A DNA stretch of 64,000 bases from Clostridiales bacterium (GTDB lineage Bacteria > Bacillota > Clostridia > Peptostreptococcales > Acidaminobacteraceae). Each line of letters begins with the position of its first letter. Within the stretch, counting starts at the first letter, position 1. The DNA is taken from NCBI GenBank assembly GCA_016342415.1, contig JAEIOD010000002.1, positions 62,001-126,000 of the forward strand. Direction: 5' to 3'. A program made the position numbers and the translations under genes. Positions 1 to 64,000 of the stretch are shown piece after piece. The notes beneath the pieces were generated by a model. That model had not been told where the DNA came from, made no database searches, and worked only from the letters and a program-made list of their open reading frames with translations.

Positions 1-1045
1 ATGGCGTTTCCAAGATACGTTCATCAAGGTATTTAATACCTTCCACTTCATCTTTTTCATCTTCAGATTCTGGAATAATAATTTTAGCAAATCTTACAAG
101 TAGTGGCGCAAACCATATCAAACCAGCTGTAGTCACTAAGTTAAAAGTAACGTGTGCTGCAGCAACTTGTCCAGCGACGTCAAATCCAAACTGAGCAGCT
201 AAGATATCTTGAACAAACCATAAAGTGGCTCCTTTTAAGAATATTACAAAGACAATCGTACCGATTAAGTTAAATGTCAAATGCATGACAGCTGCTCTTC
301 TGGCATTTTTATTAGCGCCAATAGAAGATAACATTGCAGTGACACATGTACCAATATTTGTTCCTAATAAAATTGGGAATGCAGCTGCTAAAGTTATATT
401 GCCTGTTGCAGCCAAACCAACTAATATACCAGTTGTCGCAGAAGAAGACTGAACGATCGCCGTCATAGCAAATCCTACAAAAATTGCCGATGCAGTATTA
501 AATATTCCACCTTCACCAAACGATTCAAGGATGTCCGCTAATATAGGATTGGCCTTTAAATCCGCCATTCCATGTTTCATTGTATCCATTCCTAAGAACA
601 GTAAACCAAATCCTAGTAAGATTTGAGCATATTTTTTTGTTTTAGCATTTTTACTAAACATCATGATCATAACACCAAAGCCAATGGCAAACGGTGCTAC
701 ATCTGTAAGTTTCAGAGCTACAATTACCGAAGTCATTGTTGTACCAATATTAGCACCCATAATAACGCCGATTGCTTGAGTCAGATTCATAATACCTGCA
801 TTAACAAAACCTACGACCATAACCGTTGAAGCCGAACTACTTTGAACTATTGCAGTTACAAAAGCACCTACTGCAACGCCCATATAACGATTTGTCGTTA
901 AGGCTCCTACAATAGACTTTAATTTATTTCCTGCTGCTTTTTCTAAACCTTCACTCATTAAGTTCATTCCATATAAGAATAATCCTAATCCCGAAAATAA
1001 GAACACAAACATTTCCCAACCTGGACTGTTTATCAATTCTTTCAT
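1..1045 (-). CDS. Na/Pi cotransporter family protein (3' end outside window)
   Basis: Sodium-dependent phosphate transporter of the NptA/PNaS type, an integral membrane protein importing or exporting phosphate. I translated it from an ATG at 1045, with ribosome binding site AGGAGGAAG just upstream; the frame stays open to base 1. The 348 visible residues are strongly hydrophobic and contain the family's duplicated signature: QSSSAST near residue 68 followed by GANIGTTMTS near 97, and a second QSSSATT followed by GTNIGTCVTA. Bacterial members usually carry a C-terminal PhoU-like domain; the acidic linker (SEDEKDE) at the window edge is where it would begin, but it lies outside. The gene is followed on the upstream side by trmL's terminator, so it is probably transcribed on its own. 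Confident on family; the direction of transport and true substrate are not shown. Confidence 0.9.
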   Translation of the reverse strand, partial: MKELINSPGWEMFVFLFSGLGLFLYGMNLMSEGLEKAAGNKLKSIVGALTTNRYMGVAVGAFVTAIVQSSSASTVMVVGFVNAGIMNLTQAIGVIMGANIGTTMTSVIVALKLTDVAPFAIGFGVMIMMFSKNAKTKKYAQILLGFGLLFLGMDTMKHGMADLKANPILADILESFGEGGIFNTASAIFVGFAMTAIVQSSSATTGILVGLAATGNITLAAAFPILLGTNIGTCVTAMLSSIGANKNARRAAVMHLTFNLIGTIVFVIFLKGATLWFVQDILAAQFGFDVAGQVAAAHVTFNLVTTAGLIWFAPLLVRFAKIIIPESEDEKDEVEGIKYLDERILETP

Positions 1046-1190
1046 AATGTAAAACTTCCTCCTAAATAAATTCACAATAACTAACAACGTTATCATACTA
1101 TAATCCGTTGTATCTTGTGTTAAGATTGTGTTAACTTTATTAACAATATTATCTTTAGGTTATTCATACAGCACAACACCGTCTCTCAAC

Positions 1191-1232
1191 CAAAAAAATA
1201 ACAGGTTTTTGTGTATTTATCACAAAAACCTG
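1191..1232 (-). terminator. intrinsic terminator after trmL
   Basis: A 12-bp stem (CAGGTTTTTGTG with CACAAAAACCTG, 1202-1232) lies 15 bp after the trmL stop. On the minus strand it is followed by TTATTTTTTT, the usual intrinsic terminator layout. Confidence 0.85.
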
Positions 1233-1246
1233 ATCTATAATCACAT

Positions 1247-1714
1247 TTACTTTAATCCTGGAAAATCCAATTGCCTTAAAGCTTCAAAGGCAACTATATT
1301 AACTGAATTTGAAAGATTTAAAGATCTTATATCTTCATGTTGTTTCATCGGAATCGTTATTTGATTTTCTTTATATTTTTCATGTAACCAGGCAGGTAAG
1401 CCGGCAGTCTCTTTTCCAAACATTATAAAAGCATTTTCAGAATAATTGACCTCAGTATAAAATCTATTTGTTTTGGTTGTTGCTAAATAGATCTCTTCGT
1501 TACCATACTTCTCTAAAAAGTCTTCAATCGACTCGTGAACTTCTAAATCTAATAAATGCCAGTAATCCAAACCTGCACGTTTTACCGCTTTGTCATCAAT
1601 ATTAAAACCCAATGGTTTGATTAAATGAAGTTTCATACCTGTTATTGCACACGTTCTTGCAATGGTACCTGTATTAGGTGGAATTTCTGGTTGATATAAT
1701 ACAATATTGATCAT
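1247..1714 (-). CDS. trmL: tRNA (cytidine/uridine-34 2'-O)-methyltransferase TrmL
   Basis: SPOUT-family methyltransferase that 2'-O-methylates the wobble nucleotide of tRNA-Leu isoacceptors using S-adenosylmethionine. Its 155 residues match the family length. Visible motifs are the N-terminal PEIPPNTGTIARTC segment (from residue 9), FGKETAGLP near residue 100 and the C-terminal knot segment SLNLSNSVNIVAFE, where the SAM-binding trefoil knot forms. The start overlaps the cheX stop (TAATG) and uses ribosome binding site GGAGAG inside the end of cheX, so the two genes are translationally coupled. An intrinsic terminator follows directly. The related TrmH/SpoU enzymes are longer; the short catalytic-only form supports TrmL. 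Confidence 0.93.
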   Translation of the reverse strand: MINIVLYQPEIPPNTGTIARTCAITGMKLHLIKPLGFNIDDKAVKRAGLDYWHLLDLEVHESIEDFLEKYGNEEIYLATTKTNRFYTEVNYSENAFIMFGKETAGLPAWLHEKYKENQITIPMKQHEDIRSLNLSNSVNIVAFEALRQLDFPGLK

Positions 1715-2178
1715 TATCTCTCCTTAATTGAAATATCAAAGTTCATTGTTCCAAGTTCAGAGTTTAATGGAACCCCTATCGTTGTCATAGTTGAAGAAGA
1801 AATTGTAATACCATCACCCACCATCAATGTTGGTGGTGTAATATCTACATGAACTTTTTCATTGTAAAGAAGTGTAGCAGCATTTCCCATAATCATATTA
1901 CCCAGTTCAGATAATGCTGATTTTGACATTTCATCTAATTCATTTACAGGCATACCCATCATCATCTTAGATGCGACACCCATCGCCAGTTCTTTTGACA
2001 TACTAATAACAGCTTGTCCTTGTATAGCTCCTGTAATACCAACAACAATCAAAACACTTGATGGTGTAAAAGGACTTGACTTCATATACGGTTTCCCTGT
2101 TGTAAAATCTATTTGTGCAATCATTTTTAGTACCTCAGTACTAGCTTTTATAAACGGATTTATATATTCAACTCTCAT
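1714..2178 (-). CDS. cheX: CheX-like chemotaxis phosphatase
   Basis: A 154-residue member of the CheC/CheX/FliY phosphatase family, which removes phosphate from CheY-P. The motif SELGNMIMGNA (about residues 89-99) gives the family's paired E-x2-N catalytic residues. The single copy of this motif and the short length fit CheX rather than CheC, which has two. The start is preceded by GGGAGG seven bases upstream. No other chemotaxis gene is nearby; the neighbours are trmL (overlapping by one base) and a DUF362 gene, so this copy may be an isolated CheX of the kind common in motile Clostridia. Its CheY partner is not in the window. Confidence 0.85.
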   Translation of the reverse strand: MRVEYINPFIKASTEVLKMIAQIDFTTGKPYMKSSPFTPSSVLIVVGITGAIQGQAVISMSKELAMGVASKMMMGMPVNELDEMSKSALSELGNMIMGNAATLLYNEKVHVDITPPTLMVGDGITISSSTMTTIGVPLNSELGTMNFDISIKER

Positions 2179-2249
2179 TCGTGAACCTCCCGACTTCTTT
2201 ACAATTACTTCTCATATACCCATCTTATCATGACATAACCTACTTAGCA

Positions 2250-3395
2250 CTATATTTTCATCATAATTTTTCCTATCGGATGTCGTTTTATATCGATCGC
2301 TTTAACAGGACAAAGCTCTTGACAACAAAAACATCTGATGCATTTCTCTAGTTTAATTTTAGGGCGTCCATTGATCATGTGTATTGTTTTGGCAGGACAA
2401 CATAATGCACACTCGCCACAGCCAACACAGGATTCGTTTTTTATAACCGGCTTTGGTTTGATGATACCATCCACAATTCGGTCCAACCACTTTGGTACAT
2501 GGTTCTTCAACAACCCTACACCTGCAATATTTGGGATCTTAAAATCTTCTATGTAATAATCATCGATACTTTCAGCTAACATACTAATGTCACCAAAAGA
2601 AGAATCGACAATTTTTCTCTCTATACATCTTTTAATTGTTGGTACCGAAACTGGATCAATTCCAATGATCTGGCATGCAATAACATCCAAATGATATGGT
2701 GAATCCGATGCCAACACGACGCCGACAGCTCTTGGTTCTCCTCCAGAAGGACCAGCACCTTCCATACCAACAATACCATCCATAAAGGATAATGTCGGTT
2801 TAGCGTTCAAACACACATCTACCAACATGTTGGAAAAGTCTTCAATGCCTGGTAAAGTATAATGGTATTCCGCTTTTTTCAATCCTGGAATTGTACCATA
2901 CATATTTTTTACTGCACCTGTAAATTTTGTCATACCATGAGTTTTAAGTTTTGAAACTGAAATGACATGGTCTACATCATTTAACACATCTATCGTATCA
3001 ATATGTTTCATCAGTAAGGCTTCATCACAATGTGATGTGAAACTTTCAAAATTGTCATTTAATCGAATACGATCACCCACTAGTGATTCGTAGCCACAGA
3101 CTTTATAAATGCCTGATAAAGCATTTTTATTATAAGGACCACCTGGACTGTCACCAATAACAACTTCTAATCCAAATTCTACAAAAAGGGCAGCAAGCGC
3201 TTTAACAAATATAGGATGTGTTGTTGTTGCTTCTTCAGGTTTTCTCTTCATCAGCAAATTCACTTTTAAAAGGACTGTTTGTCCAACATCAAAATATCTC
3301 GATAAACCACCTAAGTCTTTAATACTATTTTTCAGTTGTTCATAAACCATTTGATAATCATAAGAGTTACACCCTCTTAGAGATACATTATACAT
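2250..3395 (-). CDS. DUF362 protein with two C-terminal 4Fe-4S clusters
   Basis: A 381-residue protein with an N-terminal DUF362 domain (LLKVNLL, TTHPIFVKAL and GDSPGGP segments, then SVSKLKTHGMTKFTGAVKN) fused to a bacterial ferredoxin module. The ferredoxin end has two cluster motifs, CVGCGECALCCPAK and CIRCFCCQELCP, each CxxCxxCxxxCP-like with additional cysteines. DUF362 proteins are presumed iron-sulfur redox proteins of unknown reaction. I chose the ATG at 3395 (GAGG five bases upstream) over one six codons earlier, which has no ribosome binding site. It follows uppP by 25 bp and is probably the last gene of the cobalamin-uppP transcript. Function beyond electron transfer is unknown. 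Confidence 0.85.
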   Translation of the reverse strand: MYNVSLRGCNSYDYQMVYEQLKNSIKDLGGLSRYFDVGQTVLLKVNLLMKRKPEEATTTHPIFVKALAALFVEFGLEVVIGDSPGGPYNKNALSGIYKVCGYESLVGDRIRLNDNFESFTSHCDEALLMKHIDTIDVLNDVDHVISVSKLKTHGMTKFTGAVKNMYGTIPGLKKAEYHYTLPGIEDFSNMLVDVCLNAKPTLSFMDGIVGMEGAGPSGGEPRAVGVVLASDSPYHLDVIACQIIGIDPVSVPTIKRCIERKIVDSSFGDISMLAESIDDYYIEDFKIPNIAGVGLLKNHVPKWLDRIVDGIIKPKPVIKNESCVGCGECALCCPAKTIHMINGRPKIKLEKCIRCFCCQELCPVKAIDIKRHPIGKIMMKI

Positions 3396-3420
3396 TATAT
3401 CCTCGCAATTCATTATTATA

Positions 3421-4230
3421 TTATAAGAAAGAAGAAATTAAAACAAAAACTCCCAATACAATTCTATAATATGCAAATACTTTAAAATCATGTTTCTTAA
3501 TAAAATTCATAAACACCGCTATAACACCATATGCAACAACAAAAGATACCACTGTACCTATAGCCAATAACAGGTATTCAAAAGGTGTAAATGAAAAGCC
3601 TACTTTTAACAATTTTACCAAGGAAGCACCCAAAATGACTGGTATGGCCAAGAAAAATGAAAATTCTGCAGCGACTGAACGTTTAAAACCCAAAATCAAG
3701 CCACCAATAATCGTTGATGCTGATCTTGACATGCCTGGAATCAATGCCATACACTGAAACACGCCAACAAGGAATGCTTTTTTATATGTAATTTGATCTT
3801 CATGAGTTACTTTAATAGTTCTTGGTTTGCTTTCAATGATAAGTAACATTATAGCACCTACTATCAGAGCAATCGCAACTGGAATTGGCTTAAACAATAC
3901 TTTTTCAATTTGATCTTCAAATAATATTCCAATCACACCTGCCGGAATAACAGCAACCACTACCTTTAACCACAAGTTGATATAATTTTTAAATCTAATA
4001 TTGCCATCAGTTGCATTTTTTTTAGGAATCGGTGGTACAATCTTTTTCCAAAAGTAAACGATAACTGCAAATATGGCACCCGATTGAATGACTATATTGA
4101 AAATATCATTGAACTGTCCTTCTAAAGACAAAAATCTGGAAACAAGAATTAAATGTCCGGTGGATGAAACTGGCAAGAATTCTGTTAATCCTTCAACTAT
4201 ACCGAGTATTATTACTTTTATGATTTCCAT
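3421..4230 (-). CDS. uppP: undecaprenyl-diphosphatase UppP (BacA)
   Basis: Membrane phosphatase recycling undecaprenyl pyrophosphate to the monophosphate lipid carrier for peptidoglycan and other wall polymers; it also gives bacitracin tolerance. The 269 residues are almost entirely membrane segments. Two signature loops are present: GLTEFLPVSSTGHLIL near the N-terminus and PGMSRSASTIIGG in the second half, which together form the active site. The ATG at 4230 has AAGGAG at a good distance, whereas the longer possible frame begins inside cobD. The start lies 13 bp inside the end of cobD, so it is co-transcribed with the cobalamin genes although functionally unrelated to them. Confidence 0.95.
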   Translation of the reverse strand: MEIIKVIILGIVEGLTEFLPVSSTGHLILVSRFLSLEGQFNDIFNIVIQSGAIFAVIVYFWKKIVPPIPKKNATDGNIRFKNYINLWLKVVVAVIPAGVIGILFEDQIEKVLFKPIPVAIALIVGAIMLLIIESKPRTIKVTHEDQITYKKAFLVGVFQCMALIPGMSRSASTIIGGLILGFKRSVAAEFSFFLAIPVILGASLVKLLKVGFSFTPFEYLLLAIGTVVSFVVAYGVIAVFMNFIKKHDFKVFAYYRIVLGVFVLISSFL

Positions 4231-5285
4231 AAAATCTCCTTTATACATGAAATAAGCTTTAAGTTAGAGTTTCTATCTTTTATGGCTACACGAAAATAGC
4301 CTTCTGATAAACCTTCGTAGTTGTTACAATTTCTAATCATAATAGAATACTCAGCAAGTTTTTTATCTAACTCATACTCATCTGATCTAAAAAATATGTA
4401 ATTGCCTTGACTGACATATGGATAAATACCATCTATAGATAATATACTTTCATAAAACCACTGTCTCTCTTTGACAATCCATTTTTTTGTTTTCTCTATA
4501 TATGAATCATCCTTTAATACCAATTCTCCCACTTGAGAAGCAATGCTATTAATAGACCATGGCATCCTACTATTATTAATAGAGTCAATAAGTTCCTTAT
4601 GACTGGTCATTAAATATCCAAGCCTTAACCCTGGTATCGCAAAAAATTTCGTTAATGACTTTAAAATGATTAGATTTGAATATGATTTCAAATAAGTTTT
4701 CATAGTATTGTTATCTTCATCATCGGTAAAATCAATAAAAGCTTCATCTATAATCAGATAAATTTGATGCTCTTTTGTATAGTTCAAGAGTTTTTCTAAA
4801 TCTGTTCTTTTAACAAGACTACCTGTCGGATTATTTGGATTACAGACAATTACAGCATCTACTCGATCTGAAAAGGATTCAATTAAACAATCTATATCCA
4901 AAATCATATCATTCATTTGATAATAACAGATTTTTGTCTGATATTTAGAAAAAGCTCTTTCATATTCAACAAATGTCGGAACTGGAATCACAAGATGTTT
5001 TGCTTTCAAATGTTCTGCCAATAAAAATATACATTCAATCGCACCATTTCCTAAAACAATTTGATCTTCGTATATATTCTCAAATTTAGCTATGGCTTCT
5101 CTTAAATCCATATAATTGGGATCTGGATAATTTAATACTTTGTCAAACATTGAAGGTATGGCTTCTTTTACAACATTTGATAATCCAAAAGGATTGATGT
5201 TGGCACTAAAGTCTATTACATCTTCAACCTGTACTTGATGTTCTTTGGCAAATTTATATACATTACCACCATGTTTTTTTATCAT
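4218..5285 (-). CDS. cobD: threonine-phosphate decarboxylase CobD (PLP-dependent)
   Basis: PLP enzyme of fold type I, related to histidinol-phosphate aminotransferase. CobD decarboxylates L-threonine phosphate to (R)-1-amino-2-propanol phosphate, the linker arm of cobalamin. The 355-residue protein opens with the typical DFSANINPFG segment, followed by NPNNPTG and DEAFIDF; the PLP lysine is in LKSLTKFFAIPGLRLGY. Histidinol-phosphate aminotransferase (HisC) is the alternative, but position between cbiB and the rest of the cobalamin genes and the N-terminal ANINPFG motif favour CobD. The start (ATG 5285, GGGAG upstream) overlaps the cbiB stop by four bases (ATGA). Confidence 0.9.
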   Translation of the reverse strand: MIKKHGGNVYKFAKEHQVQVEDVIDFSANINPFGLSNVVKEAIPSMFDKVLNYPDPNYMDLREAIAKFENIYEDQIVLGNGAIECIFLLAEHLKAKHLVIPVPTFVEYERAFSKYQTKICYYQMNDMILDIDCLIESFSDRVDAVIVCNPNNPTGSLVKRTDLEKLLNYTKEHQIYLIIDEAFIDFTDDEDNNTMKTYLKSYSNLIILKSLTKFFAIPGLRLGYLMTSHKELIDSINNSRMPWSINSIASQVGELVLKDDSYIEKTKKWIVKERQWFYESILSIDGIYPYVSQGNYIFFRSDEYELDKKLAEYSIMIRNCNNYEGLSEGYFRVAIKDRNSNLKLISCIKEILWKS

Positions 5286-6229
5286 AACAACTCCCAAAGA
5301 CTTCTACAACATAACAGAACAAAAAGTCCAATACCAGAAGATATATACAATAATTGTTTCATTTTATATAAATCTTCTACACGTATTTTTTTATTTGCAT
5401 CGCCCATTGTCGGTTTCATCGATACCTCACCAAAATAGCTGGCTTTGCCTCCGAGTTGAATATCCAAAAGACCTGCTGCTGCTGATTCCGGAAAAGCACT
5501 ATTAGGACTCGAATGATTATGTTTATCTCTTTTTAACATCTTTAGCCCGTTCTTAAGATTCAATCTTAAGAAAAGACCTGCCATCAATATAAATATTGCT
5601 GTTAAACGTGCTGGAACATAGTTTAGAACATCATCCCATTTTGCAGAACAGTAACCATAATGATTAAACTTATCATTCTTATAACCAACCATGGAATCTA
5701 AGGTATTTACACTCTTATAATACCAACCGAGTGGTGCACCACCAATGACAACAAAAAACATGGGTGCAATTACGCCATCTCCAAGATTCTCAGCAATGGT
5801 TTCTATGCTCGCCTTAATGATATCCTCATCAGTCATAGTTTCTGTGTCTCTGCTCACCAAGTAAGATATGGCCTTTCGAGCTTCGTTTATATCACCACTT
5901 TTTAATGCTTTATAAACTTTCTTCGTTTCTACATCCAAACACTTTGTAGCAAATATTTGATAAATCATAAAAGCTTCCACGAAGAGACCTAAAAGGATGT
6001 GTACATTAAAAGCGAGTCTCAATAAATAAAAGGGTATCACAAAAGATAGACTTGATACAATGATTAAAAGTAACAAGCCTTTAAATTTCTGTTTTTTACC
6101 AGATTCTTCTTTTAAAAGTCGTTTTTCCAACATTAAAATTAATTGGCCTATCCATCTCACGGGATGAAAGAGCCAATATGGATCTCCGATAAAGAGATCC
6201 ATTGTATATCCTAAAATGATTTGTACCAT
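5282..6229 (-). CDS. cbiB: adenosylcobinamide-phosphate synthase CbiB
   Basis: Membrane protein joining the aminopropanol arm (product of CobD) to adenosylcobyric acid. 315 residues, the family length. The N-terminus has the characteristic GYTMDLFIGDP...HPVRWIG pattern; further on are YLVSRDTE, ASIETIAENLGDGVIAPMFF and YSSPNSAFPESAAAG-like segments (SPNSAFPESAAAG is read directly), all conserved in CbiB/CobD. Several transmembrane helices are evident. The start lies directly after cbiP with only a weak ribosome binding site; a second ATG at 6202 has AGGA upstream but would lose part of the conserved N-terminus. It overlaps cobD by four bases. Confidence 0.95.
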   Translation of the reverse strand: MVQIILGYTMDLFIGDPYWLFHPVRWIGQLILMLEKRLLKEESGKKQKFKGLLLLIIVSSLSFVIPFYLLRLAFNVHILLGLFVEAFMIYQIFATKCLDVETKKVYKALKSGDINEARKAISYLVSRDTETMTDEDIIKASIETIAENLGDGVIAPMFFVVIGGAPLGWYYKSVNTLDSMVGYKNDKFNHYGYCSAKWDDVLNYVPARLTAIFILMAGLFLRLNLKNGLKMLKRDKHNHSSPNSAFPESAAAGLLDIQLGGKASYFGEVSMKPTMGDANKKIRVEDLYKMKQLLYISSGIGLFVLLCCRSLWELL

Positions 6230-6230
6230 T

Positions 6231-7748
6231 CTACCAGCCTTTTACAATTTCGTATACTTTATCTATATCCACATGTTTTCTAACCACATCTGCTAGTTTT
6301 TCATATTCCAATTCTTTAAAGTCTTCGAAACTTTGAACTTTTGAATCCAAACCGTCCAAGCCTTTTTCAGCTCTAATTTCATTTAAGAATGCTCTAGTAA
6401 ATTCAATATCATCAAAAATACCATGAATATAACTACCAAATATTTTACCATTGTCTGAAATCGCTCCATCTAAAATAGATACTTTTTCATCTAGTTGCTC
6501 TGTAATTTCTACAAATGGTCTGGCATGTTCCCCTAAGGTGGTAACACCCATATGAATTTCATAACCCGCAATTTCTTTATCTTTTAAATTGGAAATCAAC
6601 TCTGAAGAAATTCGACCTTTTACTTGAGTGGTTGTTTTCTCAGATTCAAATACTGTATTAATATCTAATAATCCCAAACCATGAATATCTGTGATAGCAC
6701 TCTCTGTATGATCAGGATCCGACAACTGATTCCCAAGGATCTGATAACCACCACATATACCGACAATACGTTTACCTTTCCTTGAAAGGCGAATAATCTG
6801 CTCTTCCAATCCTGAGTTTCTAAGATAAATAAGATCCTCTATTGTATTCTTGGATCCCGGGATGATTAGTAAGTCCGGATCACCAATAGACTGACCACGC
6901 ATCACATAACGCACATTAACGTCTTCTTGGGTTTCAAAGATATTAAAATCTGTAAAGTTCGAAACATGAGGTAAATAGAGAATTTCAACTTTTAGCTGTC
7001 CTTCTTTTTCCTGATCAAATTTGAACCGTTCAGACAAACTGTCTTCATCTTCTATTCTCAAATGCGTATAAGGTACAACCCCTAGAACAGGTACGCCTGT
7101 TAAGTCTTCAATCATATCCAAACCACTTTTTAGGATCTCGATATCACCTCTAAATTTATTGATAATAACACCTTTTACGCGCTTTTGTTCATCCTCAGCT
7201 AATAATTTGATGGTACCATAAATAGATGCAAATACGCCACCTCTATCAATGTCACCAACTAATATAACCGGTGAATCAGATAATTCTGCCATCCCCATGT
7301 TTACAATATCATTTTCTCTAAGATTTATCTCAGCAGGACTACCGGCTCCTTCTAAAACAACAATCTCATATTGATTCGATAATTGATCGTATGCATTTTT
7401 TACCATAGCTTTTAATTCAGGTTTAAATTCATGATATTCCACAGCACTCATATTCTTATGTACTTTACCCATAAAAATAACTTGCGCTTTCTTGTCCGTA
7501 GACGGCTTTAACAATATTGGATTCATCAGAACGTGAGGCGTAACACCAGCCGCTTCAGCTTGTACAACTTGTGCACGTCCCATCTCAAGCCCTTCATCAG
7601 TGATAAATGAGTTTAAAGCCATATTCTGAGATTTGAACGGTGCTACAGTATATCCATCTTGTTTAAATATTCTACAGAATGCAGCGGTTAAAATACTTTT
7701 GCCGACCGAAGATGCAGTACCTTGTATCATAAGCGATTTATTTTTCAT
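6231..7748 (-). CDS. cbiP: cobyric acid synthase CbiP/CobQ
   Basis: Glutamine- and ATP-dependent amidase that converts adenosylcobyrinic acid a,c-diamide to cobyric acid at carboxylates b, d, e and g. 505 residues: an N-terminal dethiobiotin-synthetase-like ATPase domain (P-loop variant [16 protein letters not shown]) and a C-terminal class I glutamine amidotransferase domain with the cysteine nucleophile in [12 protein letters not shown] (about residue 338) and the catalytic histidine in GSYIHGIFD. The start uses GGAG seven bases upstream and overlaps the end of cbiA by 11 bp. Length and domain order separate it from the shorter CbiA. Confidence 0.96.
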
Positions 7749-9117
7749 TTTTATTCTCCATTTTATATGTCTTGCAACTGTTTAAAAAACTTTTTGCAAC
7801 GTCCAGATTACTATAAAAATGTATATGAGGGTAACCCCCTAAACAATTATACTTCATATAGCCACATTGCCAAGTTTTCTGTTCAAGTTTTCTTTCTTTT
7901 TCAATGTCATACATTTTTTTATCTGAAATACTATCAACAACAACCGAACGGTGAAACTCATGTGCTTTAAAAGATAACCCTTTACTGCCAATAACCGTAT
8001 CACCATTCAATGTAACATTGACATATCCAAATCGTTGTAGTCTCTCTGTCATTTCGGATGTATTATCAAAGATGCCTAACATCTCATAAGACTCACCTTC
8101 CAAGGTTTTGATTGATGAGGTTAAGTACATCAATCCACCACATTCCGCATAAGTTGGCAAGCCAGACTCTATGACTGCTTTTATGGATTTTTTCATGGTC
8201 ATATTCTCTGATAGTTCTCTGGCAAACACTTCTGGGAAACCACCACCAATATAGAGCCCGTCTAATCCTTTTGGTAATGTCTTATCTTTTATCGGACTAA
8301 AGCGAACAAGTGTACAACCCATATCTTCCAACAAATCTAAATTATCCTGATAATAAAAATTAAATGCCGAATCATACGGTACACCTATTCTAAGATCGTA
8401 TTTCGAGCTATTTTCTATTACCGAGTCATGTACATAAGCCGTTTCAGCAATATTAAGTAACAATTCCAAATCTACCGTATCTTCAATCATAGCGGCCACT
8501 TCGTTTATTTTATCGTCTAAAGCATCCACTTCAACACTAGGAATCAATCCTAAATGGCGACTCTTTAAAGAAATATTTTCATTCTTAGTCAAATATCCTA
8601 AACAGGGGATATCCACATGATACTCAATTGCTTCTTTAATCAATTGATAGTGTGCTTCTCCACTGACTTTATTCACAATAACGCCTTTTACATCAACATC
8701 TTGATCAAACATTTTAAAGCCAAGCACCATAGCTGCAGCGCTTGCTGCTACACCACTACCATTAATCACTAAAATTACAGGTGTCTTTGTCAGTTTGGCA
8801 AGGTGTGCTGAACTCCCAATCATAGTTTTTACATCAGCACCATCATACATCCCCATAACACCTTCCATTATGGCTATATCAGCCGATGAAGAATGTTTGC
8901 TTATCAGTGAGGTGATTACAGATTCCTCTAACATCCAAGTATCTAAATTTCTTGACGGCACACCTGTAGCAAATGTGTGAAAGGCCGTATCAATATAGTC
9001 TGGTCCAGCTTTATAACCTTGAACCTTTAATTTTCTGTTTTTTAACGCTCTCATAATGCCTAGTACAACTGTTGTTTTACCAACATCGCTGCTCGTACCA
9101 GCTAACAAAATCCTCAT
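7738..9117 (-). CDS. cbiA: cobyrinate a,c-diamide synthase CbiA
   Basis: ATP- and glutamine-dependent amidase acting on carboxylates a and c of cobyrinic acid. 459 residues with the N-terminal P-loop domain ([19 protein letters not shown]), the [14 protein letters not shown] motif typical of Cbi[11 protein letters not shown], and a C-terminal glutaminase domain with [11 protein letters not shown] holding the nucleophilic cysteine and HEFHRS holding a histidine. CbiA rather than CobB is likely because the other operon genes follow the early-cobalt naming set; the two cannot be separated by sequence here. Tightly packed between cobC and cbiP. Confidence 0.95.
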
Positions 9118-9126
9118 TTTAGTCTC

Positions 9127-9705
9127 CTAAATGTTTAATGCCTTTAGATAATGGTAACGTTCCGTGTATTCTATGATAGCTACTTTACAATTATCTATAC
9201 TATATTTCCAATAGTGATCGAAACTTTCTGATATTTCATGTGCCAAGATACTTCTGATAACACCAGAATGGGCTACTATCAATATTTTTTCCACATCATA
9301 AGTACGAAGTATGTTTTGATATACTTCTACCACTTTATGATAAAATTCTCTTAAGCTCTCCCCCTCTGGAAAAGTATAATCCTTAGTTGTTTCAGTCCAA
9401 GATTTTACTTCTTCAGGGTAAGTTTCTTTTATTTCATCATAAGTCATACCTTCAAATTTCCCAAAATTCATTTCCATTAAACCATCAAGTTCTATAATCT
9501 TTTGATCTGTTACCACACGAGCTGTATCAAGCGCTCTAGCCAACGGGCTCGACAAAACCACGTCAAACTCTGTGTGTTCAAATCTTAAATGTGCATCCAC
9601 TGCTTGAGTTTTGCCTTTTTCAGTTAGCGGTGTATCTGTTACACCTGCATACTGTCCATTAAAATTACCGACAGTTTCCCCATGTCTTAATAAGTATACT
9701 TGCAT
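9127..9705 (-). CDS. cobC: alpha-ribazole phosphatase / histidine phosphatase CobC
   Basis: Histidine phosphatase superfamily protein of 192 residues. The RHGET box (YLLRHGETVGN, phosphorylated histidine about residue 8), the second arginine in SPLARALDTA, the acid in EMNFGKFEGM and the second histidine in VAHSGVIRSIL are all intact. Within the cobalamin operon the expected reaction is removal of the 5'-phosphate from alpha-ribazole phosphate or adenosylcobalamin 5'-phosphate. Many family members are general phosphatases, so the specific role rests on position between cobS and cbiA. It ends ten bases before cbiA starts. Confidence 0.88.
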   Translation of the reverse strand: MQVYLLRHGETVGNFNGQYAGVTDTPLTEKGKTQAVDAHLRFEHTEFDVVLSSPLARALDTARVVTDQKIIELDGLMEMNFGKFEGMTYDEIKETYPEEVKSWTETTKDYTFPEGESLREFYHKVVEVYQNILRTYDVEKILIVAHSGVIRSILAHEISESFDHYWKYSIDNCKVAIIEYTERYHYLKALNI

Positions 9706-10440
9706 CTACACTCCTAAAAATAATACATACAACATCAAATAAAATACTTCACTCATCTCAACGGTTGCACCAAGTACATCCCCTGTTATGCCATCAATTT
9801 TTGAATAGACATGATATCTATAAATCAATGTAAGTATAATAATCATTCCTAACAAAAATAATCCTTCTAAGTAAATCAAATGCATGACAAGAACCAAAAC
9901 AATTGTAATTGCCAATTGCAGTTTGGTTGTTTTACCAATAAAAAAGCCTCCCATGCCATTGTTTCTAGCATACTTTGAAATAGCTGATAACACCACCACC
10001 ATTAATCTGGATACCACAGGCATCAACAGTAAAAGCGTAGGTACCATTTCTGGATCAATCGAGACCAATAATACTATCTTTAAAACAATGTTTGCAATCA
10101 ATACTAAAACACCATTTGTACCAACTCTGCTATCTTTCATGATTTCCAGCATACGTTCTTTATCTCTATAACTGTACAGACCGTCAAAAGTATCTGCTAG
10201 ACCATCTAAGTGAAGGCCTCCAGTTATAAACATCTCAAATATGATAACCAATACCGATGCTATCATAACATTGGTTAGTGCGCTTAATCCTATATAAAGG
10301 CCTGCCATCAAAGCTCCAATGACAAGACCCACTATTGGAAAATATATTATACCTTTTGAAAAATCTTCTTCTTTTGCATCAATTTCAAATGGCAAAGGCA
10401 ATTTGGTCAAAAATTGTAACATCAAGATTAGTCTTTTCAT
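9706..10440 (-). CDS. cobS: adenosylcobinamide-GDP ribazoletransferase CobS
   Basis: Membrane enzyme joining adenosylcobinamide-GDP with alpha-ribazole (phosphate) to form the nucleotide loop of cobalamin. 244 residues with multiple membrane segments. The N-terminus reads FLTKLPLPF, and the active-site-like DGLADTFDGL motif (about residues 85-95) with its paired aspartates is clear, followed by KDSRVGTNG. I start it at the second of two adjacent ATGs (10440), with AAGGGG at suitable distance, immediately after the cobU stop. Strong family match and operon context. Confidence 0.95.
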   Translation of the reverse strand: MKRLILMLQFLTKLPLPFEIDAKEEDFSKGIIYFPIVGLVIGALMAGLYIGLSALTNVMIASVLVIIFEMFITGGLHLDGLADTFDGLYSYRDKERMLEIMKDSRVGTNGVLVLIANIVLKIVLLVSIDPEMVPTLLLLMPVVSRLMVVVLSAISKYARNNGMGGFFIGKTTKLQLAITIVLVLVMHLIYLEGLFLLGMIIILTLIYRYHVYSKIDGITGDVLGATVEMSEVFYLMLYVLFLGV

Positions 10441-10442
10441 CA

Positions 10443-11003
10443 TTACCCCTTTATTTTCACAGGTATACCTGAAATCACACAATATACTTCATCAGCGATT
10501 GATGCGATATATTGATTTGTTCTACCAGCAAAATCTCTGAAAATTCTCGCCAATCTATTCTCAGGCACAATGCCAGACCCGACTTCGTTTGTCACAAGAT
10601 AAACCGTCATATCGGTTTTTCTAAACATTTCAACCATCATTTTTATATCATTATGAATCCGTTCTTCGGTTAAATCTACGGTCTTTTCATCAATACCATC
10701 AAAATCTATTTGATCTTGAAACAAGGTATTGGTTATAAGTACAGTTATACAGTCTAATAACACAACATTATGCTGTTGACTGACTTCCTTAACAATCTCA
10801 TGTACTTGAGTTGGTTTTTCATAAGTAGTCCAAATACTTGGTCTCTGCGCCACATGTTTTTCTATTCTACTTTTCATCGCTTCATCAAATGCTATGCCTG
10901 TCGCAATGTAAGCTGTTTTTTGATTTAATTTTCTAACTTCCGCTTCTGCAAAAGTAGATTTTCCACTTCTTGCTCCACCAGTTACTAACACTAGTTTACC
11001 CAT
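10443..11003 (-). CDS. cobU: adenosylcobinamide kinase / guanylyltransferase CobU
   Basis: Bifunctional enzyme that phosphorylates adenosylcobinamide and transfers GMP to it, giving adenosylcobinamide-GDP for CobS. 186 residues with the P-loop GGARSGKSTFAE at the N-terminus, AYIATG, the guanylylated-histidine region RIEKHVAQRP, LDCITVLITN and VTNEVGSGIVPENRLAR, all hallmarks of CobU/CobP. ATG at 11003 is preferred over a GTG two codons upstream because AAAAGGGG sits seven bases away. First gene of the cobalamin operon; a consensus promoter lies about 30 bp upstream. I found no B12-box riboswitch in front of it. Confidence 0.95.
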   Translation of the reverse strand: MGKLVLVTGGARSGKSTFAEAEVRKLNQKTAYIATGIAFDEAMKSRIEKHVAQRPSIWTTYEKPTQVHEIVKEVSQQHNVVLLDCITVLITNTLFQDQIDFDGIDEKTVDLTEERIHNDIKMMVEMFRKTDMTVYLVTNEVGSGIVPENRLARIFRDFAGRTNQYIASIADEVYCVISGIPVKIKG

Positions 11004-11033
11004 CTTCACACCCCTTTTTTTTGCTTTAATACC

Positions 11034-11062
11034 ATTATAGACAACTCTAAGTGGGATTACAA
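11034..11062 (-). promoter_or_regulatory. promoter of the cobalamin operon
   Basis: On the minus strand -35 TTGTAA (11057-11062) and -10 TATAAT (11034-11039) are 17 bp apart, about 30 bp upstream of the cobU start. No cobalamin riboswitch core is seen between this promoter and cobU, so the short leader carries no visible B12 control. Confidence 0.75.
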
Positions 11063-11106
11063 TCAGTTTTGCCTTTAAGACTAGCTTCGACTAAAGATTA
11101 TAACAC

Positions 11107-11132
11107 AAAAGAACCCACTAATGGATTCTTTT
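11107..11132 (-). terminator. terminator after the 69-residue membrane protein gene
   Basis: Stem AAAAGAA-CCA with TGG-TTCTTTT around a CTAA loop; it stands between the end of the upstream gene and the cobalamin promoter. The T-rich strand is part of the stem, so it may work in both directions. Confidence 0.6.
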
Positions 11133-11139
11133 AAAAGTT

Positions 11140-11349
11140 CTAATATTTTTTATAATCTTCAGTTTCAGATTTTTCTGCTTTTCTATCGAAAATCTGTTTA
11201 CCAATAACAACGACTATACCTAAAACAATTAGAATCAAAGCCAATTTTAAGATATAAGGCATACTTAAGTCAATCATCAACTGATACATACCATATCCTA
11301 CAAAAATGAGTATACCTGTTATAATAGACAAATACCCTATCTTAGTCAT
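11140..11349 (-). CDS. small two-helix membrane protein, unknown function
   Basis: A 69-residue protein with two predicted transmembrane helices (IGYLSIITGILIFVGYGMY and ILKLALILIVLGIVVVIG) and a charged tail (DRKAEKSETEDYKKY). I do not recognise the family. The real start is the ATG at 11349, because AAAGGAG lies seven bases upstream; a longer frame reaching 11388 overlaps the previous gene and has no ribosome binding site. The start overlaps the stop of the DUF2225 gene by eight bases (ATGACTAA), so it should be translationally coupled to it. The pair of cytosolic zinc-ribbon protein and small membrane partner suggests a membrane-attached complex, but this is inference. Confidence 0.75.
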   Translation of the reverse strand: MTKIGYLSIITGILIFVGYGMYQLMIDLSMPYILKLALILIVLGIVVVIGKQIFDRKAEKSETEDYKKY

Positions 11350-12034
11350 TTTCTTTCTCCTTTTGTTTTTTGAATTGATTCTTAGCAATATTCATTTGTT
11401 CCTTGATTGAATCATTTAAGAATTTTTCGTCTTTGATAACAGGACTCTTTAAACTTAAAGAAAACCAATCCATTGACTTTTTATAATTGCCTGCTCTTCT
11501 ATTAAGCTCACCCAGTAAATATAAAATCATCAATTCTTCTTTTGGATTGTCATCTAAATTTTCAGTCGAATAAGCTTTTTCATACGATTCTAAAGCATGT
11601 GTTGCAAATCGTTCTTCCAAACCATTCTCTAGACCTTTATAAAACCAACTGAGTCTTAAACACACTTTTGCTATCGTACTTAGTTTATAATGAGTTAAAT
11701 TATAATTGATCAGTGCCAGTTTATGTGCTTCTGCAGCATCATTGATCGAACGCTCACCACAAAGATTCTTTGATTTCCATTTAGATGAAATTTTATCTTT
11801 AATGACTTTTTTAGCTGCCTCATTAACATCTAGAAAGTCACTTTCAAATCTTGCATGCCCACAATTCGGACAAACATCAACACCATAAAAAGTAGGATTG
11901 TCAAACTCATACTCAGCTCTAAAATCCGTATCTCTTTTAGTTACTTTTATACTTTTAGATTTAACTTTTTTTGTTGTGAATTGATGATTACAAACTGGAC
12001 ATGTTACACTTTTATCATATAAGTAAATACTCAA
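11342..12034 (-). CDS. DUF2225 family zinc-ribbon and TPR-like protein
   Basis: A 230-residue protein. The N-terminus has two CxxC pairs, CPVCNHQF (about residue 12) and CPNCGHARF (about residue 56), expected to bind zinc. The remainder is helical with TPR-like pattern (YNLTHYKLSTIAKVCLRLSW, then LLGELNRRAGNYKKSMDWF). This matches DUF2225, a Bacillota family of unknown function. The start is a TTG at 12034 with AAAGG eight bases upstream; no ATG fits before the first cysteine pair. It follows the FtsA-like gene by four bases and overlaps the small membrane protein gene, so the three form a transcription unit. Confidence 0.85.
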   Translation of the reverse strand: MSIYLYDKSVTCPVCNHQFTTKKVKSKSIKVTKRDTDFRAEYEFDNPTFYGVDVCPNCGHARFESDFLDVNEAAKKVIKDKISSKWKSKNLCGERSINDAAEAHKLALINYNLTHYKLSTIAKVCLRLSWFYKGLENGLEERFATHALESYEKAYSTENLDDNPKEELMILYLLGELNRRAGNYKKSMDWFSLSLKSPVIKDEKFLNDSIKEQMNIAKNQFKKQKEKEND

Positions 12035-12038
12035 TAGT

Positions 12039-14093
12039 TTAACCTTTCATTTGCCGCCACATAATTTCTATGACATCTCCATTTTTTAATAAGTCTGTAT
12101 AATTTGCCTTGCTTCCATTCAGTGTTAATACTAATATACCTTGCGGTCGACTGATATCAAAATTAATGTATTCAAATATATCTACAAACACCATTTTCCT
12201 GTTAATGTTTTCTACTGTAATATGTTCACCATTAACGAGTAATTTGTAATTGTAGAATACTTCTTCTACTACTTTTACCTCTGGCTCAAAAGAAACAATT
12301 ACATCTTCTTCAACTTCAATAGCTTCAAAAGTTTCTTCACTGATAACATCTAACAATTCAGCTTCTTCGTCTAAGACTCTGGTTCTGACAATATCATTAG
12401 ATTGAATCAATCGATCCAATGTCACTTTTTCACCATTAACATAAATTTCAACAAGGTTATGATCTACGCCTCTGAACTGAAGTAATTCTTTTATCGTTCT
12501 CATTTCTTCAAAAGAGATCTCATCACCACTGTTGATGTCATAATCAATATCTATATTTCTATCATTTACCCTGACATTGTATTTATTAATCATTCGTTCA
12601 TCGTTAAAAATAAATTCATGTGGTTGTACCAGTTCTTTTAATGTCATTCTAGCATTGGTACCTTTAATGCCTGCTTCGATGTGAATAACATCTTTATTCC
12701 TAAGTTTGTAATCTAAACTTGCCAAACTGCCATTAACAAATATCCTAGCAGCAACACCGTGTCCACCTTTTAATACTCTTGACTTATTGTTTAGCGTATA
12801 CAGTAAAGAACTGCCTCTTTCCGGCAAAAGATTTCTTGCACTATAACCAACTAATATTAACGCATCAGATACATTGAGTTGTTTGGAATTTAATAATCTT
12901 ACTGATTTTTCATTTACCATTATTTGAAGAAAATCATTTTCTTTTTCTTTAATCGCTGTGACACCTATACCGAGAGGTGTAATAAACTCAGGACCTTTTA
13001 AAGCTTCTGTTCTAAATACTATTTTTTCTAATGATTCAACGGGTTTAATAACAACCCTTTCTTTTGGCAGTTCCAACTCTGCCGCAAGTATATCAGTAAA
13101 ACCTGGAATTTGACAACCACCACCTATACAAAAAACTGCACTAGGAGTTTTATCGTTAAATTCAAGAATCTGTTTTGAAATCATTTCTGCTGTTTCTACC
13201 ATTTTATCTTTAATAGGAGCCATAATTTCTTCTGTTGTTTTTTGATGTGTCATACCGATAATATCAGTAAAAGTATGATTATCGCTTTGGTTCAGTTGGA
13301 TTTTTAGAGTTTCTGCTTTATCAAAATCCAATAAGAAATGTTTGGCAATTTCTTCGGTAAATTTATCTCCTGCAGCAGCAACCATTCCAAACGAGATTAC
13401 ACTTCCTTCTTTTGTAATTGCGATATCCGAAGTACCAGCACCAATGTCAACCAGTGCCAAATTTAACAATCTCAAATTCTGTGGAATTGCAACATTAATT
13501 GCAGCAATCGGCTCCAATGTCATATTCAATACTTCAAGCCCTGCTCTATCGACCACAGTATATAGACCATCCACAACAATATGAGGTAAAAAAGTTGCAA
13601 TCAACTCAATCTTAAGTTGACTACCTCTATGTCCCTTTGGATTGATATTCATCAAATTATCAATAAAGTAATTACATACGTTGTAACCTACACAATAATA
13701 TCTACTTTCACCAGTTCGTTTATCTACTTCTATTTGACTTTGCGCAACTTGAATACCTTCCATCTCCACATTGTTAATTAATTCTTGTGTAATGGCTTCT
13801 CCAATTTCCAATTCTCTCTCTACTGTTATTTTCTCTGTTTTAAGCGCACGTCCTGCTGCTGCTATAGCAACTTTCTTAAAAGTCATATTATTACGTTCTT
13901 CTAGTATTTCCTTAACCGACCTTACAACTTCAGTTACCTTTTGGATATCATGTATTTGACCATCGTACATTGCTCTGTCAGGATGGTTCATGATTTCGTA
14001 GTCTACGACCTCATAAGTCTCACCATTTAAGACTGAAACAACACCTACAACTGTTCTCGTACCAATATCTAAAGAAAACAATGCTTCATTCAT
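12039..14093 (-). CDS. long FtsA/actin-fold ATPase-like protein
   Basis: A 684-residue protein of the FtsA/PilM/MreB actin superfamily. Nucleotide-binding motifs are visible: phosphate-1 LDIGTRTVVGVV at the N-terminus, phosphate-2 VDIGAGTSDIAI near residue 225, and adenosine motif IGGGCQIPGFT near residue 330. FtsA itself is about 420 residues; here about 270 further residues follow, made of repeated beta-rich segments that look like ubiquitin/SLBB-like folds (for example VNGEKVTLDRLIQSNDIV and LNGSKANYTDLLKNGDVIEI). No amphipathic membrane helix like that of FtsA is seen at the C-terminus. The ATG at 14093 has AGGAGG six bases upstream. It is a known long Clostridial FtsA-like type whose role I do not know; it is not next to ftsZ here. 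Confidence 0.85.
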   Translation of the reverse strand: MNEALFSLDIGTRTVVGVVSVLNGETYEVVDYEIMNHPDRAMYDGQIHDIQKVTEVVRSVKEILEERNNMTFKKVAIAAAGRALKTEKITVERELEIGEAITQELINNVEMEGIQVAQSQIEVDKRTGESRYYCVGYNVCNYFIDNLMNINPKGHRGSQLKIELIATFLPHIVVDGLYTVVDRAGLEVLNMTLEPIAAINVAIPQNLRLLNLALVDIGAGTSDIAITKEGSVISFGMVAAAGDKFTEEIAKHFLLDFDKAETLKIQLNQSDNHTFTDIIGMTHQKTTEEIMAPIKDKMVETAEMISKQILEFNDKTPSAVFCIGGGCQIPGFTDILAAELELPKERVVIKPVESLEKIVFRTEALKGPEFITPLGIGVTAIKEKENDFLQIMVNEKSVRLLNSKQLNVSDALILVGYSARNLLPERGSSLLYTLNNKSRVLKGGHGVAARIFVNGSLASLDYKLRNKDVIHIEAGIKGTNARMTLKELVQPHEFIFNDERMINKYNVRVNDRNIDIDYDINSGDEISFEEMRTIKELLQFRGVDHNLVEIYVNGEKVTLDRLIQSNDIVRTRVLDEEAELLDVISEETFEAIEVEEDVIVSFEPEVKVVEEVFYNYKLLVNGEHITVENINRKMVFVDIFEYINFDISRPQGILVLTLNGSKANYTDLLKNGDVIEIMWRQMKG

Positions 14094-14188
14094 AAAAACC
14101 CTCCTGCATTTCTCCTGCAAAATTTCTCTTGCCAAACATATTATATCATATTATTCGCGTGTATTAGCATCCTTTAAATACCAATAAA

Positions 14189-14824
14189 CTATTTCACTTG
14201 GGTCTTATAATACTTACAATAGGACTGAACACTACAATTTCCACATTCCGGCTGTCTTGCTTTACAAACTCGTCTACCATGAAAGATCAGCAAGTGATGA
14301 GAAAGGTTCCATCTATACTTGGGAATTTGTCGTTTCAAATCCTCTTCAATTATTAAAACATTTTCTGTTTTTGAAAATCCAAGTCGATTTGCCAGTCTCT
14401 TCACATGTGTGTCTACAGCCATAGCCGGAATATCAAATCCAACACTTCTTACCACATTTGCCGTTTTTCTACCAACACCACTCAATGATGTTAAGTCCTC
14501 CATTGATGTTGGCACTTCCCCATCAAAACGTTCCAATAAAGCCATGCTCAAATCATATACATAACCTGCTTTGCTATTACTAAGTCCTAACGTTTTGATA
14601 TAAGTCCTTATTTCATTTGGCGTAAGCTTAATCATTTTTTCAGGCGTGTTCGCCACAGCAAACAACCCCTTCGTCGCTTCATTTACACTTACATCAGTCG
14701 TCTGGGCACTGAGTACCGTTGCGACTAAAAGTTCATATGTCGATGTGAAATCAAGCTCACATACCGCATCAGGATGTGTTTCATATAATAAATCGATTAT
14801 TTTATTTGCTTTTTCTCTTCTCAT
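14189..14824 (-). CDS. nth: endonuclease III
   Basis: DNA glycosylase and AP lyase for oxidised pyrimidines. 211 residues, the usual length. The helix-hairpin-helix LSGVGRKTANVV contains the catalytic lysine, AVDTHVKRLANRLG contains the catalytic aspartate, and the C-terminus has the 4Fe-4S motif C-x6-C-x2-C-x5-C beginning at CKARQPEC. I use the ATG at 14824 (GGAG five bases upstream); a longer frame reaches into a palindromic repeat and is unlikely to be translated. It stands alone between the FtsA-like gene and the S1-domain gene. Confidence 0.96.
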   Translation of the reverse strand: MRREKANKIIDLLYETHPDAVCELDFTSTYELLVATVLSAQTTDVSVNEATKGLFAVANTPEKMIKLTPNEIRTYIKTLGLSNSKAGYVYDLSMALLERFDGEVPTSMEDLTSLSGVGRKTANVVRSVGFDIPAMAVDTHVKRLANRLGFSKTENVLIIEEDLKRQIPKYRWNLSHHLLIFHGRRVCKARQPECGNCSVQSYCKYYKTQVK

Positions 14825-14838
14825 ATTATCTCCATACA

Positions 14839-14896
14839 AGAAATGTGTCTTTGACACTTTCCAATTCATAACTCATACAATAAAGTTATATCACTA
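14839..14896 (-). repeat. dispersed palindromic element, copy 1 (upstream of nth)
   Basis: Core inverted repeat TGTGTC-TTT-GACACTT with conserved flanks (ACAAGAAATG on one side, TTCATAACT and AAGTTATAT on the other). It lies 15-72 bp upstream of the nth start. Copies 2 and 3 upstream of acpS and copy 4 upstream of the TPR lipoprotein gene share core and parts of the flanks. Confidence 0.7.
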
Positions 14897-14957
14897 GTTT
14901 CATTTATTGTTCTTAATCCAATTTTATTGTAAAGAAAAATCCTAAGGTAACTTAGGA

Positions 14958-16112
14958 TTATAATTTCAAATTCTTTAATTTATCTTTGAACAAACTACCT
15001 ATAGTTGTTTCTTGTGTCTCTTCTTCTAAGAATTCAGCAACATCCACTTCTTCTTCTTCATTTAAAGCCTTCATACTAAAACTCATTTTATGTTTTTCTG
15101 AATCAATACCTATGATTAGAACTTCAACTGTCTGACCAATAGACAATACATCAGCAGCTTTTGCTATACGTTCTTCAGATATTTCAGAAACATGCAACAA
15201 ACCATCAATGCCGCTTTCAAGTTCTACAAAAGCACCAAAACTTGCGAGTCTTGTAACAACTCCTGTCACAACATCACCTTCACTATAATAAGCAGATATG
15301 TCAGACCATGGATTGTCTTGTACATCATTTAGTCTTAAACCAATTCGTTTTGATTGTTTATCAACTGTCAAGACGGTTACTTCTACTCTGTCTCCAACAT
15401 TTACAACATCAGAAGGGTGTTTGATACGTTTCCAAGATAATTCTGTGATGTGTATTAAACCATCAGCGCCTCCAATATCGACAAATGCACCGAAGTCAGC
15501 AAGTCTCGTCACTGTACCTGTATAAATTTGACCTTCTGTCAGATTATCAAACAATCGATTCCCCTGTTGTTCTTTTTTCTCTGCCAACAAAACTTTTGCA
15601 GATAAAACAACACTGTTCTTTTCCTTATTATATTCCATGGCCTTTACTTCTAATTCTTCTCCAACATAACTTGTCAGGTCTTCTACATACGTTAATGACA
15701 ATTGTGAGCCTGGGATAAATCCTCTTACACCTTTAAGTTCACAAATGACACCACCTTTGATGGCTCCTGTTATCTTGACCTTGAATGTTTTAGCACCTTC
15801 TATACTAAGATCTAAATCATCCCAAACCTTAACGTATTCAGCTTGTTTTTTACTTAAAGATAGATTACCTTCTCCATCATTACCCAAAACGATAACAGTA
15901 ATTTTGTCACCTTCTTTGTAGTGATCCATAGGATTAATCGGGTGCTCATCTAACTCCTCAACAGGCACGATTCCATCCATTGAACTACCTACATTAACCA
16001 TTACTTCCTCGTGATTTACCGAAATTACCGTTCCTTCTACTATACTACCTCTTTTTAATACTTTCATAGATTTTTCAATTTCATCCATGTAAGCATCCAT
16101 TGATTCTGTCAT
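14958..16112 (-). CDS. S1 RNA-binding domain protein (ribosomal protein S1 homologue)
   Basis: A 384-residue protein of four consecutive S1 (OB-fold) domains, roughly residues 17-85, 105-175, 190-260 and 275-345. The last two are the most canonical, with VTRLADFGAFVDI...DGLIHITEL and VTRLASFGAFVEL...DGLLHVSEI. Gram-positive S1 homologues of this size (YpfD type) bind mRNA and may assist translation or RNA turnover but are weaker ribosomal components than the six-domain E. coli S1. In many Clostridia such an S1 array is fused to IspH; here it stands alone. Start at 16112 is set by AAGGAGGG upstream. Confidence 0.9.
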   Translation of the reverse strand: MTESMDAYMDEIEKSMKVLKRGSIVEGTVISVNHEEVMVNVGSSMDGIVPVEELDEHPINPMDHYKEGDKITVIVLGNDGEGNLSLSKKQAEYVKVWDDLDLSIEGAKTFKVKITGAIKGGVICELKGVRGFIPGSQLSLTYVEDLTSYVGEELEVKAMEYNKEKNSVVLSAKVLLAEKKEQQGNRLFDNLTEGQIYTGTVTRLADFGAFVDIGGADGLIHITELSWKRIKHPSDVVNVGDRVEVTVLTVDKQSKRIGLRLNDVQDNPWSDISAYYSEGDVVTGVVTRLASFGAFVELESGIDGLLHVSEISEERIAKAADVLSIGQTVEVLIIGIDSEKHKMSFSMKALNEEEEVDVAEFLEEETQETTIGSLFKDKLKNLKL

Positions 16113-16300
16113 GAAAACCCTCCTTAAAATCATATTCCTTTACATTATACACCATCTAAAAGTATGCTCCAACAATTAGTAAACAACTTTAGAAAATATA
16201 AACACTTTCATACAACCAATCGACATTTTTATCCATTAATTCTGTTTTATACAAAATAATCTGTTAAAATAAAGCAAATACAATAACCCAGGAGGTTCTC

Positions 16301-16627
16301 ATGAAAAATTTTCTCGGGCTAATTGCCTTAGTTATAGTTGAAATTGCTTCATTTTCATTATTTGTTGAAGTGGATGCAACATCAAAATTCGGTTTATGGG
16401 CTGTGATATATGCTGCGATTGCATTCAATAAAATCATAAATCTTAGAAACAATAAAATGTACACTGGTACTGATAATTATTATGTTCTTGCAGCAGATCA
16501 GAAAGCAGATAACACTCAGATAGTTAAGAAAAAATCTTTAGTGGAACAATTCAATACAAAATTGTTCTATTTATTGGCAGCACTATCAAATGCAGGTATA
16601 TGTTATTATCTTATACAATTTAGTTAA
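16301..16627 (+). CDS. small membrane protein, unknown (paralogue of the 17995 gene)
   Basis: A 108-residue protein with two hydrophobic helices at the N-terminus (LIALVIVEIASFSLFV and GLWAVIYAAIAFNKII), a polar middle of about 40 residues, and a third helix at the C-terminus (KLFYLLAALSNAGICYYLI). The ribosome binding site is AGGAGG seven bases before the ATG. The gene at 17995 has the same length, same helix layout, the shared pattern G-[LI]-WA-[VI]-IY, and a similar C-terminal helix after an aromatic K-[LW]-F-Y; I read the two as paralogues. It begins an island of three plus-strand genes amid minus-strand genes. I do not recognise the family. Confidence 0.8.
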   Translation: MKNFLGLIALVIVEIASFSLFVEVDATSKFGLWAVIYAAIAFNKIINLRNNKMYTGTDNYYVLAADQKADNTQIVKKKSLVEQFNTKLFYLLAALSNAGICYYLIQFS

Positions 16628-16720
16628 AGACAACAGACACTTACACGAAACATAAGACATCTAGTTAATCATGCAAATGTTCTTAGTTTTAAACTTAATC
16701 TATAATATGGAGAGATTTTA

Positions 16721-17848
16721 ATGAAAAAGAATGCTATTACTTATACAATGATATTTATTTTTATTTGTACCACGGTAATTGTTATTAAAAATAATTATTC
16801 ATTAAAAGAAGAGATCTCATCTTCTAATAGAGAAGTTGCCGAACTCCAAAGTGTGATCTCAATTAATGATGGTATAGTAGATAAAACATATGAGCAGTTA
16901 AATCAACATATTGATGATTATGAGTATCTCATAAATAGATGGATTGATTATGATATGAATCATAACTATAGAATGGAACTTGCACAAAAATCATATGATG
17001 TCGAAGCAATTGTCCATACGGCCAAAGGTAGTTTCCCACTACCTAAAAACGGAAATATTTTAGTCGATTCTGACTTTGTTGAGATAGAAATAAATATTGT
17101 GAAACCACCGATATTTATCAATGATGAAATAAATGAAATCATCCATTTTTACGATAATGCATTTGATGATCTAACGTATGATTCGTACGATTCAGTAGCA
17201 GAATATTTTATAGATGATGATACTATAAGACTAAAATACTCCAATCTTGAATATGGTGATAGTGTTGATATGTTTATCAATGGGGATTTATTTTATCTGT
17301 TGGATTTAATAGATACAAATATTCAAATCAATGTAACAAATGAAATACCAATCTCCAAAGATTATTTACCAATTAACGTAAAGAAGAAAGTATTTGATGA
17401 CGAAAATGGAAACCTTAGTTTCACACATAACTTCGAATATGTTTCTGACAATTCTTGGATACTCGATTTGGGTGATAGTCATTTCGATTTTGTATTATAC
17501 TCTGTATACAAAGATACAGAAAAAATCAAATATGAGTATAGTGACGGCGTGAAAGCAACTGCAATATCTAGAAGCAGAGATATTTTCACATCCTTCGATG
17601 AAACTGTTTTACCAAATGCGCTTGAGCTTGGAGAAAGTTGGAATTACGGCTCTTTCACTGCAATGATTACTGCAATTGACTATCCAATAGAAACAACATT
17701 TGGCATCTTTGATACAGTAGAAGTCACTTACAAAGATGAAAGTGGTATACTCTTGTATAGATACTATTATGCAAAAGAACTTGGTTTAGTACATAAGAAT
17801 TTTCTATCCCTTGAGACCGATTTAATCGAAGTAGAATATTTTAAATAA
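16721..17848 (+). CDS. membrane-anchored extracellular protein, unknown
   Basis: A 375-residue protein with one N-terminal membrane helix (YTMIFIFICTTVIVIK, residues 8-23), followed by a short coiled region (SLKEEISSSNREVAELQSVI) and an acidic, tyrosine-rich domain with beta-strand character, presumably outside the cell. There is no lipobox cysteine and no clear cleavage site, so it is probably a single-pass anchored protein. Aspartate and tyrosine are unusually frequent (for example YDNAFDDLTYDSYDS). GGAGAG precedes the ATG. It sits between two small paralogous membrane proteins in the same direction, suggesting a joint envelope function. Family not recognised. Confidence 0.75.
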   Translation: MKKNAITYTMIFIFICTTVIVIKNNYSLKEEISSSNREVAELQSVISINDGIVDKTYEQLNQHIDDYEYLINRWIDYDMNHNYRMELAQKSYDVEAIVHTAKGSFPLPKNGNILVDSDFVEIEINIVKPPIFINDEINEIIHFYDNAFDDLTYDSYDSVAEYFIDDDTIRLKYSNLEYGDSVDMFINGDLFYLLDLIDTNIQINVTNEIPISKDYLPINVKKKVFDDENGNLSFTHNFEYVSDNSWILDLGDSHFDFVLYSVYKDTEKIKYEYSDGVKATAISRSRDIFTSFDETVLPNALELGESWNYGSFTAMITAIDYPIETTFGIFDTVEVTYKDESGILLYRYYYAKELGLVHKNFLSLETDLIEVEYFK

Positions 17849-17879
17849 AAAAGTTCTTGTCTAAAACACGAACTTTTTT
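17847..17879. terminator. bidirectional terminator
   Basis: Stem AAAAAAGTTC with GAACTTTTTT overlapping the stop of the 375-residue protein gene; A and T tracts on both sides make it a plausible terminator in the plus direction. Confidence 0.75.
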
Positions 17880-17994
17880 AAGTGTACTTTAATAAGTCTA
17901 TACAATAACACTTTCATGTACATAATAAACACAGTCGTACTGGTATTTTTTTATCTATGGATTTTATGTTAATATTTAGAAAAAGGAGGTCCTT

Positions 17995-18336
17995 ATGAAA
18001 AAATATATAGGCATTGCTATTTTTATTACATTACAAGTCATAACAATCTTTAGTTTCACAAACCTTCTAGGATTGGCATCCATTTTAGGTATTTGGGCAA
18101 TTATATACTTATATGTACTCTCTAGCATGGTCTTTAATACAACTTTGCATGTCGGTGGAAACGACGCGATTCATAAGGGTGACTTTGATACTGTTACCGG
18201 AGATATGAAAGCAAGTGAGGTTCATCTTAACACTAAGGATCCACATTATTCATTGAAATACATCAACATAAAATGGTTCTATTTGGGTTTATTCGTTACC
18301 AATGCAATAGTCTGTTTTATATTGATAAAAGGATAG
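17995..18336 (+). CDS. small membrane protein, unknown (paralogue of the 16301 gene)
   Basis: A 113-residue protein with helices at the N-terminus (IGIAIFITLQVITIFSF and ILGIWAIIYLYVLSSMVF), a polar section of about 45 residues and a C-terminal helix (KWFYLGLFVTNAIVCFILI). The same arrangement is found in the 16301 protein. Ribosome binding site AAGGAGG is six bases from the ATG. The gene ends GGA-TAG inside a 19-nt palindrome shared with the convergent ilvB stop. Function unknown; being separated from its paralogue by a secreted-domain protein suggests these three act together at the membrane. Confidence 0.8.
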   Translation: MKKYIGIAIFITLQVITIFSFTNLLGLASILGIWAIIYLYVLSSMVFNTTLHVGGNDAIHKGDFDTVTGDMKASEVHLNTKDPHYSLKYINIKWFYLGLFVTNAIVCFILIKG

Positions 18337-18349
18337 GCTAAGCCTATCC
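18331..18349. other. palindrome holding both convergent stop codons
   Basis: GGATAGGCT-A-AGCCTATCC is a perfect 9-bp inverted repeat. The plus gene ends GGA-TAG in its left arm and ilvB ends GGA-TAG in the right arm read from the minus strand. There is no T run, so termination would be inefficient unless other sequences help. Confidence 0.7.
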
Positions 18350-19975
18350 CAATACAAAATTACTAATAGATTGTCCTGGTGGTACAATGGGCAATACTTT
18401 TTCATCTTTATCGATGATACATTCTATTAGTAAAGGTTCACTTTTGTTTCGTTTATTAAGCACCTCTTCTAATTCTTCTATAGTAGAAACTTGATAAGAT
18501 TTTATACCATAAGCATGACCAAGTGCTACATAATTTACTTCATCATCTATACAAGTCTCAGCATATCGTTCCTCTTGGAACATGCCTTGCCACTGCCTAA
18601 CCATACCCAGTGCACTGTTATTAAATAAAACGACTGTTACTGGTAATTTATATTTAGAAATAGTAGCCAACTCATGACAATTCATTCTGAAGCTACCATC
18701 ACCGGTTACTAAAAGAGATGGTAAATTCCCAACTGAAACCCCTATCGCCGCACCTAATCCAAAGCCCATAGTGCCTAAACCCCCAGATGTAATGAAAGTT
18801 CTAGGCTTCTTAAATTTGAAATATTGTGCTGCCCACATTTGATGTTGTCCAACATCTGTTGAAAGAACAGAATCAGCAAAATATTCACTTAATGAATCAA
18901 AGATTTTTTTAGGATGAAATGCATTATATTTTTGATTCAATGGTTTGAATTGATGTATCGCAAATTTCCATTGATCACGTTTTTTAACACTCAATGCTCT
19001 TTCAATTTTCGTAAGTGTATCATTAAGGTGACCTAAAACAGTCACATCAGCTTTAATATTCTTACTAAATTCCGTTTTATCCACATCGATGTGTATGACT
19101 TGGCTAGATTTTGAAAACGTCTTTGTATTACCAGTTACTCGATCACTAAACCTTGCACCAATGGCAATGATCAAATCACTTCCTGCTATAGCCAAATTAG
19201 TTTCTGGAAAACCATGCATGCCAACTAATCCTAGAGACAGTTCATGAGTTCTTGGAAAAGTACCGAGACCCATCAAAGTGTTACAAACAGGGATATCATT
19301 CTTAACCGCTAACTTATAAAGCATCTCAGATGCCTCACCTAATTTAACACCGCCACCTGCATAAATCACAGGACGTTTTGCACTTTCTATGAGTTCAACA
19401 ACCGTCTTAATGTCATCAGATTTTGCATACTCATAACTTGCTTTTTCGAACAAGGAAGCATCTTGATAAACTGTTTCTTGCATGAAAATATCTTTTGGGA
19501 TATCGATAAGTACAGGACCCGGTCTACCACTCTTTGCAATATGAAAAGCATCATGAACAGCTTGTTCTAAATCTTCAACCTTCTTAATCAACATATTATG
19601 TTTTGTTATCTGAAAAGTAATACCTGTAATATCAATTTCTTGGAAAGCGTCTCTTCCAAGTAACGGACTAGGTACTTGCCCAGTTATAACAACAAGCGGT
19701 ACAGAATCCATGTAAGCAGTTGCAATACCCGTAATTGTATTGGTTGCCCCTGGACCTGAAGTCGCTATGCAAACACCTACTTTACCAGTTGCTCTTGCAT
19801 ACCCATCTGCCGCATGAACCGCTCCTTGTTCATGGGCTGTTCTATAGTGTTTGAATCCACCCATTCTATATAAAGCATCATACAAGGGAATCACAGCACC
19901 ACCCGGGTAGCCAAACAATGATTCTACACCCTGTTTTTTTAATGCTTTTAATAATATTTCAGCACCATTATTCAT
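18344..19975 (-). CDS. ilvB: acetolactate synthase large subunit
   Basis: TPP-dependent enzyme making 2-acetolactate or 2-aceto-2-hydroxybutyrate, the first common step of valine, leucine and isoleucine synthesis. 543 residues in the order TPP pyrimidine-binding domain (FGYPGGAVIPLYDAL, AHEQGAVHAADGYARATG), central FAD-type domain (GARFSDRVTG) and TPP-binding domain with GDGSFRMNCHELATI...NN. I place the start at ATG 19975, just after the ilvD stop; a TTG six codons earlier lies inside ilvD. GGGAG is about 11 bases upstream, a rather long spacing. Last gene of the ilv operon. Confidence 0.95.
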   Translation of the reverse strand: MNNGAEILLKALKKQGVESLFGYPGGAVIPLYDALYRMGGFKHYRTAHEQGAVHAADGYARATGKVGVCIATSGPGATNTITGIATAYMDSVPLVVITGQVPSPLLGRDAFQEIDITGITFQITKHNMLIKKVEDLEQAVHDAFHIAKSGRPGPVLIDIPKDIFMQETVYQDASLFEKASYEYAKSDDIKTVVELIESAKRPVIYAGGGVKLGEASEMLYKLAVKNDIPVCNTLMGLGTFPRTHELSLGLVGMHGFPETNLAIAGSDLIIAIGARFSDRVTGNTKTFSKSSQVIHIDVDKTEFSKNIKADVTVLGHLNDTLTKIERALSVKKRDQWKFAIHQFKPLNQKYNAFHPKKIFDSLSEYFADSVLSTDVGQHQMWAAQYFKFKKPRTFITSGGLGTMGFGLGAAIGVSVGNLPSLLVTGDGSFRMNCHELATISKYKLPVTVVLFNNSALGMVRQWQGMFQEERYAETCIDDEVNYVALGHAYGIKSYQVSTIEELEEVLNKRNKSEPLLIECIIDKDEKVLPIVPPGQSISNFVLG

Positions 19976-19977
19976 GA

Positions 19978-21639
19978 TTATCTCTTCTCCCAAATAGCTC
20001 CTTTAGCAGCCGAAGTAACACCTGAACGATACTTCTCCAGATAACCTGGATACTGCTTATGGATACGTTGATGATTTTCTTTTCTAACTTCTATAACCGT
20101 TTCATTAACATGTAACTCCAATCGACCTTCCGGTATGTCGATTTCAATTAAATCACCTTCTTCTACAAAAGCGATTAAACCACCTTCATAGGCTTCAGGT
20201 GATACATGACCAATTGCAGCACCTCTTGTACCACCTGAAAATCTTCCATCTGTAATCAAGGCTACAGAATCATCGAGTCCCATTCCATTAAGCGCAGCGG
20301 TTGGTGTTAACATTTCTTGCATACCAGGTCCGCCTTTTGGACCTTCATATCGTATGACAAGCACATCTCCTGCATTAATCTTACTATCAAATATCGCTGC
20401 CGCACAATCTTCTTCAGAATTAAAGACACGTGCCGGTCCTGACATTTTCATCATTTCTTTTAAAACTGCAGATTTTTTTACTACCGCGCCCTCTTTTGCA
20501 AGATTGCCATAAAGAACTTGAATGCCACCGGTTTCACTATATGGAAATTCCAAACTTCTAATAACTGATTGATCATAAACTTTAGCACTTTCTAGTTTAT
20601 CTTTTAAGATACCTTCTACTGTCATTACCTCTAAATCCAGCATCGGGCTTAAAGTCTTCAGAACACCACTGATACCACCAGCAGCATGCAAGTCTTCCAT
20701 ATGATGAGGTCCCGCAGGAGAAAGTCTACAAATATTAGGAGTCATCCGACTAACCTCATTGATTAAATCAAGATTCATTTTCACTTGTGCTTCATGAGCA
20801 ATTGCCGTTAAATGAAGTACTGTGTTTGTGGAACACCCCAGTGCCATATCAGATATCAAAGCATTTCTGAAGGCTTCTTTTGTTAATATGTCTCTAGGTT
20901 TGATATTATTTTCTAAAAGTGTCATCACCTGCATTCCAGCTTCTTTAGCCAGTCGCATTCTATCCATATGAACCGCTGGTACTGTACCATTTCCACTCAG
21001 ACCCAGTCCTAATACTTCTGTCATACAGTTCATGGAATTAGCAGTAAACATGCCAGAACAAGAGCCACAAGTAGGACAAGCATTGTTTTCAATATCCAAC
21101 AACTCTTCCTCGGTTATTTTACCTGCTTTAAAAGCACCAACACCTTCAAAAGCAGAGGTTAAATCTACTGGTCTCCCCTCTCTTGTATAACCTTTTAACA
21201 TGGGACCGCCACTGATAAATATGGATGGTACATTGACTCTAGCTGCTGCCATCAACATACCTGGTACTGTTTTATCACAGTTAGGAATAAACACAAGTGC
21301 ATCAAAGGCATGAGCTCGCGCCATTACTTCAACACTATCTGCAATCAATTCTCGACTCGTTAACGAGTATTTCATGCCTACATGGTTCATTGCGATACCA
21401 TCACAGACTGCAATTGTAGAAAACTCAAACGGTACACCACCAGCCATACGCACACCTGCTTTGACAGCATCACAGACTTGTCTTAAATGGACATGTCCTG
21501 GTACGATTTCATTAAAACTGTTCACCACACCAATAAAAGGTTTTTTAATTTCTGTATCGGTAAGCCCTAATGCTTTTAATAACGATCTGTGAGGCGATTT
21601 TTCCACACCTGATTTGATAGTATTACTTCTTAAATCCAC
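19978..21639 (-). CDS. ilvD: dihydroxy-acid dehydratase
   Basis: Iron-sulfur dehydratase forming 2-oxoisovalerate or 2-oxo-3-methylvalerate. 553 residues. The cluster region shows [12 protein letters not shown] and [18 protein letters not shown], and [11 protein letters not shown]-like [22 protein letters not shown] closes the domain. The start is a GTG at 21639 with AGAGGG eight bases upstream, overlapping the end of ilvC by ten bases. Clear family member in a biosynthetic operon. Confidence 0.95.
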
Positions 21640-22613
21640 GACATCATCCCTCTTAATTTTTGTCCTACTTCTACAATACCATGCGTTAACTCCTGTTGCT
21701 TAATCGCATTAAATTGTGGTCTGTTGATACGGTTTTCATTTAACCAATTCTTAGCAAACTCACCATTTTGAATTTCTGCTAATACAGCTTTCATTTCATC
21801 TCTTGTATTTTGATTGACTATACGTTTACCTACCATGTAATCACCATACTCAGCTGTATCACTTACGCTGTAACGCATTTTTTCAAAACCACCTTCATAT
21901 AATAAATCCACGATTAATTTCAGCTCATGTAAACATTCAAAGTAAGCAATTTCAGGTTGGTATCCTGCTTCTACAAGTGTATCAAAACCAGCTTTAATCA
22001 ACTCAGTTGCACCACCACAAAGTACTGCTTGTTCACCAAATAAATCAGTTTCTGTTTCTTCTTTGAATGTTGTTTCTATAACGCCCGCTCTAGCAGCACC
22101 GATACCCTTAGCATAAGCCAATCCTTTTTCTTTTGCCGTGTTTGTATAATCTTGATAAACAGCAAGTAGTGCCGGCACGCCTTTTCCTTCTTCGTAAACT
22201 CTTCTTACGAGATGTCCTGGTCCTTTAGGTGCTACCATGAACACATCAACGTTCTTAGGTGGATTGATTTGACCAAAGTGAATGTTAAATCCATGAGCAA
22301 ATACCAGTGCATCGCCATCGTCTAGATTCTCTTTTACCGATGCTTCATAAACTTCTCTTTGTGTTTCATCTGGAATCAGCATCATAACCACTTGTGATGA
22401 TTTAACAGCATCTGCTACAGATTTCACTTCTAAACCAGCTGCTTCAGCTTTCGCTTTAGACTTACTGCCTTCATAAAGTCCTACTACAACATCTACACCA
22501 CTCTCTTTTAAGTTTAAAGCATGCGCATGACCTTGAGAACCATAACCGATAACTGCTACTTGCTTTCCTGCTAATACATTTAGATCACTATCTTGCTCAT
22601 AATACATTTTCAT
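21630..22613 (-). CDS. ilvC: ketol-acid reductoisomerase
   Basis: NADPH-dependent isomeroreductase, second step of branched-chain amino acid synthesis. 327 residues, the short class I form. The N-terminus has the Rossmann motif [17 protein letters not shown]; the C-terminal knotted domain carries the metal-binding acids in [12 protein letters not shown] and the [17 protein letters not shown] helix. A lysine-rich nucleotide loop ([12 protein letters not shown]) suits NADPH. The start is preceded by GGAGG and lies one base after the ilvN stop. Confidence 0.96.
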
Positions 22614-22614
22614 T

Positions 22615-22854
22615 TTAACATTCCTCCATCAATACAATATCTCTTACGCCTACTATTTTTTCTAAATGAGCTACTGCTCTATTACAACTAAGTTCTGATG
22701 CATTCTCAAGTCTTATCTCCAAATGAGAACATGCATTAGGAGGTGATGTCATCTTCACATCACTGACCATAAATTCTTTCCTTCTCAATACACCAACAAC
22801 TTTTAGAAGTGTATCCACACCGTGATCCGCTTTTGCCTGTAAAAATCTTTCCAT
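22615..22854 (-). CDS. ilvN: acetolactate synthase small subunit (single ACT domain)
   Basis: A 79-residue protein with one ACT-like domain, from [22 protein letters not shown] to the [14 protein letters not shown] segment. This is as short as E. coli IlvM and much shorter than the 150-170 residue IlvH/IlvN, so the C-terminal domain is absent. It should bind IlvB and adjust activity or feedback inhibition. It is the first gene of the operon, with a strong AAGGAGG site, while its partner ilvB is last. The symbol ilvM would fit equally well. Confidence 0.85.
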
Positions 22855-23401
22855 CTTTTCCTCCTTTTGCTAAATTTGAATATAAAAAAAGACTCTTCCC
22901 TCTTTACGAACCATTATTCATAAAGACAAAAGAATCTTTTTATACCATTAGTTTCGCTCAGGTCGCAAGTTAATCTTGTTCAACCATATAGTCCTATATC
23001 GGGGACAACCGTTTCACCCTACTTATGTTCAGGCGAACTGCTCAGGAGCTACCATTGTATACTAATCTGTGTCAATTCTCACCAACCATTGACTCTCTAT
23101 AACAGATGTTTAGTATTTTTCTTCTCCATCAAAGCATTATCTATTAGGTCCGCTGTTTAGAGACGAATCTTAAATCCGCGGTACCACTCTAATTATACTC
23201 TCGTATCACTCTTTATCAGGTCGCAAGTAACTTGTTCAACCATATAGCCATTTAACGGTGGCAGGCGGCAACGTCTACATATCGACGTGCAGTTCAGGAG
23301 TGATTTAAGTAATAGTCTTCTTTATCATCTTTCAGCAAACGATGACTCTCTGCAAAATAGTTTCTACGACTTCTGTCTCCATCAATACTTTTGATTTATT
23401 A
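22855..23401 (-). promoter_or_regulatory. tandem T-box leader of the ilv operon
   Basis: The untranslated leader is about 546 nt from the predicted start near 23401. Two T-box-like units follow each other. Unit 1: AGAGAGTCATC (23341-23351), specifier ATC (23302-23304) before ACTCCTGA, and a perfect T-box core AGAGTGGTACCGCGG (23176-23190). Unit 2: AGAGAGTCAATGG (23086-23098), specifier GTA (23050-23052) before GCTCCTGAG, and a degenerate core TGGTAT (22942-22947). Both units share a hairpin with arms of GGTTGAACAAG and CTTGCGACC (23217-23247 and 22959-22991). The specifiers match tRNA-Ile and tRNA-Val. The pattern is that of transcription antitermination by uncharged tRNA. Presence of T-box control is confident; the exact specifier of unit 2 is less so. 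Confidence 0.88.
22884..22940 (-). terminator. regulated terminator of the T-box leader
   Basis: A long stem of about 23 pairs with some G-U (AAAGATTCTTTTGTCTTTAT with the strand beginning TTCGTAAAGAGG) around a TAATGG loop, followed by seven T on the minus strand, 30 bp before ilvN. It is the only clear terminator in the leader. Confidence 0.85.
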
Positions 23402-23407
23402 ATTGCA

Positions 23408-23436
23408 ATTATACATACGAACAAAATACATGTCAA
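23408..23436 (-). promoter_or_regulatory. promoter of the ilv operon
   Basis: Perfect consensus on the minus strand: -35 TTGACA (23431-23436), 17-bp spacer, -10 TATAAT (23408-23413). Transcription should begin near 23401. Confidence 0.92.
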
Positions 23437-23523
23437 CACTTTTCTCATAAATACTTATTTTAATGTATAAATACAAAATTGTTAAAAAAACGTAAACACT
23501 TTACACAATTTACAAGCATTAAA

Positions 23524-23548
23524 AAACGCATGGAAAATCCATGCGTTT
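23524..23548 (-). terminator. terminator after the AI-2E family transporter gene
   Basis: Stem AAACGCATGGA with TCCATGCGTTT a few bases after the stop, followed by a T run on the minus strand. Confidence 0.88.
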
Positions 23549-23551
23549 CAA

Positions 23552-24655
23552 TTATACTTCCAAGTTTCTCTCTTTTAATTTTTTCTCTACATATTCCTCA
23601 ATAAGTGTCTTAAATAAAACAACTACCGGTACACCAATAAACATGCCAATCACGCCATATAACGCGCCACCAGCAGTTACCGAGACAATAATCCAGAAAG
23701 CTCCAACACCCACTTTTCCACCTAGAATTTTTGGACCTAAATACAATCCATCAAATTGTTGTAAAGCAACAATTAATATAATTACCAAACCAACTTGTAT
23801 GAATGAACCACTCGCAAGCGTAACAAGTACAGCTGGCACTGCACCAATAAATGGACCAAAATATGGAATGATATTCGTTATACCAATAATGAATCCAATC
23901 GCTGGGGAGTTTGGAATCTTAAAGATCCACATCAACAAGAAACATAAAACACCAATAATGGCTGAGTCGATAATTTTTCCAACAAAGAAACTCGAAAAAA
24001 TTTCATCCGATTTATGAGCAATTCTTACCAACTCATCTGCAGTCTCTTTTTCATTAACAGCATAATTGACTCTTTTAATACGATTAAGCAAGTCTTTTTT
24101 ATCAGCTAACATATAAATTGCAACCACAAACGCCATAAAGAAACTTAATAAACTGGCAGATGCTGATCCAATACCTGAAATAACACTATTCATAATCATC
24201 GTTGATAATTCACCCACTTTTAACAAAATATCTTTCAGTGAATTTTGTACATAAAGTATCAACTCGTTGATTATGTCACTATTAATTTTGGCAATAAAGT
24301 CTTCAATGAAAGCAATATCAAAGTCTTCATTTACAAATTTCGTTATTTTTTCAACGATATCATAAGCACTGCTTACGATACTCGGAATCATAACCGCTCC
24401 AAATAAAACCAAAAATCCAATGACCAATAAAATAGATATCAGTATTGCAAAACCTCTACGAATTTTACCTCTCCCCATTTTAGTAATAAATCTTACCAGT
24501 GGATCCAATAGATAAGCAATTACAAATCCTGTTACAACAGGTGCTGTCGCTTTTTTTATAACCGGGAAAAAATCATAATGCCAAATGGTGAAATTAAAAA
24601 TAACAATTGCTACTGCTACTAGTGTTATATATGCTTTTAAAGACAGTTTTTTCAT
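23552..24655 (-). CDS. AI-2E family transporter (PerM/YdbI type membrane protein)
   Basis: A 367-residue polytopic membrane protein. It has two N-terminal helices, a middle hydrophilic part (DIAFIEDFIAKINSDIINELI), and the conserved C-terminal half with helices and the glycine/proline-rich stretches typical of the family: NIIPYFGPFIGAVPA, DGLYLGPKILGGKVGV and VTAGGALYGVIGMFIGVP. Members export AI-2 in a few cases and have been linked to sodium or other transport in others, so the substrate is not established. It is transcribed alone, with its own terminator, and lies upstream of the ilv promoter. Confidence 0.9.
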   Translation of the reverse strand: MKKLSLKAYITLVAVAIVIFNFTIWHYDFFPVIKKATAPVVTGFVIAYLLDPLVRFITKMGRGKIRRGFAILISILLVIGFLVLFGAVMIPSIVSSAYDIVEKITKFVNEDFDIAFIEDFIAKINSDIINELILYVQNSLKDILLKVGELSTMIMNSVISGIGSASASLLSFFMAFVVAIYMLADKKDLLNRIKRVNYAVNEKETADELVRIAHKSDEIFSSFFVGKIIDSAIIGVLCFLLMWIFKIPNSPAIGFIIGITNIIPYFGPFIGAVPAVLVTLASGSFIQVGLVIILIVALQQFDGLYLGPKILGGKVGVGAFWIIVSVTAGGALYGVIGMFIGVPVVVLFKTLIEEYVEKKLKERNLEV

Positions 24656-24730
24656 AACATCTCCTTCTCTCTATTTCTATTTTAAGAGATATTCATTAAG
24701 ACTACAATACAACTTTCTTAAGAATAAATT

Positions 24731-24753
24731 AAAAGCGCTCAATGAGCGCTTTT
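24731..24753 (-). terminator. terminator after the transketolase C-terminal subunit
   Basis: AAAAGCGCTCA with TGAGCGCTTTT, directly after the stop of the downstream transketolase gene; the stem ends in four T on the minus strand. Confidence 0.8.
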
Positions 24754-24757
24754 AGGA

Positions 24758-25687
24758 TTATACTAATTCTTTTACAGCTTTAACAATATCATCTGCTGTT
24801 AAGTGATATTTAACCATCAGTTCACCAGGATTACCTGATTCACCGAATGTATCCTTAACACCAATTCTTCTCATAGGAGCTGGATGATTTTCTACAAGTA
24901 CTTCCGCTACAGCACTTCCTAAACCACCAAAGATAGTGTGTTCTTCTGCTGTTACAATACCTTTTGTTTCTCTAGCAGCTTTGATAACCGCTTCATTGTC
25001 TAAAGGTTTAATTGTATGCATATCTAAAATTCTTACACTGATACCTTCTTCTTTTAAGGTTTCAGCAGCTGTCATTGCTTCAGCTAACATAATTCCAGTT
25101 GCAATGATTGTTGCATCACTACCATCTTGAATCATATTTGCCTTACCAATTTCAATTTTAGATGATTCATTATAAACTACTGGTACAGCTGCTCTACCAA
25201 GTCTTACATAAACAGGACCATCATAAGCTACAATAGCCTCTAAAATCTTATCCGTCGATACCGCATCAGCTGGATTTAACACAACCATATTTGGAATTGA
25301 ACGCATCAATGCCAAATCTTCAATCGCTTGATGAGAAGCACCATCCGCTCCAACTGTTAAACCTGCATGTGTTGCACATACTTTAACGTTTAATTTTGGA
25401 TAACACACAGCATTTCTGATAATCTCAAATGCTCTACCTGCTGCAAACATGGCAAAAGTACTCATAAAAGGAATTTTACCTGTTGTTGCAAGACCTGCTG
25501 AGATACCTGCCAAGTTTTGTTCTGCAATACCAACATTGATAAATCTCTCAGGACATACTTTTTTAAAATCGGCTGTTTTAGTCGATTTGGATAAATCGGC
25601 ATCTAATACAACGATATTTTTATTTTCTAATCCAAGACGTGCTAAAGACTTACCATAAGCTTCACGAGTTGCAATCTTCTGTGTCAT
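24758..25687 (-). CDS. transketolase, C-terminal subunit
   Basis: Pyrimidine-binding and C-terminal domains of a split transketolase, 309 residues. The catalytic glutamate region NVGIAEQNLAGISAGLA is present, as are FAMFAAGRAFEIIRN and the C-terminal domain DMHTIKPLD. Together with the upstream subunit it would transfer two-carbon ketol units between sugar phosphates in the non-oxidative pentose phosphate pathway. It overlaps the stop of the N-terminal subunit by one base and has GGAGG upstream, so the subunits should be made in equal amounts. Split transketolases are common in Clostridia and archaea. Confidence 0.94.
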   Translation of the reverse strand: MTQKIATREAYGKSLARLGLENKNIVVLDADLSKSTKTADFKKVCPERFINVGIAEQNLAGISAGLATTGKIPFMSTFAMFAAGRAFEIIRNAVCYPKLNVKVCATHAGLTVGADGASHQAIEDLALMRSIPNMVVLNPADAVSTDKILEAIVAYDGPVYVRLGRAAVPVVYNESSKIEIGKANMIQDGSDATIIATGIMLAEAMTAAETLKEEGISVRILDMHTIKPLDNEAVIKAARETKGIVTAEEHTIFGGLGSAVAEVLVENHPAPMRRIGVKDTFGESGNPGELMVKYHLTADDIVKAVKELV

Positions 25688-26511
25688 TATTTAGCACCTC
25701 CTAATTCAGCAATAGCTTGTTCCGTTTGCTCTTTATTTGGAGCAGTACCATGCCATGATGCTTCATTTTCCATAAACGAAACACCTTTACCTTTAATTGT
25801 TTTAGCAATAAGAATAGAAGGTTTACCTTTTGTTTCTTTTGCCTCTTTGTAACCTCTCTGGATGTCTTCTAAATCATGACCATCTACATGGATTACATGC
25901 CATCCGAAACTTTCGAATTTAGCATCTACAGGATCAATACCCATAACCTCTTCATTAGCTCCGTCAATTTGTAAACCGTTAAAGTCTAACATTGCACAAA
26001 GGTTGTCTAATTTGTAATGAGCAGCACTCATTGCAGCTTCCCATACAAGACCTTCGTTTAACTCGCCATCACCAAGTAATACAAACGTTCTGTAGTCGAC
26101 TTTATCAAGCTTTCCAGCAAGAGCCATTCCAACAGACGCAGAAATACCTTGACCTAATGAACCTGTTGACATGTCAATACCCGGAACATAAGTCATGTTT
26201 GGGTGACCTTGTAACATATGGCCCATTTTTCTTAAGTTAATTAATTCTGCCGGGTCGAAGAATCCTCTTCTTGCCAATGTTGCATAAGCAACTGGTGCAG
26301 CATGTCCTTTTGATAAAACAAAACGATCACGAGCTGTCATTTTTGGATTTTGGGGATCAATGTTCATTTCATCAAAATATAGAACCGTTAACAAGTCCGC
26401 TGATGACAATGATCCGCCTGGATGTCCAGAACCTGCTGCATTTACCATCATAACAATATCTTGTCTGATTTGGCTTGCAACATTTTTCATTTCATTAATG
26501 CTTAAATTCAT
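25687..26511 (-). CDS. transketolase, N-terminal subunit
   Basis: TPP pyrophosphate-binding part of a split transketolase, 274 residues. The metal/TPP motif GDGELNEGLVWEAAMSAAHY...DFNGLQIDG is complete, preceded by AAGSGHPGGSLSSADLL and STGSLGQGISASVGMAL. ATG 26511 is chosen since GGAGG is directly upstream; a TTG four codons earlier gives a slightly longer frame but overlaps the ribosome binding site. Pairs with the downstream gene. Confidence 0.95.
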   Translation of the reverse strand: MNLSINEMKNVASQIRQDIVMMVNAAGSGHPGGSLSSADLLTVLYFDEMNIDPQNPKMTARDRFVLSKGHAAPVAYATLARRGFFDPAELINLRKMGHMLQGHPNMTYVPGIDMSTGSLGQGISASVGMALAGKLDKVDYRTFVLLGDGELNEGLVWEAAMSAAHYKLDNLCAMLDFNGLQIDGANEEVMGIDPVDAKFESFGWHVIHVDGHDLEDIQRGYKEAKETKGKPSILIAKTIKGKGVSFMENEASWHGTAPNKEQTEQAIAELGGAK

Positions 26512-26537
26512 TTGCTCCTCCAAGTATAATATTAATT

Positions 26538-27269
26538 TTACCCATTACGTGATAAAAGAACTTTTAATAAGAATTGTGGTAATAACAAACTACGTTTGAT
26601 ACGTTTGGGATTGGTTACGATTCTATACAACCATTCCAAACCTACTTTTCTAAATATCTTCGGCGCTCTTTTAACGGCACCTGCCCAGACATCTAAAGAA
26701 CCACCAACACCCATTGATACTTTAACGTTTAAAATCTTTCGATGTTTGTACATCCATTTTTCTTGCTTTGGCGCACCCATAGCAACAAACAATATATCTG
26801 GTTTTACTTCATTTATTTTATCAACTATCCTAAGCTCTTCTGCTTCATCAAAAAAACCATCATGATAGCCTAAAATAACAATATTAGGATATGCTTCCTG
26901 TATATTCTTTGCAGCATTTTCAACATTTTCGCTACTCGACCCTAGTAAGTATATCGATTTTTTTGCATTATTGCAATACTTCAAAATACTTTCCATCATT
27001 TCTATGCCTGGTAAACGTTTTTCCAAACCGAGTTTCCTTATTTTTGACGCCAAAATAATACCAATGCCATCAGGAATTACCAAATCTCCTTCTGCCAAAA
27101 CATCTTTATATTCCAAATCCTTCTGAGCCATCATCACAATTTCTGGATTAGGCGTAAATATCATTGAATAGGTTTTTCTGTTGAGTAAATAAAGAAATCT
27201 TTTAAAAGCTGCCTCTTCATCTACCTTATGAAATTTAACTCCAAATAATTTTACAACATTATCTTCCAT
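26538..27269 (-). CDS. tagA: WecG/TagA/CpsF family glycosyltransferase
   Basis: GT26-family transferase of 243 residues that adds the second sugar (N-acetylmannosamine in TagA) to undecaprenyl-diphosphate-GlcNAc in wall polymer assembly. Visible family motifs are FTPNPEIVMMAQKD near residue 38, PDGIGIILAS, LLGSSSENVENAA and VAMGAPKQEKWMYKHR. It follows csaB by eight bases. In Bacillota with S-layer proteins, csaB-tagA pairs build and pyruvylate the secondary wall polysaccharide, which is the likely role here. Confidence 0.92.
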   Translation of the reverse strand: MEDNVVKLFGVKFHKVDEEAAFKRFLYLLNRKTYSMIFTPNPEIVMMAQKDLEYKDVLAEGDLVIPDGIGIILASKIRKLGLEKRLPGIEMMESILKYCNNAKKSIYLLGSSSENVENAAKNIQEAYPNIVILGYHDGFFDEAEELRIVDKINEVKPDILFVAMGAPKQEKWMYKHRKILNVKVSMGVGGSLDVWAGAVKRAPKIFRKVGLEWLYRIVTNPKRIKRSLLLPQFLLKVLLSRNG

Positions 27270-27277
27270 GTAAACCT

Positions 27278-28363
27278 CTAATCTAACATCGCTTCAATGC
27301 CACTATTGTACTTGGTCAGCAACACCTTATGTTTAAATACATCCATTTTCAGTCTGTTTTTTATTGCTTCTTTATTTTCCAAATGCATTTCTATAGCAGA
27401 AACAACAGCCTCTGTATCAATCGTGTCAATATCACAAACCGCTTCTTCATGTATCGACTCTAAAAACGCATCAATCTTTGGATCATATGTAATCCCAACT
27501 AGCGGTGTTTCGGATACAGCAGAAAAAATCAAAGCATGAAGTCTTACACCAACTAGAACATCCAGTGTTTCTATCATACTAAAAATCTCACCCACAGAAT
27601 GTCTTTCGTTAATACTAATAATATGATGCTCCGTTAGTTTAACAATTTTTTCGATTAAAGGCAAATCTTCTGAGTAATGAAACGGAATTAGAACAATATT
27701 GCAAGGTTTCTCTTTTAATCGATTGATAATCTTTACGAAGTCCTCTTCAACTTGAGCTCCTTTACTCGACTTAATTGCAAACCCAATAGTTTCTAAAGAA
27801 GGATCATACATTCCAAAAGTGTTAAACAACTCAACACCTTTGTCCCTCCCGAACTTTTTAAAACTAATAACAGGATCTGCAGTCACATCAATTTTATCAC
27901 CAGAAACGCCATAGCTCATCAATTCTTCTTTAGATCGTTTGTCTCTAACACTGATACAAGATGCTCGATTAAAAACAAAGCATATCAACTTTTTACTAAA
28001 GGATCTATAAACAGGTCCAATTCCATGTGAAAATATGATTGTTTTTTTTCTGAAAATCATAGCAACAAAGTAAATAAACAAGTAATAGAATATACTTAAT
28101 TTGCCTGTACTCTCCTGTAAAAGACTACCACCACCACTGACCAGAATGTCGGTCTTTCTTAGTGTTTTCACGACTTTCCATAGACTACTTCGATCTACAG
28201 CATTCACGTTATAATTATTAGATGTTTCTTCAGGCTTTTGTGATAGAACTGTAAGTTCCATTTCTCTATCCATTTTATCGAACTCAGCTAACATGGCTTT
28301 AAGGATGGCTTCATCACCAATATTACCAAAACCATGATAACCCGAAATAACTATTTTTTTCAT
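27278..28363 (-). CDS. csaB: polysaccharide pyruvyl transferase CsaB
   Basis: A 361-residue member of the polysaccharide pyruvyl transferase family. The N-terminus reads ISGYHGFGNIGDEAIL, then SGGGSLLQESTGKLSIFYY, FSHGIGPVY, and SVRDKRSKEEL; VGVRLHALIFSA with its histidine is near the C-terminus. CsaB puts ketal pyruvate on the wall polysaccharide that anchors SLH-domain surface proteins. Placed between the DUF5693 gene (one-base gap) and tagA (eight-base gap), a conserved arrangement for this pathway. No SLH protein is seen in the window. Confidence 0.93.
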   Translation of the reverse strand: MKKIVISGYHGFGNIGDEAILKAMLAEFDKMDREMELTVLSQKPEETSNNYNVNAVDRSSLWKVVKTLRKTDILVSGGGSLLQESTGKLSIFYYLFIYFVAMIFRKKTIIFSHGIGPVYRSFSKKLICFVFNRASCISVRDKRSKEELMSYGVSGDKIDVTADPVISFKKFGRDKGVELFNTFGMYDPSLETIGFAIKSSKGAQVEEDFVKIINRLKEKPCNIVLIPFHYSEDLPLIEKIVKLTEHHIISINERHSVGEIFSMIETLDVLVGVRLHALIFSAVSETPLVGITYDPKIDAFLESIHEEAVCDIDTIDTEAVVSAIEMHLENKEAIKNRLKMDVFKHKVLLTKYNSGIEAMLD

Positions 28364-28364
28364 A

Positions 28365-30548
28365 TTAAGCCCCTAATTCTTTTTCCTGATCATTTTCATA
28401 AGCAAAATATCTTTTTCTATATTGTTTGATCAATCTTTCAACTATTTCAAATAGGAAAATACCAATCAATCCAATGACTATACCAAATCCAATACCAATA
28501 AGCGTACGGATAACAGATAAATAAATTGGGGTTCTTAAATGGCAAAACGTGTTTATCACTGAAGTAAATGTAATCATCGCAGGAATACCTACAAGCGCAA
28601 TCAAAGGCTTGTATGCTTTATATGATACATAAGAGAATATCATAAGAGCTGGTATTGCTAGGAAGAATTCTTTTAATCTTGGTCTAGCCAATAGTTTTAA
28701 CTCTAAAAAGTTTCTGAAAATCATTTCAATATTTGACGGTTGAACCGTAGTTTCATGACCAGATCTGGCAATGTATATATACAATACAGCCATACCTATA
28801 CCTGCTGTTAACAAGTAGATAACTTTAATATTAATATTTAAAAATCTAAATAAATCCTTAGGCAATAACTCTGTATTCTTTATTTCCTCTGTTGATCTAT
28901 TGTATCCAAACTTAAGGATATACAAAACAATAAACACAGCAAGGGGTAAAATCTCACTGATCTTAACACCTCTAAAGAATTCAATCTCCAATAAGTACTT
29001 AGAATGTGATAATAACCCACCAACAATCATACCGCCTAATAACGCTAGAAGTCCCATCATCAAAGTGAAAAGAATACTTCTCAAAATAATCTCTCTAACC
29101 TTAAACACACGTTTGTCAATGAGTAAATCTCTTGCAAAGCTCACAAGTATGACAGCGCCTAATGACGAAATAGTCATCGCACCAGTCAACGCCAGTAGCT
29201 GTCGACCTAGATTAGGTGCCACAACAAGAGCCGCAGCAATTAATATACCTCCTAAAAGTAGCAAAGCATACTCTAGTTTACTTGGTAATCTCAAGAAGAA
29301 TCTAGCTGCTAAGATTACAATTGATAACAACCCAAACCCTGTAATAATACCACTGGCTAGATTATCCGATTTATAATCCATCACACTGAACTCACCTAAG
29401 GTCATATTATGATCTTCAAGTCTTGTTTTTAAATGAGTAAATGTTTTTGTATACTCTTTTGCATCTGTTACATAAGTTTCTTTATCAATTAAAAATGGTC
29501 TGAAATAAATGACTCTGATATTTCTCTCTGTAATAGCTCTGAACATTACATTTTCAATTTCTTCGCCACCATCATAATTATAGTGTTTATAACGTTCTTG
29601 AAGATATTCTACCATTGGCATTAATCTAACTGCATTGTAGTTCATATCTTTAGTTAATTGCATGATACCTTCTTGTTCTGTATTTGATCTCTGCACTGTT
29701 GTTTCAATCAATACAGGCACAATGTCATGTTCTGTCATATAGTCATACAATGCAACATAATCATCTGGATAACCCAATACTTCTTTTCCTGAGAATATTA
29801 ACATTCTTGGCTTTATATCAAATTCTTTTAAAGTGTTATCATACGCTTCAATCAACTTCTCTGGATATCTCATATTGTTCCAAGGTCTTAAATTGACCTC
29901 CAGATTACCCTTTTGGATATTTTCTATTTTAGTTGTATCAAAATCAATGCCATAATAATAAACTGCCGATTCCACAATATCTTTGTTTTCGTTCATAGCA
30001 TTACCAGAAGTATCAAAAGTTTTATAGATAGTTGAGTATCTTAATTCACTTTCAAGTCCATCTAGTAAAATAGCATAATGATCACCATTTTCAAACACCT
30101 GATAAAATGCTTCTGGATATCTTTCCGATAAACCGTTTAGAATAAATTCTTTTAACTCCTGGTCTTCAGAAACAACCACCACATCATTTAAGTCATAATC
30201 ATGATTTTGAATATATTCAACAAATGATTTTGGGTAGCGTGTTTCCCACAATGTATCCTTCTTCAGATTATGTAAAACTTCAAGTTCCATTTCATTACCA
30301 GCTGCTACTAACGAATGAAGACTTTCTTCTGTTAATGATACCGACTGAATGCCTATTTTTGAGAAATGATTAAACCACCAAACAACATCCTCTTCTGATT
30401 GTTTACTCAAATCATTAAAATCATCATATGATAAAGTGATTTCAGTCGATTTTGCGGTACTCTCCACAGCCATACGGTCACTTACATTTATAAATGTTGT
30501 TACTACTAATGCTAATATTAAAATGATATATATACTATTTTTTTTCAT
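28365..30548 (-). CDS. DUF5693 family multi-pass membrane protein
   Basis: A 727-residue protein. The N-terminal half is a single helix (IYIILILALVVTTFIN) then about 370 extracytoplasmic residues with a TIM-barrel-like look (IGIQSVSLTEESL; NVSDRMAVES; VIYFRPFLID). From about residue 400 there are at least eight membrane helices (ASGIITGFGLLSIVILAA, YALLLLGGILIAAALVV and so on). This matches DUF5693, found beside csaB in Bacillota and presumed to act in wall polysaccharide assembly or export; its reaction is unknown. GGAAGG precedes the start. First gene of the csaB-tagA group. Confidence 0.85.
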   Translation of the reverse strand: MKKNSIYIILILALVVTTFINVSDRMAVESTAKSTEITLSYDDFNDLSKQSEEDVVWWFNHFSKIGIQSVSLTEESLHSLVAAGNEMELEVLHNLKKDTLWETRYPKSFVEYIQNHDYDLNDVVVVSEDQELKEFILNGLSERYPEAFYQVFENGDHYAILLDGLESELRYSTIYKTFDTSGNAMNENKDIVESAVYYYGIDFDTTKIENIQKGNLEVNLRPWNNMRYPEKLIEAYDNTLKEFDIKPRMLIFSGKEVLGYPDDYVALYDYMTEHDIVPVLIETTVQRSNTEQEGIMQLTKDMNYNAVRLMPMVEYLQERYKHYNYDGGEEIENVMFRAITERNIRVIYFRPFLIDKETYVTDAKEYTKTFTHLKTRLEDHNMTLGEFSVMDYKSDNLASGIITGFGLLSIVILAARFFLRLPSKLEYALLLLGGILIAAALVVAPNLGRQLLALTGAMTISSLGAVILVSFARDLLIDKRVFKVREIILRSILFTLMMGLLALLGGMIVGGLLSHSKYLLEIEFFRGVKISEILPLAVFIVLYILKFGYNRSTEEIKNTELLPKDLFRFLNINIKVIYLLTAGIGMAVLYIYIARSGHETTVQPSNIEMIFRNFLELKLLARPRLKEFFLAIPALMIFSYVSYKAYKPLIALVGIPAMITFTSVINTFCHLRTPIYLSVIRTLIGIGFGIVIGLIGIFLFEIVERLIKQYRKRYFAYENDQEKELGA

Positions 30549-30619
30549 TTATATAACCTTCCATGCTTAAACGTAATTAAAGGTTTAGCAACAAAAATTC
30601 CTAAACCTTTTCCCTCATA

Positions 30620-31105
30620 TTATTGAACTTTGTAACCACCACTGATCATAACCCATCCATCTGAATTAAATTGAATCCCACGACCATCAGTACGAGGCGT
30701 TAATAACAAGTGATTCTTGATAATCGTCTCACCTGATATAATATCCAATCCAGTTGTTAAATCAGACAGGCCACCACCAGCATTTGCATTAATTATCGCA
30801 ACAGCATCACCTGATCTTAGTATAAACAAACTGTTTTCCTCAAGCATAACCGTCTGCCCATTCTTGACTTCAAACACGTTAAATGCAACTTGAGATCCAC
30901 CAGGTTTGTTTTCGACGACACTTAATTTTTCGTCAAAACTAGCACTCAATGCATTGATTCGACCTTCTACATAACTCTGTGTAACAACAGGATCCGTTGA
31001 TGATCCAGCATCATAATTGACTCCAGCTGAAAACCCTGTACTCAATAACATTATGATAATTATTATTAAAACTAAATTTATACTGAATGAAATTTTGCCT
31101 TTCAT
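30620..31105 (-). CDS. secreted or membrane-anchored protein, unknown
   Basis: A 161-residue protein with an N-terminal hydrophobic helix (ISFSINLVLIIIIIMLLSTG) that is a signal or anchor, then a Ser/Gly/Asp-rich stretch, a short coiled part (YVEGRINALSASFDEKLSVVE) and a compact beta-rich domain with SLFILRSGDAVAII and GLDIISGETI. No lipobox. I do not recognise the family, though its position directly upstream of the DUF5693-csaB-tagA group and the surface location suggest it belongs to the envelope system. AAGGAGG lies six bases before the ATG. Confidence 0.75.
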   Translation of the reverse strand: MKGKISFSINLVLIIIIIMLLSTGFSAGVNYDAGSSTDPVVTQSYVEGRINALSASFDEKLSVVENKPGGSQVAFNVFEVKNGQTVMLEENSLFILRSGDAVAIINANAGGGLSDLTTGLDIISGETIIKNHLLLTPRTDGRGIQFNSDGWVMISGGYKVQ

Positions 31106-31212
31106 AAATCCTCCTTACTCTATTCTTTATTTTACTATATTTACAAGCTGAATACAAAGAAAAAATTCTTCCGCTTCCTGATAGAATCAAGGATTGGTAG
31201 AATTTCTAATCG

Positions 31213-31578
31213 TTAATTATTTATGAAGTCAACAAGTTCTAGACTAATGGTTAACGCTTCGTTCACCTGTTCCATATATTCGTCTTCTAAGGAACCCAGT
31301 AATTGAAGTAAACGTTTTTTATCTATAGTACGTATTTGTTCACCTAATATCACAGAGTCTTTATTCAACCCATTACCCTTAGCTGGTAGTTCAACGTGTG
31401 TAGGCAGTTTTGATTTGGTAATTTGAGCTGTAATTGCAACAACAATTACAGTAGGACTATACTTGTTTCCAATATCATTTTGTACTATGAGTACAGGTCT
31501 TTGTCCACCTTGCTCAGAACCAACGACTGGACTTAAATCAGCAAGATAAATCTCACCGCGTTTAATCGTCAAAGTCAT
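31213..31578 (-). CDS. ndoA: EndoA/MazF type mRNA interferase (toxin)
   Basis: A 121-residue PemK/MazF-family endoribonuclease. The typical N-terminus [30 protein letters not shown] includes the conserved RPVLI segment, followed by [20 protein letters not shown] and the C-terminal [14 protein letters not shown] helix. Gram-positive EndoA cuts single-stranded mRNA at a short U-rich site. I prefer the ATG at 31578 (GGAG four bases away) over a GTG one codon before. It overlaps the antitoxin gene by 17 bp. The order acpS-alr-antitoxin-toxin is the conserved Bacillota arrangement. Confidence 0.95.
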
Positions 31579-31750
31579 CACGCTCCATGAATGTATTGGT
31601 TGCTAATATTTTTTCATATGACATGAAATCATCTGAGTCACCGCTCATACCAGCTTCTGCAAATCCCAAATTTATTTGAGCCATTGCTTCATAGCCATTT
31701 TTTAATACAGCATCATTAAACTGATAATTACTTCTACGTTTACGTTTCAT
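31562..31750 (-). CDS. ndoAI: EndoAI-like antitoxin
   Basis: A 62-residue protein with a basic N-terminus ([11 protein letters not shown]) and an acidic C-terminal tail (ERDDFDD). The typical ribbon-helix-helix pattern of EndoAI is only weakly visible, and the protein is shorter than the 93-residue B. subtilis form, so the call rests on position directly upstream of and overlapping the toxin. Start at ATG 31750 with GGGAG upstream; a longer frame reaching into alr is unsupported. The acidic tail is where such antitoxins usually block the toxin's active site. Confidence 0.75.
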
Positions 31751-31796
31751 ATCTATCTCCCACTCTATTGATAATAATATTATATCGCAACTTGGA

Positions 31797-32969
31797 TTAA
31801 AGTGCCATAATATAATCAATAATCTTTACAACCTCACCCGATTTAGTATATACCCTTGGTACACGTTTATTAATCATACAAACAACTTCATAGTTAATTG
31901 TATTCAGGTGACTTGCAATATCGTCTATAGATATCCTCTGATCCATATCTTCACCAAACAAAATGATTTCATCACCAATTTCAACATCAACACCTGATAC
32001 ATCAATCATACATTGATCCATACAGATCCGACCAATCACAGGCACTTTTTTGTTCTTGTGTTTAATAATCGCTTCTGCTTTGAAACTCAAACTTCTTGAA
32101 AATCCATCTGCATAGCCAATTGGTAGAGTCCCAATTGTTTGCTCTTCTTCAGTAACATACTTATGACCATAACTGATACCAACCGCTTTTGAAACCTTTT
32201 GAACTCTTGAAATTTTAGTATGAAGTGACATGACCTCTTTTAATTTCACATCATCTCTGTTGACTTCCTCCGATGGATATAAACCATAAAGCATTATTCC
32301 AGCTCTGACCATATCATAATTATATTCTGGTAAGTCTATAATACTGGCACTATTAGAAACATGATAAATTTCAAGTGTAATACCTTCAGATTTCAGACCT
32401 TTTTTAACATACTCAAAATTTGTAACTTGTTTTTGAGTGGCTTCTTTATTGTATTCATCAGCTCTAGCAAAATGTGTATACATCCCTTCTACATACACAT
32501 TTTCCAACTCCATTATTTTCTTAATAACTTCAATGGTTTCGACCTCTGGCATCATACCAAGTCTTGTCATACCAGTATCTATTTTGATATGAACTTTCAG
32601 AGTTCGATTCATTTTTTTTGCAATTTCATTAAATTCAACTGCTTGCTTATAAGTATAGATCGTTTGAATCAATCTGTTTTCAATTGCTAAATGAATTGAA
32701 GGTTCTTCAGTATACCCCAATACCAATATCTCTGTTTCAGGATAAGTTTTTCTAAGTTGTAACGCTTCGGTAAGTGTTGCAACCGCCAATCGATCTGCAC
32801 CATTTTCTAAAAGAGTCTGCGCAATTACCACTGCACCATGGCCATAACCATCTGCTTTAATAACAGCTGTCACTTTAGCATCATCATTTGTTACACGTCT
32901 AACTTCACTAATGTTATGTGCTAAATTATCTAAATTAATTTCTACCCATACTGGTCTATTTAACATCAT
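31797..32969 (-). CDS. alr: alanine racemase
   Basis: PLP-dependent racemase producing D-alanine for peptidoglycan. 390 residues. The PLP lysine is in VTAVIKADGYGHGAV near residue 38, the TIM barrel shows HIKIDTGMTRLGM and HVSNSASII, the catalytic tyrosine region reads GISYGHKY, and GRICMDQCMIDVS is conserved. Start at the first of two adjacent ATGs with GGGGG four bases upstream; the second is equally possible. Nine bases after acpS. Confidence 0.95.
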   Translation of the reverse strand: MMLNRPVWVEINLDNLAHNISEVRRVTNDDAKVTAVIKADGYGHGAVVIAQTLLENGADRLAVATLTEALQLRKTYPETEILVLGYTEEPSIHLAIENRLIQTIYTYKQAVEFNEIAKKMNRTLKVHIKIDTGMTRLGMMPEVETIEVIKKIMELENVYVEGMYTHFARADEYNKEATQKQVTNFEYVKKGLKSEGITLEIYHVSNSASIIDLPEYNYDMVRAGIMLYGLYPSEEVNRDDVKLKEVMSLHTKISRVQKVSKAVGISYGHKYVTEEEQTIGTLPIGYADGFSRSLSFKAEAIIKHKNKKVPVIGRICMDQCMIDVSGVDVEIGDEIILFGEDMDQRISIDDIASHLNTINYEVVCMINKRVPRVYTKSGEVVKIIDYIMAL

Positions 32970-32978
32970 ACTTCCCCC

Positions 32979-33344
32979 TTAAACACCTGCTGCATTTGCC
33001 ACAGCATACGTTTTACAATGTGAAATCGATACCAAAATCTTCTTGATACAAAGCTCTTCTGCTTGTGCACTTGCACCCTTATATAAAAAGACTTGTGGTT
33101 TTCCATTTGAATCATGTTTTATTTCAATATCCTGCCAAGTATAACCCGAAACACCTTTGCCTAAAACTTTAGAAACAGCTTCTTTTGCAGCAAAAATACC
33201 TGCAATCGTCTCTGCTTTCTGCCCTTTTTCTTGGTAATAAGCTCTTTCATACTTTGTAAAAAGCTTTTCTAAAAACCGATCTTGTTTTAATAAGGCTTTT
33301 TCAATTCTAGCAATTTCAATGATATCTATTCCTATACCAATCAT
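32979..33344 (-). CDS. acpS: holo-ACP synthase
   Basis: Transfers the phosphopantetheine arm from CoA to acyl carrier protein. 121 residues, standard AcpS size. N-terminal GIGIDIIEIARIEKAL has the metal-binding aspartate, IFAAKEAVSKVLGKGVSG has the second metal acid and ISISHCKTYAVANA is the C-terminal signature (here VSISHCKTYA). First gene of the acpS-alr-endoAI-endoA transcript, with a consensus-like promoter upstream. Confidence 0.95.
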   Translation of the reverse strand: MIGIGIDIIEIARIEKALLKQDRFLEKLFTKYERAYYQEKGQKAETIAGIFAAKEAVSKVLGKGVSGYTWQDIEIKHDSNGKPQVFLYKGASAQAEELCIKKILVSISHCKTYAVANAAGV

Positions 33345-33396
33345 ACAATCTCACTTTCTTCACATACCTTGCAAAACAAAGGGCTAAGGCGATATC

Positions 33397-33425
33397 AGTA
33401 TAGCATTTTCAGAAAATCATTGCAA
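33397..33425 (-). promoter_or_regulatory. promoter of acpS-alr-endoAI-endoA
   Basis: On the minus strand -35 TTGCAA (33420-33425) and -10 TATACT (33397-33402), spaced 17 bp, 53 bp before acpS. The palindromic repeat copy 2 starts only a few bases upstream of the -35. Confidence 0.7.
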
Positions 33426-33430
33426 GATAA

Positions 33431-33481
33431 GAAAAGTGTCTTTGACACTTTTTAATTCATGACTTATATAAGTTATATCGA
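33431..33481 (-). repeat. dispersed palindromic element, copy 2 (upstream of acpS)
   Basis: AAGTGTC-TTT-GACACTT perfect 7-bp arms, flanked by TAATTCATGACT and AAGTTATATC, matching copy 1 in core and flanks. Immediately upstream of the acpS -35. Confidence 0.7.
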
Positions 33482-33512
33482 TGTTATGTCACATGCTACA
33501 AATAGAAATTTT

Positions 33513-33545
33513 ACAAGAAATGTATCTTCGACACTTCCATTCTAC
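33513..33545 (-). repeat. dispersed palindromic element, copy 3 (degenerate)
   Basis: ACAAGAAATGTATCTTCGACACTTCC differs from copy 1 by few bases in the core (A for G and C for T) and loses one T. About 80 bp from copy 2. Confidence 0.6.
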
Positions 33546-33595
33546 TATAGGGTACTATGGCAACTTATATTATTGACAATCTAATAAGATTTTTC

Positions 33596-33830
33596 TCAAA
33601 CCCCCTTATCCCTTACTTCAGTTATCAGTCTGAGAGTATTTTTAATGCTTCTATAAAAAAGAGCTTGCAACAAACGTTCGTCGTTGATGATACTACTCAT
33701 AACTTTCAATAAAGAGGTCTCTGTGAACTGATTTATATTAAAAATCAAATTGTCATTGCTTATTCAGATTTCTATTGATAATCTCATTTAAATAACGTTG
33801 AATTGCCATTATTTCATCTATGATTTTCTA
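33596..33830 (-). pseudogene. possible remnant of a small protein gene
   Basis: This 637-bp gap holds no intact gene. Two overlapping minus-strand reading segments look protein-like: one with AIQRYLNEIINRNLNKQ (ATG at 33809), and, after a change of frame, one reading FTETSLLKVMSSIINDERLL and continuing through RSIKNTLRLITEVRDKGV to a stop at 33596. Joined across one frameshift they would give about 75 residues. No ribosome binding site is visible. It may be a decayed gene or chance; no family is recognised. Confidence 0.3.
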
Positions 33831-33915
33831 TATAATATAAGGAAAACTCAATCTAATTATTTACAGCAAATATTTGACACAAGAAGTGTGGTAAGTATTT
33901 GCAACCTAAGCAATC

Positions 33916-33966
33916 GCTTTTTTTTATTGTCTATGAAATGACATTTCATAGACAATAAAAAAAAGC
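33916..33966. repeat. 51-nt perfect palindrome
   Basis: Arms of 25 bases (GCTTTTTTTT then ATTGTCTATGAAATG) mirror perfectly around a single A at 33941. Its right end supplies the T tract of the terminator of the carboxyltransferase gene. Confidence 0.85.
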
Positions 33967-33983
33967 TATCATAACGATAGCTT
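33963..33983 (-). terminator. terminator after the carboxyltransferase gene
   Basis: AAGCTATC with GATAGCTT around a five-base loop, overlapping the stop codon and followed by eight T on the minus strand. Confidence 0.88.
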
Positions 33984-35379
33984 AAACTGGATAAGTTTTA
34001 TTTTCACGATCTACCAAATCAGAATCAATCTTGTATTTTTCTGCTTGGCGATATTTGAAGTAGCTCTCAGCAACTTGAGGAAACAGTGCATAAGACAATA
34101 CATCTTCCTCTTGTTCTAAATACTCTTTCATATCGTTTCTAAAATCATTTAACTGTGGCTTAATTAAGTCAGCCGGTCTGCAAGTGATGATTTCCTCATT
34201 TCCAATAATCTTTTGAATCATTTCCTTGCTCATTGGTACCGTAGACTTACCATACATTCCTTTAACATAAGCTTTTACTTCTTTTGAAACAATTTTATAT
34301 CTTTCTCCTGAGATGACATTGAATACCGCTTGCGTACCAACAATTTGACTGGTTGGTGTAACAAGAGGTGGGAAACCTAAATCTTCTCTAACTCTTGGAA
34401 CTTCCTTTAACACGTCATCAAACTTATCAAGAGCATTTTGCATACTCAGTTGTGAAACTAGATTTGATAGCATACCACCAGGTACTTGATATAAAAGGGT
34501 ATTGATATTAACGCCCATTACTTTAGGATTTAAAGTACCTTCTTTCATATACTTATCTTTTATAGGATTAAGATACTCAGCGATATTATTTAATTTTTCC
34601 AAATCTAGACCTGTATCAAATTTTGTATCTTTTAATGTTGCAACAAATGACTCAGTCGGCGGTTGTGATGTACCCATTGAGAATGTTGATATAGCTGTAT
34701 CAATAATATCAGCACCTGCTTCAATAGCCTTCAAATACATCATACTAGCAAGCCCACTAGTAGCATGTGAATGAACTTCCAAAGGAACAGATGTATTCTT
34801 TTTTATTGCAGCAACCAATTCTTCAGCATAGTAAGGTGTTAATAAACCAGACATATCCTTGATACATATAGAATCAGCACCCATGTTTTCCATTTCCTTA
34901 GCAAGTTTTACGTACACTTCAGTTGTATGAACTGGACTGATTGTATAAGAAATTGCAGCTTGAGCATGAGCACCCTCTTTTTTAGTAGTTTCAAGAGCTA
35001 CTCTCAAGTTTCTAGTATCATTTAAAGCATCGAATATTCTAATGATATCAATACCGTTTGATACAGATTTCTTAACAAACTCCTCTACAACATCATCTGC
35101 ATAATGTTTATAACCTAAGATGTTCTGACCTCTAAGTAACATTTGTAATTTGGTATCTTTCACTTGTGCTCTAATTTTTCTAAGTCTTTCCCATGGATCC
35201 TCATTTAAAAATCTAAGGCATGTGTCAAAAGTTGCACCACCCCACATCTCTAATGCATGGTAGCCAACTTGATCTAAATCCTTTAAAATCGGCTCCATCT
35301 CATGGAATTTCATTCTAGTTGCAATCAATGATTGATGAGCGTCTCTTAATACGGTTTCTGTAATTTTAACCTGACTCAT
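33982..35379 (-). CDS. biotin-dependent carboxyltransferase subunit (OadA / PycB type)
   Basis: A 465-residue carboxyltransferase of the family holding the alpha subunit of oxaloacetate decarboxylase and subunit B of pyruvate carboxylase. The barrel starts ITETVLRDAHQSLIATRM with the metal-binding aspartate; HSHATSGLASMMYLKAIEAG has the metal histidines, and QVPGGMLSNL is near residue 340. Full-length OadA has a biotinyl domain with an AMKM motif after about residue 520; it is missing here and no separate biotin carrier or decarboxylase beta subunit is in the window. Start at ATG 35379 is fixed by GGAGG. It probably works with a biotin carrier coded elsewhere. Confidence 0.88.
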   Translation of the reverse strand: MSQVKITETVLRDAHQSLIATRMKFHEMEPILKDLDQVGYHALEMWGGATFDTCLRFLNEDPWERLRKIRAQVKDTKLQMLLRGQNILGYKHYADDVVEEFVKKSVSNGIDIIRIFDALNDTRNLRVALETTKKEGAHAQAAISYTISPVHTTEVYVKLAKEMENMGADSICIKDMSGLLTPYYAEELVAAIKKNTSVPLEVHSHATSGLASMMYLKAIEAGADIIDTAISTFSMGTSQPPTESFVATLKDTKFDTGLDLEKLNNIAEYLNPIKDKYMKEGTLNPKVMGVNINTLLYQVPGGMLSNLVSQLSMQNALDKFDDVLKEVPRVREDLGFPPLVTPTSQIVGTQAVFNVISGERYKIVSKEVKAYVKGMYGKSTVPMSKEMIQKIIGNEEIITCRPADLIKPQLNDFRNDMKEYLEQEEDVLSYALFPQVAESYFKYRQAEKYKIDSDLVDRENKTYPV

Positions 35380-35544
35380 AAGTTCCTCCATATATTTGGA
35401 TTTTGCAATATTCGTTTTACAAAGTTGCAAAATTTATTGACAAGTTCATTATACACAAAGTTAAACATTTGTAAAACACTATATAGGAAAAGAATTGAAG
35501 GTTTCACTTCTGTTTATAAATGAAAGATGACTTGCAAAAGAAAC

Positions 35545-35564
35545 AACCCATCATTTGATGGGTT
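35545..35564 (-). terminator. terminator after the ABC-2 exporter operon
   Basis: AACCCATC with GATGGGTT around an ATTT loop, overlapping the last stop of the operon; followed by GTTTCTTTT on the minus strand. Confidence 0.7.
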
Positions 35565-36357
35565 ATACATGTAAATCCTTCTTTTTATACAAAACATATG
35601 TGCTTCCAACAGATAGTACAACAATAATAAACGACAGAGCTATAAAGAAAACACTAAACCCTTCCAGATATATTTTTTTACCATCAAAGTATTTAAACGG
35701 CGTTAAATATTTCAGAAAATCTAACTTATCATATATATCAATCGTAGCTGATAATATAAAAGTACTCAATAAGAAACCAGTTGAAATATTTGTTGCTTTT
35801 TTTGTTGTTCTTACCAATACACCAATCAACAAACCAATTGAGAAAAACACCAACTGAGTGATAAACAAGCCTATCATCAATTTTGAAATTAAGTCATTTA
35901 TAGGTGGACCGTCATTATATACATCAACAATCAATATTGATGTAATCCATGTTATAGCATTTAATATGACCATGTTGATCAAGCTTGCAATAATTTTCGA
36001 GGTCAACACCTGTGTTCGTTTTACTGGCTTAACCAGTAAAAAGTCTGCTGTTTTATCTCTTTCTTCTTTAGAAAGCACAACCGAACCTTGCATGATTGCG
36101 TGTACACCACACAACAATACGAAATACATAAGGAATACTATATAATAACCGCTGGCAAGCGCTAGATCTAAATCCCCTATACCAAAAATAGCCTTCATCG
36201 CAGTTGGCAAGCTTGCCAACATTTCATTAGCCGACTCTCCAGCCTTACTAAAACCATCATATTTGACCATGCCAACATAGATTAAAAATATAATACTACT
36301 ACACCAGATAATCAGCGATCGTCTGGTCGATTTTAATTCTCGCAAAACAATATTCAT
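35563..36357 (-). CDS. ABC-2 type transporter permease (second)
   Basis: A 264-residue membrane protein of the ABC-2 exporter type. One N-terminal helix (SLIIWCSSIIFLIYVG), an external loop (MLASLPTAMKAIFGIGDLDL), then about five helices. It is a paralogue of the 264-residue permease encoded just upstream: both have the phrase SNEERDKTADFLLVKPVKRT in this or a closely similar form, and the same length. Together they would form a heterodimeric channel. I place the start at ATG 36357 (GGAGG upstream), not at the much longer frame that runs into the neighbour. Confidence 0.85.
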   Translation of the reverse strand: MNIVLRELKSTRRSLIIWCSSIIFLIYVGMVKYDGFSKAGESANEMLASLPTAMKAIFGIGDLDLALASGYYIVFLMYFVLLCGVHAIMQGSVVLSKEERDKTADFLLVKPVKRTQVLTSKIIASLINMVILNAITWITSILIVDVYNDGPPINDLISKLMIGLFITQLVFFSIGLLIGVLVRTTKKATNISTGFLLSTFILSATIDIYDKLDFLKYLTPFKYFDGKKIYLEGFSVFFIALSFIIVVLSVGSTYVLYKKKDLHV

Positions 36358-36383
36358 AAAATCCTCCAATCCAGAGATCCTGG

Positions 36384-37178
36384 CTAAACAGATGGTATAT
36401 CTTTTTTGATATACTTCACATAAGCACCAATAGTAAATACAACAACCAAAACACAATTTAATATCAACCACTTCATCTCATAAGCACTATTTTCATAAAT
36501 GCCAGTCGTACTGAAATATGCAAATGGTGAAATTGCTGTTAACGGTTTCCCTGACAGAGATTCGTTTAATAGATTCAAAATAAAAAATCCAAATACCACA
36601 CCTAGAGAAACTGGTACAACTGTCTTTAATTTATCCATAAATACAGATAACAACATACCAAAGCTTAAGAAAAATAGCTGAATTAAAAACAACGACCCAA
36701 TAAAGAGCATCAAAATCTTTAAAGAGAAATTCCTTTCTATGACGCTAATTGAAACAACAGTCACTATAGCAAATACTATATTTGTTCCAATTATATTAAT
36801 AAGACCTGCGATAAATTTAGCATGCACCACATTGATACGCTTCACAGGTTTGGCCAATAGAAAATCTGCTGTTTTATCTCGTTGTTCATTTGAAAGAATT
36901 GATAAGCCCAAATTCATCGCCTGAATACCACCGACTAAAACAACATAGGCAAACATAAACCCTAAAAATCCAAGTGCTGATGAAAGGTCCATTGTCGACA
37001 ATCCCAGTGCTTGCTTAAGAGCTTCAGGAAAGGAATCCAATACTTTATTCATTGCTTCTGCACTGCCCTGAAATGCAGGAAATATACTGGTAAACATTAT
37101 AATAACGAGTACCAATGCGGCAGTCCATATAATCGTAGTATTTCTATAGAGCTTCAACTCATGTTTTAAAATATTCAT
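36384..37178 (-). CDS. ABC-2 type transporter permease (first)
   Basis: A 264-residue permease with an N-terminal helix (TTIIWTAALVLVIIMFTS), a loop with MNKVLDSFPEALKQALGLS, and five more helices; it contains LSNEQRDKTADFLLAKPVKRINVV, close to the loop in its neighbour. Ten bases after the ATPase gene. The set (ATPase, two related permeases, TetR regulator) is a common drug- or peptide-export arrangement; the substrate cannot be told. Confidence 0.87.
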   Translation of the reverse strand: MNILKHELKLYRNTTIIWTAALVLVIIMFTSIFPAFQGSAEAMNKVLDSFPEALKQALGLSTMDLSSALGFLGFMFAYVVLVGGIQAMNLGLSILSNEQRDKTADFLLAKPVKRINVVHAKFIAGLINIIGTNIVFAIVTVVSISVIERNFSLKILMLFIGSLFLIQLFFLSFGMLLSVFMDKLKTVVPVSLGVVFGFFILNLLNESLSGKPLTAISPFAYFSTTGIYENSAYEMKWLILNCVLVVVFTIGAYVKYIKKDIPSV

Positions 37179-37187
37179 ACATGCTCC

Positions 37188-38054
37188 TTACTGGTAGTAG
37201 TGCATGAAGATTTCCTCAAGTGTAGGTTCTTCAATAACTAGGTTGTTTACTTTTTTAGTTGCAAGTAATGAAATAACATCATTGATGTCTCCTTTAAATA
37301 AGAAGTTGACACCGCTTGCTTCAATATTTAAATCGCTAACACCTGCAAGTTCAAATCCAGCTGTATCATTTACTTCAATTTTAAATCTCTTATAATTATC
37401 ACCTTTAAGCGCTTCAATATTATCCACCCTTACTATAGAACCATCTTTGATGATGCCTACTCTATTACAAAGTTTTTGTACTTCGGTTAAAATATGGGAA
37501 GAAAATAAAACGGTAGTTCCCTTTTTATTTTCTTCAATGATCAGATCAAAAAAAATCTGTTGCATCAAAGGATCTAAGCCACTCGTCGGCTCATCTAAAA
37601 TCAGAAGTTTTGGTTCATGTAATAATCCTTGAACAATACCAACTTTCTTTTTATTACCATAAGACAGATCATCTACCTTCTTGTTTAAATCCAAATCCAT
37701 TATTTTTGCCAACTCATACATTCTCTTGGAGCAATCTTTTTTATAGAAACTCGCAGAATACTTCAGAATATCAATTACTTTCATATTATCGTAATAAAAA
37801 ACTTCAGAAGGCAAGTAACCAATCTCTTCCTTGATTTCGTGACCAAATTCTACAATATCTTTCCCAAAAATTGTTGCTTCACCACTGGTTGGATAAATTA
37901 GTGATAATAGAGTTCGGATTGTTGTTGATTTACCGGCACCATTTGGACCAATAAATCCAAAAATTTCACCTTCTTCTACTTTAAAGGATACTTCCTCTAT
38001 ACCTTTTTGTTTGCCATAATACTTTGTAAGATTTTTAATTTCTATAATACTCAT
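37188..38054 (-). CDS. ABC transporter ATP-binding protein (ABC-2 exporter)
   Basis: A 288-residue ATPase with Walker A (GPNGAGKSTTIRTLL, about residues 36-50), the signature region DDLSYGNKKKVGIVQ (SYGNKKK in place of LSGGQ, as often in this subfamily), Walker B LLILDEPTSGLDPL and the switch histidine in FSSHILTEVQ. The C-terminal 70 residues resemble the accessory domain of the CcmA/NatA type exporters. It is the first gene after the TetR regulator, with a dyad operator between them. Confidence 0.93.
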   Translation of the reverse strand: MSIIEIKNLTKYYGKQKGIEEVSFKVEEGEIFGFIGPNGAGKSTTIRTLLSLIYPTSGEATIFGKDIVEFGHEIKEEIGYLPSEVFYYDNMKVIDILKYSASFYKKDCSKRMYELAKIMDLDLNKKVDDLSYGNKKKVGIVQGLLHEPKLLILDEPTSGLDPLMQQIFFDLIIEENKKGTTVLFSSHILTEVQKLCNRVGIIKDGSIVRVDNIEALKGDNYKRFKIEVNDTAGFELAGVSDLNIEASGVNFLFKGDINDVISLLATKKVNNLVIEEPTLEEIFMHYYQ

Positions 38055-38112
38055 AAAGCCTCCTTATATATAACTAGATGATACCCTTGGTCATATGGAT
38101 TAATCACTTACA

Positions 38113-38165
38113 ATGTGACCGTGTAGTCATAAAGAAATAAAAAAAATATGACTGCTTAGTCATAT
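38113..38165 (-). promoter_or_regulatory. TetR-type operator pair before the ABC exporter
   Basis: ATATGACT-GCTT-AGTCATAT (38146-38165) is a perfect 8-bp inverted repeat. A weaker copy (about 38113-38131) reads GTGACC-GTG-TAGTCAT. Both lie between the tetR stop and the ATPase start, so the regulator encoded just upstream should bind here. Confidence 0.7.
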
Positions 38166-38188
38166 CGTAATGTATAATCATTTTATTG

Positions 38189-38812
38189 TCAACTTTTTTT
38201 TGCTACACCATTTTTGAACAGTTCCAACATCACATCAATATCCTTAACATAAGCATTGATATCACTGCCACCTTTAATATTGAAAAAATAATCTGCAAAG
38301 ACCATATTGAACTGACCAAAGATATAACTTAAAAAGGAAACATCAATATCATCTCGTAACTCACCTTTGTCAATTGCAGTTTGAATAAACGGACCAAAAA
38401 AATCATTTACTTGACCTGTCATGTCCCCATAAACTTTATTTTGTAGAGTCTTATCGGAATTTTTTAAAAGTAAAGATCCAATATTCGCTTCCTTGGGATT
38501 TTCAATGGCAAACTGAACACCGGCTTTATACATAAGACCTAACGATTCGAAAAAAGTATTATTGTTCATATTGTCAAGCGCTGGTAGAAAATATTTCTTC
38601 TTCATTTCACCCACTTTTTGAATAATATGATAAAACAAATCAAATTTGTCTTCAAAATATTGATAAAAACTACCTTTTGGAATCCCTGCTTCTTTCACAA
38701 TCTTAGATACAGTCACTTCATTGTAGTCATATTTCGAAAACTCTTCTACAGCTGCCATCATAATACGTTCCTGTTTATCTTCACTTAAATTAAAAAATGT
38801 AGCTTTAGGCAT
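38189..38812 (-). CDS. TetR/AcrR family transcriptional regulator
   Basis: A 207-residue repressor. The N-terminal helix-turn-helix domain (AAVEEFSKYDYNEVTVSKIVKEAGIPKGSFYQYFEDK, quoted here only as AGIPKGSFYQYFEDK) is typical TetR/AcrR; the C-terminal 150 residues form the ligand domain with no closer match. Start codon follows the nrdG stop with no gap (TTTTAAATG) and GGGAG is upstream. A dyad operator follows between it and the exporter genes, so it likely represses the exporter and possibly itself, responding to an unknown compound. Confidence 0.92.
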   Translation of the reverse strand: MPKATFFNLSEDKQERIMMAAVEEFSKYDYNEVTVSKIVKEAGIPKGSFYQYFEDKFDLFYHIIQKVGEMKKKYFLPALDNMNNNTFFESLGLMYKAGVQFAIENPKEANIGSLLLKNSDKTLQNKVYGDMTGQVNDFFGPFIQTAIDKGELRDDIDVSFLSYIFGQFNMVFADYFFNIKGGSDINAYVKDIDVMLELFKNGVAKKS

Positions 38813-39511
38813 TTAAAATCTCCCTCTAATTAAAACTTCCTCTACATTATATTGTACTTTAAATTCATCTTGAAAGCGACTCATTTCGTCTAATGTATAG
38901 TAATTAAAGGCTTCATTTCTTATTTGCTTATCTGAAAATTCATATTGTTGAAGTACATACCTTTTAGAGTCTTTTATCAGAGATCCAATACCTATAATAT
39001 CATTATCATCATGGTATTCTTTAATCCAGGTGGTTCTAAATTCATAATCCACCGATGCACGTTTTATCACTTCAATGGATTGTTTGATTGTCTCTATATC
39101 AAACTGCATTTTATCAACAGTCTGTTGATATTTACACGGAGAGTTTTTAATGTCCATTGCGATATAATCTATTAAATTCTCCTTTATTAAGTTTTCCAGT
39201 ATCTCTGGTTTATAACCATTGGTATCCAGCTTCACTTTATAGCCTAATGATTTTATGTCTCTAATGAACGGTTTTAAATTCTGCTGAAGTGTCGGCTCTC
39301 CACCTGAAATGACAACGCCATCTAATATCTTACTTCTTTTTTTTAAGTGTTTCAGAACTATGTTTTGATGCATCATTTCATCTGAATTATATACTAAATC
39401 CTTATTATGACAAAACCCGCAATTAAAATTACACTTTGGCGAATATACCACACTCGCCAAAGTATCAGGATAATCTATTAATGATGACTTTAAATATCCA
39501 GCAATTTTCAT
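38813..39511 (-). CDS. nrdG: anaerobic ribonucleotide reductase activating protein
   Basis: Radical SAM enzyme of 232 residues that installs the glycyl radical on NrdD. The cluster motif CNFNCGFC has the C-x3-C-x2-C spacing, followed by VVISGGEPTLQ. The protein is longer than E. coli NrdG (154 residues) and belongs to the NrdG2-like type with full barrel half. It overlaps the nrdD stop by one base and is followed by a tetR gene without gap, so the exporter regulator may be read from the same message. Confidence 0.93.
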   Translation of the reverse strand: MKIAGYLKSSLIDYPDTLASVVYSPKCNFNCGFCHNKDLVYNSDEMMHQNIVLKHLKKRSKILDGVVISGGEPTLQQNLKPFIRDIKSLGYKVKLDTNGYKPEILENLIKENLIDYIAMDIKNSPCKYQQTVDKMQFDIETIKQSIEVIKRASVDYEFRTTWIKEYHDDNDIIGIGSLIKDSKRYVLQQYEFSDKQIRNEAFNYYTLDEMSRFQDEFKVQYNVEEVLIRGRF

Positions 39512-41613
39512 TATATTTCAAATTCCAATCTTTCATTAAATTCTTCTTGTTTGCCGTCATTCCAATTCTGAACCGGACGATGATAGCCAACTATCCTTGT
39601 CCAAACTTCAGTCTGTTCTTGACAAAGCGGGCATTCATACACTTCACCTGATAAGTATTTATGGTTTGGACATATACTGAATGTTGGTGTTAAAGTAAAA
39701 TATGGAATACGGTAATTATTCATCACTTTTTGTAATATAGTTTTTACCACTTCTATAGAGTCCACTCTTTCAGGTACAAACCCATGAAATACTGTACCAC
39801 CTGTATATTTAAGTTGTAATGTTTCTTGATGATCAAGTGCATCAAACAAATCTTCTGTATGGCCTACTGGCAACTGTGTACTATTTGTATAATAGGGTCT
39901 CTTATCACCCGATACCATGATATCAGGGTACATTTCTAAATCCATTTTTGCGAATCTATGTGCAGTCCCTTCAGCCGGGCTGGCTTCTAAATTGTATAAA
40001 TGATCAGTTTCTTCTTGGAATCTCACTAAAACTTCATTCATATAATCAAGGATTTCTTCTGCAAGTTCTTTACCAACTTCAGTTACAATATTGTCTGTAC
40101 CTTTAGTGAAGTTCATAATACATTCATTCATACCATTTGGTCCAATAGTTGCAAAATGATTATGCCAATATTCTTCATAAGTATCATAGACATCACTTAG
40201 ATAATGTTTCGAATAAGGATACAATCCTTTATGCATATTAATTTCCAACACTTTTCTCTTTTTCTCTAAAGAGTCTTTGGCAATTTCCATCAATCGCTCC
40301 AATCGCTCTAATAGATTCTCCAGACTATCAGAAACATGCCCTAAACGTGCCATATTAATGGTAACAACACCAATAGAACCCGTTTTAGGATTTGCACCAA
40401 ATAAACCTCCACCACGCCTTATTAATTCTTTATTGTCCAGTCTTAATCTACAACACATACTTCTTACATCTTCAGGATCCAATTCAGAATTAACGAAGTT
40501 ACTGAAATACGGAATTCCAAACTTTGCAGTCATTTCCATTATCTTATCTGAAACTGGATTATCCCATTCCCAGTTTTCTGTAATATTATACGTTGGAATT
40601 GGGAAGGTAAATACTCTACCTTTTGCATCTCCTTTCATCATCACTTCACAGAATGCGATATTGATCATATCCATTTCTTTTTGAAACTCTCCATAAGTCA
40701 AGTCATAATGATATTGTCCACCAATGATGATTGGTAAATCCTTATGTGTCGAAGGTACTTCTTTATCCATTGTGATGTTAAAGAATGGCGTTTGGAATCC
40801 TACGCGCGTTGCAATATTCATATTGAATATAAAGGCTTGCATCATCTGCTTTACCTGATCGTAATCTAGATTATCGATTCTGATAAACGGTGCTAATAAC
40901 GTATCAAAATTTGATACCGCTTGAGCGCCAGCTGCTTCACCTTGCAAGGTATAAATAAAATTAACCAACTGCATCAGTGCTGTTTCAAAGTGCTTGGGTG
41001 GTGCTGATTCAACTTTCCCTGGAGCACCACCAAATCCTTTATTCAATAAATCTTCTAAACTCCATCCGCAACAATAAGTAGATAATAGTCCTAAATCATG
41101 AATATGTAAATCACCTGACTCATGTGCTTCTTTTACAGATTCTGAATAGACTTTATTCAACCAAAAATGTTTTGTTGCTTTTGCTATTACATGATTATTT
41201 AATCCTTGTAGAGAATAACTCATATTCGAGTTTTCTCTTACCTGCCAATCATTTTGTCCTATGTAATCATCAAACAAAGATAAAATATCCATTGCTGACT
41301 GTTTGCTTTCTCTTTGTTCTAAGTGCTTATATCTATACTTAATATAAGCTTTTGCAGTCTCATGTTCTCCCATCGACATCAATGCCAACTCTACATTATC
41401 CTGTATTTGCTCAACAGTAGGATAAGTATTTTCGATTAAAACTGCTCCTACATCAAAAATTACTTTATCCGTTACTGAAACAGATAGATTTCTAAGAGAT
41501 TGACGAGATCTATTCCCTTCTGCAACAACCAATGCCTTAAATACAGCATTCTCAATATTTCCTCTCTCAAAGGTTACAATTTCTTGATTTCTCTTAATAA
41601 TCAATTCAAACAT
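39511..41613 (-). CDS. nrdD: anaerobic ribonucleoside-triphosphate reductase
   Basis: Class III reductase making deoxynucleotides without oxygen. About 700 residues: N-terminal ATP-cone (RNQEIVTFERGNIENAVFKALVVAEG), catalytic barrel, C-terminal zinc site with CPNHKYL...YECPLC, and the glycyl radical region TRIVGYHRPVQNWNDGKQEEF, where the glycine of RIVGY is expected to carry the radical. ATG 41613 is preferred over the TTG seven codons earlier. Two NrdR boxes precede it. Presence of this class III enzyme without class I indicates anaerobic growth. Confidence 0.95.
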   Translation of the reverse strand: MFELIIKRNQEIVTFERGNIENAVFKALVVAEGNRSRQSLRNLSVSVTDKVIFDVGAVLIENTYPTVEQIQDNVELALMSMGEHETAKAYIKYRYKHLEQRESKQSAMDILSLFDDYIGQNDWQVRENSNMSYSLQGLNNHVIAKATKHFWLNKVYSESVKEAHESGDLHIHDLGLLSTYCCGWSLEDLLNKGFGGAPGKVESAPPKHFETALMQLVNFIYTLQGEAAGAQAVSNFDTLLAPFIRIDNLDYDQVKQMMQAFIFNMNIATRVGFQTPFFNITMDKEVPSTHKDLPIIIGGQYHYDLTYGEFQKEMDMINIAFCEVMMKGDAKGRVFTFPIPTYNITENWEWDNPVSDKIMEMTAKFGIPYFSNFVNSELDPEDVRSMCCRLRLDNKELIRRGGGLFGANPKTGSIGVVTINMARLGHVSDSLENLLERLERLMEIAKDSLEKKRKVLEINMHKGLYPYSKHYLSDVYDTYEEYWHNHFATIGPNGMNECIMNFTKGTDNIVTEVGKELAEEILDYMNEVLVRFQEETDHLYNLEASPAEGTAHRFAKMDLEMYPDIMVSGDKRPYYTNSTQLPVGHTEDLFDALDHQETLQLKYTGGTVFHGFVPERVDSIEVVKTILQKVMNNYRIPYFTLTPTFSICPNHKYLSGEVYECPLCQEQTEVWTRIVGYHRPVQNWNDGKQEEFNERLEFEI

Positions 41614-41628
41614 ACAACGCCACACCTT

Positions 41629-41675
41629 CCACAATATATAGTAGTGATTTTTCTTATAGACACAATATAAGGTGA
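41629..41675 (-). promoter_or_regulatory. two NrdR boxes upstream of nrdD
   Basis: CCACAATATATAGTAG (41629-41644) and ACACAATATAAGGTGA (41660-41675) each match most of the NrdR consensus acaCwAtATaTwGtgt. Their starts are 31 bp apart, three helical turns, the spacing typical of NrdR-regulated promoters. The nrdR gene is outside the window. Confidence 0.8.
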
Positions 41676-41749
41676 TTTAGCCTAAAAAAAATATCCTTTT
41701 CCCCGTGATTCAAGTTTATCAAATTGTAAATCATAAAACAAGCGAACAT

Positions 41750-41786
41750 AAAAAACGGGAAAAAATTTTCTCGAATTTTTTTCCCG
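41750..41786 (-). terminator. terminator after cobO
   Basis: CGGGAAAAAA with TTTTTTTCCCG around a short loop, followed by six T on the minus strand; 24 bp after the cobO stop and 140 bp before nrdD. Confidence 0.88.
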
Positions 41787-41809
41787 AAAATCTATTAACC
41801 CACCTTTTA

Positions 41810-42319
41810 CTACCGATCAATACCATCTCTCGATAATACACCTTGCTTATAATAATGCTTAATTTCCTTCATCTCTGTCACCAAATCAGCATACTCTATA
41901 AGTTCATCTGGCGCATACCTTCCTGTAATTATTATCTCTAATTCATCTGGTCTCTCTTTTAAAATGTCCAACAGTTCTATAACTGAAAATAACTTATAAT
42001 ATAACGCAATCGTTATCTCATCCAGTATCACCACATCATAAATTGATGATTTAATAATTTTGTTAATTTTATCCAAGCCATCTTTTGCCATTTGGATATC
42101 TTTTTCTGCAGGATCCTTCTCAATAAAACAATCATCACCATACTGTTCTATCGTTATATTTTCAAAATCGTTTTCAAGTCCAACTTCATGATACTTCATA
42201 CTTTTAATAAATTGACCAATATAAACATTTTTCCCCGCATAAAGACTTCTTACAGCCAAACCAAAAGCAGCGGTTGTCTTACCTTTACCATCGCCTGTAT
42301 AAACATGTACATATCCCAT
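41810..42319 (-). CDS. cobO: cob(I)alamin adenosyltransferase (CobO/BtuR type)
   Basis: A 169-residue ATP:corrinoid adenosyltransferase of the CobA/CobO/BtuR family. The N-terminal P-loop is VYTGDGKGKTTAAFGLAVR; the conserved VILDEITIALYYKL follows near residue 95, then ITGRYAPDELIEYADLVTEM. It attaches the upper adenosyl ligand to corrinoids and complements the cobalamin operon 30 kb away in this window (4218-11003). Starts 61 bp from the divergent EamA gene. AAAGGA upstream of the ATG. Confidence 0.95.
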   Translation of the reverse strand: MGYVHVYTGDGKGKTTAAFGLAVRSLYAGKNVYIGQFIKSMKYHEVGLENDFENITIEQYGDDCFIEKDPAEKDIQMAKDGLDKINKIIKSSIYDVVILDEITIALYYKLFSVIELLDILKERPDELEIIITGRYAPDELIEYADLVTEMKEIKHYYKQGVLSRDGIDR

Positions 42320-42380
42320 TTTATATTCCTTTCTGTATCCTAAGTTTTCATGTATAATGACCTTAAGAATCGGAGGTCAT

Positions 42381-43241
42381 ATGAAACTAAATCCAAAATT
42401 GATCATACTAATAGGTGCCTTAGGTGTATCAACCTCACCTATTCTGATCAAATTATCATCATCACCAGCACTTACTATTGCATTTTATCGAATGCTGACA
42501 ACTATACTTTTATTAACCCCTTTTATCATATCAAAGAATAGAAAAGAAATAAAAGAATTATCAAGTAAGCAGATAAAAAAAATAGCCATCAGTGGTATTT
42601 TTTTAGGATTACATTTTTCGGCATGGATAATATCCTTAAAATATACAACTGTAGCAAGCGCCACTGTTCTTGTAAACACCAGTCCAATCATTTTACTCAT
42701 TATTACCTATTTTATCTTTAAAGAAAAATCTAAGCCTATTGAAATTATCGCAATCATAGCAGCCTTTGTTGGTAGTATTATATTAACTCTAGGAGATTTT
42801 AGCGGAGGTCAAAATGCTATATTAGGTGATATTTATGCATTAGCTGGAGCAGGTTTTGTTTCAGTCTATTTGTTAATCGGTAATAAAGTAAGACAAGATG
42901 TTTCTATGACATCATATACATACTTAACTTATACATTTGCTCTAATCACAATCTTTGTCAGCAATTTATTTGTCGGGCATGATCTGTTTGTAAAGGCACC
43001 AACAGAGTATTTACTCTTTTTAGCCATGGCAATCTTCCCAACACTTTTAGGACACAGCTTATTCAACTGGTCGTTAAAGTATGTCAGTGCTACCTTGGTT
43101 TCAATGGCGATATTAACAGAACCTATAATAGCTTCTATTTTTGCAATCTTTTTATTTCAAGAAATACCAACTTTAACACAAATCGTTGGGGCTACTATCA
43201 TCATAGCCTCTATCGGATTATACAATAATTCAAAAAAATAA
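42381..43241 (+). CDS. EamA family (DMT) transporter
   Basis: A 286-residue membrane protein with ten predicted helices in two EamA repeats of five helices each. Typical features are the N-terminal LIILIGALGVSTSPILIKL, the loop AFYRMLTTILLLTPF and, in the second half, the end-of-repeat ILTEPIIASIFAIFLFQEIPTLTQIVGATIIIASI. Such drug/metabolite transporters move small metabolites or nucleotide-sugars; the substrate is unknown. The start is ATG 42381 with GGAGG upstream. It is the only full-size plus-strand gene between 18 and 53 kb and ends in the first copy of the tandem repeat. Confidence 0.9.
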   Translation: MKLNPKLIILIGALGVSTSPILIKLSSSPALTIAFYRMLTTILLLTPFIISKNRKEIKELSSKQIKKIAISGIFLGLHFSAWIISLKYTTVASATVLVNTSPIILLIITYFIFKEKSKPIEIIAIIAAFVGSIILTLGDFSGGQNAILGDIYALAGAGFVSVYLLIGNKVRQDVSMTSYTYLTYTFALITIFVSNLFVGHDLFVKAPTEYLLFLAMAIFPTLLGHSLFNWSLKYVSATLVSMAILTEPIIASIFAIFLFQEIPTLTQIVGATIIIASIGLYNNSKK

Positions 43242-43412
43242 AAATCACCTAATCGAATTAAGTGATTTTCGCATAAAATATTAATAGGGGGGGATTGAAG
43301 GTTAAAAATCATTAAATTCATCTGTTTACTAATGATATTCATCTTCTATGACTACATATTAACATGCTTATGTGTACTTCATATGTTCTACATATAAAGA
43401 ATTTGTAAACTT
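43229..43412 (-). repeat. tandem unit 1 of 3 (candidate small RNA)
   Basis: One of three related units (G7-run positions 43287, 43478, 43661; period 191 then 183 bp). On the minus strand it contains, in order, a conserved ACATATGAAGTACACAT region, a stem-loop around ATCATTA and TAATGAT, a run of seven C, TATTAATATTTTAT and a terminator hairpin (AAAATCACTTAAT with ATTAGGTGATTTTT) followed by T-rich sequence. No open reading frame of note. It touches the stop of the EamA gene. Confidence 0.7.
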
Positions 43413-43418
43413 AATGGA

Positions 43419-43596
43419 AAGATCAAAAAATAAAAAATCACTCAATCAAATTAAGCGATTTCTATAAAATATTAATAGGGGGGGATTGAAGGTTAAAAAT
43501 CATTAAATTCATCAATTTACTAATGATATTCATCTTCTATGAACTTATGTTATCATGGTCATGTGTACTTCATATGTACTCTATTTTACAAATCTG
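43419..43596 (-). repeat. tandem unit 2 of 3 (candidate small RNA)
   Basis: Same layout as unit 1. The hairpin is compensated rather than identical: AAATCGCTTAA pairs with TTGAGTGATTT, keeping the stem by matching or wobble changes. The C7 run lies at 43478-43484. The 5' part matches unit 3 better than unit 1 (ATGACCATGATAACATAAG). Confidence 0.7.
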
Positions 43597-43601
43597 TCAT
43601 T

Positions 43602-43775
43602 TTTCAAAAAAATAAAAATCACCTAATCGAATTAAGTGATTTTCGCATAAAATATTAATAGGGGGGGATTGAAGGTTAAAATCATTAAATTATCTATTTA
43701 CTAATGATAATCATCTTCTATGAACTTATGTTATCATGGTCATGTGTACTTCATATGTACAAACTATTACAATAG
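43602..43775 (-). repeat. tandem unit 3 of 3 (candidate small RNA)
   Basis: Same layout. The terminator part is identical to unit 1 over about 75 bp, whereas the 5' part resembles unit 2. It is 15 bp after the addA stop, so its hairpin also ends addAB transcription. One A is missing in the central stem region compared with units 1 and 2. Confidence 0.7.
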
Positions 43776-43789
43776 TATTAACCTGATAC

Positions 43790-46700
43790 TTATGCCAAAT
43801 CAATTAGAATTCCCTTATCTTTATAAAAAGAATAGATATATGTTTCTTTTACGTTTTTACGTGTAATCCGCTCAATTGCTTCTTTATATAAGGCTAATTG
43901 TGCTTTATAACGTTCTACTAAAACTTCTTCATCTCCATAAAGATAATCTGTTTTGTAATCAATAAGAACTATCCCGTCTTCTTCTTCAAAATAACAATCT
44001 ATAATTCCTTGAATAAGAATTTCATCATCCCCTGTTATTTCAAGTTTCTTCTTAAGAACAAACGCTTTCTCTTTTTCTACTTCAGCTGCTTTTTTATATC
44101 TAATCCCTAAGTCCGACATAAAAAACTTATAAAACCTTTCAGGCTTCAATAATTTATAATCTTCTTCAGATAACAATTTAGTATTTCTAAACTCAAGCAA
44201 CTGACCTTCAATATTTCCATTGAATCTATCCAATTTTTGCATCACAAAGTGAGTCAGCGTACCAAGTTCTGCAGCTGTTTTAACTTGATCTTTCTTTAAG
44301 AAATTAGGTGTTGTATTTAGCGGATCAAAAACAGACCCTTTGTTTTGTTCTAATCTCTTCAATTCCGTTACACTGAATTTTGATGGTAATTCATGAATAC
44401 TGTAAGGATAAACATCATTAAACTTATCAGATAGTAATTGACTCATTTCATCATTTTCAAACTGAGCAATATTTTCTAAAATAGACTCTAACGACTGTTT
44501 TGGTGTTTTTTCAGAATTGTCATAAAGATTCTCCCTTGTTTGAAAATCGAGCGTCCAATGGGTTTGATGGTCATGTAAACCTAAATATGGTTTCTCAGCC
44601 AACGACCATATATTTTTGCTCACAGGATGTTTTGAAAGAATCATCATCAGCCAGTCCAAATACGATTGTCCTGACATCAAGTTATGTATCTGATCCCCTC
44701 TGCACCATTTTTTAGATTGACCTTCAATGTTCTTAACCGTTCCTACTAAAACCAACTTGTCTACTGCACGGGTCAATGCAACGTATAAAACACGCATTTC
44801 TTCAGCCAAACTCTCAAATCGAATTTGTCTCTTAATCAGTTTCTTGGGTAATGTATCAAATCCAACGCGGTGAATAGGGTCGATAAATTTTGGACCAATC
44901 CCAAGATTCTTATGTAGAAGCACCTCTTGATATGCATCTCTTAAATTAAATTTCTTGCCCATGCCTGCGACTATAACAACTGGAAACTCCAATCCTTTAC
45001 TCTTGTGAATACTCATGATTCTAACAACATTTTCATTTTCGCTAATAATCTTTGCAGTACCCATATCCGCATTCGATTTATGCATTTTGTCTACCGTTTC
45101 AACAAATTGATACAAACTAGAAAAATTCGCTTTTTCCATTTGTTCAGCCCTATCAATTAAGAGTCTTAGATTACCTTGTCTATTCTTCCCTCCAGGCATC
45201 GCACCAACATACTGGAAGTAGCCTGTTGTAATCATAATGTGCCAGATCAACTCATCCAGTCTCATATATCTTGATTTATGTTTCCAATCCTCCAACAAAC
45301 TACTGACACCAGTTACTTTTTCTTTTAATAAGCTATCTCCATCAAACTCAAAGAAGGACTCAAAGTAGTATTTTTTTGGATGTTGTATTCTTATTTCTAT
45401 TAAATCCTCTGTTGTAAAATTAAATATCGGCGACCTTAACACAGTCAATAACGGTAGATCCTGATAAGGATTGTCTATTAACCTAAGTAAATCAACAAAC
45501 ATCTTTATTTCGATTGCATCAAAATACCCACCTTGGAAATCAGCGAATAAAGGGATGCCTTCCTTTAAGAAAACATCATTAAATACAGGTGCCCAAGATG
45601 AAACTGCACGCATTAAAATAACCATGTGTTTGTATTCTAAATCGAAGTAACAATCCTTTTTCCTATCATAACTTTTTTTGCCGATTAACGCATTTATTTC
45701 TTTTACAACTGACCTCGCTTCAACTTCAGCAGATGTGAGTTCTTGTAATAAATCATCACCCTCGTAAGTCCCTTCTATGATGTTTACTTTGATACTGTCA
45801 TCCTCTATGGGTTTAAAATCAATACCCGTATAAAGTTTTGCATCATCATCGTAAACCATTTCACCAAAGGATTCAGACATCAATGACTCGAAAAGGAAGT
45901 TAATGCCTTCTAAAATCTCTTTTCTACTCCTAAAATTCTTCTTTAAGTCTATACGTCTATTAATTGAACCCGAATCTTTTGAATAACTATGATATTTCTC
46001 CATAAAAAGCGTCGGATCCGCTAATCTAAATTTGTAAATACTCTGTTTCACATCACCCACTAGAAAAACATTATTATCTCTTTTTATTCTGTTGATTAAA
46101 GTTTCTTGAACTAAATTAGAATCCTGATACTCATCTAAAAATATATAAGCATATTTGTTTCTATAATACGCTCTTACATCTTCATGCTCCAATGCTTTTA
46201 AAGCCAAATGTTCTAAATCGTTAAAATCAACTATGTTTTTCTCCATTTTTTCATAATTGAATCTATTTTGATACATCGATACCAGTCTGCAAAGTTCTGC
46301 CATCATCGGTTCTACGGCTTTAATATCTTCCAAGTAATCCTCTACAGACTTATGTTCAAACATACTCTTAATATCATCCAAAATATCTTTATATTGTTTT
46401 CTAAGAGCTTTTACTTCATCTGCTAATGTCATATCGACTTCTTCTTTTCTTGCTTTAGAAATGGATTTTAGTCTCATATGGGCAACTTGTCTTACACCAT
46501 CAACAAATTCATCCAGATTATCTAGTGAAGCAATCAAATTAGCTACATTCAGCATATCACTTTGAATCATCTCATCATATTCTTTTGGACCTTGTGGTGA
46601 TTCTACCAGAACAGATGCGGATTCTAAAATTTCAATTGCTGCTTCTAAATCAAATTTAATATTAGCTTTTAAAATTTCAATGTACTGTTCCGGCCTATGT

Positions 46701-47284
46701 AAATTATCCACGGTTTCTTCCAACCACTTGATAGGATCCGGCTGGCTCTGGATAAATTGATATGTACTGTTGATAAGATTTTGAATTTTTTTATCTTCTC
46801 TATTTTCGCTATAGGATTCAATAAAACAATGAAAACTACTTCGCGCTTCTTCATAAGCTTCTTCTAATATGATATCCATTACTTCTTTAGCCAATATATT
46901 AAGTTCTACAGTATCACCAACTTTAAATCCTGGATCAACCTCAATAAAATGAGCATTATTTCTCACTACACCTATACAAAAGGCATGTAACGTCATGATA
47001 CTCGCCTTCTGAATTTTATTGACTTGCTCACGCAAGAACGGATTGTCCTCATTTTCAAGTTGATCATAAAGAGCCGATACGATTCTCTCTCTCATTTCAC
47101 TGGCAGCGGCATTTGTAAACGTCACGATGAGCATTTCATCTATACCCACACGAGATTCAATAATCAATTGAATGATACGCTCAACCAACACAGCTGTTTT
47201 TCCTGAACCCGCTGCTGCCGACACCAATAAATTGGATTGTCTCGTTTCTATTGCAGCTTGTTGATCACTTGTCCACTTTGGCAT
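43790..47284 (-). CDS. addA: ATP-dependent helicase/nuclease subunit A
   Basis: Recombination helicase-nuclease large subunit, 1164 residues, the Gram-positive counterpart of RecB. UvrD-type motifs in order: Walker A (SAAAGSGKTAVLVERI), motif II FLDEYQDSN, motif III VGDVKQSIYKFR, motif IV-V VRIMSIHKSKGLEFP and motif VI LYVALTRAVDKL. The C-terminal RecB-like nuclease has LIDYKTDYL. With AddB it resects double-strand breaks and degrades linear DNA until a Chi site. The start has AAAGGG upstream and lies 20 bp inside addB. Confidence 0.96.
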   Translation of the reverse strand: MPKWTSDQQAAIETRQSNLLVSAAAGSGKTAVLVERIIQLIIESRVGIDEMLIVTFTNAAASEMRERIVSALYDQLENEDNPFLREQVNKIQKASIMTLHAFCIGVVRNNAHFIEVDPGFKVGDTVELNILAKEVMDIILEEAYEEARSSFHCFIESYSENREDKKIQNLINSTYQFIQSQPDPIKWLEETVDNLHRPEQYIEILKANIKFDLEAAIEILESASVLVESPQGPKEYDEMIQSDMLNVANLIASLDNLDEFVDGVRQVAHMRLKSISKARKEEVDMTLADEVKALRKQYKDILDDIKSMFEHKSVEDYLEDIKAVEPMMAELCRLVSMYQNRFNYEKMEKNIVDFNDLEHLALKALEHEDVRAYYRNKYAYIFLDEYQDSNLVQETLINRIKRDNNVFLVGDVKQSIYKFRLADPTLFMEKYHSYSKDSGSINRRIDLKKNFRSRKEILEGINFLFESLMSESFGEMVYDDDAKLYTGIDFKPIEDDSIKVNIIEGTYEGDDLLQELTSAEVEARSVVKEINALIGKKSYDRKKDCYFDLEYKHMVILMRAVSSWAPVFNDVFLKEGIPLFADFQGGYFDAIEIKMFVDLLRLIDNPYQDLPLLTVLRSPIFNFTTEDLIEIRIQHPKKYYFESFFEFDGDSLLKEKVTGVSSLLEDWKHKSRYMRLDELIWHIMITTGYFQYVGAMPGGKNRQGNLRLLIDRAEQMEKANFSSLYQFVETVDKMHKSNADMGTAKIISENENVVRIMSIHKSKGLEFPVVIVAGMGKKFNLRDAYQEVLLHKNLGIGPKFIDPIHRVGFDTLPKKLIKRQIRFESLAEEMRVLYVALTRAVDKLVLVGTVKNIEGQSKKWCRGDQIHNLMSGQSYLDWLMMILSKHPVSKNIWSLAEKPYLGLHDHQTHWTLDFQTRENLYDNSEKTPKQSLESILENIAQFENDEMSQLLSDKFNDVYPYSIHELPSKFSVTELKRLEQNKGSVFDPLNTTPNFLKKDQVKTAAELGTLTHFVMQKLDRFNGNIEGQLLEFRNTKLLSEEDYKLLKPERFYKFFMSDLGIRYKKAAEVEKEKAFVLKKKLEITGDDEILIQGIIDCYFEEEDGIVLIDYKTDYLYGDEEVLVERYKAQLALYKEAIERITRKNVKETYIYSFYKDKGILIDLA

Positions 47285-50200
47285 GATTTTCCCTTTCCTT
47301 TATGGCTTCTAATACTTCATCATCTTTGTAGTTTTTTAAATATTTGTATCGATTACCAAATGATTGATCAAATTGGCAAATACTTTGGTAATCACAACTT
47401 TGGCAGCCAGTCATGGTACCCAATTTAACAGGGGCTATTTTAGTCACACCGTCAGATATTTGATCACCGATTTCTTTTATTGTCTCTTTTACATACTCTA
47501 TAAGACCTAGAAACTCATCTTCTTTTGCAACTTTTGAGCGACTGCTGATACTATCATCTTTTTTAAGTTCAAATGGAATTACATTTGATTTCCGATTTTC
47601 TTGAATATTTTGATCCATTGCTGTTGCAACAGACAAATCTTCTAATAGCAAGCCATCCATCTTTAAAGCTTTTAATATTTCAGATTCAGTCATTTCACCT
47701 TTTAAAATCTCTGATTCCAATATCGGATCATCAATTTTAAAGTAAAATACACCTGCCGGATAAAGCTCGTCTGCTCTAAAGAAATCGCTATTTTCTAAAA
47801 TTGCATCCAAATAAACCATCAACTGAAGTTGAAGTCCCTGGTATACTTCAGACAAGCTGAATTTTTTACTGCCCGATTTATAATCGATCACTTTTATATA
47901 TTTTTTTCCGTCCAAATCAAATAAATCCACTCTGTCTATTTGACCTTCTAACATCATTCTATCTCCACTTGATAATTCTATAATAATCGGTGGCACAGAT
48001 TGTTCAAACCCCTTTGTACTAAAAGAAATTTCATGAGCATATGGTATAAACTCTCCTTGTTTAACTTGAGTCACCAAAGTCCAAGCAGCCCTTTTCCCTA
48101 CTCTCTTAAGTTTTTTAATCAAATATTGATAACGATGAGAAGACTCGAATATTTTACTGTTGTAATCACTCACCAACTCATCTACGATTTCATCTATCAT
48201 TACAAAAGTCTGTTCACGTGAAATACTTTGCCAATCTACATGGTTTGTTTTCATCTTTGCATCAAAAAATTCTAAGGTTTTATGGAATAACGATCCAATA
48301 TCAGGTAGTCTAATTTCATATTCATCTCGTCTTTTAGGTTTTAAACCATAATGAACAAAGTGAGAAAATGGACATCGTTCATATCTTTCCAATCTTGACA
48401 CACTAGAGGTTAATGGCAAATCATATAATGCTTTCGAATGTTTTTTTGATATATGATGGACTTGATTATCATAAAAAAGCGCTCCCTTCAATCGAGTCGT
48501 TTTTTCGTGCCACTCATCTTGAGCATTATACCAAGCCAATACCGATAACCAAGCGTCATCTATAATGTAATCATCTGCATATCGACGTAGTTTCTCAGTC
48601 AATAAATTATAGTGGCTATAAGGATTATAAGCATCTGACGGACTTTGATCTTCTATGACATGACTGTTCGTTTCAATTTTGGGAAATACACGCTGCAATT
48701 TATCAATATAAATAGATGGACGTAAGGCTTTTCCTTCGTAATCCGCCAAAGAGAAGTTCAAATGAATAAATTCTGTCGCTTTTGAAAATGCGACATATGT
48801 TGAAAAATAATCTCTAGCCATAATACTCGCAGCATCTGTTTCAAGGTCGAGTCCTTCTTCTTTTAATATTTGTTTTTCATCGTCTAAAAGGATACCTTCA
48901 TCACTGTATTTCTTAGGTATAACCCCATCATTTAAACCTAAGACATAAAGTCCTTTTGTTGTTTTACTCTTTGATCTTTCTATACTACCAATCACCACTT
49001 GATCAATTGAAGGCGGAATCAATCCAAGCGACACTTCTGTAAAACCAGCTTCAAGAATTCTAAGGTATTCTTTAATCGTTTTAACATCATCTCCTTCTAA
49101 TTCAACAAGTTGGTCCAATATCTCTATGATCATATTCCATATCTGAGTACTTTCCTGTACTTTATCCAACGCATTTTCAGATTGCAAATACTCAATCCAA
49201 ACTTCAATTTTCTCAGGAATTTTTGACAGTATCAAATAATCAAATAGCATCTTTGTCATTTCACCAATGGTTTTCTTAGATGAAAAATTATCTTTTAGAT
49301 GCATCAGAGGTTGAATTAGTTTAAACCGTTCCATTTCCAAAACCTCATCTTCAAAAGGTTCCAACCAGCGATTACCTCGCAGTCCTCTTTTAAGTACATA
49401 GTTTTCGAATAACGGTATTGTCTTTTCATCTACATCTGTTAGACCTGTTTTAATGACTTTTAGAACATCTTCTTTTTTAAATCCGCTGTTTAAGCAATAT
49501 AAAGAAGACAATATAAATTTAATGATCGGATGATTCATAATGCTGACTTTATCATCTATAAAATAAGGTATGTTATATTCAGAGAAGATTCGTTTGATAA
49601 TCGATGTATATCCTTCTATATTACCAGTGACAACCGCTAAATCTTTATAGCGCGAACCTTTCCGTATCTGCCTGCATATATCTTTTGCAATATTTTCAAC
49701 TTCATCGTACACATTATTGTTCATATGTAAATGAATATGTTCCAAGGGTTGATCATACGGTGTATATGGATAAGAAAAAAATTCTCTTCTAAGTGCTTCT
49801 AAATCCTCATATTTTGATCGACCGACCAATTCCTTTTTCATTTCTTCCAGACCAAGACGATCTACTACTTTACGTATCTTTTTGAAGGTCTTTATAACGG
49901 GTTCAAATATCGGATTATCCTGTTCTAATGTTAAGGCAAAAGTACATTCTTTTGCTAATCGCATCATTTCCTCCATTAACATGTATTCTTGATTCGAAAA
50001 ACTATCAAATCCATCAAAATAAATACTTGTGTGTTTTAGGAGTTGTGATGTTTCCAGTCGATTGATAACAGCTAAAAGTTTATCTTCTTCATCAAAGTAA
50101 CCCTTAGCCATAAAAGTTTGATAATACTCCAGAATCAATGCTACATCTTTTAGCTTTCTATCCACCAAAAGGTTCATATCACTAGAAAGGAGTTTTTTAT

Positions 50201-50603
50201 TTAAATCCTCTGCTTCAATACCCACACGTTTCATTTCACTCATCAAAGTGCTTAGTTTTTCTACAAATCCGTTTTTCTTTGATATATCTCCAAAAACTAG
50301 AAGTTCCTCATGATGTTGATCAAGTATGGAACGTAGCACCATCGCTTTTCCTAGACTGTTGATTTCGGTTTCAGATAATGCACCTGTTTCATTGATAACT
50401 TGTATACAAAATCTATTGAAGCTCATTACTTCTATATTCATGATACCATCACAATTAAGATCATGAATCAATTCCACTTCTGCTTGTAATGTATATTGCT
50501 CCGGAACAATCAACAATTGTTTTTCACTTAGCTTCTGACCAATCATTTGATGAATAAATTTACTTTTACCACTATTTGATTTACCTAGTATATATCTAAT
50601 CAT
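47265..50603 (-). CDS. addB: ATP-dependent helicase/nuclease subunit B
   Basis: 1112 residues. N-terminal Walker A GKSNSGKSKFIHQMIG near residue 8, with most other helicase motifs reduced as usual for AddB. The C-terminal RecB-like nuclease domain contains YERCPFSHFVHYG (first cysteine), VIDYKSGSKKFSL and the C-terminal CQSCDYQSIC; together the four cysteines hold the 4Fe-4S cluster of AddB. It precedes and overlaps addA, the usual order. GGAG five bases before the ATG. Confidence 0.95.
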   Translation of the reverse strand: MIRYILGKSNSGKSKFIHQMIGQKLSEKQLLIVPEQYTLQAEVELIHDLNCDGIMNIEVMSFNRFCIQVINETGALSETEINSLGKAMVLRSILDQHHEELLVFGDISKKNGFVEKLSTLMSEMKRVGIEAEDLNKKLLSSDMNLLVDRKLKDVALILEYYQTFMAKGYFDEEDKLLAVINRLETSQLLKHTSIYFDGFDSFSNQEYMLMEEMMRLAKECTFALTLEQDNPIFEPVIKTFKKIRKVVDRLGLEEMKKELVGRSKYEDLEALRREFFSYPYTPYDQPLEHIHLHMNNNVYDEVENIAKDICRQIRKGSRYKDLAVVTGNIEGYTSIIKRIFSEYNIPYFIDDKVSIMNHPIIKFILSSLYCLNSGFKKEDVLKVIKTGLTDVDEKTIPLFENYVLKRGLRGNRWLEPFEDEVLEMERFKLIQPLMHLKDNFSSKKTIGEMTKMLFDYLILSKIPEKIEVWIEYLQSENALDKVQESTQIWNMIIEILDQLVELEGDDVKTIKEYLRILEAGFTEVSLGLIPPSIDQVVIGSIERSKSKTTKGLYVLGLNDGVIPKKYSDEGILLDDEKQILKEEGLDLETDAASIMARDYFSTYVAFSKATEFIHLNFSLADYEGKALRPSIYIDKLQRVFPKIETNSHVIEDQSPSDAYNPYSHYNLLTEKLRRYADDYIIDDAWLSVLAWYNAQDEWHEKTTRLKGALFYDNQVHHISKKHSKALYDLPLTSSVSRLERYERCPFSHFVHYGLKPKRRDEYEIRLPDIGSLFHKTLEFFDAKMKTNHVDWQSISREQTFVMIDEIVDELVSDYNSKIFESSHRYQYLIKKLKRVGKRAAWTLVTQVKQGEFIPYAHEISFSTKGFEQSVPPIIIELSSGDRMMLEGQIDRVDLFDLDGKKYIKVIDYKSGSKKFSLSEVYQGLQLQLMVYLDAILENSDFFRADELYPAGVFYFKIDDPILESEILKGEMTESEILKALKMDGLLLEDLSVATAMDQNIQENRKSNVIPFELKKDDSISSRSKVAKEDEFLGLIEYVKETIKEIGDQISDGVTKIAPVKLGTMTGCQSCDYQSICQFDQSFGNRYKYLKNYKDDEVLEAIKERENHAKVDK

Positions 50604-50637
50604 AAGAATCTCCTTCTCAATAATTATAACAAAAAAA

Positions 50638-50659
50638 ACCTGAAAAATACTTTTCAGGT
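50638..50659 (-). terminator. terminator after the OmpA/MotB-like gene
   Basis: ACCTGAAAA with TTTTCAGGT, seven bases after the stop, followed by eight T on the minus strand. Separates the motA-like pair from addBA. Confidence 0.88.
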
Positions 50660-50666
50660 CGATCTT

Positions 50667-51635
50667 TTAATCATTTGCATCAAAATCATCTAGTGATTCT
50701 TGCAAATAGGTGTTGATAACATTTTGTACATGAGAATCCTTTAAGATAACCGAAATTTCAATGCGTCTATTCTTTGCATATGCTGCATCTGACGTTCCTA
50801 AATCAAGAGGTCTAAATTCAGAATACGCACTGGCTGCAAAATAGCTACCAAAGTCATCGGCTAAATCCGGATTGGATTTCATCAAGTAGTTTACTACACT
50901 ATAAGCTCTTCTTGCAGACAACTCACGGTTATACTCCTGAGAAGCCCTTTCATCTGTATGTCCTTGAATACTAATGGCATCAATATTTTCTCTGATACTC
51001 GGATCACTCAAGACATTTTCAAATGCAATAGCCAAATTATCCAAAAGTTGCTTACCACTTTCCTTGACTGAAGAAGAGTCGGTATCAAATACCAAGCTCT
51101 CATTAATAATGATATTACCATTGTCTCCAATGCTTACCAACGCTTCACCAGAAGCATTGGTTTCACCCAATTCCTCTTCTATGGAATCTTTTACTTTTTC
51201 AAGAACATCAACTCTTAAAAGAGCAATTCCTTCTAATTTAGATCTTAAACTGGCAAGCTCATCATTACTTTGCTCAATGATACTCTTCTGATCATCAATG
51301 GCTTCTTGGGCCAATTTCAAATCATCTTTCCCAGCTTCCAATTCAGACTGTAATACCTTCAGTTCCAATATATTACTTTCAATTTCCAGTCTACTGATTG
51401 AAAGGTTTTCTTCTGTTTCTGTTAGAGATTCAGATTTTTGATTCAATACAATTTCTGTTTCAGCAAGTTGATCCTTGAGTGCTGATAAAGTTTTCATCGT
51501 TATGATTTTTTCCATATAAAACACAAGTACTAAGAAAAATAAAATCAAAACGACAGTAGAAATCATATCCGTAAAGGCCGGCCAAAAATTCTCCTCTTCC
51601 TCGCGGTGTCTTTCTCTGTGTCTTCGCAGTTTCAT
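50667..51635 (-). CDS. OmpA/MotB-like protein (stator B type)
   Basis: A 322-residue protein with a basic, cytoplasmic N-terminus (MKLRRHRERHREEEENFW), one helix (AFTDMISTVVLILFFLVLVF) with an aspartate at its start as in MotB, a coiled coil of about 90 residues, and a C-terminal OmpA peptidoglycan-binding domain (SIQGHTDERASQEYNRELS...RRIEIS). This fits a MotB/ExbD-like stator subunit that anchors to the wall. The upstream gene is its MotA/ExbB partner. In flagellar MotB the coiled segment is much shorter. No flagellar genes nearby. Confidence 0.85.
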   Translation of the reverse strand: MKLRRHRERHREEEENFWPAFTDMISTVVLILFFLVLVFYMEKIITMKTLSALKDQLAETEIVLNQKSESLTETEENLSISRLEIESNILELKVLQSELEAGKDDLKLAQEAIDDQKSIIEQSNDELASLRSKLEGIALLRVDVLEKVKDSIEEELGETNASGEALVSIGDNGNIIINESLVFDTDSSSVKESGKQLLDNLAIAFENVLSDPSIRENIDAISIQGHTDERASQEYNRELSARRAYSVVNYLMKSNPDLADDFGSYFAASAYSEFRPLDLGTSDAAYAKNRRIEISVILKDSHVQNVINTYLQESLDDFDAND

Positions 51636-51644
51636 TTATTCCAC

Positions 51645-52643
51645 CTACCCATCTTTTCTCGATAGTTTTTCAAGTGTCTTATTCAAATCATAAACATTTT
51701 GATGGCCTGCTTTCATCTCTTTTACATTCTTGCCCATTTCATCACTAAAATCATCAAAACCAACACTCATCCTTTGAATATTTGTTCTTAAGTGATGATT
51801 AAACTCTGTAAAGTCTCTGATGTTTTCAGAGAATTGATTTAAGGAATGATCAAACCTTACTACCGAACTCTTTATAGATTCCGCAGTTAAAACCATATCT
51901 CCTGTCGCATCAGCAAGTTGAGTGGTAATATCGGTTGCAATCCCTCTCAGATTTGTTGTTAAAGATTCATTAAACTTCTCAAAGCTTAAAGTTAACGCTG
52001 TATTTCCATTTTCGTCAACAGCACCTAGTCCATTATTCGAAATCATCAGGTGGTTGTCTAAATATTCTTCAACAGAAGTGATCATTGATTCTTTTAAATC
52101 CAATAATCCAAACATGATATTCATAATATTTGTAAGTACCGATGCACCGATACCAAACATCGATGTAATGAATGCTACTGACATGCCTTTGATTGAACTT
52201 ACAAGACCGTTGGTAATCATTTCAACTCCAACTATTTCCTGGCTCTTTGATAACATTGTTACCAGTTCTTCAATCGAGATAATCAAACCATAGAATGTTC
52301 CCAACAATCCTAGAATAATCATCATTGAAACCGCTTTTTTTGCAAATCTTTCACCAAGAAGTATTGTTTTCATATGCACATTCATGTTTTTTTCAATAAT
52401 GGCAATCGTATTAATTTCTTCAACGTTGTTATTGAGTGCAACATTAAAATCATCTATTACATCATTCATCATTCTATGTTTAAATAATCGGTTCTTTCGA
52501 TTTTCTTTATCATTAATATCTCGAATCAAACCGTTATAAGTTCTTCTTATTAAACCCGAAAACAAAACAGTACTTAGAAACAATAACACAATAAGGATGA
52601 TAATCCCCTGTGCAATAATTCTCATATCCAATATGGCTCCCAT
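51645..52643 (-). CDS. MotA/TolQ/ExbB-like proton channel protein
   Basis: A 332-residue protein with three clear transmembrane helices: residues about 12-31 (GIIILIVLLFLSTVLFSG), 104-123 (MMIILGLLGTFYGLIIS) and 152-173 (GMSVAFITSMFGIGASVLT). The last two carry the conserved G-TFYGLI and small-residue pattern of the MotA/TolQ/ExbB superfamily. About 140 residues of helical cytoplasmic tail follow. MotA has four helices and is usually shorter. The gene pairs with the OmpA/MotB-like gene ten bases downstream. AAGGAGG precedes the ATG. Confidence 0.85.
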   Translation of the reverse strand: MGAILDMRIIAQGIIILIVLLFLSTVLFSGLIRRTYNGLIRDINDKENRKNRLFKHRMMNDVIDDFNVALNNNVEEINTIAIIEKNMNVHMKTILLGERFAKKAVSMMIILGLLGTFYGLIISIEELVTMLSKSQEIVGVEMITNGLVSSIKGMSVAFITSMFGIGASVLTNIMNIMFGLLDLKESMITSVEEYLDNHLMISNNGLGAVDENGNTALTLSFEKFNESLTTNLRGIATDITTQLADATGDMVLTAESIKSSVVRFDHSLNQFSENIRDFTEFNHHLRTNIQRMSVGFDDFSDEMGKNVKEMKAGHQNVYDLNKTLEKLSRKDG

Positions 52644-52828
52644 AAAATCCTCCTTTTAGTTAAATACCTTCTACATTTTATTGTATAGAAGTCTAATTAG
52701 TCTTGCAATAGACAGCATCAATTGTAAGAAAACATTAACCTCTCTTTAATATATGACACCAGTGTGACAAAAATATGTTTTTGATTTAACAACTCTCCCA
52801 AGGGTAGATATTAAATGGGAGGTGTTCT

Positions 52829-53029
52829 ATGAAAATAAAATGTGGGTATGCTGTGCCAACAAACTCAAGAGTTTTCAAATCACAATACAATTATTTTTAT
52901 GGTATTGGTAAACTCTCACAAAAAGAGTGTGTCGATCGTTCTCTATTGGTTTCGGGCGTTACTTTTGTAGATCAAAACGAATACGATGATTATATAAAAA
53001 CACATCATCTCGACAACATTCTAGACTGA
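52829..53029 (+). CDS. small protein, unknown
   Basis: A 66-residue plus-strand protein with GGGAGG seven bases before its ATG. Sequence contains CGYAVPTNSRVF, YFYGIGKLSQKECVDRS and a C-terminal EYDDYIKTHHLDN. No membrane helix, no known motif; three-quarters of it is polar. The good ribosome binding site and a terminator 10 bp after the stop suggest it is a real gene, divergently placed to the motA-like pair. Confidence 0.65.
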   Translation: MKIKCGYAVPTNSRVFKSQYNYFYGIGKLSQKECVDRSLLVSGVTFVDQNEYDDYIKTHHLDNILD

Positions 53030-53038
53030 TTACTTTAA

Positions 53039-53060
53039 AAGCACTGCTTTCGCAGTGCTT
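53039..53060. terminator. bidirectional terminator
   Basis: AAGCACTGC with GCAGTGCTT around a TTTC loop between two convergent genes, overlapping the stop of the TPR lipoprotein gene; A-rich before and T-rich behind, so it could end both. Confidence 0.85.
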
Positions 53061-53682
53061 ATTCATTGTCCGCATTTCTATTTTCAATCAAAAGTTCAAG
53101 CAGTTGTTTCAATTCATCAGAATTAAATTTTTCTATTTCATCTTCTAAAAAGTCAATTGCGTAATCAACTTGACCTAATTTATAATTGCAAAATGCAATA
53201 TATCTGATAACATCAATGTTAATCGGATTGTTATCATATAGATTGTAGAAATATTCTAATGCTTTTTCATATTCACCAATTTCATGATAATAATTTCCTA
53301 AACCATATAACGCATAATAGTAATCCTCTTTCAATTGAAGTGATTTTTCATAAGCAAGCTTTGCCTCTTCTATATTACCCAAGTCAAAATATGCATTACC
53401 CAAATTGGAATATTCCACTTCATTTTCATCTCCTAGATTAACAGCTTTTTGCGCTGCTTCTAACGCCAACTGGTATTCACCAATCGCATCATAACATAAA
53501 GAAATATTATTCCATGTTGTATCATTTTCTGGATCTAACTCAAGCGCTTCGTTCAGAAGGTTTAATCCTTCTGTATAATTACCCATCCTAACAAGTTTCA
53601 AGGCATCTCTATTGTAAGTGTCTACTTCATTTTCGCAGCCAAATAACAGTAAAACCATTAAAAAAATAAATATTTTTTTCAT
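53059..53682 (-). CDS. TPR repeat lipoprotein
   Basis: A 207-residue lipoprotein: signal peptide KKIFIFLMVLLLFGC with lipobox LFGC (Cys about residue 16), followed by about five tetratricopeptide repeats. Pattern examples are LLNEALELDPENDTTWNNIS, LALEAAQKAV...YSNLGNAYFDLGNIEEAKLAY and ALYGLGNYYHEIGEYEKAL. It probably acts as a protein-binding scaffold on the outer face of the membrane. The palindromic repeat copy 4 lies about 36 bp upstream. Confidence 0.88.
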   Translation of the reverse strand: MKKIFIFLMVLLLFGCENEVDTYNRDALKLVRMGNYTEGLNLLNEALELDPENDTTWNNISLCYDAIGEYQLALEAAQKAVNLGDENEVEYSNLGNAYFDLGNIEEAKLAYEKSLQLKEDYYYALYGLGNYYHEIGEYEKALEYFYNLYDNNPINIDVIRYIAFCNYKLGQVDYAIDFLEDEIEKFNSDELKQLLELLIENRNADNE

Positions 53683-53717
53683 ATCGTCCTCCTATATGCA
53701 TAGTATATCATAGACAT

Positions 53718-53773
53718 GAGAAACGTGCCAAAGACACTTTATCAATTGTATTCTATGTCATAGTATTATACCA
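53718..53773 (-). repeat. dispersed palindromic element, copy 4 (upstream of TPR lipoprotein)
   Basis: ACGTGCC-AAA-GACACTT core with flanks GAGAAAC on one side and ATCAATTG plus TCATAG on the other. It is the most divergent copy, and the loop reads AAA rather than TTT. Confidence 0.55.
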
Positions 53774-53814
53774 GTTATTTCATCAGATATTTAAGATTAT
53801 TTTAGGAAATTGAA

Positions 53815-53836
53815 AAGAAACTCCGAAGAGTTTCTT
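53815..53836 (-). terminator. terminator after the sugar ABC importer
   Basis: AAGAAACTC with GAGTTTCTT around CGAA, overlapping the stop of the ATPase gene and followed by TTTTC on the minus strand. Confidence 0.75.
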
Positions 53837-54920
53837 AATTAATTCTATTTTCAGTTACTGAATCAAAGAAATGAATTGCACCAATATCAAAACCAAACTT
53901 ATGTTTTTCTCCACCCTCATACTTAAAGTGTCCAGGTGTTGAAATAATTAGTTCTTTACCATTTTCCAGTCTTGCATATAATATTTTTTCTTTACCTAAC
54001 ATTTCAACAACATCGATTGTTGCCTCAAAAGTATCACCGTATTTCCCACCACTCTCAAAACGCTCTGGACGGATACCAACTGAAACTTTTTTACCTTCAA
54101 AAGGCTTAAGAAGAAGTGCATCATCTGGTGTAGGCTTGATTTTAATCAACTCGTCAGAAGAGATAAAAATACCCTTTTCCATTGAACCTTCGATTATATT
54201 CATAGTAGGCGAACCGATGAACTTAGCAACAAATATATTCTCTGGTTTATTGTAGAATTCATCTGGTTTTCCAGCTTGTTGAATCTTGCCTGCATTCATT
54301 AAAACTATTTTAGTTGCCATTGTCATGGCTTCGGTTTGATCATGTGTTACATAAATTGAAGTTGTACCCAATTTCTTATGAAGTCTGACCAATTCAACTC
54401 TCATATGTTCACGAAGTTTTGCATCTAAGTTAGATAAAGGTTCATCCATTAAAAATACACTCGGTTTTCTAACCATTGCTCGGCCTAGGGCCACACGTTG
54501 TCTTTGTCCACCTGAAATATCAGATGGCTTTGAGTGTAAATAATCTTCAATTTGAAGTACTTCTGCAGCTTCCATCACACGGTCATGAATAATTTTTTTT
54601 CTTTCTTTTCTCATCGATAGAGAAAATGCCATATTATCATAAACTGTCATATGAGGATAAAGCGCATACGATTGAAATACCATTGCAATATCTCTATCTT
54701 TAGAAGCAACTTTATTCACTCGTCTACCACTGAATAGCAAATCCCCTTCAGTAACAGAATTAAGTCCTGCAATCATTCTAAGAAGCGTTGTTTTACCACA
54801 ACCCGATGGTCCTAAAATTACACAGAAATCTTTTTCTTCTATTTCTAAATTGATGTTACGTAAAGTAAACTCTTCACGACCTTCATATTTTTTCCCTATA
54901 TCTTTTAATACTACGTTCAT
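53835..54920 (-). CDS. sugar ABC importer ATPase (MalK/UgpC type)
   Basis: A 361-residue ATPase. Walker A LGPSGCGKTTLLRMIAGL, Q-loop FQSYALYPHMTVYDN, signature DISGGQRQRVALGRA, Walker B VFLMDEPLSNLDAKL and switch histidine in YVTHDQTEAMTMA are intact. From about residue 240 there is the regulatory TOBE domain typical of MalK-type ATPases (VSVGIRPERFES). Last gene of the importer operon malE-orf-malF-malG-malK. GGAGG upstream. Confidence 0.95.
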   Translation of the reverse strand: MNVVLKDIGKKYEGREEFTLRNINLEIEEKDFCVILGPSGCGKTTLLRMIAGLNSVTEGDLLFSGRRVNKVASKDRDIAMVFQSYALYPHMTVYDNMAFSLSMRKERKKIIHDRVMEAAEVLQIEDYLHSKPSDISGGQRQRVALGRAMVRKPSVFLMDEPLSNLDAKLREHMRVELVRLHKKLGTTSIYVTHDQTEAMTMATKIVLMNAGKIQQAGKPDEFYNKPENIFVAKFIGSPTMNIIEGSMEKGIFISSDELIKIKPTPDDALLLKPFEGKKVSVGIRPERFESGGKYGDTFEATIDVVEMLGKEKILYARLENGKELIISTPGHFKYEGGEKHKFGFDIGAIHFFDSVTENRIN

Positions 54921-54928
54921 GACGCCTC

Positions 54929-55822
54929 CTATCCTTTAACAGATCCTTTTGATAATCCAGAAACTAACTGCTTTTGAAGTGCAATAAACAGTATAACAAT
55001 TGGTACCGCTGTCAATAAACCACCCGCTGCAAACGCAGGTTGATTCAAAGTTCTAAAGTCATTAATTAGCGTAAATAAGCCCGCTGCTAATGTATAAGAC
55101 TCTGGAGAAGTTAACAGTACTCTTGGTAATAGATAATCCATAAACGGACCGATAAATGACCATAACGCAATGATCGCTAACATTGGTTTTGCTATTGGCA
55201 TGATGATTAAACGATATACTTTCATACTTGAGCAACCATCAATTCTCGCTGCGTCATCTAGTTCTGTAGATATTGAATCCAAGTAACCTTTTAGAATAAA
55301 TGTATTTCCAGCAATACCACCCGCTGAATAAATTAATATCAACATCATTTGTCTTGTAAATGCAGGGCTGATACTTGCAATGATTGAATGCATTGTAAAA
55401 TATGCTGTTATACCTGCAAAAGTTGGAATTGTCTGTATCAACATGATTGCCATCAGCGATGCTTTTCTACCTTTAAACCTATATCTTGAATAAGCGAATC
55501 CTGTAAAAGATACAAAGAGTAAAGTCAGTAACGCTGTTGAAATTGCAATAAAAATTGTATTCTTAACCCATGTTAAATAAAGAGTTTCTTCAAATAAGTA
55601 TTGGAAATGTTCATACGAAAACGTAAACGTGCTATTTAACATTAAGTATTGGCCTTGATCACCATTAAATGCTGATAAAACCATTTGATATAAAGGCCAT
55701 AATATAACGACTGACCAACTGATTAGAATTAAGTATGTGACTAGCAATCCGATTTTACCCATAAGAGTCAACGGCTGTTTATCGGAAAGGTATAAATCAT
55801 TTTTCTTTTTAAATAATTTCAT
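54929..55822 (-). CDS. sugar ABC importer permease (MalG type)
   Basis: A 297-residue permease with six helices and the EAA loop ELDDAARIDGCSSMKVYRLIIMPIAKP (EAA-like sequence DAARIDGCSSMKVYRLI) near residue 195. The first 25 residues are a basic cytoplasmic stretch. It overlaps the malF-type gene by one base and is followed by the ATPase gene after eight bases. Sugar class assigned from MalG family resemblance and neighbours; the substrate may be maltose, maltodextrin or similar. Confidence 0.93.
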   Translation of the reverse strand: MKLFKKKNDLYLSDKQPLTLMGKIGLLVTYLILISWSVVILWPLYQMVLSAFNGDQGQYLMLNSTFTFSYEHFQYLFEETLYLTWVKNTIFIAISTALLTLLFVSFTGFAYSRYRFKGRKASLMAIMLIQTIPTFAGITAYFTMHSIIASISPAFTRQMMLILIYSAGGIAGNTFILKGYLDSISTELDDAARIDGCSSMKVYRLIIMPIAKPMLAIIALWSFIGPFMDYLLPRVLLTSPESYTLAAGLFTLINDFRTLNQPAFAAGGLLTAVPIVILFIALQKQLVSGLSKGSVKG

Positions 55823-57921
55823 TATAACTTCTCCTCTTTAAATGCCTTTGAATTCTTAAAACCTATAAAAGCAAATAACATAAGTCCAATAGATATAACA
55901 ATTGTTATTGCAGCACCTATGGCTTGATAGTCATTTTCTGTTGTTAATTTATATATATAAGAAATCAGCAAATCCGTCGAACCTGCTAGGTTTCCATACT
56001 TCGTTGGATTAAATGGCCCACCGCCATTAAACAGATAAATTATACTGAAGTTGTTAAAGTTAAATGTGTATTGTCCTACTAAAAGTGGTGCTGTTTGGAA
56101 CAATACAAGTGGTAAGGTAATACGCTTTAGCTTTTGCCATGCAGTAGCACCATCGATTTGAGCAGCTTCATATAAATCAGCTGGTATACCTTGTAACACA
56201 CCAGTCGACAATAAGAATACATAAGCACTCCCCAACCAAGCTTGTAATCCAATTAAGGTTAATCTTGACCAGAAAGGATCGTTTTTAACCACAATCAAAC
56301 TGTCTGTTTGAATAATGTTGTTGAGTATTTCCGTTAATGCACCTTTTGGTGAGAACATGATACTGAAGAACATAATTGTGATAAATGCAGGTACCGCCCA
56401 TGGTAATATATAAACCGATCTAAAGAATACTTTACCCTTTACACGTTCATTATTTGTTAAAAGTGCTAAGACAAAGCCAACTGCAATAGCTAATGTTGTT
56501 GCACAAGCAGTCCACATCACTGTCCATCCAAAAATTTTCCAGAATGGTCCACCAGCAACACCTTCTCCTAAAGCAATCATTTTATAGTTATCGATACCAG
56601 TCCACATAAACTTATTCTGATGAGAAGGATCCATATTTGTAAATGATAGTAGAATTGCCGTTGTGATTGGTACCAAAACAATAAATACAATCGCAATCAA
56701 CGCTGGAAGAGAAACCATGTACGGGAAACCATCCTCTGTTATATTTGACCAGGTTTCAAACCAGTTCTTTTCCCTAATACCTTTTATCTTAGACTGTTCA
56801 ACAATCTTAACATCTCTAAAGGATATGTATAGAATAGCTACTACAAATAAAACCAAATAAACTGCTACAATACCTTCAATCATAAAAATTAGTGACCGAT
56901 CAATTTTCATACCACCTTCAGCAAGAGAAATCAATCCTGAAATACCAGTTCCTTGATAATTTCCAAACCCAAGAGCATAAGGAATTGCTGCAAAATAAGT
57001 AAACATACTTAACATAAAGAAGAATATTGATTTTCTGGCCTGTCCATTTAGAACTTGCCCTAATCCCGGAATCAAGAATGTTAAATATGCGATGATCGCT
57101 TGTTTCTTTCTTGACTCTACAGGCGTTTTTCTTCTTAAATCAGAAATATTGGAATTCATAACCGTTATTTCTCGTTTTGTTCCTTTATCTAATTGATATT
57201 TTAGACTTCTGATCATTTCCTTATTACTTTTTCTCTTTGATTCAAATGATTTTACATTTAGTGCTTCATGCATTTTCTTTTTTAGTTCAACACGACCATT
57301 TTTAAGTGCTTTATCAGAAATCAAACCATCTTTTTTCTTTTGCTTTAGAGCAGCATAGTCTAGTTTAAACTTTTCATTTTGATCTGCTTTATATGCATTA
57401 TAAGATGCTTGCACCTTTTTTTCATCACTGTCTTGAATCGTTTTAGCTTCTGCTTTAGCATTTGAAAAAGCTTTCTCGTTTCTTAAAACAAATTCAATGA
57501 TTTCTTCTAATTGCTCACACTTTATTAATGATTGCTCATAAGTAAGTGTGGCTTCATAAGATAAATCAGTGTATTTTTTATAAAACGTAAGTTCTTCCTG
57601 GCTCTTTAGTAAATCAATTTTAAGTTTTAATACTTTACTTGAGAAATTGTCTTTTTGACTATTCTTTAATGATTTAACTTTTTCTCTTAAAGCTGTTTTA
57701 AATGCCTTTTCCTTATCAAAAAACGCTTTCAATGCTATCACATATTGATGCTGTTTTTTGTTGGCTTTTAACAATTTTAACTCTTCTTTAAGTTGAGCTT
57801 TTTCGGAACCAGATGCATCCTCAATCTTCGATTCAAGAATAGCGACTTCTTTTAAATATAGATTTTTTCTTTCATACGAATTTCCGATTTCATCGTACAA
57901 AACTTCATTGTATTTAGCCAA
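55822..57921 (-). CDS. sugar ABC importer permease (MalF type) with long N-terminal extension
   Basis: A 699-residue permease. The last 340 residues or so are a standard MalF permease, with several helices and the EAA loop DLYEAAQIDGATAWQKLKRITLPLV. In front lie about 280 Lys/Glu-rich residues of coiled-coil character (EKAQLKEELKLLKANKKQ), then a helix-rich segment with AYLTFLIPGLGQVLNGQARK, a TM2-like pattern. The start is TTG 57921 with AAAGGTGG upstream, 12 bases after the 150-residue gene. MalF in other bacteria lacks this coil; E. coli MalF is 514 residues. Its role is unknown. Confidence 0.9.
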   Translation of the reverse strand: MAKYNEVLYDEIGNSYERKNLYLKEVAILESKIEDASGSEKAQLKEELKLLKANKKQHQYVIALKAFFDKEKAFKTALREKVKSLKNSQKDNFSSKVLKLKIDLLKSQEELTFYKKYTDLSYEATLTYEQSLIKCEQLEEIIEFVLRNEKAFSNAKAEAKTIQDSDEKKVQASYNAYKADQNEKFKLDYAALKQKKKDGLISDKALKNGRVELKKKMHEALNVKSFESKRKSNKEMIRSLKYQLDKGTKREITVMNSNISDLRRKTPVESRKKQAIIAYLTFLIPGLGQVLNGQARKSIFFFMLSMFTYFAAIPYALGFGNYQGTGISGLISLAEGGMKIDRSLIFMIEGIVAVYLVLFVVAILYISFRDVKIVEQSKIKGIREKNWFETWSNITEDGFPYMVSLPALIAIVFIVLVPITTAILLSFTNMDPSHQNKFMWTGIDNYKMIALGEGVAGGPFWKIFGWTVMWTACATTLAIAVGFVLALLTNNERVKGKVFFRSVYILPWAVPAFITIMFFSIMFSPKGALTEILNNIIQTDSLIVVKNDPFWSRLTLIGLQAWLGSAYVFLLSTGVLQGIPADLYEAAQIDGATAWQKLKRITLPLVLFQTAPLLVGQYTFNFNNFSIIYLFNGGGPFNPTKYGNLAGSTDLLISYIYKLTTENDYQAIGAAITIVISIGLMLFAFIGFKNSKAFKEEKL

Positions 57922-57933
57922 TTGCGCCCACCT

Positions 57934-58386
57934 TTACGAAATATTTTTTCTTTGATCAATGACACTCAATAAAGATAAAATCGTTATTAGTAGTATCATA
58001 TAAACACCAATATTAACATAGAAGAATATAGATCCAAATTGTTTTTCGACTACTAGAAATGCTATGCCTCCACCGAGAAGCACAGTCCACATAAAGACAA
58101 ACAATTTGCTTATTCTAATTTTTGCATAAGCAAAATATGTATGAATACCTAAAGCCATTGGTACAATAACCATTTGGAAGTACCTAGAAAGTTGTAATGT
58201 CACATAAATGTCAAATCCGTTATCTCTAGCCAAACCCATTTCAGGTTGAGCTACCAACCACGATTCAAACATGGCTAGATCTTTAACTCTCATCATAGTC
58301 TCCATTGACATGGAAAGCATCATGAAACTTAAAGACACCAATATAATATACATATGTTTTTTGGGTAGTTTTGTTTCTGAATCCAT
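57934..58386 (-). CDS. four-helix membrane protein, unknown
   Basis: A 150-residue protein with four predicted helices (HMYIILVSLSFMMLSMS, MVIVPMALGIHTYFAYA, LFVFMWTVLLGGGIAFLVV, FYVNIGVYMILLITILSLL). No family recognised. It lies between the sugar-binding protein gene and the permease gene, 12 bp before the latter, behind a hairpin. Its position suggests it belongs to the importer, perhaps as an accessory membrane protein. AAAGGAG upstream of the ATG. Confidence 0.8.
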   Translation of the reverse strand: MDSETKLPKKHMYIILVSLSFMMLSMSMETMMRVKDLAMFESWLVAQPEMGLARDNGFDIYVTLQLSRYFQMVIVPMALGIHTYFAYAKIRISKLFVFMWTVLLGGGIAFLVVEKQFGSIFFYVNIGVYMILLITILSLLSVIDQRKNIS

Positions 58387-58410
58387 TGTTTCACTCCTTT
58401 ATAGTATGAA

Positions 58411-58434
58411 AGAAGAGAGGTCACCCTCTCTTCT
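58411..58434 (-). terminator. hairpin between the binding-protein and permease genes
   Basis: AGAAGAGAGG with CCTCTCTTCT (10 bp), followed by TTCTTTC on the minus strand. It is likely a partial terminator or 3' stabiliser, giving more binding protein than permease, as in other maltose operons. Confidence 0.7.
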
Positions 58435-58456
58435 AAATACTATTATACTTCATATT

Positions 58457-59818
58457 TTAGAAGTTTGACATCATTGCATCAAATGCAGCTTTTAATTCAG
58501 CATATGCGTCTTCAACAGTAGCTGGCTTAACAGCTGACCATGATAATACGGCATTTTCCCAAGTTCCCCATACTTGACCCCATTCTGTGAATAACGGTCT
58601 AGCAGGTGCATCTTGATATGATTCGATTACAGCATCTACAACTTTTTTATCTTGTTCAGATAAATCAGAATCAGTATAAACTGCAGGATCTACATTTTCT
58701 AAGATCTTTCCAGTAGCTTTAAATAAATCTACTGCATAATCAGTATTTACAATTTCTTCAATCATAGCTTCAGCTAATTTCATTTGATCAACATTACCTT
58801 CAACTCTAGCGTTAACAGCTAATCCCCATCCACCTTTCCAGTGAGCAAGAGGCATACCATTAATAGTTACTTGGTTGATTGGTAAAATAGCTAAGTCTTC
58901 ACCGTTACCAGCTTTTTCAGCTAAACCAGCAGTAGACCATGGGCCTTCTAATCTTAAAGAGTTAGTTCCACCTGTTGTGAAAGCTGAATCCATGTAACCC
59001 CAAGTTGCATCTTTATCCCATGCATCTGTAGCTTTTTCATCATGAGCTTTCCAGAAGTTGAATAATGCTGTGAATAATTCTTGCTTCTCTTTTGGAAGAT
59101 CAGCATATTCCATTGTTAAATCAGAGAATAATGAACCATCTTCATTTTGTCCAAGTAATTCAACAGAAGCAGCGTTTGTAAGTGCAACACCAAACCATGC
59201 GTTGAATGCAGGAACTAGCATATCTTCATAATTTAATTCTGTGAATTCAATTGTTTCTTCTAAGTTGATACCGTTTGCTTCAGCATTTGCTGAGTTTGCA
59301 AAGATAATTAATGTTTCTATATTCATTGGGAATGCTAAGTAGTCTCCGTTTACATTGAAGTTTCCACCTAATCCTGCGTCGTAATCAGCAAAACCACCAA
59401 CTACTGAAGCCATACCTTTAGCATCTAATGTAGCTAACGCTTCATTTTGAGCTAAACCATAAATTCTATCTGCCGGTAAAGCAAATACGTCTGCAACATC
59501 AGCATTAGTTACATCAGTATCATCTAATACGTTTAAGTGATCAAAAGATCCTGTTTCAATAAAGTTGATTGTTGCATCAGGATTGTTTTCTAAAACTCTA
59601 GCTTTAGCAGCTTCATAATACTCTAACCAACTTGACTCCACTTGTACTGAAATAGTTGCTTCAATACCAGTTTCTTGTTCTTCTACTTCAGTTGAACTTG
59701 TATTCTCGTTTGTACCAGTATTTGTGCTTGCATTGTTGTTAGCATCATTATTGTTACCACAAGCTACCATAGATAATACAAGAGCTAATACAAGAAGTAA
59801 ACTTACGACTCTTTTCAT
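58457..59818 (-). CDS. sugar-binding lipoprotein (MalE type)
   Basis: A 453-residue extracellular solute-binding protein family 1 lipoprotein. The signal peptide ends in lipobox SMVAC (Cys about residue 20), followed by an Asn/Thr/Glu-rich linker. Further on are DVFALPADRIYGLAQNEALA, MNIETLIIFANS, LRLEGPWSTAGLAEKAGNG and the C-terminal WSAVKPATVEDAYAELKAAF. It delivers the sugar to the permeases encoded downstream. A second gene at 63029 is a close relative. GGAGG six bases before the ATG, and a promoter with operator upstream. Confidence 0.94.
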   Translation of the reverse strand: MKRVVSLLLVLALVLSMVACGNNNDANNNASTNTGTNENTSSTEVEEQETGIEATISVQVESSWLEYYEAAKARVLENNPDATINFIETGSFDHLNVLDDTDVTNADVADVFALPADRIYGLAQNEALATLDAKGMASVVGGFADYDAGLGGNFNVNGDYLAFPMNIETLIIFANSANAEANGINLEETIEFTELNYEDMLVPAFNAWFGVALTNAASVELLGQNEDGSLFSDLTMEYADLPKEKQELFTALFNFWKAHDEKATDAWDKDATWGYMDSAFTTGGTNSLRLEGPWSTAGLAEKAGNGEDLAILPINQVTINGMPLAHWKGGWGLAVNARVEGNVDQMKLAEAMIEEIVNTDYAVDLFKATGKILENVDPAVYTDSDLSEQDKKVVDAVIESYQDAPARPLFTEWGQVWGTWENAVLSWSAVKPATVEDAYAELKAAFDAMMSNF

Positions 59819-59860
59819 TGTAATTCCTCCTACAGTTATGTTTAATATTCTTCCACCCTA

Positions 59861-59880
59861 TTATGCATACGTTTGCATAA
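59861..59880 (-). promoter_or_regulatory. LacI-type operator before the sugar-binding protein gene
   Basis: TTATGCAAACGTATGCATAA (minus strand) is a 20-bp palindrome with one mismatched pair (18 of 20 bases symmetric) and a CG centre, as in MalR, GalR or CcpA-type sites. It lies about 30 bp downstream of the -10. Confidence 0.75.
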
Positions 59881-59913
59881 AAACTACGGACTTACTACCT
59901 TCCGCTTAATTCT

Positions 59914-59942
59914 ATGATAATATATGTTACTCTTTTACGCAA
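59914..59942 (-). promoter_or_regulatory. promoter of the sugar importer operon
   Basis: Minus strand -35 TTGCGT (59937-59942), spacer of 17 bp, -10 TATCAT (59914-59919). The start of transcription would lie near 59907, just upstream of the operator. Confidence 0.65.
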
Positions 59943-60040
59943 TAGCAGATATCATTTTTTTTTAATATTTCATTAAACTTCAATGCTGACATTCTTATCA
60001 AACTCTTGAAAACACACACTTCTTATTTTGCGTTAAAATG

Positions 60041-60054
60041 TGAAAATGTTTTCA
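60041..60054 (-). promoter_or_regulatory. cre-like site (CcpA)
   Basis: TGAAAATGTTTTCA is an inverted repeat close to the catabolite-response element consensus, with TG for CG in the centre. It is about 100 bp upstream of the -35 of the sugar operon. Function uncertain. Confidence 0.5.
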
Positions 60055-60312
60055 TGGATTATTTTTGAAAAATAGTGCTTTTATGTTAAAAAGTGTGCAA
60101 AGTGTGTATGTTCCATTAAATCCGGTGCAATCGATTGCTCTTTTTTCAAAATTTGTAAGAACAGGCATTACATCTTAAAATAGTAACTATAAAATAATTC
60201 ATGCATTGCTCATAAGGAATATACCCTTTACTTCAAAATAATAACATTATTCTATGAAAGTTGCATGAATATCGGTCACAAGTCTATTTCAATGCAAAAA
60301 AAAGAAAAAAAA

Positions 60313-60336
60313 AGGCATGAAATCAATTCATACCTT
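60313..60336 (-). terminator. terminator of an unassigned transcript
   Basis: AAGGTATGAA with TTCATGCCTT, followed by nine T on the minus strand. No long gene lies directly upstream; it may serve the 46-residue frame or read-through from the reductase gene. Confidence 0.75.
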
Positions 60337-60463
60337 CTAAACCACACCATAATAAACTTGAACCTCCGACGACAAAATCGGAATTATGATTCTCTTCTAT
60401 ATAATGTTTTATTATCAAAAGTCTTATGATACTTCTCAGAATACTCAATACTGACCAAGACAT
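60323..60463 (-). CDS. possible small protein, 46 residues
   Basis: Frame from ATG 60463 to TGA 60323, encoding 46 residues. The first half (SVLSILRSIIRLLIIKHYI) could be a membrane or amphipathic helix; the second half reads SDFVVGGSSLLWCGLEG. Ribosome binding sequence AGGA lies about 12 bases upstream, so support is weak. The stop sits in the loop of the terminator. Confidence 0.3.
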   Translation of the reverse strand: MSWSVLSILRSIIRLLIIKHYIEENHNSDFVVGGSSLLWCGLEGMN

Positions 60464-60640
60464 TTGGGGTAGTTTCCTAATAATAACTCGGATGATTAAC
60501 TAGACCATTAGCAAGTATTTTTAAGTATTCTAGAACTTAAACTGTTAAATGAAAGAGAATGAGAAAATCCACGTGTATATCATACTCTACATTTAAAGAC
60601 TACAAACAAAGATTAATTCCGTTAAGTGGAATTACTTTAT

Positions 60641-62662
60641 TTAATATTTAGCTGCACTGTTATAAGTAGCCATCATTTTTGCGATACCACCACCATTATG
60701 AACATTTGTGAAACCATAATGTTGAAGAATTCTAACTGCATATGCACTTCTAGCACCAGACGCACAGTAAAGAATAATCTGTCTATCTGTGCTTCCCAAC
60801 TCAGACGCTTTAATTTCTATCTCATCAAGAGGTATGTTAACTGCTCCAGGATAAGCACCATATGCAAACTCTTCTTTGGTTCTTGTATCAACAACCAATG
60901 GACCTGTTGCATTTTCCTTTTTTACTTCTTTTGAATCATCATCTTTTTCTTCTAAATTTGTCTCTCCAATTTTCTTTTCTTCAGGTGCAGGTAAATTTAA
61001 AACGAAATTTAATGGCTTAACAGCTCTTACATGATTAGAAAGACTCATAAAACCACCACTGACATTGAGTACATTTGTAAATCCGGCTCCTGTTAATTGA
61101 CGTAATGCTTGGTGACCTTTTTTACCGGTCTGATCATAAACAAGAATCAACTCATTCTTTGGTAGTTGATTTAATGTTGAATAAAGCAGTTCAAAAGGAA
61201 TATTAATCGCACCTTCCAGATGTGATTTTTCAAATGAGAATACATCTCTCAAATCAATCCAAAGTGCTTTTTTATCTTCTAGATAATCATCCAGTTCACT
61301 TATTGTCAATGTCGGGGAAAATCCTGAATTTCTATTTTCAGCTACATATGCAGCCATGTTTATCGCATCATTTGCATTTCCTAGTGGTGGCGAATAAGCA
61401 AAATCCATATCAGCCAAATCAGATATTGTTAGTTTAGCTGCTACCGCAGTTGCTAAAACATCAAGTCTTCTATCAGCACCATCATACCCTGCAGTTTGAC
61501 CACCAAGTATAGTACCCGTTTCTTTATCATATACAACAAGAACAGTTACAAGTTCAGCACCTGGATAATATGACGTATGATTCTCTTTATGAATAACAAT
61601 CGCATCCGCGTCAATCCCCTCTGCTCTTGCAGTCTTTAAAGAAATCCCTGTAATACCTGCTACCGAATCAAATACTTTAACGATCGATGTACCTATTGAT
61701 CCTTTATATTCATGTTTCTTACCAAGTGCATTCTCAGCAGCAATTCTACCTTGACGATTAGCTGGACCCGCAAGAGGAATACGTACCTTTTTACCGAGTA
61801 CACGGTGTTCTAATTCAATCATATCTCCAGCAGCATAAATATTGTCATCGCTAGTTTTTAATGTTGAATCAACTAGTAATCCACCAGCTTCACCCATAGC
61901 AAGACCAGCTTCTTGAGCTAGTGATAAAGTAGGACGAACGCCTATTGATAATATAACCATATCTGCATTAACCTGTGTACCATCATTGAGGGTAACACTG
62001 TTATTACCAATTTCAGTCACTGCTTTACTTGTGTAGAGATCAACATCATAAGACATTAATTCCTCCTGAATAACCCCTGCTATTTCAGGTTCCATAATTC
62101 CCATGACATGAGGCATCATCTCTACGACTGATACTTTCATACCTCTTTTAGCTAGTGCTTCAGTCATTTCAAGACCTATAAAGCCTCCGCCCACTACTAC
62201 AGCTGTTTTGGGTTCCTTGCCATCTATGAATCCGGTTATTTTATCCATATCGTCTAATGTCCAAAGTTGGAAAACATGATCTTGATTTGCACCTGTAATA
62301 GGTGGGGCTATTGGTCTACCACCTTGCGCTAAAATAAGTTTTGTATATTCAAACTGCTTTTGTTCACCGGTTTGAGAATCCTTAGTAACTACAACTTGAT
62401 TTTCTCGATCAATAGTCGTTGCTCTTGTGTGAATATGAACCGCTGTTTGATATGCTTCATTGAAGCTTTCTGGACTTTGTAGAATTAACTTAGAACGACT
62501 TTTAATATCTCCACCGATAAAATACGGCAATCCACAGTTTGCAAATGAAATATCCGCTCCTGCTTCAAGAATTGTAATCTGAGCATCCGAAGAAAGTCTT
62601 CTCGCCTTTGCTGCAGCAGTTGCACCGGCCGCTACCCCACCAATAATAACTATTTTTTCCAT
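60641..62662 (-). CDS. CoA-disulfide reductase-like oxidoreductase with two rhodanese domains
   Basis: A 673-residue FAD protein. The N-terminal 450 residues are a pyridine nucleotide-disulfide reductase of the CoA-disulfide reductase/NADH oxidase group: FAD motif VIIGGVAAGATAA, active cysteine C43 in FANCGLPYFIGG, NAD motif VVVGGGFIGLEM, and YAAGDMIEL. Two rhodanese domains follow. The first (about residues 455-545) has Asp in place of the cysteine (LILVYDQTGKKG), so it should be inactive; the second has the cysteine (C633 in ILYCASGARSAYAV). A Lys/Glu-rich linker joins them. Enzymes of this layout reduce CoA persulfide or polysulfide. A CstR-like dyad sits at the promoter. Confidence 0.92.
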   Translation of the reverse strand: MEKIVIIGGVAAGATAAAKARRLSSDAQITILEAGADISFANCGLPYFIGGDIKSRSKLILQSPESFNEAYQTAVHIHTRATTIDRENQVVVTKDSQTGEQKQFEYTKLILAQGGRPIAPPITGANQDHVFQLWTLDDMDKITGFIDGKEPKTAVVVGGGFIGLEMTEALAKRGMKVSVVEMMPHVMGIMEPEIAGVIQEELMSYDVDLYTSKAVTEIGNNSVTLNDGTQVNADMVILSIGVRPTLSLAQEAGLAMGEAGGLLVDSTLKTSDDNIYAAGDMIELEHRVLGKKVRIPLAGPANRQGRIAAENALGKKHEYKGSIGTSIVKVFDSVAGITGISLKTARAEGIDADAIVIHKENHTSYYPGAELVTVLVVYDKETGTILGGQTAGYDGADRRLDVLATAVAAKLTISDLADMDFAYSPPLGNANDAINMAAYVAENRNSGFSPTLTISELDDYLEDKKALWIDLRDVFSFEKSHLEGAINIPFELLYSTLNQLPKNELILVYDQTGKKGHQALRQLTGAGFTNVLNVSGGFMSLSNHVRAVKPLNFVLNLPAPEEKKIGETNLEEKDDDSKEVKKENATGPLVVDTRTKEEFAYGAYPGAVNIPLDEIEIKASELGSTDRQIILYCASGARSAYAVRILQHYGFTNVHNGGGIAKMMATYNSAAKY

Positions 62663-62708
62663 ATGAATCTCCTTATTATTTATTTTATTGATAATTACTT
62701 TCCATTTT

Positions 62709-62731
62709 TATACCCCCTCTGTATGGGGATG
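62709..62731 (-). promoter_or_regulatory. CsoR/CstR-type dyad operator
   Basis: Minus strand ATCCCCATACAGAGGGGGTAT: C4 and G5 tracts arranged as an inverted repeat, overlapping the predicted transcription start of the reductase gene. Similar GC-rich dyads bind CsoR or the persulfide sensor CstR. Confidence 0.65.
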
Positions 62732-62736
62732 TTTAT

Positions 62737-62765
62737 ATCTTATAGCTTTATTCCTATTTTGTCAA
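62737..62765 (-). promoter_or_regulatory. promoter of the CoA-disulfide reductase gene
   Basis: Minus strand -35 TTGACA (62760-62765), 17-bp spacer, -10 TAAGAT (62737-62742). The operator lies over the expected start at about 62730. Confidence 0.8.
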
Positions 62766-62849
62766 GTTGCGTCCCTGTTTTTTTTATGTTAATTTTATGA
62801 TTCACCTTACATCGTATATATAAACCTCATTTGAAGATATTCTGAAACT

Positions 62850-62880
62850 AAAAAGAACCCCTAAGAAAACTTAGGAGTTC
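62850..62880 (-). terminator. terminator after the second sugar-binding protein gene
   Basis: GAAC-CCTAAG with CTTAGG-GTTC (10 bp, one bulge each side), followed by TTTTT on the minus strand. It is about 150 bp after the stop at 63029 and before the reductase promoter. Confidence 0.75.
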
Positions 62881-63028
62881 TAATATTTCTACACGTCATG
62901 GAGGAGTCGCGTCCCCAAACGAACAGAATCAAAATATTCATCTGTAACTTCTTTAATATGATACAGCAACTATTACTTTATAACATCCTTTAATACACAT
63001 CACTTGCTATTATAAAAGGCATATCAAT

Positions 63029-64000
63029 TTAATAATTCAACATCATAGCGTCAAATGCTGCTTTTATTTCTGCATAAGCTTCCTCAACAGACTTAGGTTT
63101 TACAGCACTCCAAGATAAAGCTGAGTTTTCCCATGTTCCCCAAACAGAACCCCACTCACTAAATAACGGTCTATTGGGTGCTGCTTCATATGATTCAAGT
63201 ACTGCCGCTACAATCTTTTTATCCGTTTCCGATAAATCCGAGTCAGCATACGTCTCTGCTGATACATGCTCAAGGATTTTTCCTGTTTTCTTAAATAAAT
63301 CTACAGCATATTCAGGGTTCACAATTTCTTCAATCATTGCAGAGGCCAAAGTCATTTGATCAGGATTTTCTTCAATTCTTGCATTCAAAGCAAGTCCCCA
63401 ACCGCTTTTCCAGTGTGTTAGTGGATTACCATTAATTGTTACTTGTGTAATAGGAAGAATCTCTAAATCCTCACCATTTCCAGCTTTCTCAGAAAGAGCG
63501 GCTGTACCCCATGGTCCATCAAGTCTAAGAGCATTTGTACCACCAGTAGCAAAAGCGCTATCCATGTATCCCCAAGTTGCATTTAGATCCCACACATCCG
63601 ATCCTAACTCATCATGAGCTTTCCAATAACTATATAAAGCCATTAAAGCAACTTGTTTCTCAGTACGAAGATCAGCCCATTCAGCGGTTAAATCAGAATA
63701 AAAACCCTCTTCATTTTTACCTAATAGTTCAATTTGCGCAGAATTAGTCAAAGCAATACCAAACCAAGCATTAAATGCCGGAATTAACATATCTTCAGGT
63801 CCCAATTCAGTAAACTCAATTGGCTGTGATAAATCCAATCCGATTGCATCAGCATTGGCTGTATTGGCAAATATAATTAACGTTTCAATATTCATTGGAA
63901 ATGCTAAATAATCACCATCAACTCTCAAATTACCACCCAACCCAGCATCATAGTTTCCGAAACCACCAACTGATTCAGCAATTTTCTTCGCATCAATTGA
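63029..64000 (-). CDS. second sugar-binding protein (MalE type), 5' end outside window
   Basis: 323 residues are visible and the frame stays open to the window end, so the N-terminus with signal peptide lies beyond base 64000. The protein is a close relative of the 58457 gene: aligned by eye most positions agree, with shared phrases MNIETLIIFAN, FNAWFG, WGYMDSAF, LEILP/LAILP-like segments and the C-terminal AEIKAAFDAMM. The visible portion begins in the region equal to residue 130 of that protein. The reductase gene separates the two. Whether it has its own permeases cannot be seen; it ends with a terminator, so any partner genes would be upstream. Confidence 0.92.
   Translation of the reverse strand, partial: SIDAKKIAESVGGFGNYDAGLGGNLRVDGDYLAFPMNIETLIIFANTANADAIGLDLSQPIEFTELGPEDMLIPAFNAWFGIALTNSAQIELLGKNEEGFYSDLTAEWADLRTEKQVALMALYSYWKAHDELGSDVWDLNATWGYMDSAFATGGTNALRLDGPWGTAALSEKAGNGEDLEILPITQVTINGNPLTHWKSGWGLALNARIEENPDQMTLASAMIEEIVNPEYAVDLFKKTGKILEHVSAETYADSDLSETDKKIVAAVLESYEAAPNRPLFSEWGSVWGTWENSALSWSAVKPKSVEEAYAEIKAAFDAMMLNY

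Follow-up and report, generated by a model that had tools for sequence, protein, structure and literature searches.

A composite T-box leader predicted to read isoleucine and valine tRNAs ahead of an ilv operon

The window, a stretch of 64,000 nucleotides from a member of the Clostridiales (genome G000), carries on its minus strand the operon ilvN-ilvC-ilvD-ilvB (18344..22854). Its genes are ilvN (22854-22615; 79 aa, a weak-scoring call that rests also on position and length), ilvC (22613-21630), ilvD (21639-19978) and ilvB (19993-18344). A sigma-70-type promoter on the same strand (23408..23436, TTGACA-17-TATAAT) matches the consensus at all 12 of 12 bases, and between it and ilvN lies a leader of ∼547 nt, to which all of the minus-strand features described below belong. 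The same leader is present in two congeneric genomes, G001 and G002, with 87% and 80% identity respectively; where three figures are given they refer to G000, G001 and G002, in that order.

The T-box covariance model (Rfam RF00230) matches the leader twice. Unit 1 (23394-23156), at 108.1 bits (E 6e-23), exceeds the gathering score of 93; unit 2 (23141-22971), at 82.2 bits (E 1.4e-18), falls below it. Despite the sub-gathering score, unit 2 aligns fully to the model from Stem I through IIA/B and has a Stem I with specifier, AGAGA/UGxRA T-loops, Stem II and IIA/B. The two sets of Stem I landmarks noted in the first-pass annotation are borne out, each with Stem II and IIA/B landmarks as well. In unit 1 they comprise Stem I (S1, 23288..23390) followed by Stem II and the IIA/B pseudoknot (23248..23287, with GCCA 23262-23259 facing UGGC 23250-23247); in unit 2 they comprise Stem I (S2, 23040..23136) followed by Stem II and a pseudoknot of GUCC with GGAC (22992..23039). 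The triplets earlier read as specifiers, AUC (Ile) in unit 1 (23304-23302, followed by A) and GUA (Val) in unit 2 (23052-23050, followed by G), occupy the same specifier column of the covariance model, and both are kept in the two congeners.

Read in that column, the specifiers of nine of ten other T-boxes in G000 fit the gene downstream, the ten genes having been named by reading their translations: leuS (CUC), alaS (GCA), trpS (UGG), proS (CCA), valS (GUA), ilvA (AUC), pheS (UUC), argS (CGU) and an aspS-like gene (GAC). By eye, the T-box of ileS (L015) also has AUC. Together the Rfam matches, this in-genome check of the column and conservation in three species make the predicted reading of Ile and Val in series ahead of ilvNCDB well supported. 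The lone misfit of the ten is AAC (Asn) ahead of aspS (L009:1743-1501, in the same genome), which may reflect sensing of tRNA-Asn or a shifted register. The genome as a whole makes heavy use of tRNA sensing, with 33 T-box matches. For valine it has one tRNA-Val(GAC) and a tRNA-Val(UAC) whose last four nucleotides are ACCA; none of its 45 tRNA matches is a tRNA-Ile, which is probably a gap in the assembly.

Downstream of their decoding domains the two units part company. In unit 1 the pseudoknot is followed by a hairpin, X1 (23216..23247; CUAUAUGGUUGAACAAG-loop-CUUGCGACCUGA), and then by a discriminator (23159..23215) identified by the Rfam alignment, conservation and compensatory changes. The discriminator consists of Stem III (AUAC 23206-23203 / GUAU 23198-23195) with flanking purines, a motif recognized by eye, and an antiterminator, AT1, with helices A1 and A2 and the UGGN bulge: AGAG (23190-23187), the bulge UGGUACC (23186-23180), helix A1 formed by GCGGA (23179-23175) and UUCGU (23167-23163), and CUCU (23162-23159). 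A U-run after this antiterminator is absent in all three species, and no terminator overlaps AT1; the alternative is a hairpin, H1, likewise lacking a U-run in the three species. A linker (23137..23158) then leads into unit 2.

Unit 2 runs from Stem I through Stem II and IIA/B to a second hairpin, X2 (22958..22991), and then directly to an intrinsic terminator, T2 (22941-22884), which is supported by its fold and by two compensatory changes. A Stem III, a conserved T-box bulge and an antiterminator were absent from unit 2 in three of three species, and the Rfam alignment deletes that region. The earlier proposal of two antiterminator-core regions thus fails for unit 2, while the placing of a single terminator after it (22884-22940) agrees with T2, the sole terminator of the leader. 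What had been described as two T-box units is better seen as two decoding domains, a single discriminator that belongs to unit 1 and a single terminator that follows unit 2; a complete tandem would have an antiterminator and a terminator in each unit, and here there is one of each. That Ile (AUC) and Val (GUA) decoding domains flank a single discriminator and are followed by the single terminator T2 is, as a prediction from sequence, well supported.

Two candidates for a less obvious second antiterminator were considered and rejected. A hidden one in unit 2 would use UGGU at 22947-22944, which is found only in G000 and is absent from both congeners. A hybrid in which the T-box sequence of unit 1 pairs with the 5′ arm of T2 would, on inspection, consist largely of G-U pairs in G000, and it is not preserved in G001 or G002.

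All three species have the same two specifiers, the same AT1 and the same hairpin X, and they lack the same parts. Compensatory pairs are found in unit 1 in Stem II/IIA (two), in the pseudoknot (one) and in Stem III, and at five places in unit 2, of which four lie in Stem II/IIA and the other in Stem I, although with only three species there is little independent covariation. S2 is conserved at 82–94% and X2 at 91–97%; the least conserved modules include the linker that joins AT1 to unit 2 (45–73%) and the 16 nt before T2 (25–50%). The conservation and the compensatory pairs indicate that both decoding domains have been maintained by selection.

Hairpin X is a curiosity in its own right. The stem strands of its two copies (23247-23216 and 22991-22958) are unchanged between the units and among the three species, whereas elsewhere the units have diverged. 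As an exact pattern it occurs in two copies per genome and nowhere else in the genomes of 61 relatives; with just two copies per genome, a repeat or mobile element was rejected as an explanation. By eye, sister ilv leaders have related hairpins in the corresponding position. The two copies may touch each other or be bound by a common factor.

Orthologous leaders place this arrangement within a single genus. The AUC and GUA specifiers recur in the two congeners, as the first-pass annotation would have it, but a single T-box precedes the ilv operon in each of 22 further genomes from the family. The specifiers of the sister ilv leaders, read by eye, are AUC in 14 of 16 and CUC in 2 of 16. The two exceptions (L172 and L186, from two other genera) have a single T-box with CUC (Leu) rather than AUC, also by eye, so that there has been a switch, within the family, of the amino acid that is sensed. 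The best alignment of unit 2 is with unit 1 and the second-best with the ilvA T-box, which suggests that the T-box was duplicated in tandem and that the specifier of the second copy then changed from AUC to GUA. As reconstructed from the orthologues, a single Ile T-box in this genus would have been duplicated in tandem, after which the second specifier became GUA and the first terminator and second discriminator were lost. A pattern search of ∼1,150 genomes (overlapping samples of 394 from the order, 391 from the class and 398 from the phylum) found the junction of an antiterminator followed closely by a Stem I without an intervening terminator in this genus only, the pattern being a strict one that variants would escape; each of the other matches examined was either a T-box with a terminator or a sequence of an unrelated kind.

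How might such a leader work? The first-pass annotation had proposed a series sensor of AND/OR type. An AND-type sensor would consist of two independent switches in series, for which complete tandem T-boxes in Bacillota (PMC12452182) offer precedent, as does an ilv leader from Clostridium whose two units are complete and both have CUC. It would require an unrecognized terminator in unit 1 and an unrecognized, diverged antiterminator in unit 2. Given that in three species the U-run is missing after unit 1 and Stem III, the UGGN bulge and the antiterminator are missing from unit 2, this reading is very improbable. The OR half of the earlier proposal fares better: we infer that OR logic, with one switch shared by two readers, fits the anatomy better than series AND logic.

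According to PMC7583486, the discriminator is needed both for binding the 3′ end of the tRNA and for sensing aminoacylation. Unit 2, having no discriminator, can therefore be expected to decode but not, alone, to sense charge. From this it could be argued that only unit 1 senses charging and that unit 2 is a decaying duplicate, or holds tRNA-Val without regulatory effect. That reading is rather unlikely: unit 2 shows no less conservation than unit 1, on the figures given above for S2 and X2, and retains its specifier, AGAGAG/T-loop and pseudoknot together with its five compensatory pairs, and unit 1 would be left without a means of acting on T2.

The best explanation, which we hold with something short of even confidence, is that the leader is a composite T-box working as an OR gate with a linker relay. 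An uncharged tRNA, whether tRNA-Ile on unit 1 or tRNA-Val on unit 2, would dock its ACCA end in the single UGGU bulge and so stabilize AT1. Formation of AT1 would release the linker strand GCGGACC from the T-box sequence; the free linker would capture the emerging top of T2 (GGUUCGU), and the polymerase would read through. With both tRNAs charged, the linker would stay on the T-box sequence and T2 would form. The use of the same UGGU bulge by tRNA-Val on unit 2 is proposed because no other discriminator is present, and the ACCA end of tRNA-Val(UAC), which matches UGGU, counts in its favor. On the other side, a tRNA bound to unit 2 would have to reach a discriminator that lies 5′ of it, a geometry that the model presumes. 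More tentative is the full proposition that two tRNAs on separate domains compete for one acceptor-end sensor, and that a relay strand reaching to a distant terminator makes the leader an OR gate for Ile or Val starvation; we regard this as a possibility of modest weight.

The evidence for the relay is complementarity in three species, which makes the linker a putative switch strand. Its motif (23153-23147) is GCGGACC in G000, CCGGACC in G001 and GCGGAUC in G002, and it is complementary in all three both to the T-box sequence and to the top of T2, most strongly in G002. Pairing with the T-box sequence GGUACCGC forms hairpin H1 and excludes AT1; 25, 8 and 73 of 1000 shuffles do as well. Pairing with the top of the 3′ arm of T2 (GGUUCGU, 22912-22906) is worth −10.8, −11.3 and −15.9 kcal/mol (equalled by 35, 34 and 0 of 2000 linker shuffles), or −10.8, −11.7 and −18.3 with a longer T2 window. 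The T2 top is the best downstream partner of the linker in all three species, falling to second in G000 when a longer linker is taken; with any downstream window allowed, the counts are 172, 77 and 0 of 300, significant in G002 only. Because several pairings were inspected before this one and the S1 pairing described below were chosen, the statistics of both are somewhat flattering. The full T2, at about −25 to −29 kcal/mol, is far stronger than the linker pairing, so that the relay could win only kinetically, while T2 is partly transcribed. The polarity of such a relay would be right: uncharged tRNA favors AT1, AT1 frees the linker, and the linker disturbs T2 to give readthrough.

A second coupling competes with this one. 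The 5′ arm of T2 (22936-22915) can pair with the 5′ strand of S1 (23388-23370), so that the state of S1 might decide that of T2 directly. The pairing is worth −18.0, −10.4 and −16.9 kcal/mol (1, 29 and 4 of 300 shuffles), a C-G pair has become A-U in G002, and in 40 ordinary T-boxes the same pairing is only at chance level. Measured against all upstream sequence, however, it is weak in G001 and G002 (123 and 42 of 300), and its polarity is wrong for a biosynthetic operon: S1 with tRNA bound would free the arm and favor termination. We consider this route distinctly unlikely. Pairing of the 3′ arm of T2 with upstream sequence was also tried and set aside; it reaches about −16 kcal/mol at the 3′ strand of the antiterminator in G000 and a weaker −12 to −13 in the other two species.

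No strong link from AT1 to T2 is visible, and the alternative hairpin of AT1 has no U-run, both of which speak for unit 1 acting otherwise than on T2, for example through RNA processing, pausing or Rho. Positive evidence for such a route is lacking and the family's orthologues are T-boxes of the ordinary terminator type; we think it unlikely.

The relay-linked OR gate, if true, would show how an operon with two end products can monitor both. The leader poses directly the question of whether one discriminator can serve two tRNAs from separate decoding domains. Its parts are divided with unusual clarity – two readers that differ in specificity, a single charge sensor and a single terminator, conserved in three species – and the starting point, an ordinary single Ile T-box, is still found in sister genera.

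The ilv leader is a variant of the T-box and not a new class, and it may have been described before. It shares with the transcriptional T-box (RF00230) a Stem I with specifier, Stem II, IIA/B, Stem III, bulge, antiterminator and terminator, each present once or twice, but has two decoding domains for one discriminator and one terminator, the latter placed after the second domain. Tandem T-boxes (PMC12452182) likewise put two decoding domains in the leader of one branched-chain amino-acid operon; those units are complete, each with its own terminator, as in the Clostridium muellerianum ilv leader (L073), where CUC occurs twice, whereas the units here are incomplete and specify different amino acids. 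The ‘partially tandem’ T-boxes, whose modes of action are given as unknown in the review PMC7583486, are also incomplete tandems, a likeness in arrangement that makes no claim of identity. The two-codon T-box of Clostridium acetobutylicum also has one leader for two different tRNAs, and responds to those for Asn and Glu (Saad et al. 2013, as described in PMC4052509); there, two overlapping codons share one Stem I, while the ilv leader has two Stem I domains with one codon each. Adjacent aptamers of the glycine riboswitch (PMC12452182) resemble it in joining two sensors to one expression platform, although they bind the same small molecule twice and have no homology with the ilv leader. Finally, the T box(Leu)-ppGpp AND gate and other tandem riboswitches (PMC9481103) also bring two inputs to one operon leader, but through different ligand classes with their own aptamers, whereas in the ilv leader both inputs would be tRNAs that share one charge sensor.

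Follow-up and report, generated by a model that had tools for sequence, protein, structure and literature searches.

The window analyzed here, a 64,000-nt stretch of contig JAEIOD010000002.1 from a Clostridiales bacterium, carries on its minus strand a leader of approximately 500 nt that lies between a promoter and a branched-chain amino acid operon (Table 1). The operon begins with an ilvN-like ORF and continues with ilvC (22613-21630), ilvD and ilvB, all gene names being read from the translations rather than obtained by family search. The same promoter is also seen in the sequence of G001, one of two congeners (G001 and G002) that we compared with the source genome. Upstream of the promoter and on the same strand lies a gene (23552-24655) for a hydrophobic membrane protein resembling AI-2E/PerM-type transporters, and because a hairpin with a T tract is visible by eye after its stop codon, readthrough from this gene into the leader is improbable. 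Rfam identifies two T-boxes on this one transcript, an isoleucine unit (unit 1) followed by a valine unit (unit 2). The only terminator of the leader follows the valine unit, and its only T-box (UGGU) antiterminator lies in the isoleucine unit.

Table 1. Features of the leader and first gene of the operon, listed in the direction of transcription; roles given as proposed or candidate are predictions.
Feature	Position	Strand	Remarks
Sigma-70 promoter, TTGACA-17-TATAAT	23408..23436	-	12/12 consensus match; upstream of both units
Unit 1, complete T-box aptamer plus antiterminator	23156..23394	-	Rfam RF00230, 108.1 bits
Isoleucine specifier ATC; next bases A and CUCC	23302..23304	-	From sequence; shared by both congeners
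Stem III hairpin of unit 1, UAUAUGGUUGAACAAG..CUUGCGACCUGA	23216..23246	-	Invariant arms also in unit 2
Antiterminator 1 (AT1), UUAGAG/CUCUAA; UGGUACC (23186-23180) is the T-box bulge	23157..23192	-	
Anti-antiterminator hairpin, T-box GGU[A]CCGC (23185-23178) with GCGGACC (23153-23147)	23147..23185	-	No T tract after
3' arm UCUCUAAACAG of the 11-bp pairing in the preliminary description	23153..23163	-	Coupling role not supported
Proposed relay strand GCGGACCUA, pairing with the unit 1 T-box or the terminator apex	23145..23153	-	
Target CUGUUAUAGAGA of the 11-bp pairing: within stem I-2, a distal helix strand and the apical T-loop AGAGA (23098-23094)	23094..23105	-	
Unit 2, T-box-like aptamer with stems I, II and IIA/B but no T-box antiterminator	22971..23141	-	Rfam 82.2 bits, below gathering
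Valine specifier GTA; next bases G and CUCC	23050..23052	-	Invariant in three species
Stem III hairpin of unit 2, terminator next	22958..22990	-	No conserved antiterminator bulge in between
Intrinsic terminator, the only one of the leader	22884..22941	-	-26 to -30 kcal/mol (three species), T7
Terminator apex GGUUCGU, candidate alternative partner of the relay strand	22906..22912	-	
Small ilvN-like ORF of ACT type (acetolactate synthase small subunit)	22615..22854	-	First gene of operon; assigned by reading the sequence

Unit 1 exceeds the RF00230 gathering score of 93 and contains every aptamer part of a class I T-box (stem I with its specifier, the T-loops, stem II and stem IIA/B), followed by an antiterminator whose UGGUACC bulge is present and whose A1 helix is invariant in the three species. 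A further segment of unit 1 near stem II/IIA-B, UUGCCGCCUGCCAC (23271-23257), is also complementary to the T-box (23186-23172), with an energy of -11.3 kcal/mol or better in all species. The tRNA loci examined include no tRNA-Ile gene, and tRNA-Val(UAC) with an ACCA end is encoded in the source genome. No T tract of at least five T occurs within 160 nt after unit 1, confirming the observation in the preliminary description that none follows this antiterminator. When we fetched 30 of the 33 T-boxes detected in the source genome, 29 possessed a T tract 8-38 nt past the antiterminator, with unit 1 being the sole exception. A consensus terminator scan likewise returned no terminator-like site in unit 1, albeit with a method that failed to flag even the evident AT-rich terminator behind unit 2. 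An overlooked terminator inside unit 1 was ruled out on these two grounds, and unit 1 therefore lacks the intrinsic terminator that competes with the antiterminator in a class I T-box.

The match of unit 2 to the Rfam model (E 3.1e-18) runs only through stem IIA/B and leaves the 3' part of the model unaligned, which accounts for a score below gathering. Stem I with its specifier, the T-loops, stem II and stem IIA/B are all present, and the unit ends in a class I terminator whose arms show compensatory changes between species, but it lacks the corresponding antiterminator. Between stem III-2 and the terminator we found no UGGN bulge conserved in the three leaders; UAAUGGUAU is present in the window and absent from G001 and G002. 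A hidden antiterminator formed by UAAUGGUAUAAAAAGAUUCUUUU was rejected as well, as this sequence occurs in the window only and is conserved in neither congener. tRNA-Val could bind unit 2, although this unit has no conserved bulge of its own for reading the charging state of the tRNA.

The same leader is found in both congeners, with 85% identity in G002 and 74% in G001, and in all three genomes of the genus it retains one layout in which an isoleucine unit with an antiterminator and no terminator leads into a valine unit that proceeds through stems I, II, IIA/B and III to the terminator with no T-box antiterminator of its own. Over this 15-26% divergence the specifiers, T-loops, F-box and T-box are invariant and compensatory pair changes occur in stem II of both units, at the base of stem I-2 and in the terminator; some distal pairs of stem I-2 are lost in G001. 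The invariant specifiers and T-loops together with the compensatory changes in the stems indicate that both units are under selection. Moreover, because neither unit is complete, with the tRNA-end sensor in one and the stop signal in the other, the units must be wired together, and we consider it very probable that two tRNA-binding units here share one terminator. The preliminary description had linked two sensors through one terminator, and this architecture stands in 3/3 genomes; the helix it proposed for their coupling does not, as described below.

In other genera of the family, the ilv operon begins with a single complete T-box (mostly Ile) that has its own terminator, and the split tandem is therefore most simply derived within the source genus. 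We scanned 391 genomes of the class with a pattern that requires GTGGTACCRYG and GAHGGAGA and so misses variants, G001 among them. The scan gave 14 matches and no second tandem without a terminator between its units: this locus was the sole tandem, and every other match was either fortuitous or a lone T-box with a terminator of its own. Among the 33 T-boxes of the source genome (G000), this leader is the only closely spaced tandem. The isoleucine T-boxes of ilv leaders in other genera of the family (L166, L169 and L163) are 283-300 nt long, with their extra sequence located within or downstream of stem II, or else around stem III, and T-boxes near ilvC in some family members (L165, L179 and L183) apparently carry a CTC (Leu) rather than an ATC (Ile) specifier. 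The bases of the stem III arms, CUAUAUGGUUGAACAAG and CUUGCGACCUGA, are identical in both units of all three species (including the equivalents at L032 and L033), while the units otherwise differ. A search of 393 genomes of the order did not turn up the exact core of these arms anywhere else; the form of the hairpin occurs family-wide, and we rejected the idea that it is an invention of the genus.

Between AT1 and stem I-2 lies a linker strand, GCGGACCUA, whose core GCGGACC (23153-23147) can pair with the T-box of unit 1. The leaders of the window and G002 both fold best into the resulting sequestering hairpin, which in G001 is the majority fold (probabilities of 0.95, 0.99 and 0.58, respectively), and its local stability in the three species is -11.5, -15.6 and -15.8 kcal/mol versus -7.5, -7.1 and -10.9 kcal/mol for AT1. 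Of the 30 T-boxes fetched, unit 1 is the one whose T-box is matched by the strongest complement downstream (-10.5 kcal/mol). On paper the sequestering hairpin and AT1 are mutually exclusive, giving unit 1 a two-state switch whose off state is not a terminator. In every species the best downstream partner of the linker is the terminator apex, with which it forms 7 bp in the window (-10.8 kcal/mol), 8 bp in G002 (-11.3 kcal/mol) and 11 bp in G001 (-14.0 kcal/mol, or -13.3 kcal/mol in the scan described next). Both pairings were recovered in a blind scan of 17,020 segment pairs from the three-species alignment, in which helices were ranked by the weakest of the three species and compared with a reversed-sequence null: by distinct helix, linker with T-box ranked third and linker with terminator apex sixth, and six distinct helices reached -10.8 kcal/mol versus one in the null. 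The strongest helix of the scan was a different one, in which the self-complementary 5' flanks of stem III, CUAUAUGG (23249-23238 and 22993-22982), could pair the two units directly over 12 bp, several of them G-U, at -12.6 kcal/mol; these flanks are invariant and covariation is mute on this helix.

From the parts of the leader, their conservation and their mutual exclusion on paper, we infer a relay between the units and an effect of this relay on termination. When uncharged tRNA-Ile is lacking, GCGGACC would mask the T-box of unit 1 and the terminator would form. Uncharged tRNA-Ile would instead pair with UGGU, allowing AT1 to form and releasing the linker, which would then pair with the terminator loop and invade the 3' arm (GGUUCGU) to slow or block termination. 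Bound to unit 2, between linker and terminator, tRNA-Val might tune the meeting of the two; alternatively, it might offer its ACCA end to the UGGU of unit 1. Taken as a whole, this explanation, a split tandem T-box with a shared antiterminator and terminator and a linker relay, is plausible without being probable. That the linker carries a signal from unit 1 to the shared terminator is, as a model, a doubtful proposition, and we are similarly hesitant about the broader notion of a two-tRNA integrator in which antiterminator and terminator are split over the units and a relay either masks the T-box or invades the terminator. Any specific role for tRNA-Val appears unlikely.

The energy of the relay is one of its weak points. 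Forcing AT1 together with the relay helix costs 11-14 kcal/mol relative to AT1 with the terminator and 13-22 kcal/mol relative to the best fold, a cost that exceeds that of ordinary antiterminators, those in the source genome lying 0-13.7 kcal/mol above the best fold. In addition, with the apex occupied the terminator could still close over its lower 11 bp, and the match between linker and apex could reflect the GGU start that the apex and the T-box have in common. Loop extension of the linker-apex helix is found in 2/3 leaders. Covariation for the relay is thin because there are only three related leaders whose apex and linker cores hardly vary, the one C-to-U change, in the linker of G001, being accommodated as a G-U pair in both pairings.

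A different coupling was put forward in the preliminary description: when uncharged tRNA-Ile is lacking, the antiterminator 3' arm UCUCUAAACAG (23163-23153) would pair with CUGUUAUAGAGA (23105-23094) and block stem I-2, and formation of AT1 would free unit 2 to sense tRNA-Val. The sequences and coordinates it gave, including UUAGAG (23192-23187) and CUCUAA (23162-23157), are exact, and the complementarity of 11 bp with one bulged A exists in the window (RNAduplex -10.1 kcal/mol, or -11.4 kcal/mol with flanks). Its target had been placed at the base and K-turn of stem I-2, a misassignment given that AGAGA is the consensus of the apical T-loop of stem I (PMC7583486) and that the K-turn lies near 23130-23120/23049-23040. 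Five of the 11 bp are AGAGA:UCUCU, which is available in any T-box with an AGAG/CUCU antiterminator, and when flanks were shuffled around fixed AGAGA/UCUCU cores, 3.2% of the shuffles equaled the energy of the helix. Its weakest value over the three species, -6.9 kcal/mol, is a level reached by 40 real and 35 reversed-null helices. With a standard core, a match in 3.2% of shuffles and a score at the level of the null, the pairing is not clearly above chance. Nor does it persist in relatives, an outcome that the preliminary description had itself named as refuting its model: G001 has 5+4 bp with the bulge elsewhere, G002 has six bp plus two scattered pairs, and only the 5-bp AGAGA/UCUCU core is retained in both. 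Forcing the helix in constrained folding raised the energy 3-7 kcal/mol above the best fold, and none of the three leaders gives it a probability above 0.03. When AT1 is open, moreover, the 3' arm is not free but is engaged, through the linker GCGGACC, in the more stable sequestering hairpin, and a released unit 2 would still be without a T-box antiterminator. Given its poor conservation, null-level energy and low probability, we rejected the coupling helix, and the mechanism built on it is highly improbable; the linker strand fits the facts better.

Three further explanations dispense with the relay. Unit 2 might act alone if the UGGU of stem III-2 (UAUAUGGUUGAAC) bound the ACCA end of uncharged tRNA-Val and thereby made CUUGCGACC available as a pairing partner for the terminator 3' arm GGUUCGURAAG. 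The UGGU and GCGACC of stem III-2 are invariant in three species, GCGACC pairs with the terminator apex at -8.5, -11.4 and -9.3 kcal/mol, and the hairpin sits where an antiterminator would start, but the same hairpin is found in unit 1 alongside a true T-box, and the single T-boxes of the family include some with hairpins of this form (GUU..CGACYUGA) that lack UGGU. As the parts of stem III-2 are invariant they yield no covariation, and action of unit 2 alone is unlikely in our view. Another arrangement would have the two units share a discriminator, with tRNA-Ile on stem I-1 or tRNA-Val on stem I-2 pairing with the UGGU of unit 1 to give an OR response through the same downstream step. This would agree with the presence of only one conserved T-box bulge in the leader and with a tRNA-Val end, ACCA, that is acceptable to UGGU; stem I-2, however, is downstream of the UGGU bulge of unit 1, which to our knowledge is the reverse of every known T-box arrangement, making such sharing quite unlikely. 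Finally, the leader might be a decayed double T-box that lost terminator 1 and antiterminator 2 by deletion, leaving a fixed attenuator to which tRNA sensing is irrelevant. Each unit does miss exactly one of the two switching halves, yet invariant specifiers, T-loops, F-box and T-box together with compensatory stems over 15-26% divergence are not expected of a dead element, and we see little likelihood of decay.

The split tandem with a linker relay, our preferred reading, can be placed among described systems. Tandem T-boxes are common and enriched at ilv genes, and they have been described as complete sensor-plus-terminator units in series that require both tRNAs to be uncharged (PMC12452182, PMC9413887). 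The present leader resembles these double T-boxes in that two units precede a clostridial branched-chain amino acid operon within a single leader, but its antiterminator and terminator are single and lie in different units, and its two specifiers differ; rather than two complete sensor and regulatory domains, each unit is without half of the switch. The closest named category is that of partially tandem T-boxes, whose "modes of action remain unknown" (PMC7583486), since stems I-III are duplicated, the antiterminator and terminator are single and the second unit is not a full T-box. Unit 1 is equipped with every aptamer part and the antiterminator of a canonical class I T-box (RF00230), but the hairpin that competes here occupies the 5' (T-box) side through the downstream GCGGACC and has no U tract. 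In this respect it is like translational (class II) T-boxes with a sequestrator and antisequestrator, where a non-terminator competing hairpin also lies downstream of the T-box, except that unit 1 is followed by a second T-box unit and not by a ribosome-binding site or gene start. Two-input gates involving T-boxes appear in a review of tandem riboswitches (PMC9481103), and in the literature searched, a set to which the primary tandem T-box surveys did not belong, we found no described case with antiterminator and terminator in separate units.

Collectively, the leader offers a compact natural case of a partially tandem T-box, with the switching halves in different units and two specifiers, in three species. 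It makes testable whether one antiterminator may act on a terminator that lies approximately 200 nt further downstream, beyond another tRNA-binding domain, and whether isoleucine and valine supply may be combined in one leader without two terminators.

Follow-up and report, generated by a model that had tools for sequence, protein, structure and literature searches.

Three tandem units between an EamA-family gene and addA are candidate small RNA genes with a conserved C tract that is predicted to be unpaired

The UCCC motif of LhrC, RsaE, FsrA and RNAIII is a proven site of pairing with Shine-Dalgarno sequences (PMC4132741). LhrC of Listeria monocytogenes is encoded in multiple copies (LhrC1-5), is under the control of a two-component system and folds into two stem-loops with a single-stranded C-rich stretch, its C-rich motif blocking the Shine-Dalgarno site (PMC4132741). 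Streptococcal csRNAs are likewise encoded by several similar genes per genome, which have been searched for by means of the layout TTTAAG-N5-TTTAAG, ten bases and then TATAAT (PMC3091779), and each of them forms two stem-loops, between which an anti-Shine-Dalgarno region is left unpaired (PMC8186281).

The locus described here lies within a stretch of 64 kb (the window), where three similar units are arranged in tandem on the minus strand between an EamA-family gene and addA. Like the csRNA genes, the units are several to a genome and carry two hexamers separated by five bases and followed, after 10 nt, by a -10 element; their RNAs are predicted to form two stem-loops separated by an unpaired region. 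The same multicopy organization, with two stem-loops and a single-stranded C-rich stretch, is shared with LhrC1-5. However, the box of the units reads GTACAT/GTACAC, unlike the CiaR site NTTAAG-N5-TTTAAG, and because of this difference we do not claim that the units belong to the csRNA family; further, in contrast to the csRNAs, they carry a C6-C7 tract and show no sequence match to Rfam families. LhrC differs from the units, with their one C6-C7 tract, in that UCCC occurs at three sites in each RNA, of which two are located in loops, and no sequence similarity of the array to LhrC was detected in the Rfam scan. An unpaired C-rich motif is also common to RsaE/RoxS, FsrA and IsrR, where it acts on ribosome binding sites. 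These sRNAs are usually single-copy and controlled differently, and the array matched no family in the Rfam scan. None of the matches of the array in Rfam 15 was above the gathering cut-off, those obtained at E values of up to 10 being at chance level. The sole Rfam match above the gathering score in the window was a T-box leader (RF00230; 23156-23394, minus strand; 108.1 bits).

The start-to-start distances between the units are 191 and 183 bp (79-nt family), and all three show the same order of 5' box, hairpin, bare C7 tract and terminator hairpin. An earlier note on this DNA had described a tandem triplicate with these periods and a C7 run in each unit, and both points were borne out by the copy search and by the runs themselves, which start at 43287, 43478 and 43661 and are the only G7/C7 runs within the 64 kb. 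Regarding the span that it gave to the array, 43229-43775, the start stands, while the end is better put at 43760, since the conserved box in unit 3 extends no further. The sequence ACATATGAAGTACACAT is present exactly in 3/3 units. At the 3' side, unit 3 has the same sequence as unit 1 across 79 nt (100% identity) and unit 2 differs, while at the 5' side it is unit 2 that unit 3 matches; such mosaic identity would be expected from recombination between tandem copies. The EamA-family transporter gene (42357..43241, plus strand; Pfam EamA, 8.8e-38) converges on the array and is a conserved neighbour, as it also lies beside the element in G001 and G002 (see below). Upstream of the array, on the same strand as the units, lies an ORF (43790..47284, minus strand) which, by sequence recognition, we take to be addA, a conserved neighbour with relatives in 41/41 genomes of the family.

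The layout common to the units consists of the box, 8 bases, TAnnAT, 6-8 bases, AGAAGA, a hairpin closed by GAAG/CTTC, AATCCCCCCC, TATTAATATTTTAT(GCGA), an A/U-rich hairpin and a T-rich sequence. In unit 3 (minus strand, as are all features given here), the promoter box GTACATATGAAGTACACAT (GTACAT-N5-GTACAC) lies at 43742..43760 and is followed, 10 nt past the second hexamer, by the putative -10 element TAACAT (43728..43733). The predicted sRNA, running from AGAAGATG to the T run, would be about 114 nt long (43606..43719), if its start lies 6-8 nt after the -10 element. Its predicted fold comprises a 5' hairpin with a GAAG/CTTC base and an inner TCATTA/TAATGA stem (43671..43718), which was also included in the pair test described below, an unpaired C7 tract (43661..43667) and a terminator stem-loop (43616..43643, with the T run at 43606-43620), the pairs of which were tested as well. 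Unit 2 also has the promoter box GTACATATGAAGTACACAT (43561..43579), a putative TAACAT -10 element (43547..43552), a predicted sRNA of about 114 nt (43425..43538, by its fold and a putative start), an unpaired C7 tract (43478..43484) and a terminator stem-loop (43435..43461) whose sequence is unlike that of units 1 and 3 yet pairs, both in the predicted fold and in the pair test. In unit 1, the box GAACATATGAAGTACACAT (43370..43388) has one change in the first hexamer (GAACAT...), the putative -10 element reads TAATAT (43356..43361), and the predicted sRNA of about 116 nt (43232..43347, with its start placed in the same way) contains an unpaired C7 tract (43287..43293) and a predicted terminator stem-loop (43242..43269) directly past the end of the convergent EamA gene.

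The two hexamers of the box are 11 bp apart, and the full pattern GTACAT-N5-GTACAC-N10-TAnnAT has the same spacing between box and -10 element in 9/9 copies from two species. A search of three genomes for box and -10 element together, with 0-1 mismatch, returned ten matches, nine of which were these elements and one another site. When the box was sought at other genes of the three genomes with up to three mismatches, the counts were not clearly above those of a reversed-pattern control, and at or below them overall; the regulator may thus serve these promoters almost alone. ACATATGAAGTACACAT had been regarded as a conserved 5' region of the RNA. Most likely, it belongs to the promoter DNA and lies outside the RNA, given that it is followed by a conserved TAnnAT from which it is separated by bases that are not conserved. 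Typically, OmpR/PhoB-type activators act at 11-bp direct repeats that precede a -10 element with no good -35. The evidence that the units may be under two-component control consists of this repeat and of its distance from the -10 element.

With regard to RNA structure, the folds predicted for the units of the window consist of two hairpins, one at the 5' end and one at the terminator, and leave the C tract single-stranded; z values relative to shuffled sequences were -3.2 to -3.6, and terminators folded alone gave -5.3 and -5.6. This two-hairpin topology of minimum free energy with a bare C tract was predicted in 8/8 RNAs tested (103-116 nt, T tails included; z -2.5 to -4.0). All of the 16 base pairs tested hold in every copy (156/156 pair cells), one of them changing on both sides, six on one side and none being broken. 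The covariation score was 0.190, a value reached in 1/500 shuffles, compared to 0.156 in shuffled alignments, and slid alignments gave at most 0.097; model, alignment and structure all derive from the same sequences. The two-sided change, G-C/A-U at columns 145/154, is between species. Covariation is therefore present but thin, and weak by count, since a two-sided change is seen in one pair alone, the 5' stem being invariant across copies. The previous observation that the terminator stem of unit 2 differs and still pairs was confirmed, its changes relative to units 1 and 3 being one-sided (A-U to G-U, U-G to U-A and U-A to U-G). A simple terminator scan found none in the array, because it demands stems with three G-C pairs, and those of the units are A/U-rich.

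Three structures with a hairpin and a T run in a convergent intergenic site, the first with a stem that begins at the EamA stop codon, could also be read as a cis element only, that is, as repeated terminators between EamA and addA. We regard this as very improbable, as a terminator does not need a 19-bp box, a -10 element, a 5' hairpin or a C tract conserved at 90-100%, and copies of the element in G001 sit between co-directional genes and beside a divergent gene.

Conservation was compared between the units of the window and the copies in G001, the AddA proteins of the two genomes being 70% identical. Identity was 93% in the box and 71% in the -10 hexamer, of which TA..AT is kept in all copies, compared to 43% in the spacer and 51% in the discriminator. 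Within the RNA, the arms of the 5' stem were 100% identical and the hairpin interior 58%, with 29% gaps; AAT and the C tract reached 90%, the loss consisting of one C (the C6/C7 gap), the next 18 nt past the C tract 94%, and the terminator 75%, with every pair holding. The upstream flank was not alignable between species. This uneven conservation fits a promoter followed by a structured RNA in which a single-stranded site is conserved. No conserved reading frame was found on either strand: the short frames (for example MKYT on the minus and MIFIFYELML on the plus strand) lose their start codon or frame in relatives, in agreement with the earlier note, according to which no coding frame explains the conservation.

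A blastn search against 60 relatives revealed six copies, at 70-76% identity, in a second species of the same genus (G001) and a fragment in a third (G002). Together with the three copies of the window genome (G000), this makes nine full copies in two species, all with the same order of parts, and a truncated tenth copy in the third. In G001, a single copy (on contig C17) occupies the orthologous EamA/addA interval, while three are on C64 and two, in tandem, on C111; the neighbours on C64 and C111 are a GH65 gene, a GGDEF gene, a Uma2-type gene and a methyltransferase gene. At C64:69179 the gene on the 5' side is divergent, so this copy cannot use read-through and would need its own promoter. 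As for G002, the C tract is where the contig carrying EamA starts (L128, L156), and the contig carrying addA stops within the box; these assembly breaks on both sides suggest that the site may hold more than one copy. The ends of G002:C45:1 and G002:C26:1 (L199, L156) lie in the same element, the EamA/addA site being broken exactly at the repeat.

The dispersal in G001 (six copies at several loci, with tandem pairs) and the mosaic identity between units 1 and 3 at the 3' side and units 2 and 3 at the 5' side would also agree with a mobile or recombining repeat, MITE- or REP-like, which carries a hairpin and a terminator and has no RNA function. A scattered MITE lacking structural conservation had been put forward as the finding that would speak against RNA genes; the scatter was indeed seen in G001, whereas the structure is kept. 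Such a repeat is improbable in our judgment: no terminal inverted repeats are seen in the aligned copies, the same EamA/addA site is occupied in G000 and G001 and both contig ends at this site in G002 carry the element, the uneven conservation matches promoter, stem and C tract, and the window genome has only three copies, with none found in phages or plasmids. Viral contigs with a 17-nt exact match gave no score against a covariance model of the element.

This covariance model was built from ten sequences and employed in a search across Clostridia, as the earlier note had proposed. The nine full copies keep the box, fold, C tract and terminator, and the rest diverges. No convincing homologue outside the genus was found among 41 genomes of the family, 394 of the order and 391 of the class, samples which partly overlap; as the wide searches scored seven candidates per genome under strict filters, distant relatives may be missed. 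Candidates L165, L168, L211-L214 and L360 (E 2e-4 to 3 per genome) were judged on inspection to be due to chance, because they match mainly at the terminator or A/T-rich parts and have neither C tract nor box. A scan of genome contigs for a 15-nt pattern returned mostly chance matches, the pattern being too short, and no related element was present downstream of addA when 11 genomes from other genera were inspected. In the samples searched, the family does not extend beyond one genus, represented by three genomes.

As candidate targets, AGGGGGG-N3-10-ATG sites were counted in the three genomes and exceeded the reversed-pattern control (31 vs. 12, 36 vs. 21 and 12 vs. 3), an excess to be expected of genuine ribosome binding sites even if no sRNA acts on them. 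GPH-type sugar symporters accounted for 4/23 of the AGGGGGG genes examined compared to 0/88 background ORFs (Fisher p 0.0015), the family having been chosen after viewing the gene list and start codons having been assigned by a simple rule; these genes (L245 and L288 in G000, L253 and L307 in G001) are not orthologous by identity, and we treat the symporters as a post hoc lead, the foremost candidates being those at G000:C5:37779 and C49:202641. The only G6 site conserved in all three species is that of an OppD-type ABC transporter gene with a conserved start region, AGGGGGGTTGAATAATG (L276 in G000, L302 in G001 and L252 in G002). Its conservation is not a sign of sRNA pairing, as the site overlaps the apparent end of the upstream coding sequence. 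AGGGGGG ribosome binding sites are also present in two orthologues that are 77% identical, L278 (G000:C31) and L321 (G002:C146), presumably HD-GYP-like, by eye. Beyond the G run, no clear extended pairing was seen at the candidate sites, the duplex energies, calculated with neither accessibility nor a null, carrying no weight.

The lack of extended pairing, the multiple copies and a conserved single-stranded block (the C tract plus TATTAATATTTTATGCGA, 94%) that is longer than a simple seed are also what might be seen if the C tract titrated a protein, for example a poly-C-binding protein of KH type, as CsrA-binding RNAs do with CsrA, and paired with no mRNA. Titrating RNAs usually carry repeated motifs within one RNA, whereas the motif of the units is not repeated, and titration seems to us improbable here. 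Further, C-rich tracts of sRNAs in low-GC Gram-positive bacteria are proven Shine-Dalgarno pairing sites (PMC4132741).

Judged on comparative evidence (the copies, the conservation pattern, the predicted fold in every tested copy, the box geometry and the orthologous site), the array is best explained, and with good support, as a tandem of sRNA genes in which the C tract is left unpaired, as proposed in the earlier note, and transcription, regulator, targets and blocking mechanism are what we infer from it. We consider it probable that the three units are csRNA/LhrC-like sRNA genes, that a response regulator drives them and that their C tract acts by pairing with G-rich Shine-Dalgarno sequences. 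A response regulator of the OmpR/PhoB type would bind the box and activate a promoter that lacks a good -35, and a minus-strand RNA of about 100-115 nt would start near AGAAGA and fold into the 5' hairpin and the terminator hairpin, with CAAUCCCCCC(C)UAUUAAUAUUUUAUGCGA unpaired between them. Pairing of the C tract with the G-rich Shine-Dalgarno sequence of target mRNAs would then block ribosome loading, and the several copies would raise the dose, such that the array would answer strongly to one signal.

The family, which judging by its sequence is new and genus-restricted, and by its predicted design is a multicopy sRNA of the csRNA/LhrC kind, has apparently not been described before; it belongs to a low-GC genus, and its promoters follow the csRNA design in their layout. 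The differences in copies between sister species (one vs. three at the same site, plus dispersed ones) offer a natural case for studying the causes of sRNA gene multiplication. A more far-reaching and rather doubtful idea is that these genus-specific sRNAs, under a dedicated regulator that controls almost nothing else, set the translation of GPH and peptide transporters via the C6-C7 tract; if true, regulation of the csRNA type would have arisen anew outside the streptococci, with a different box and an unrelated RNA.
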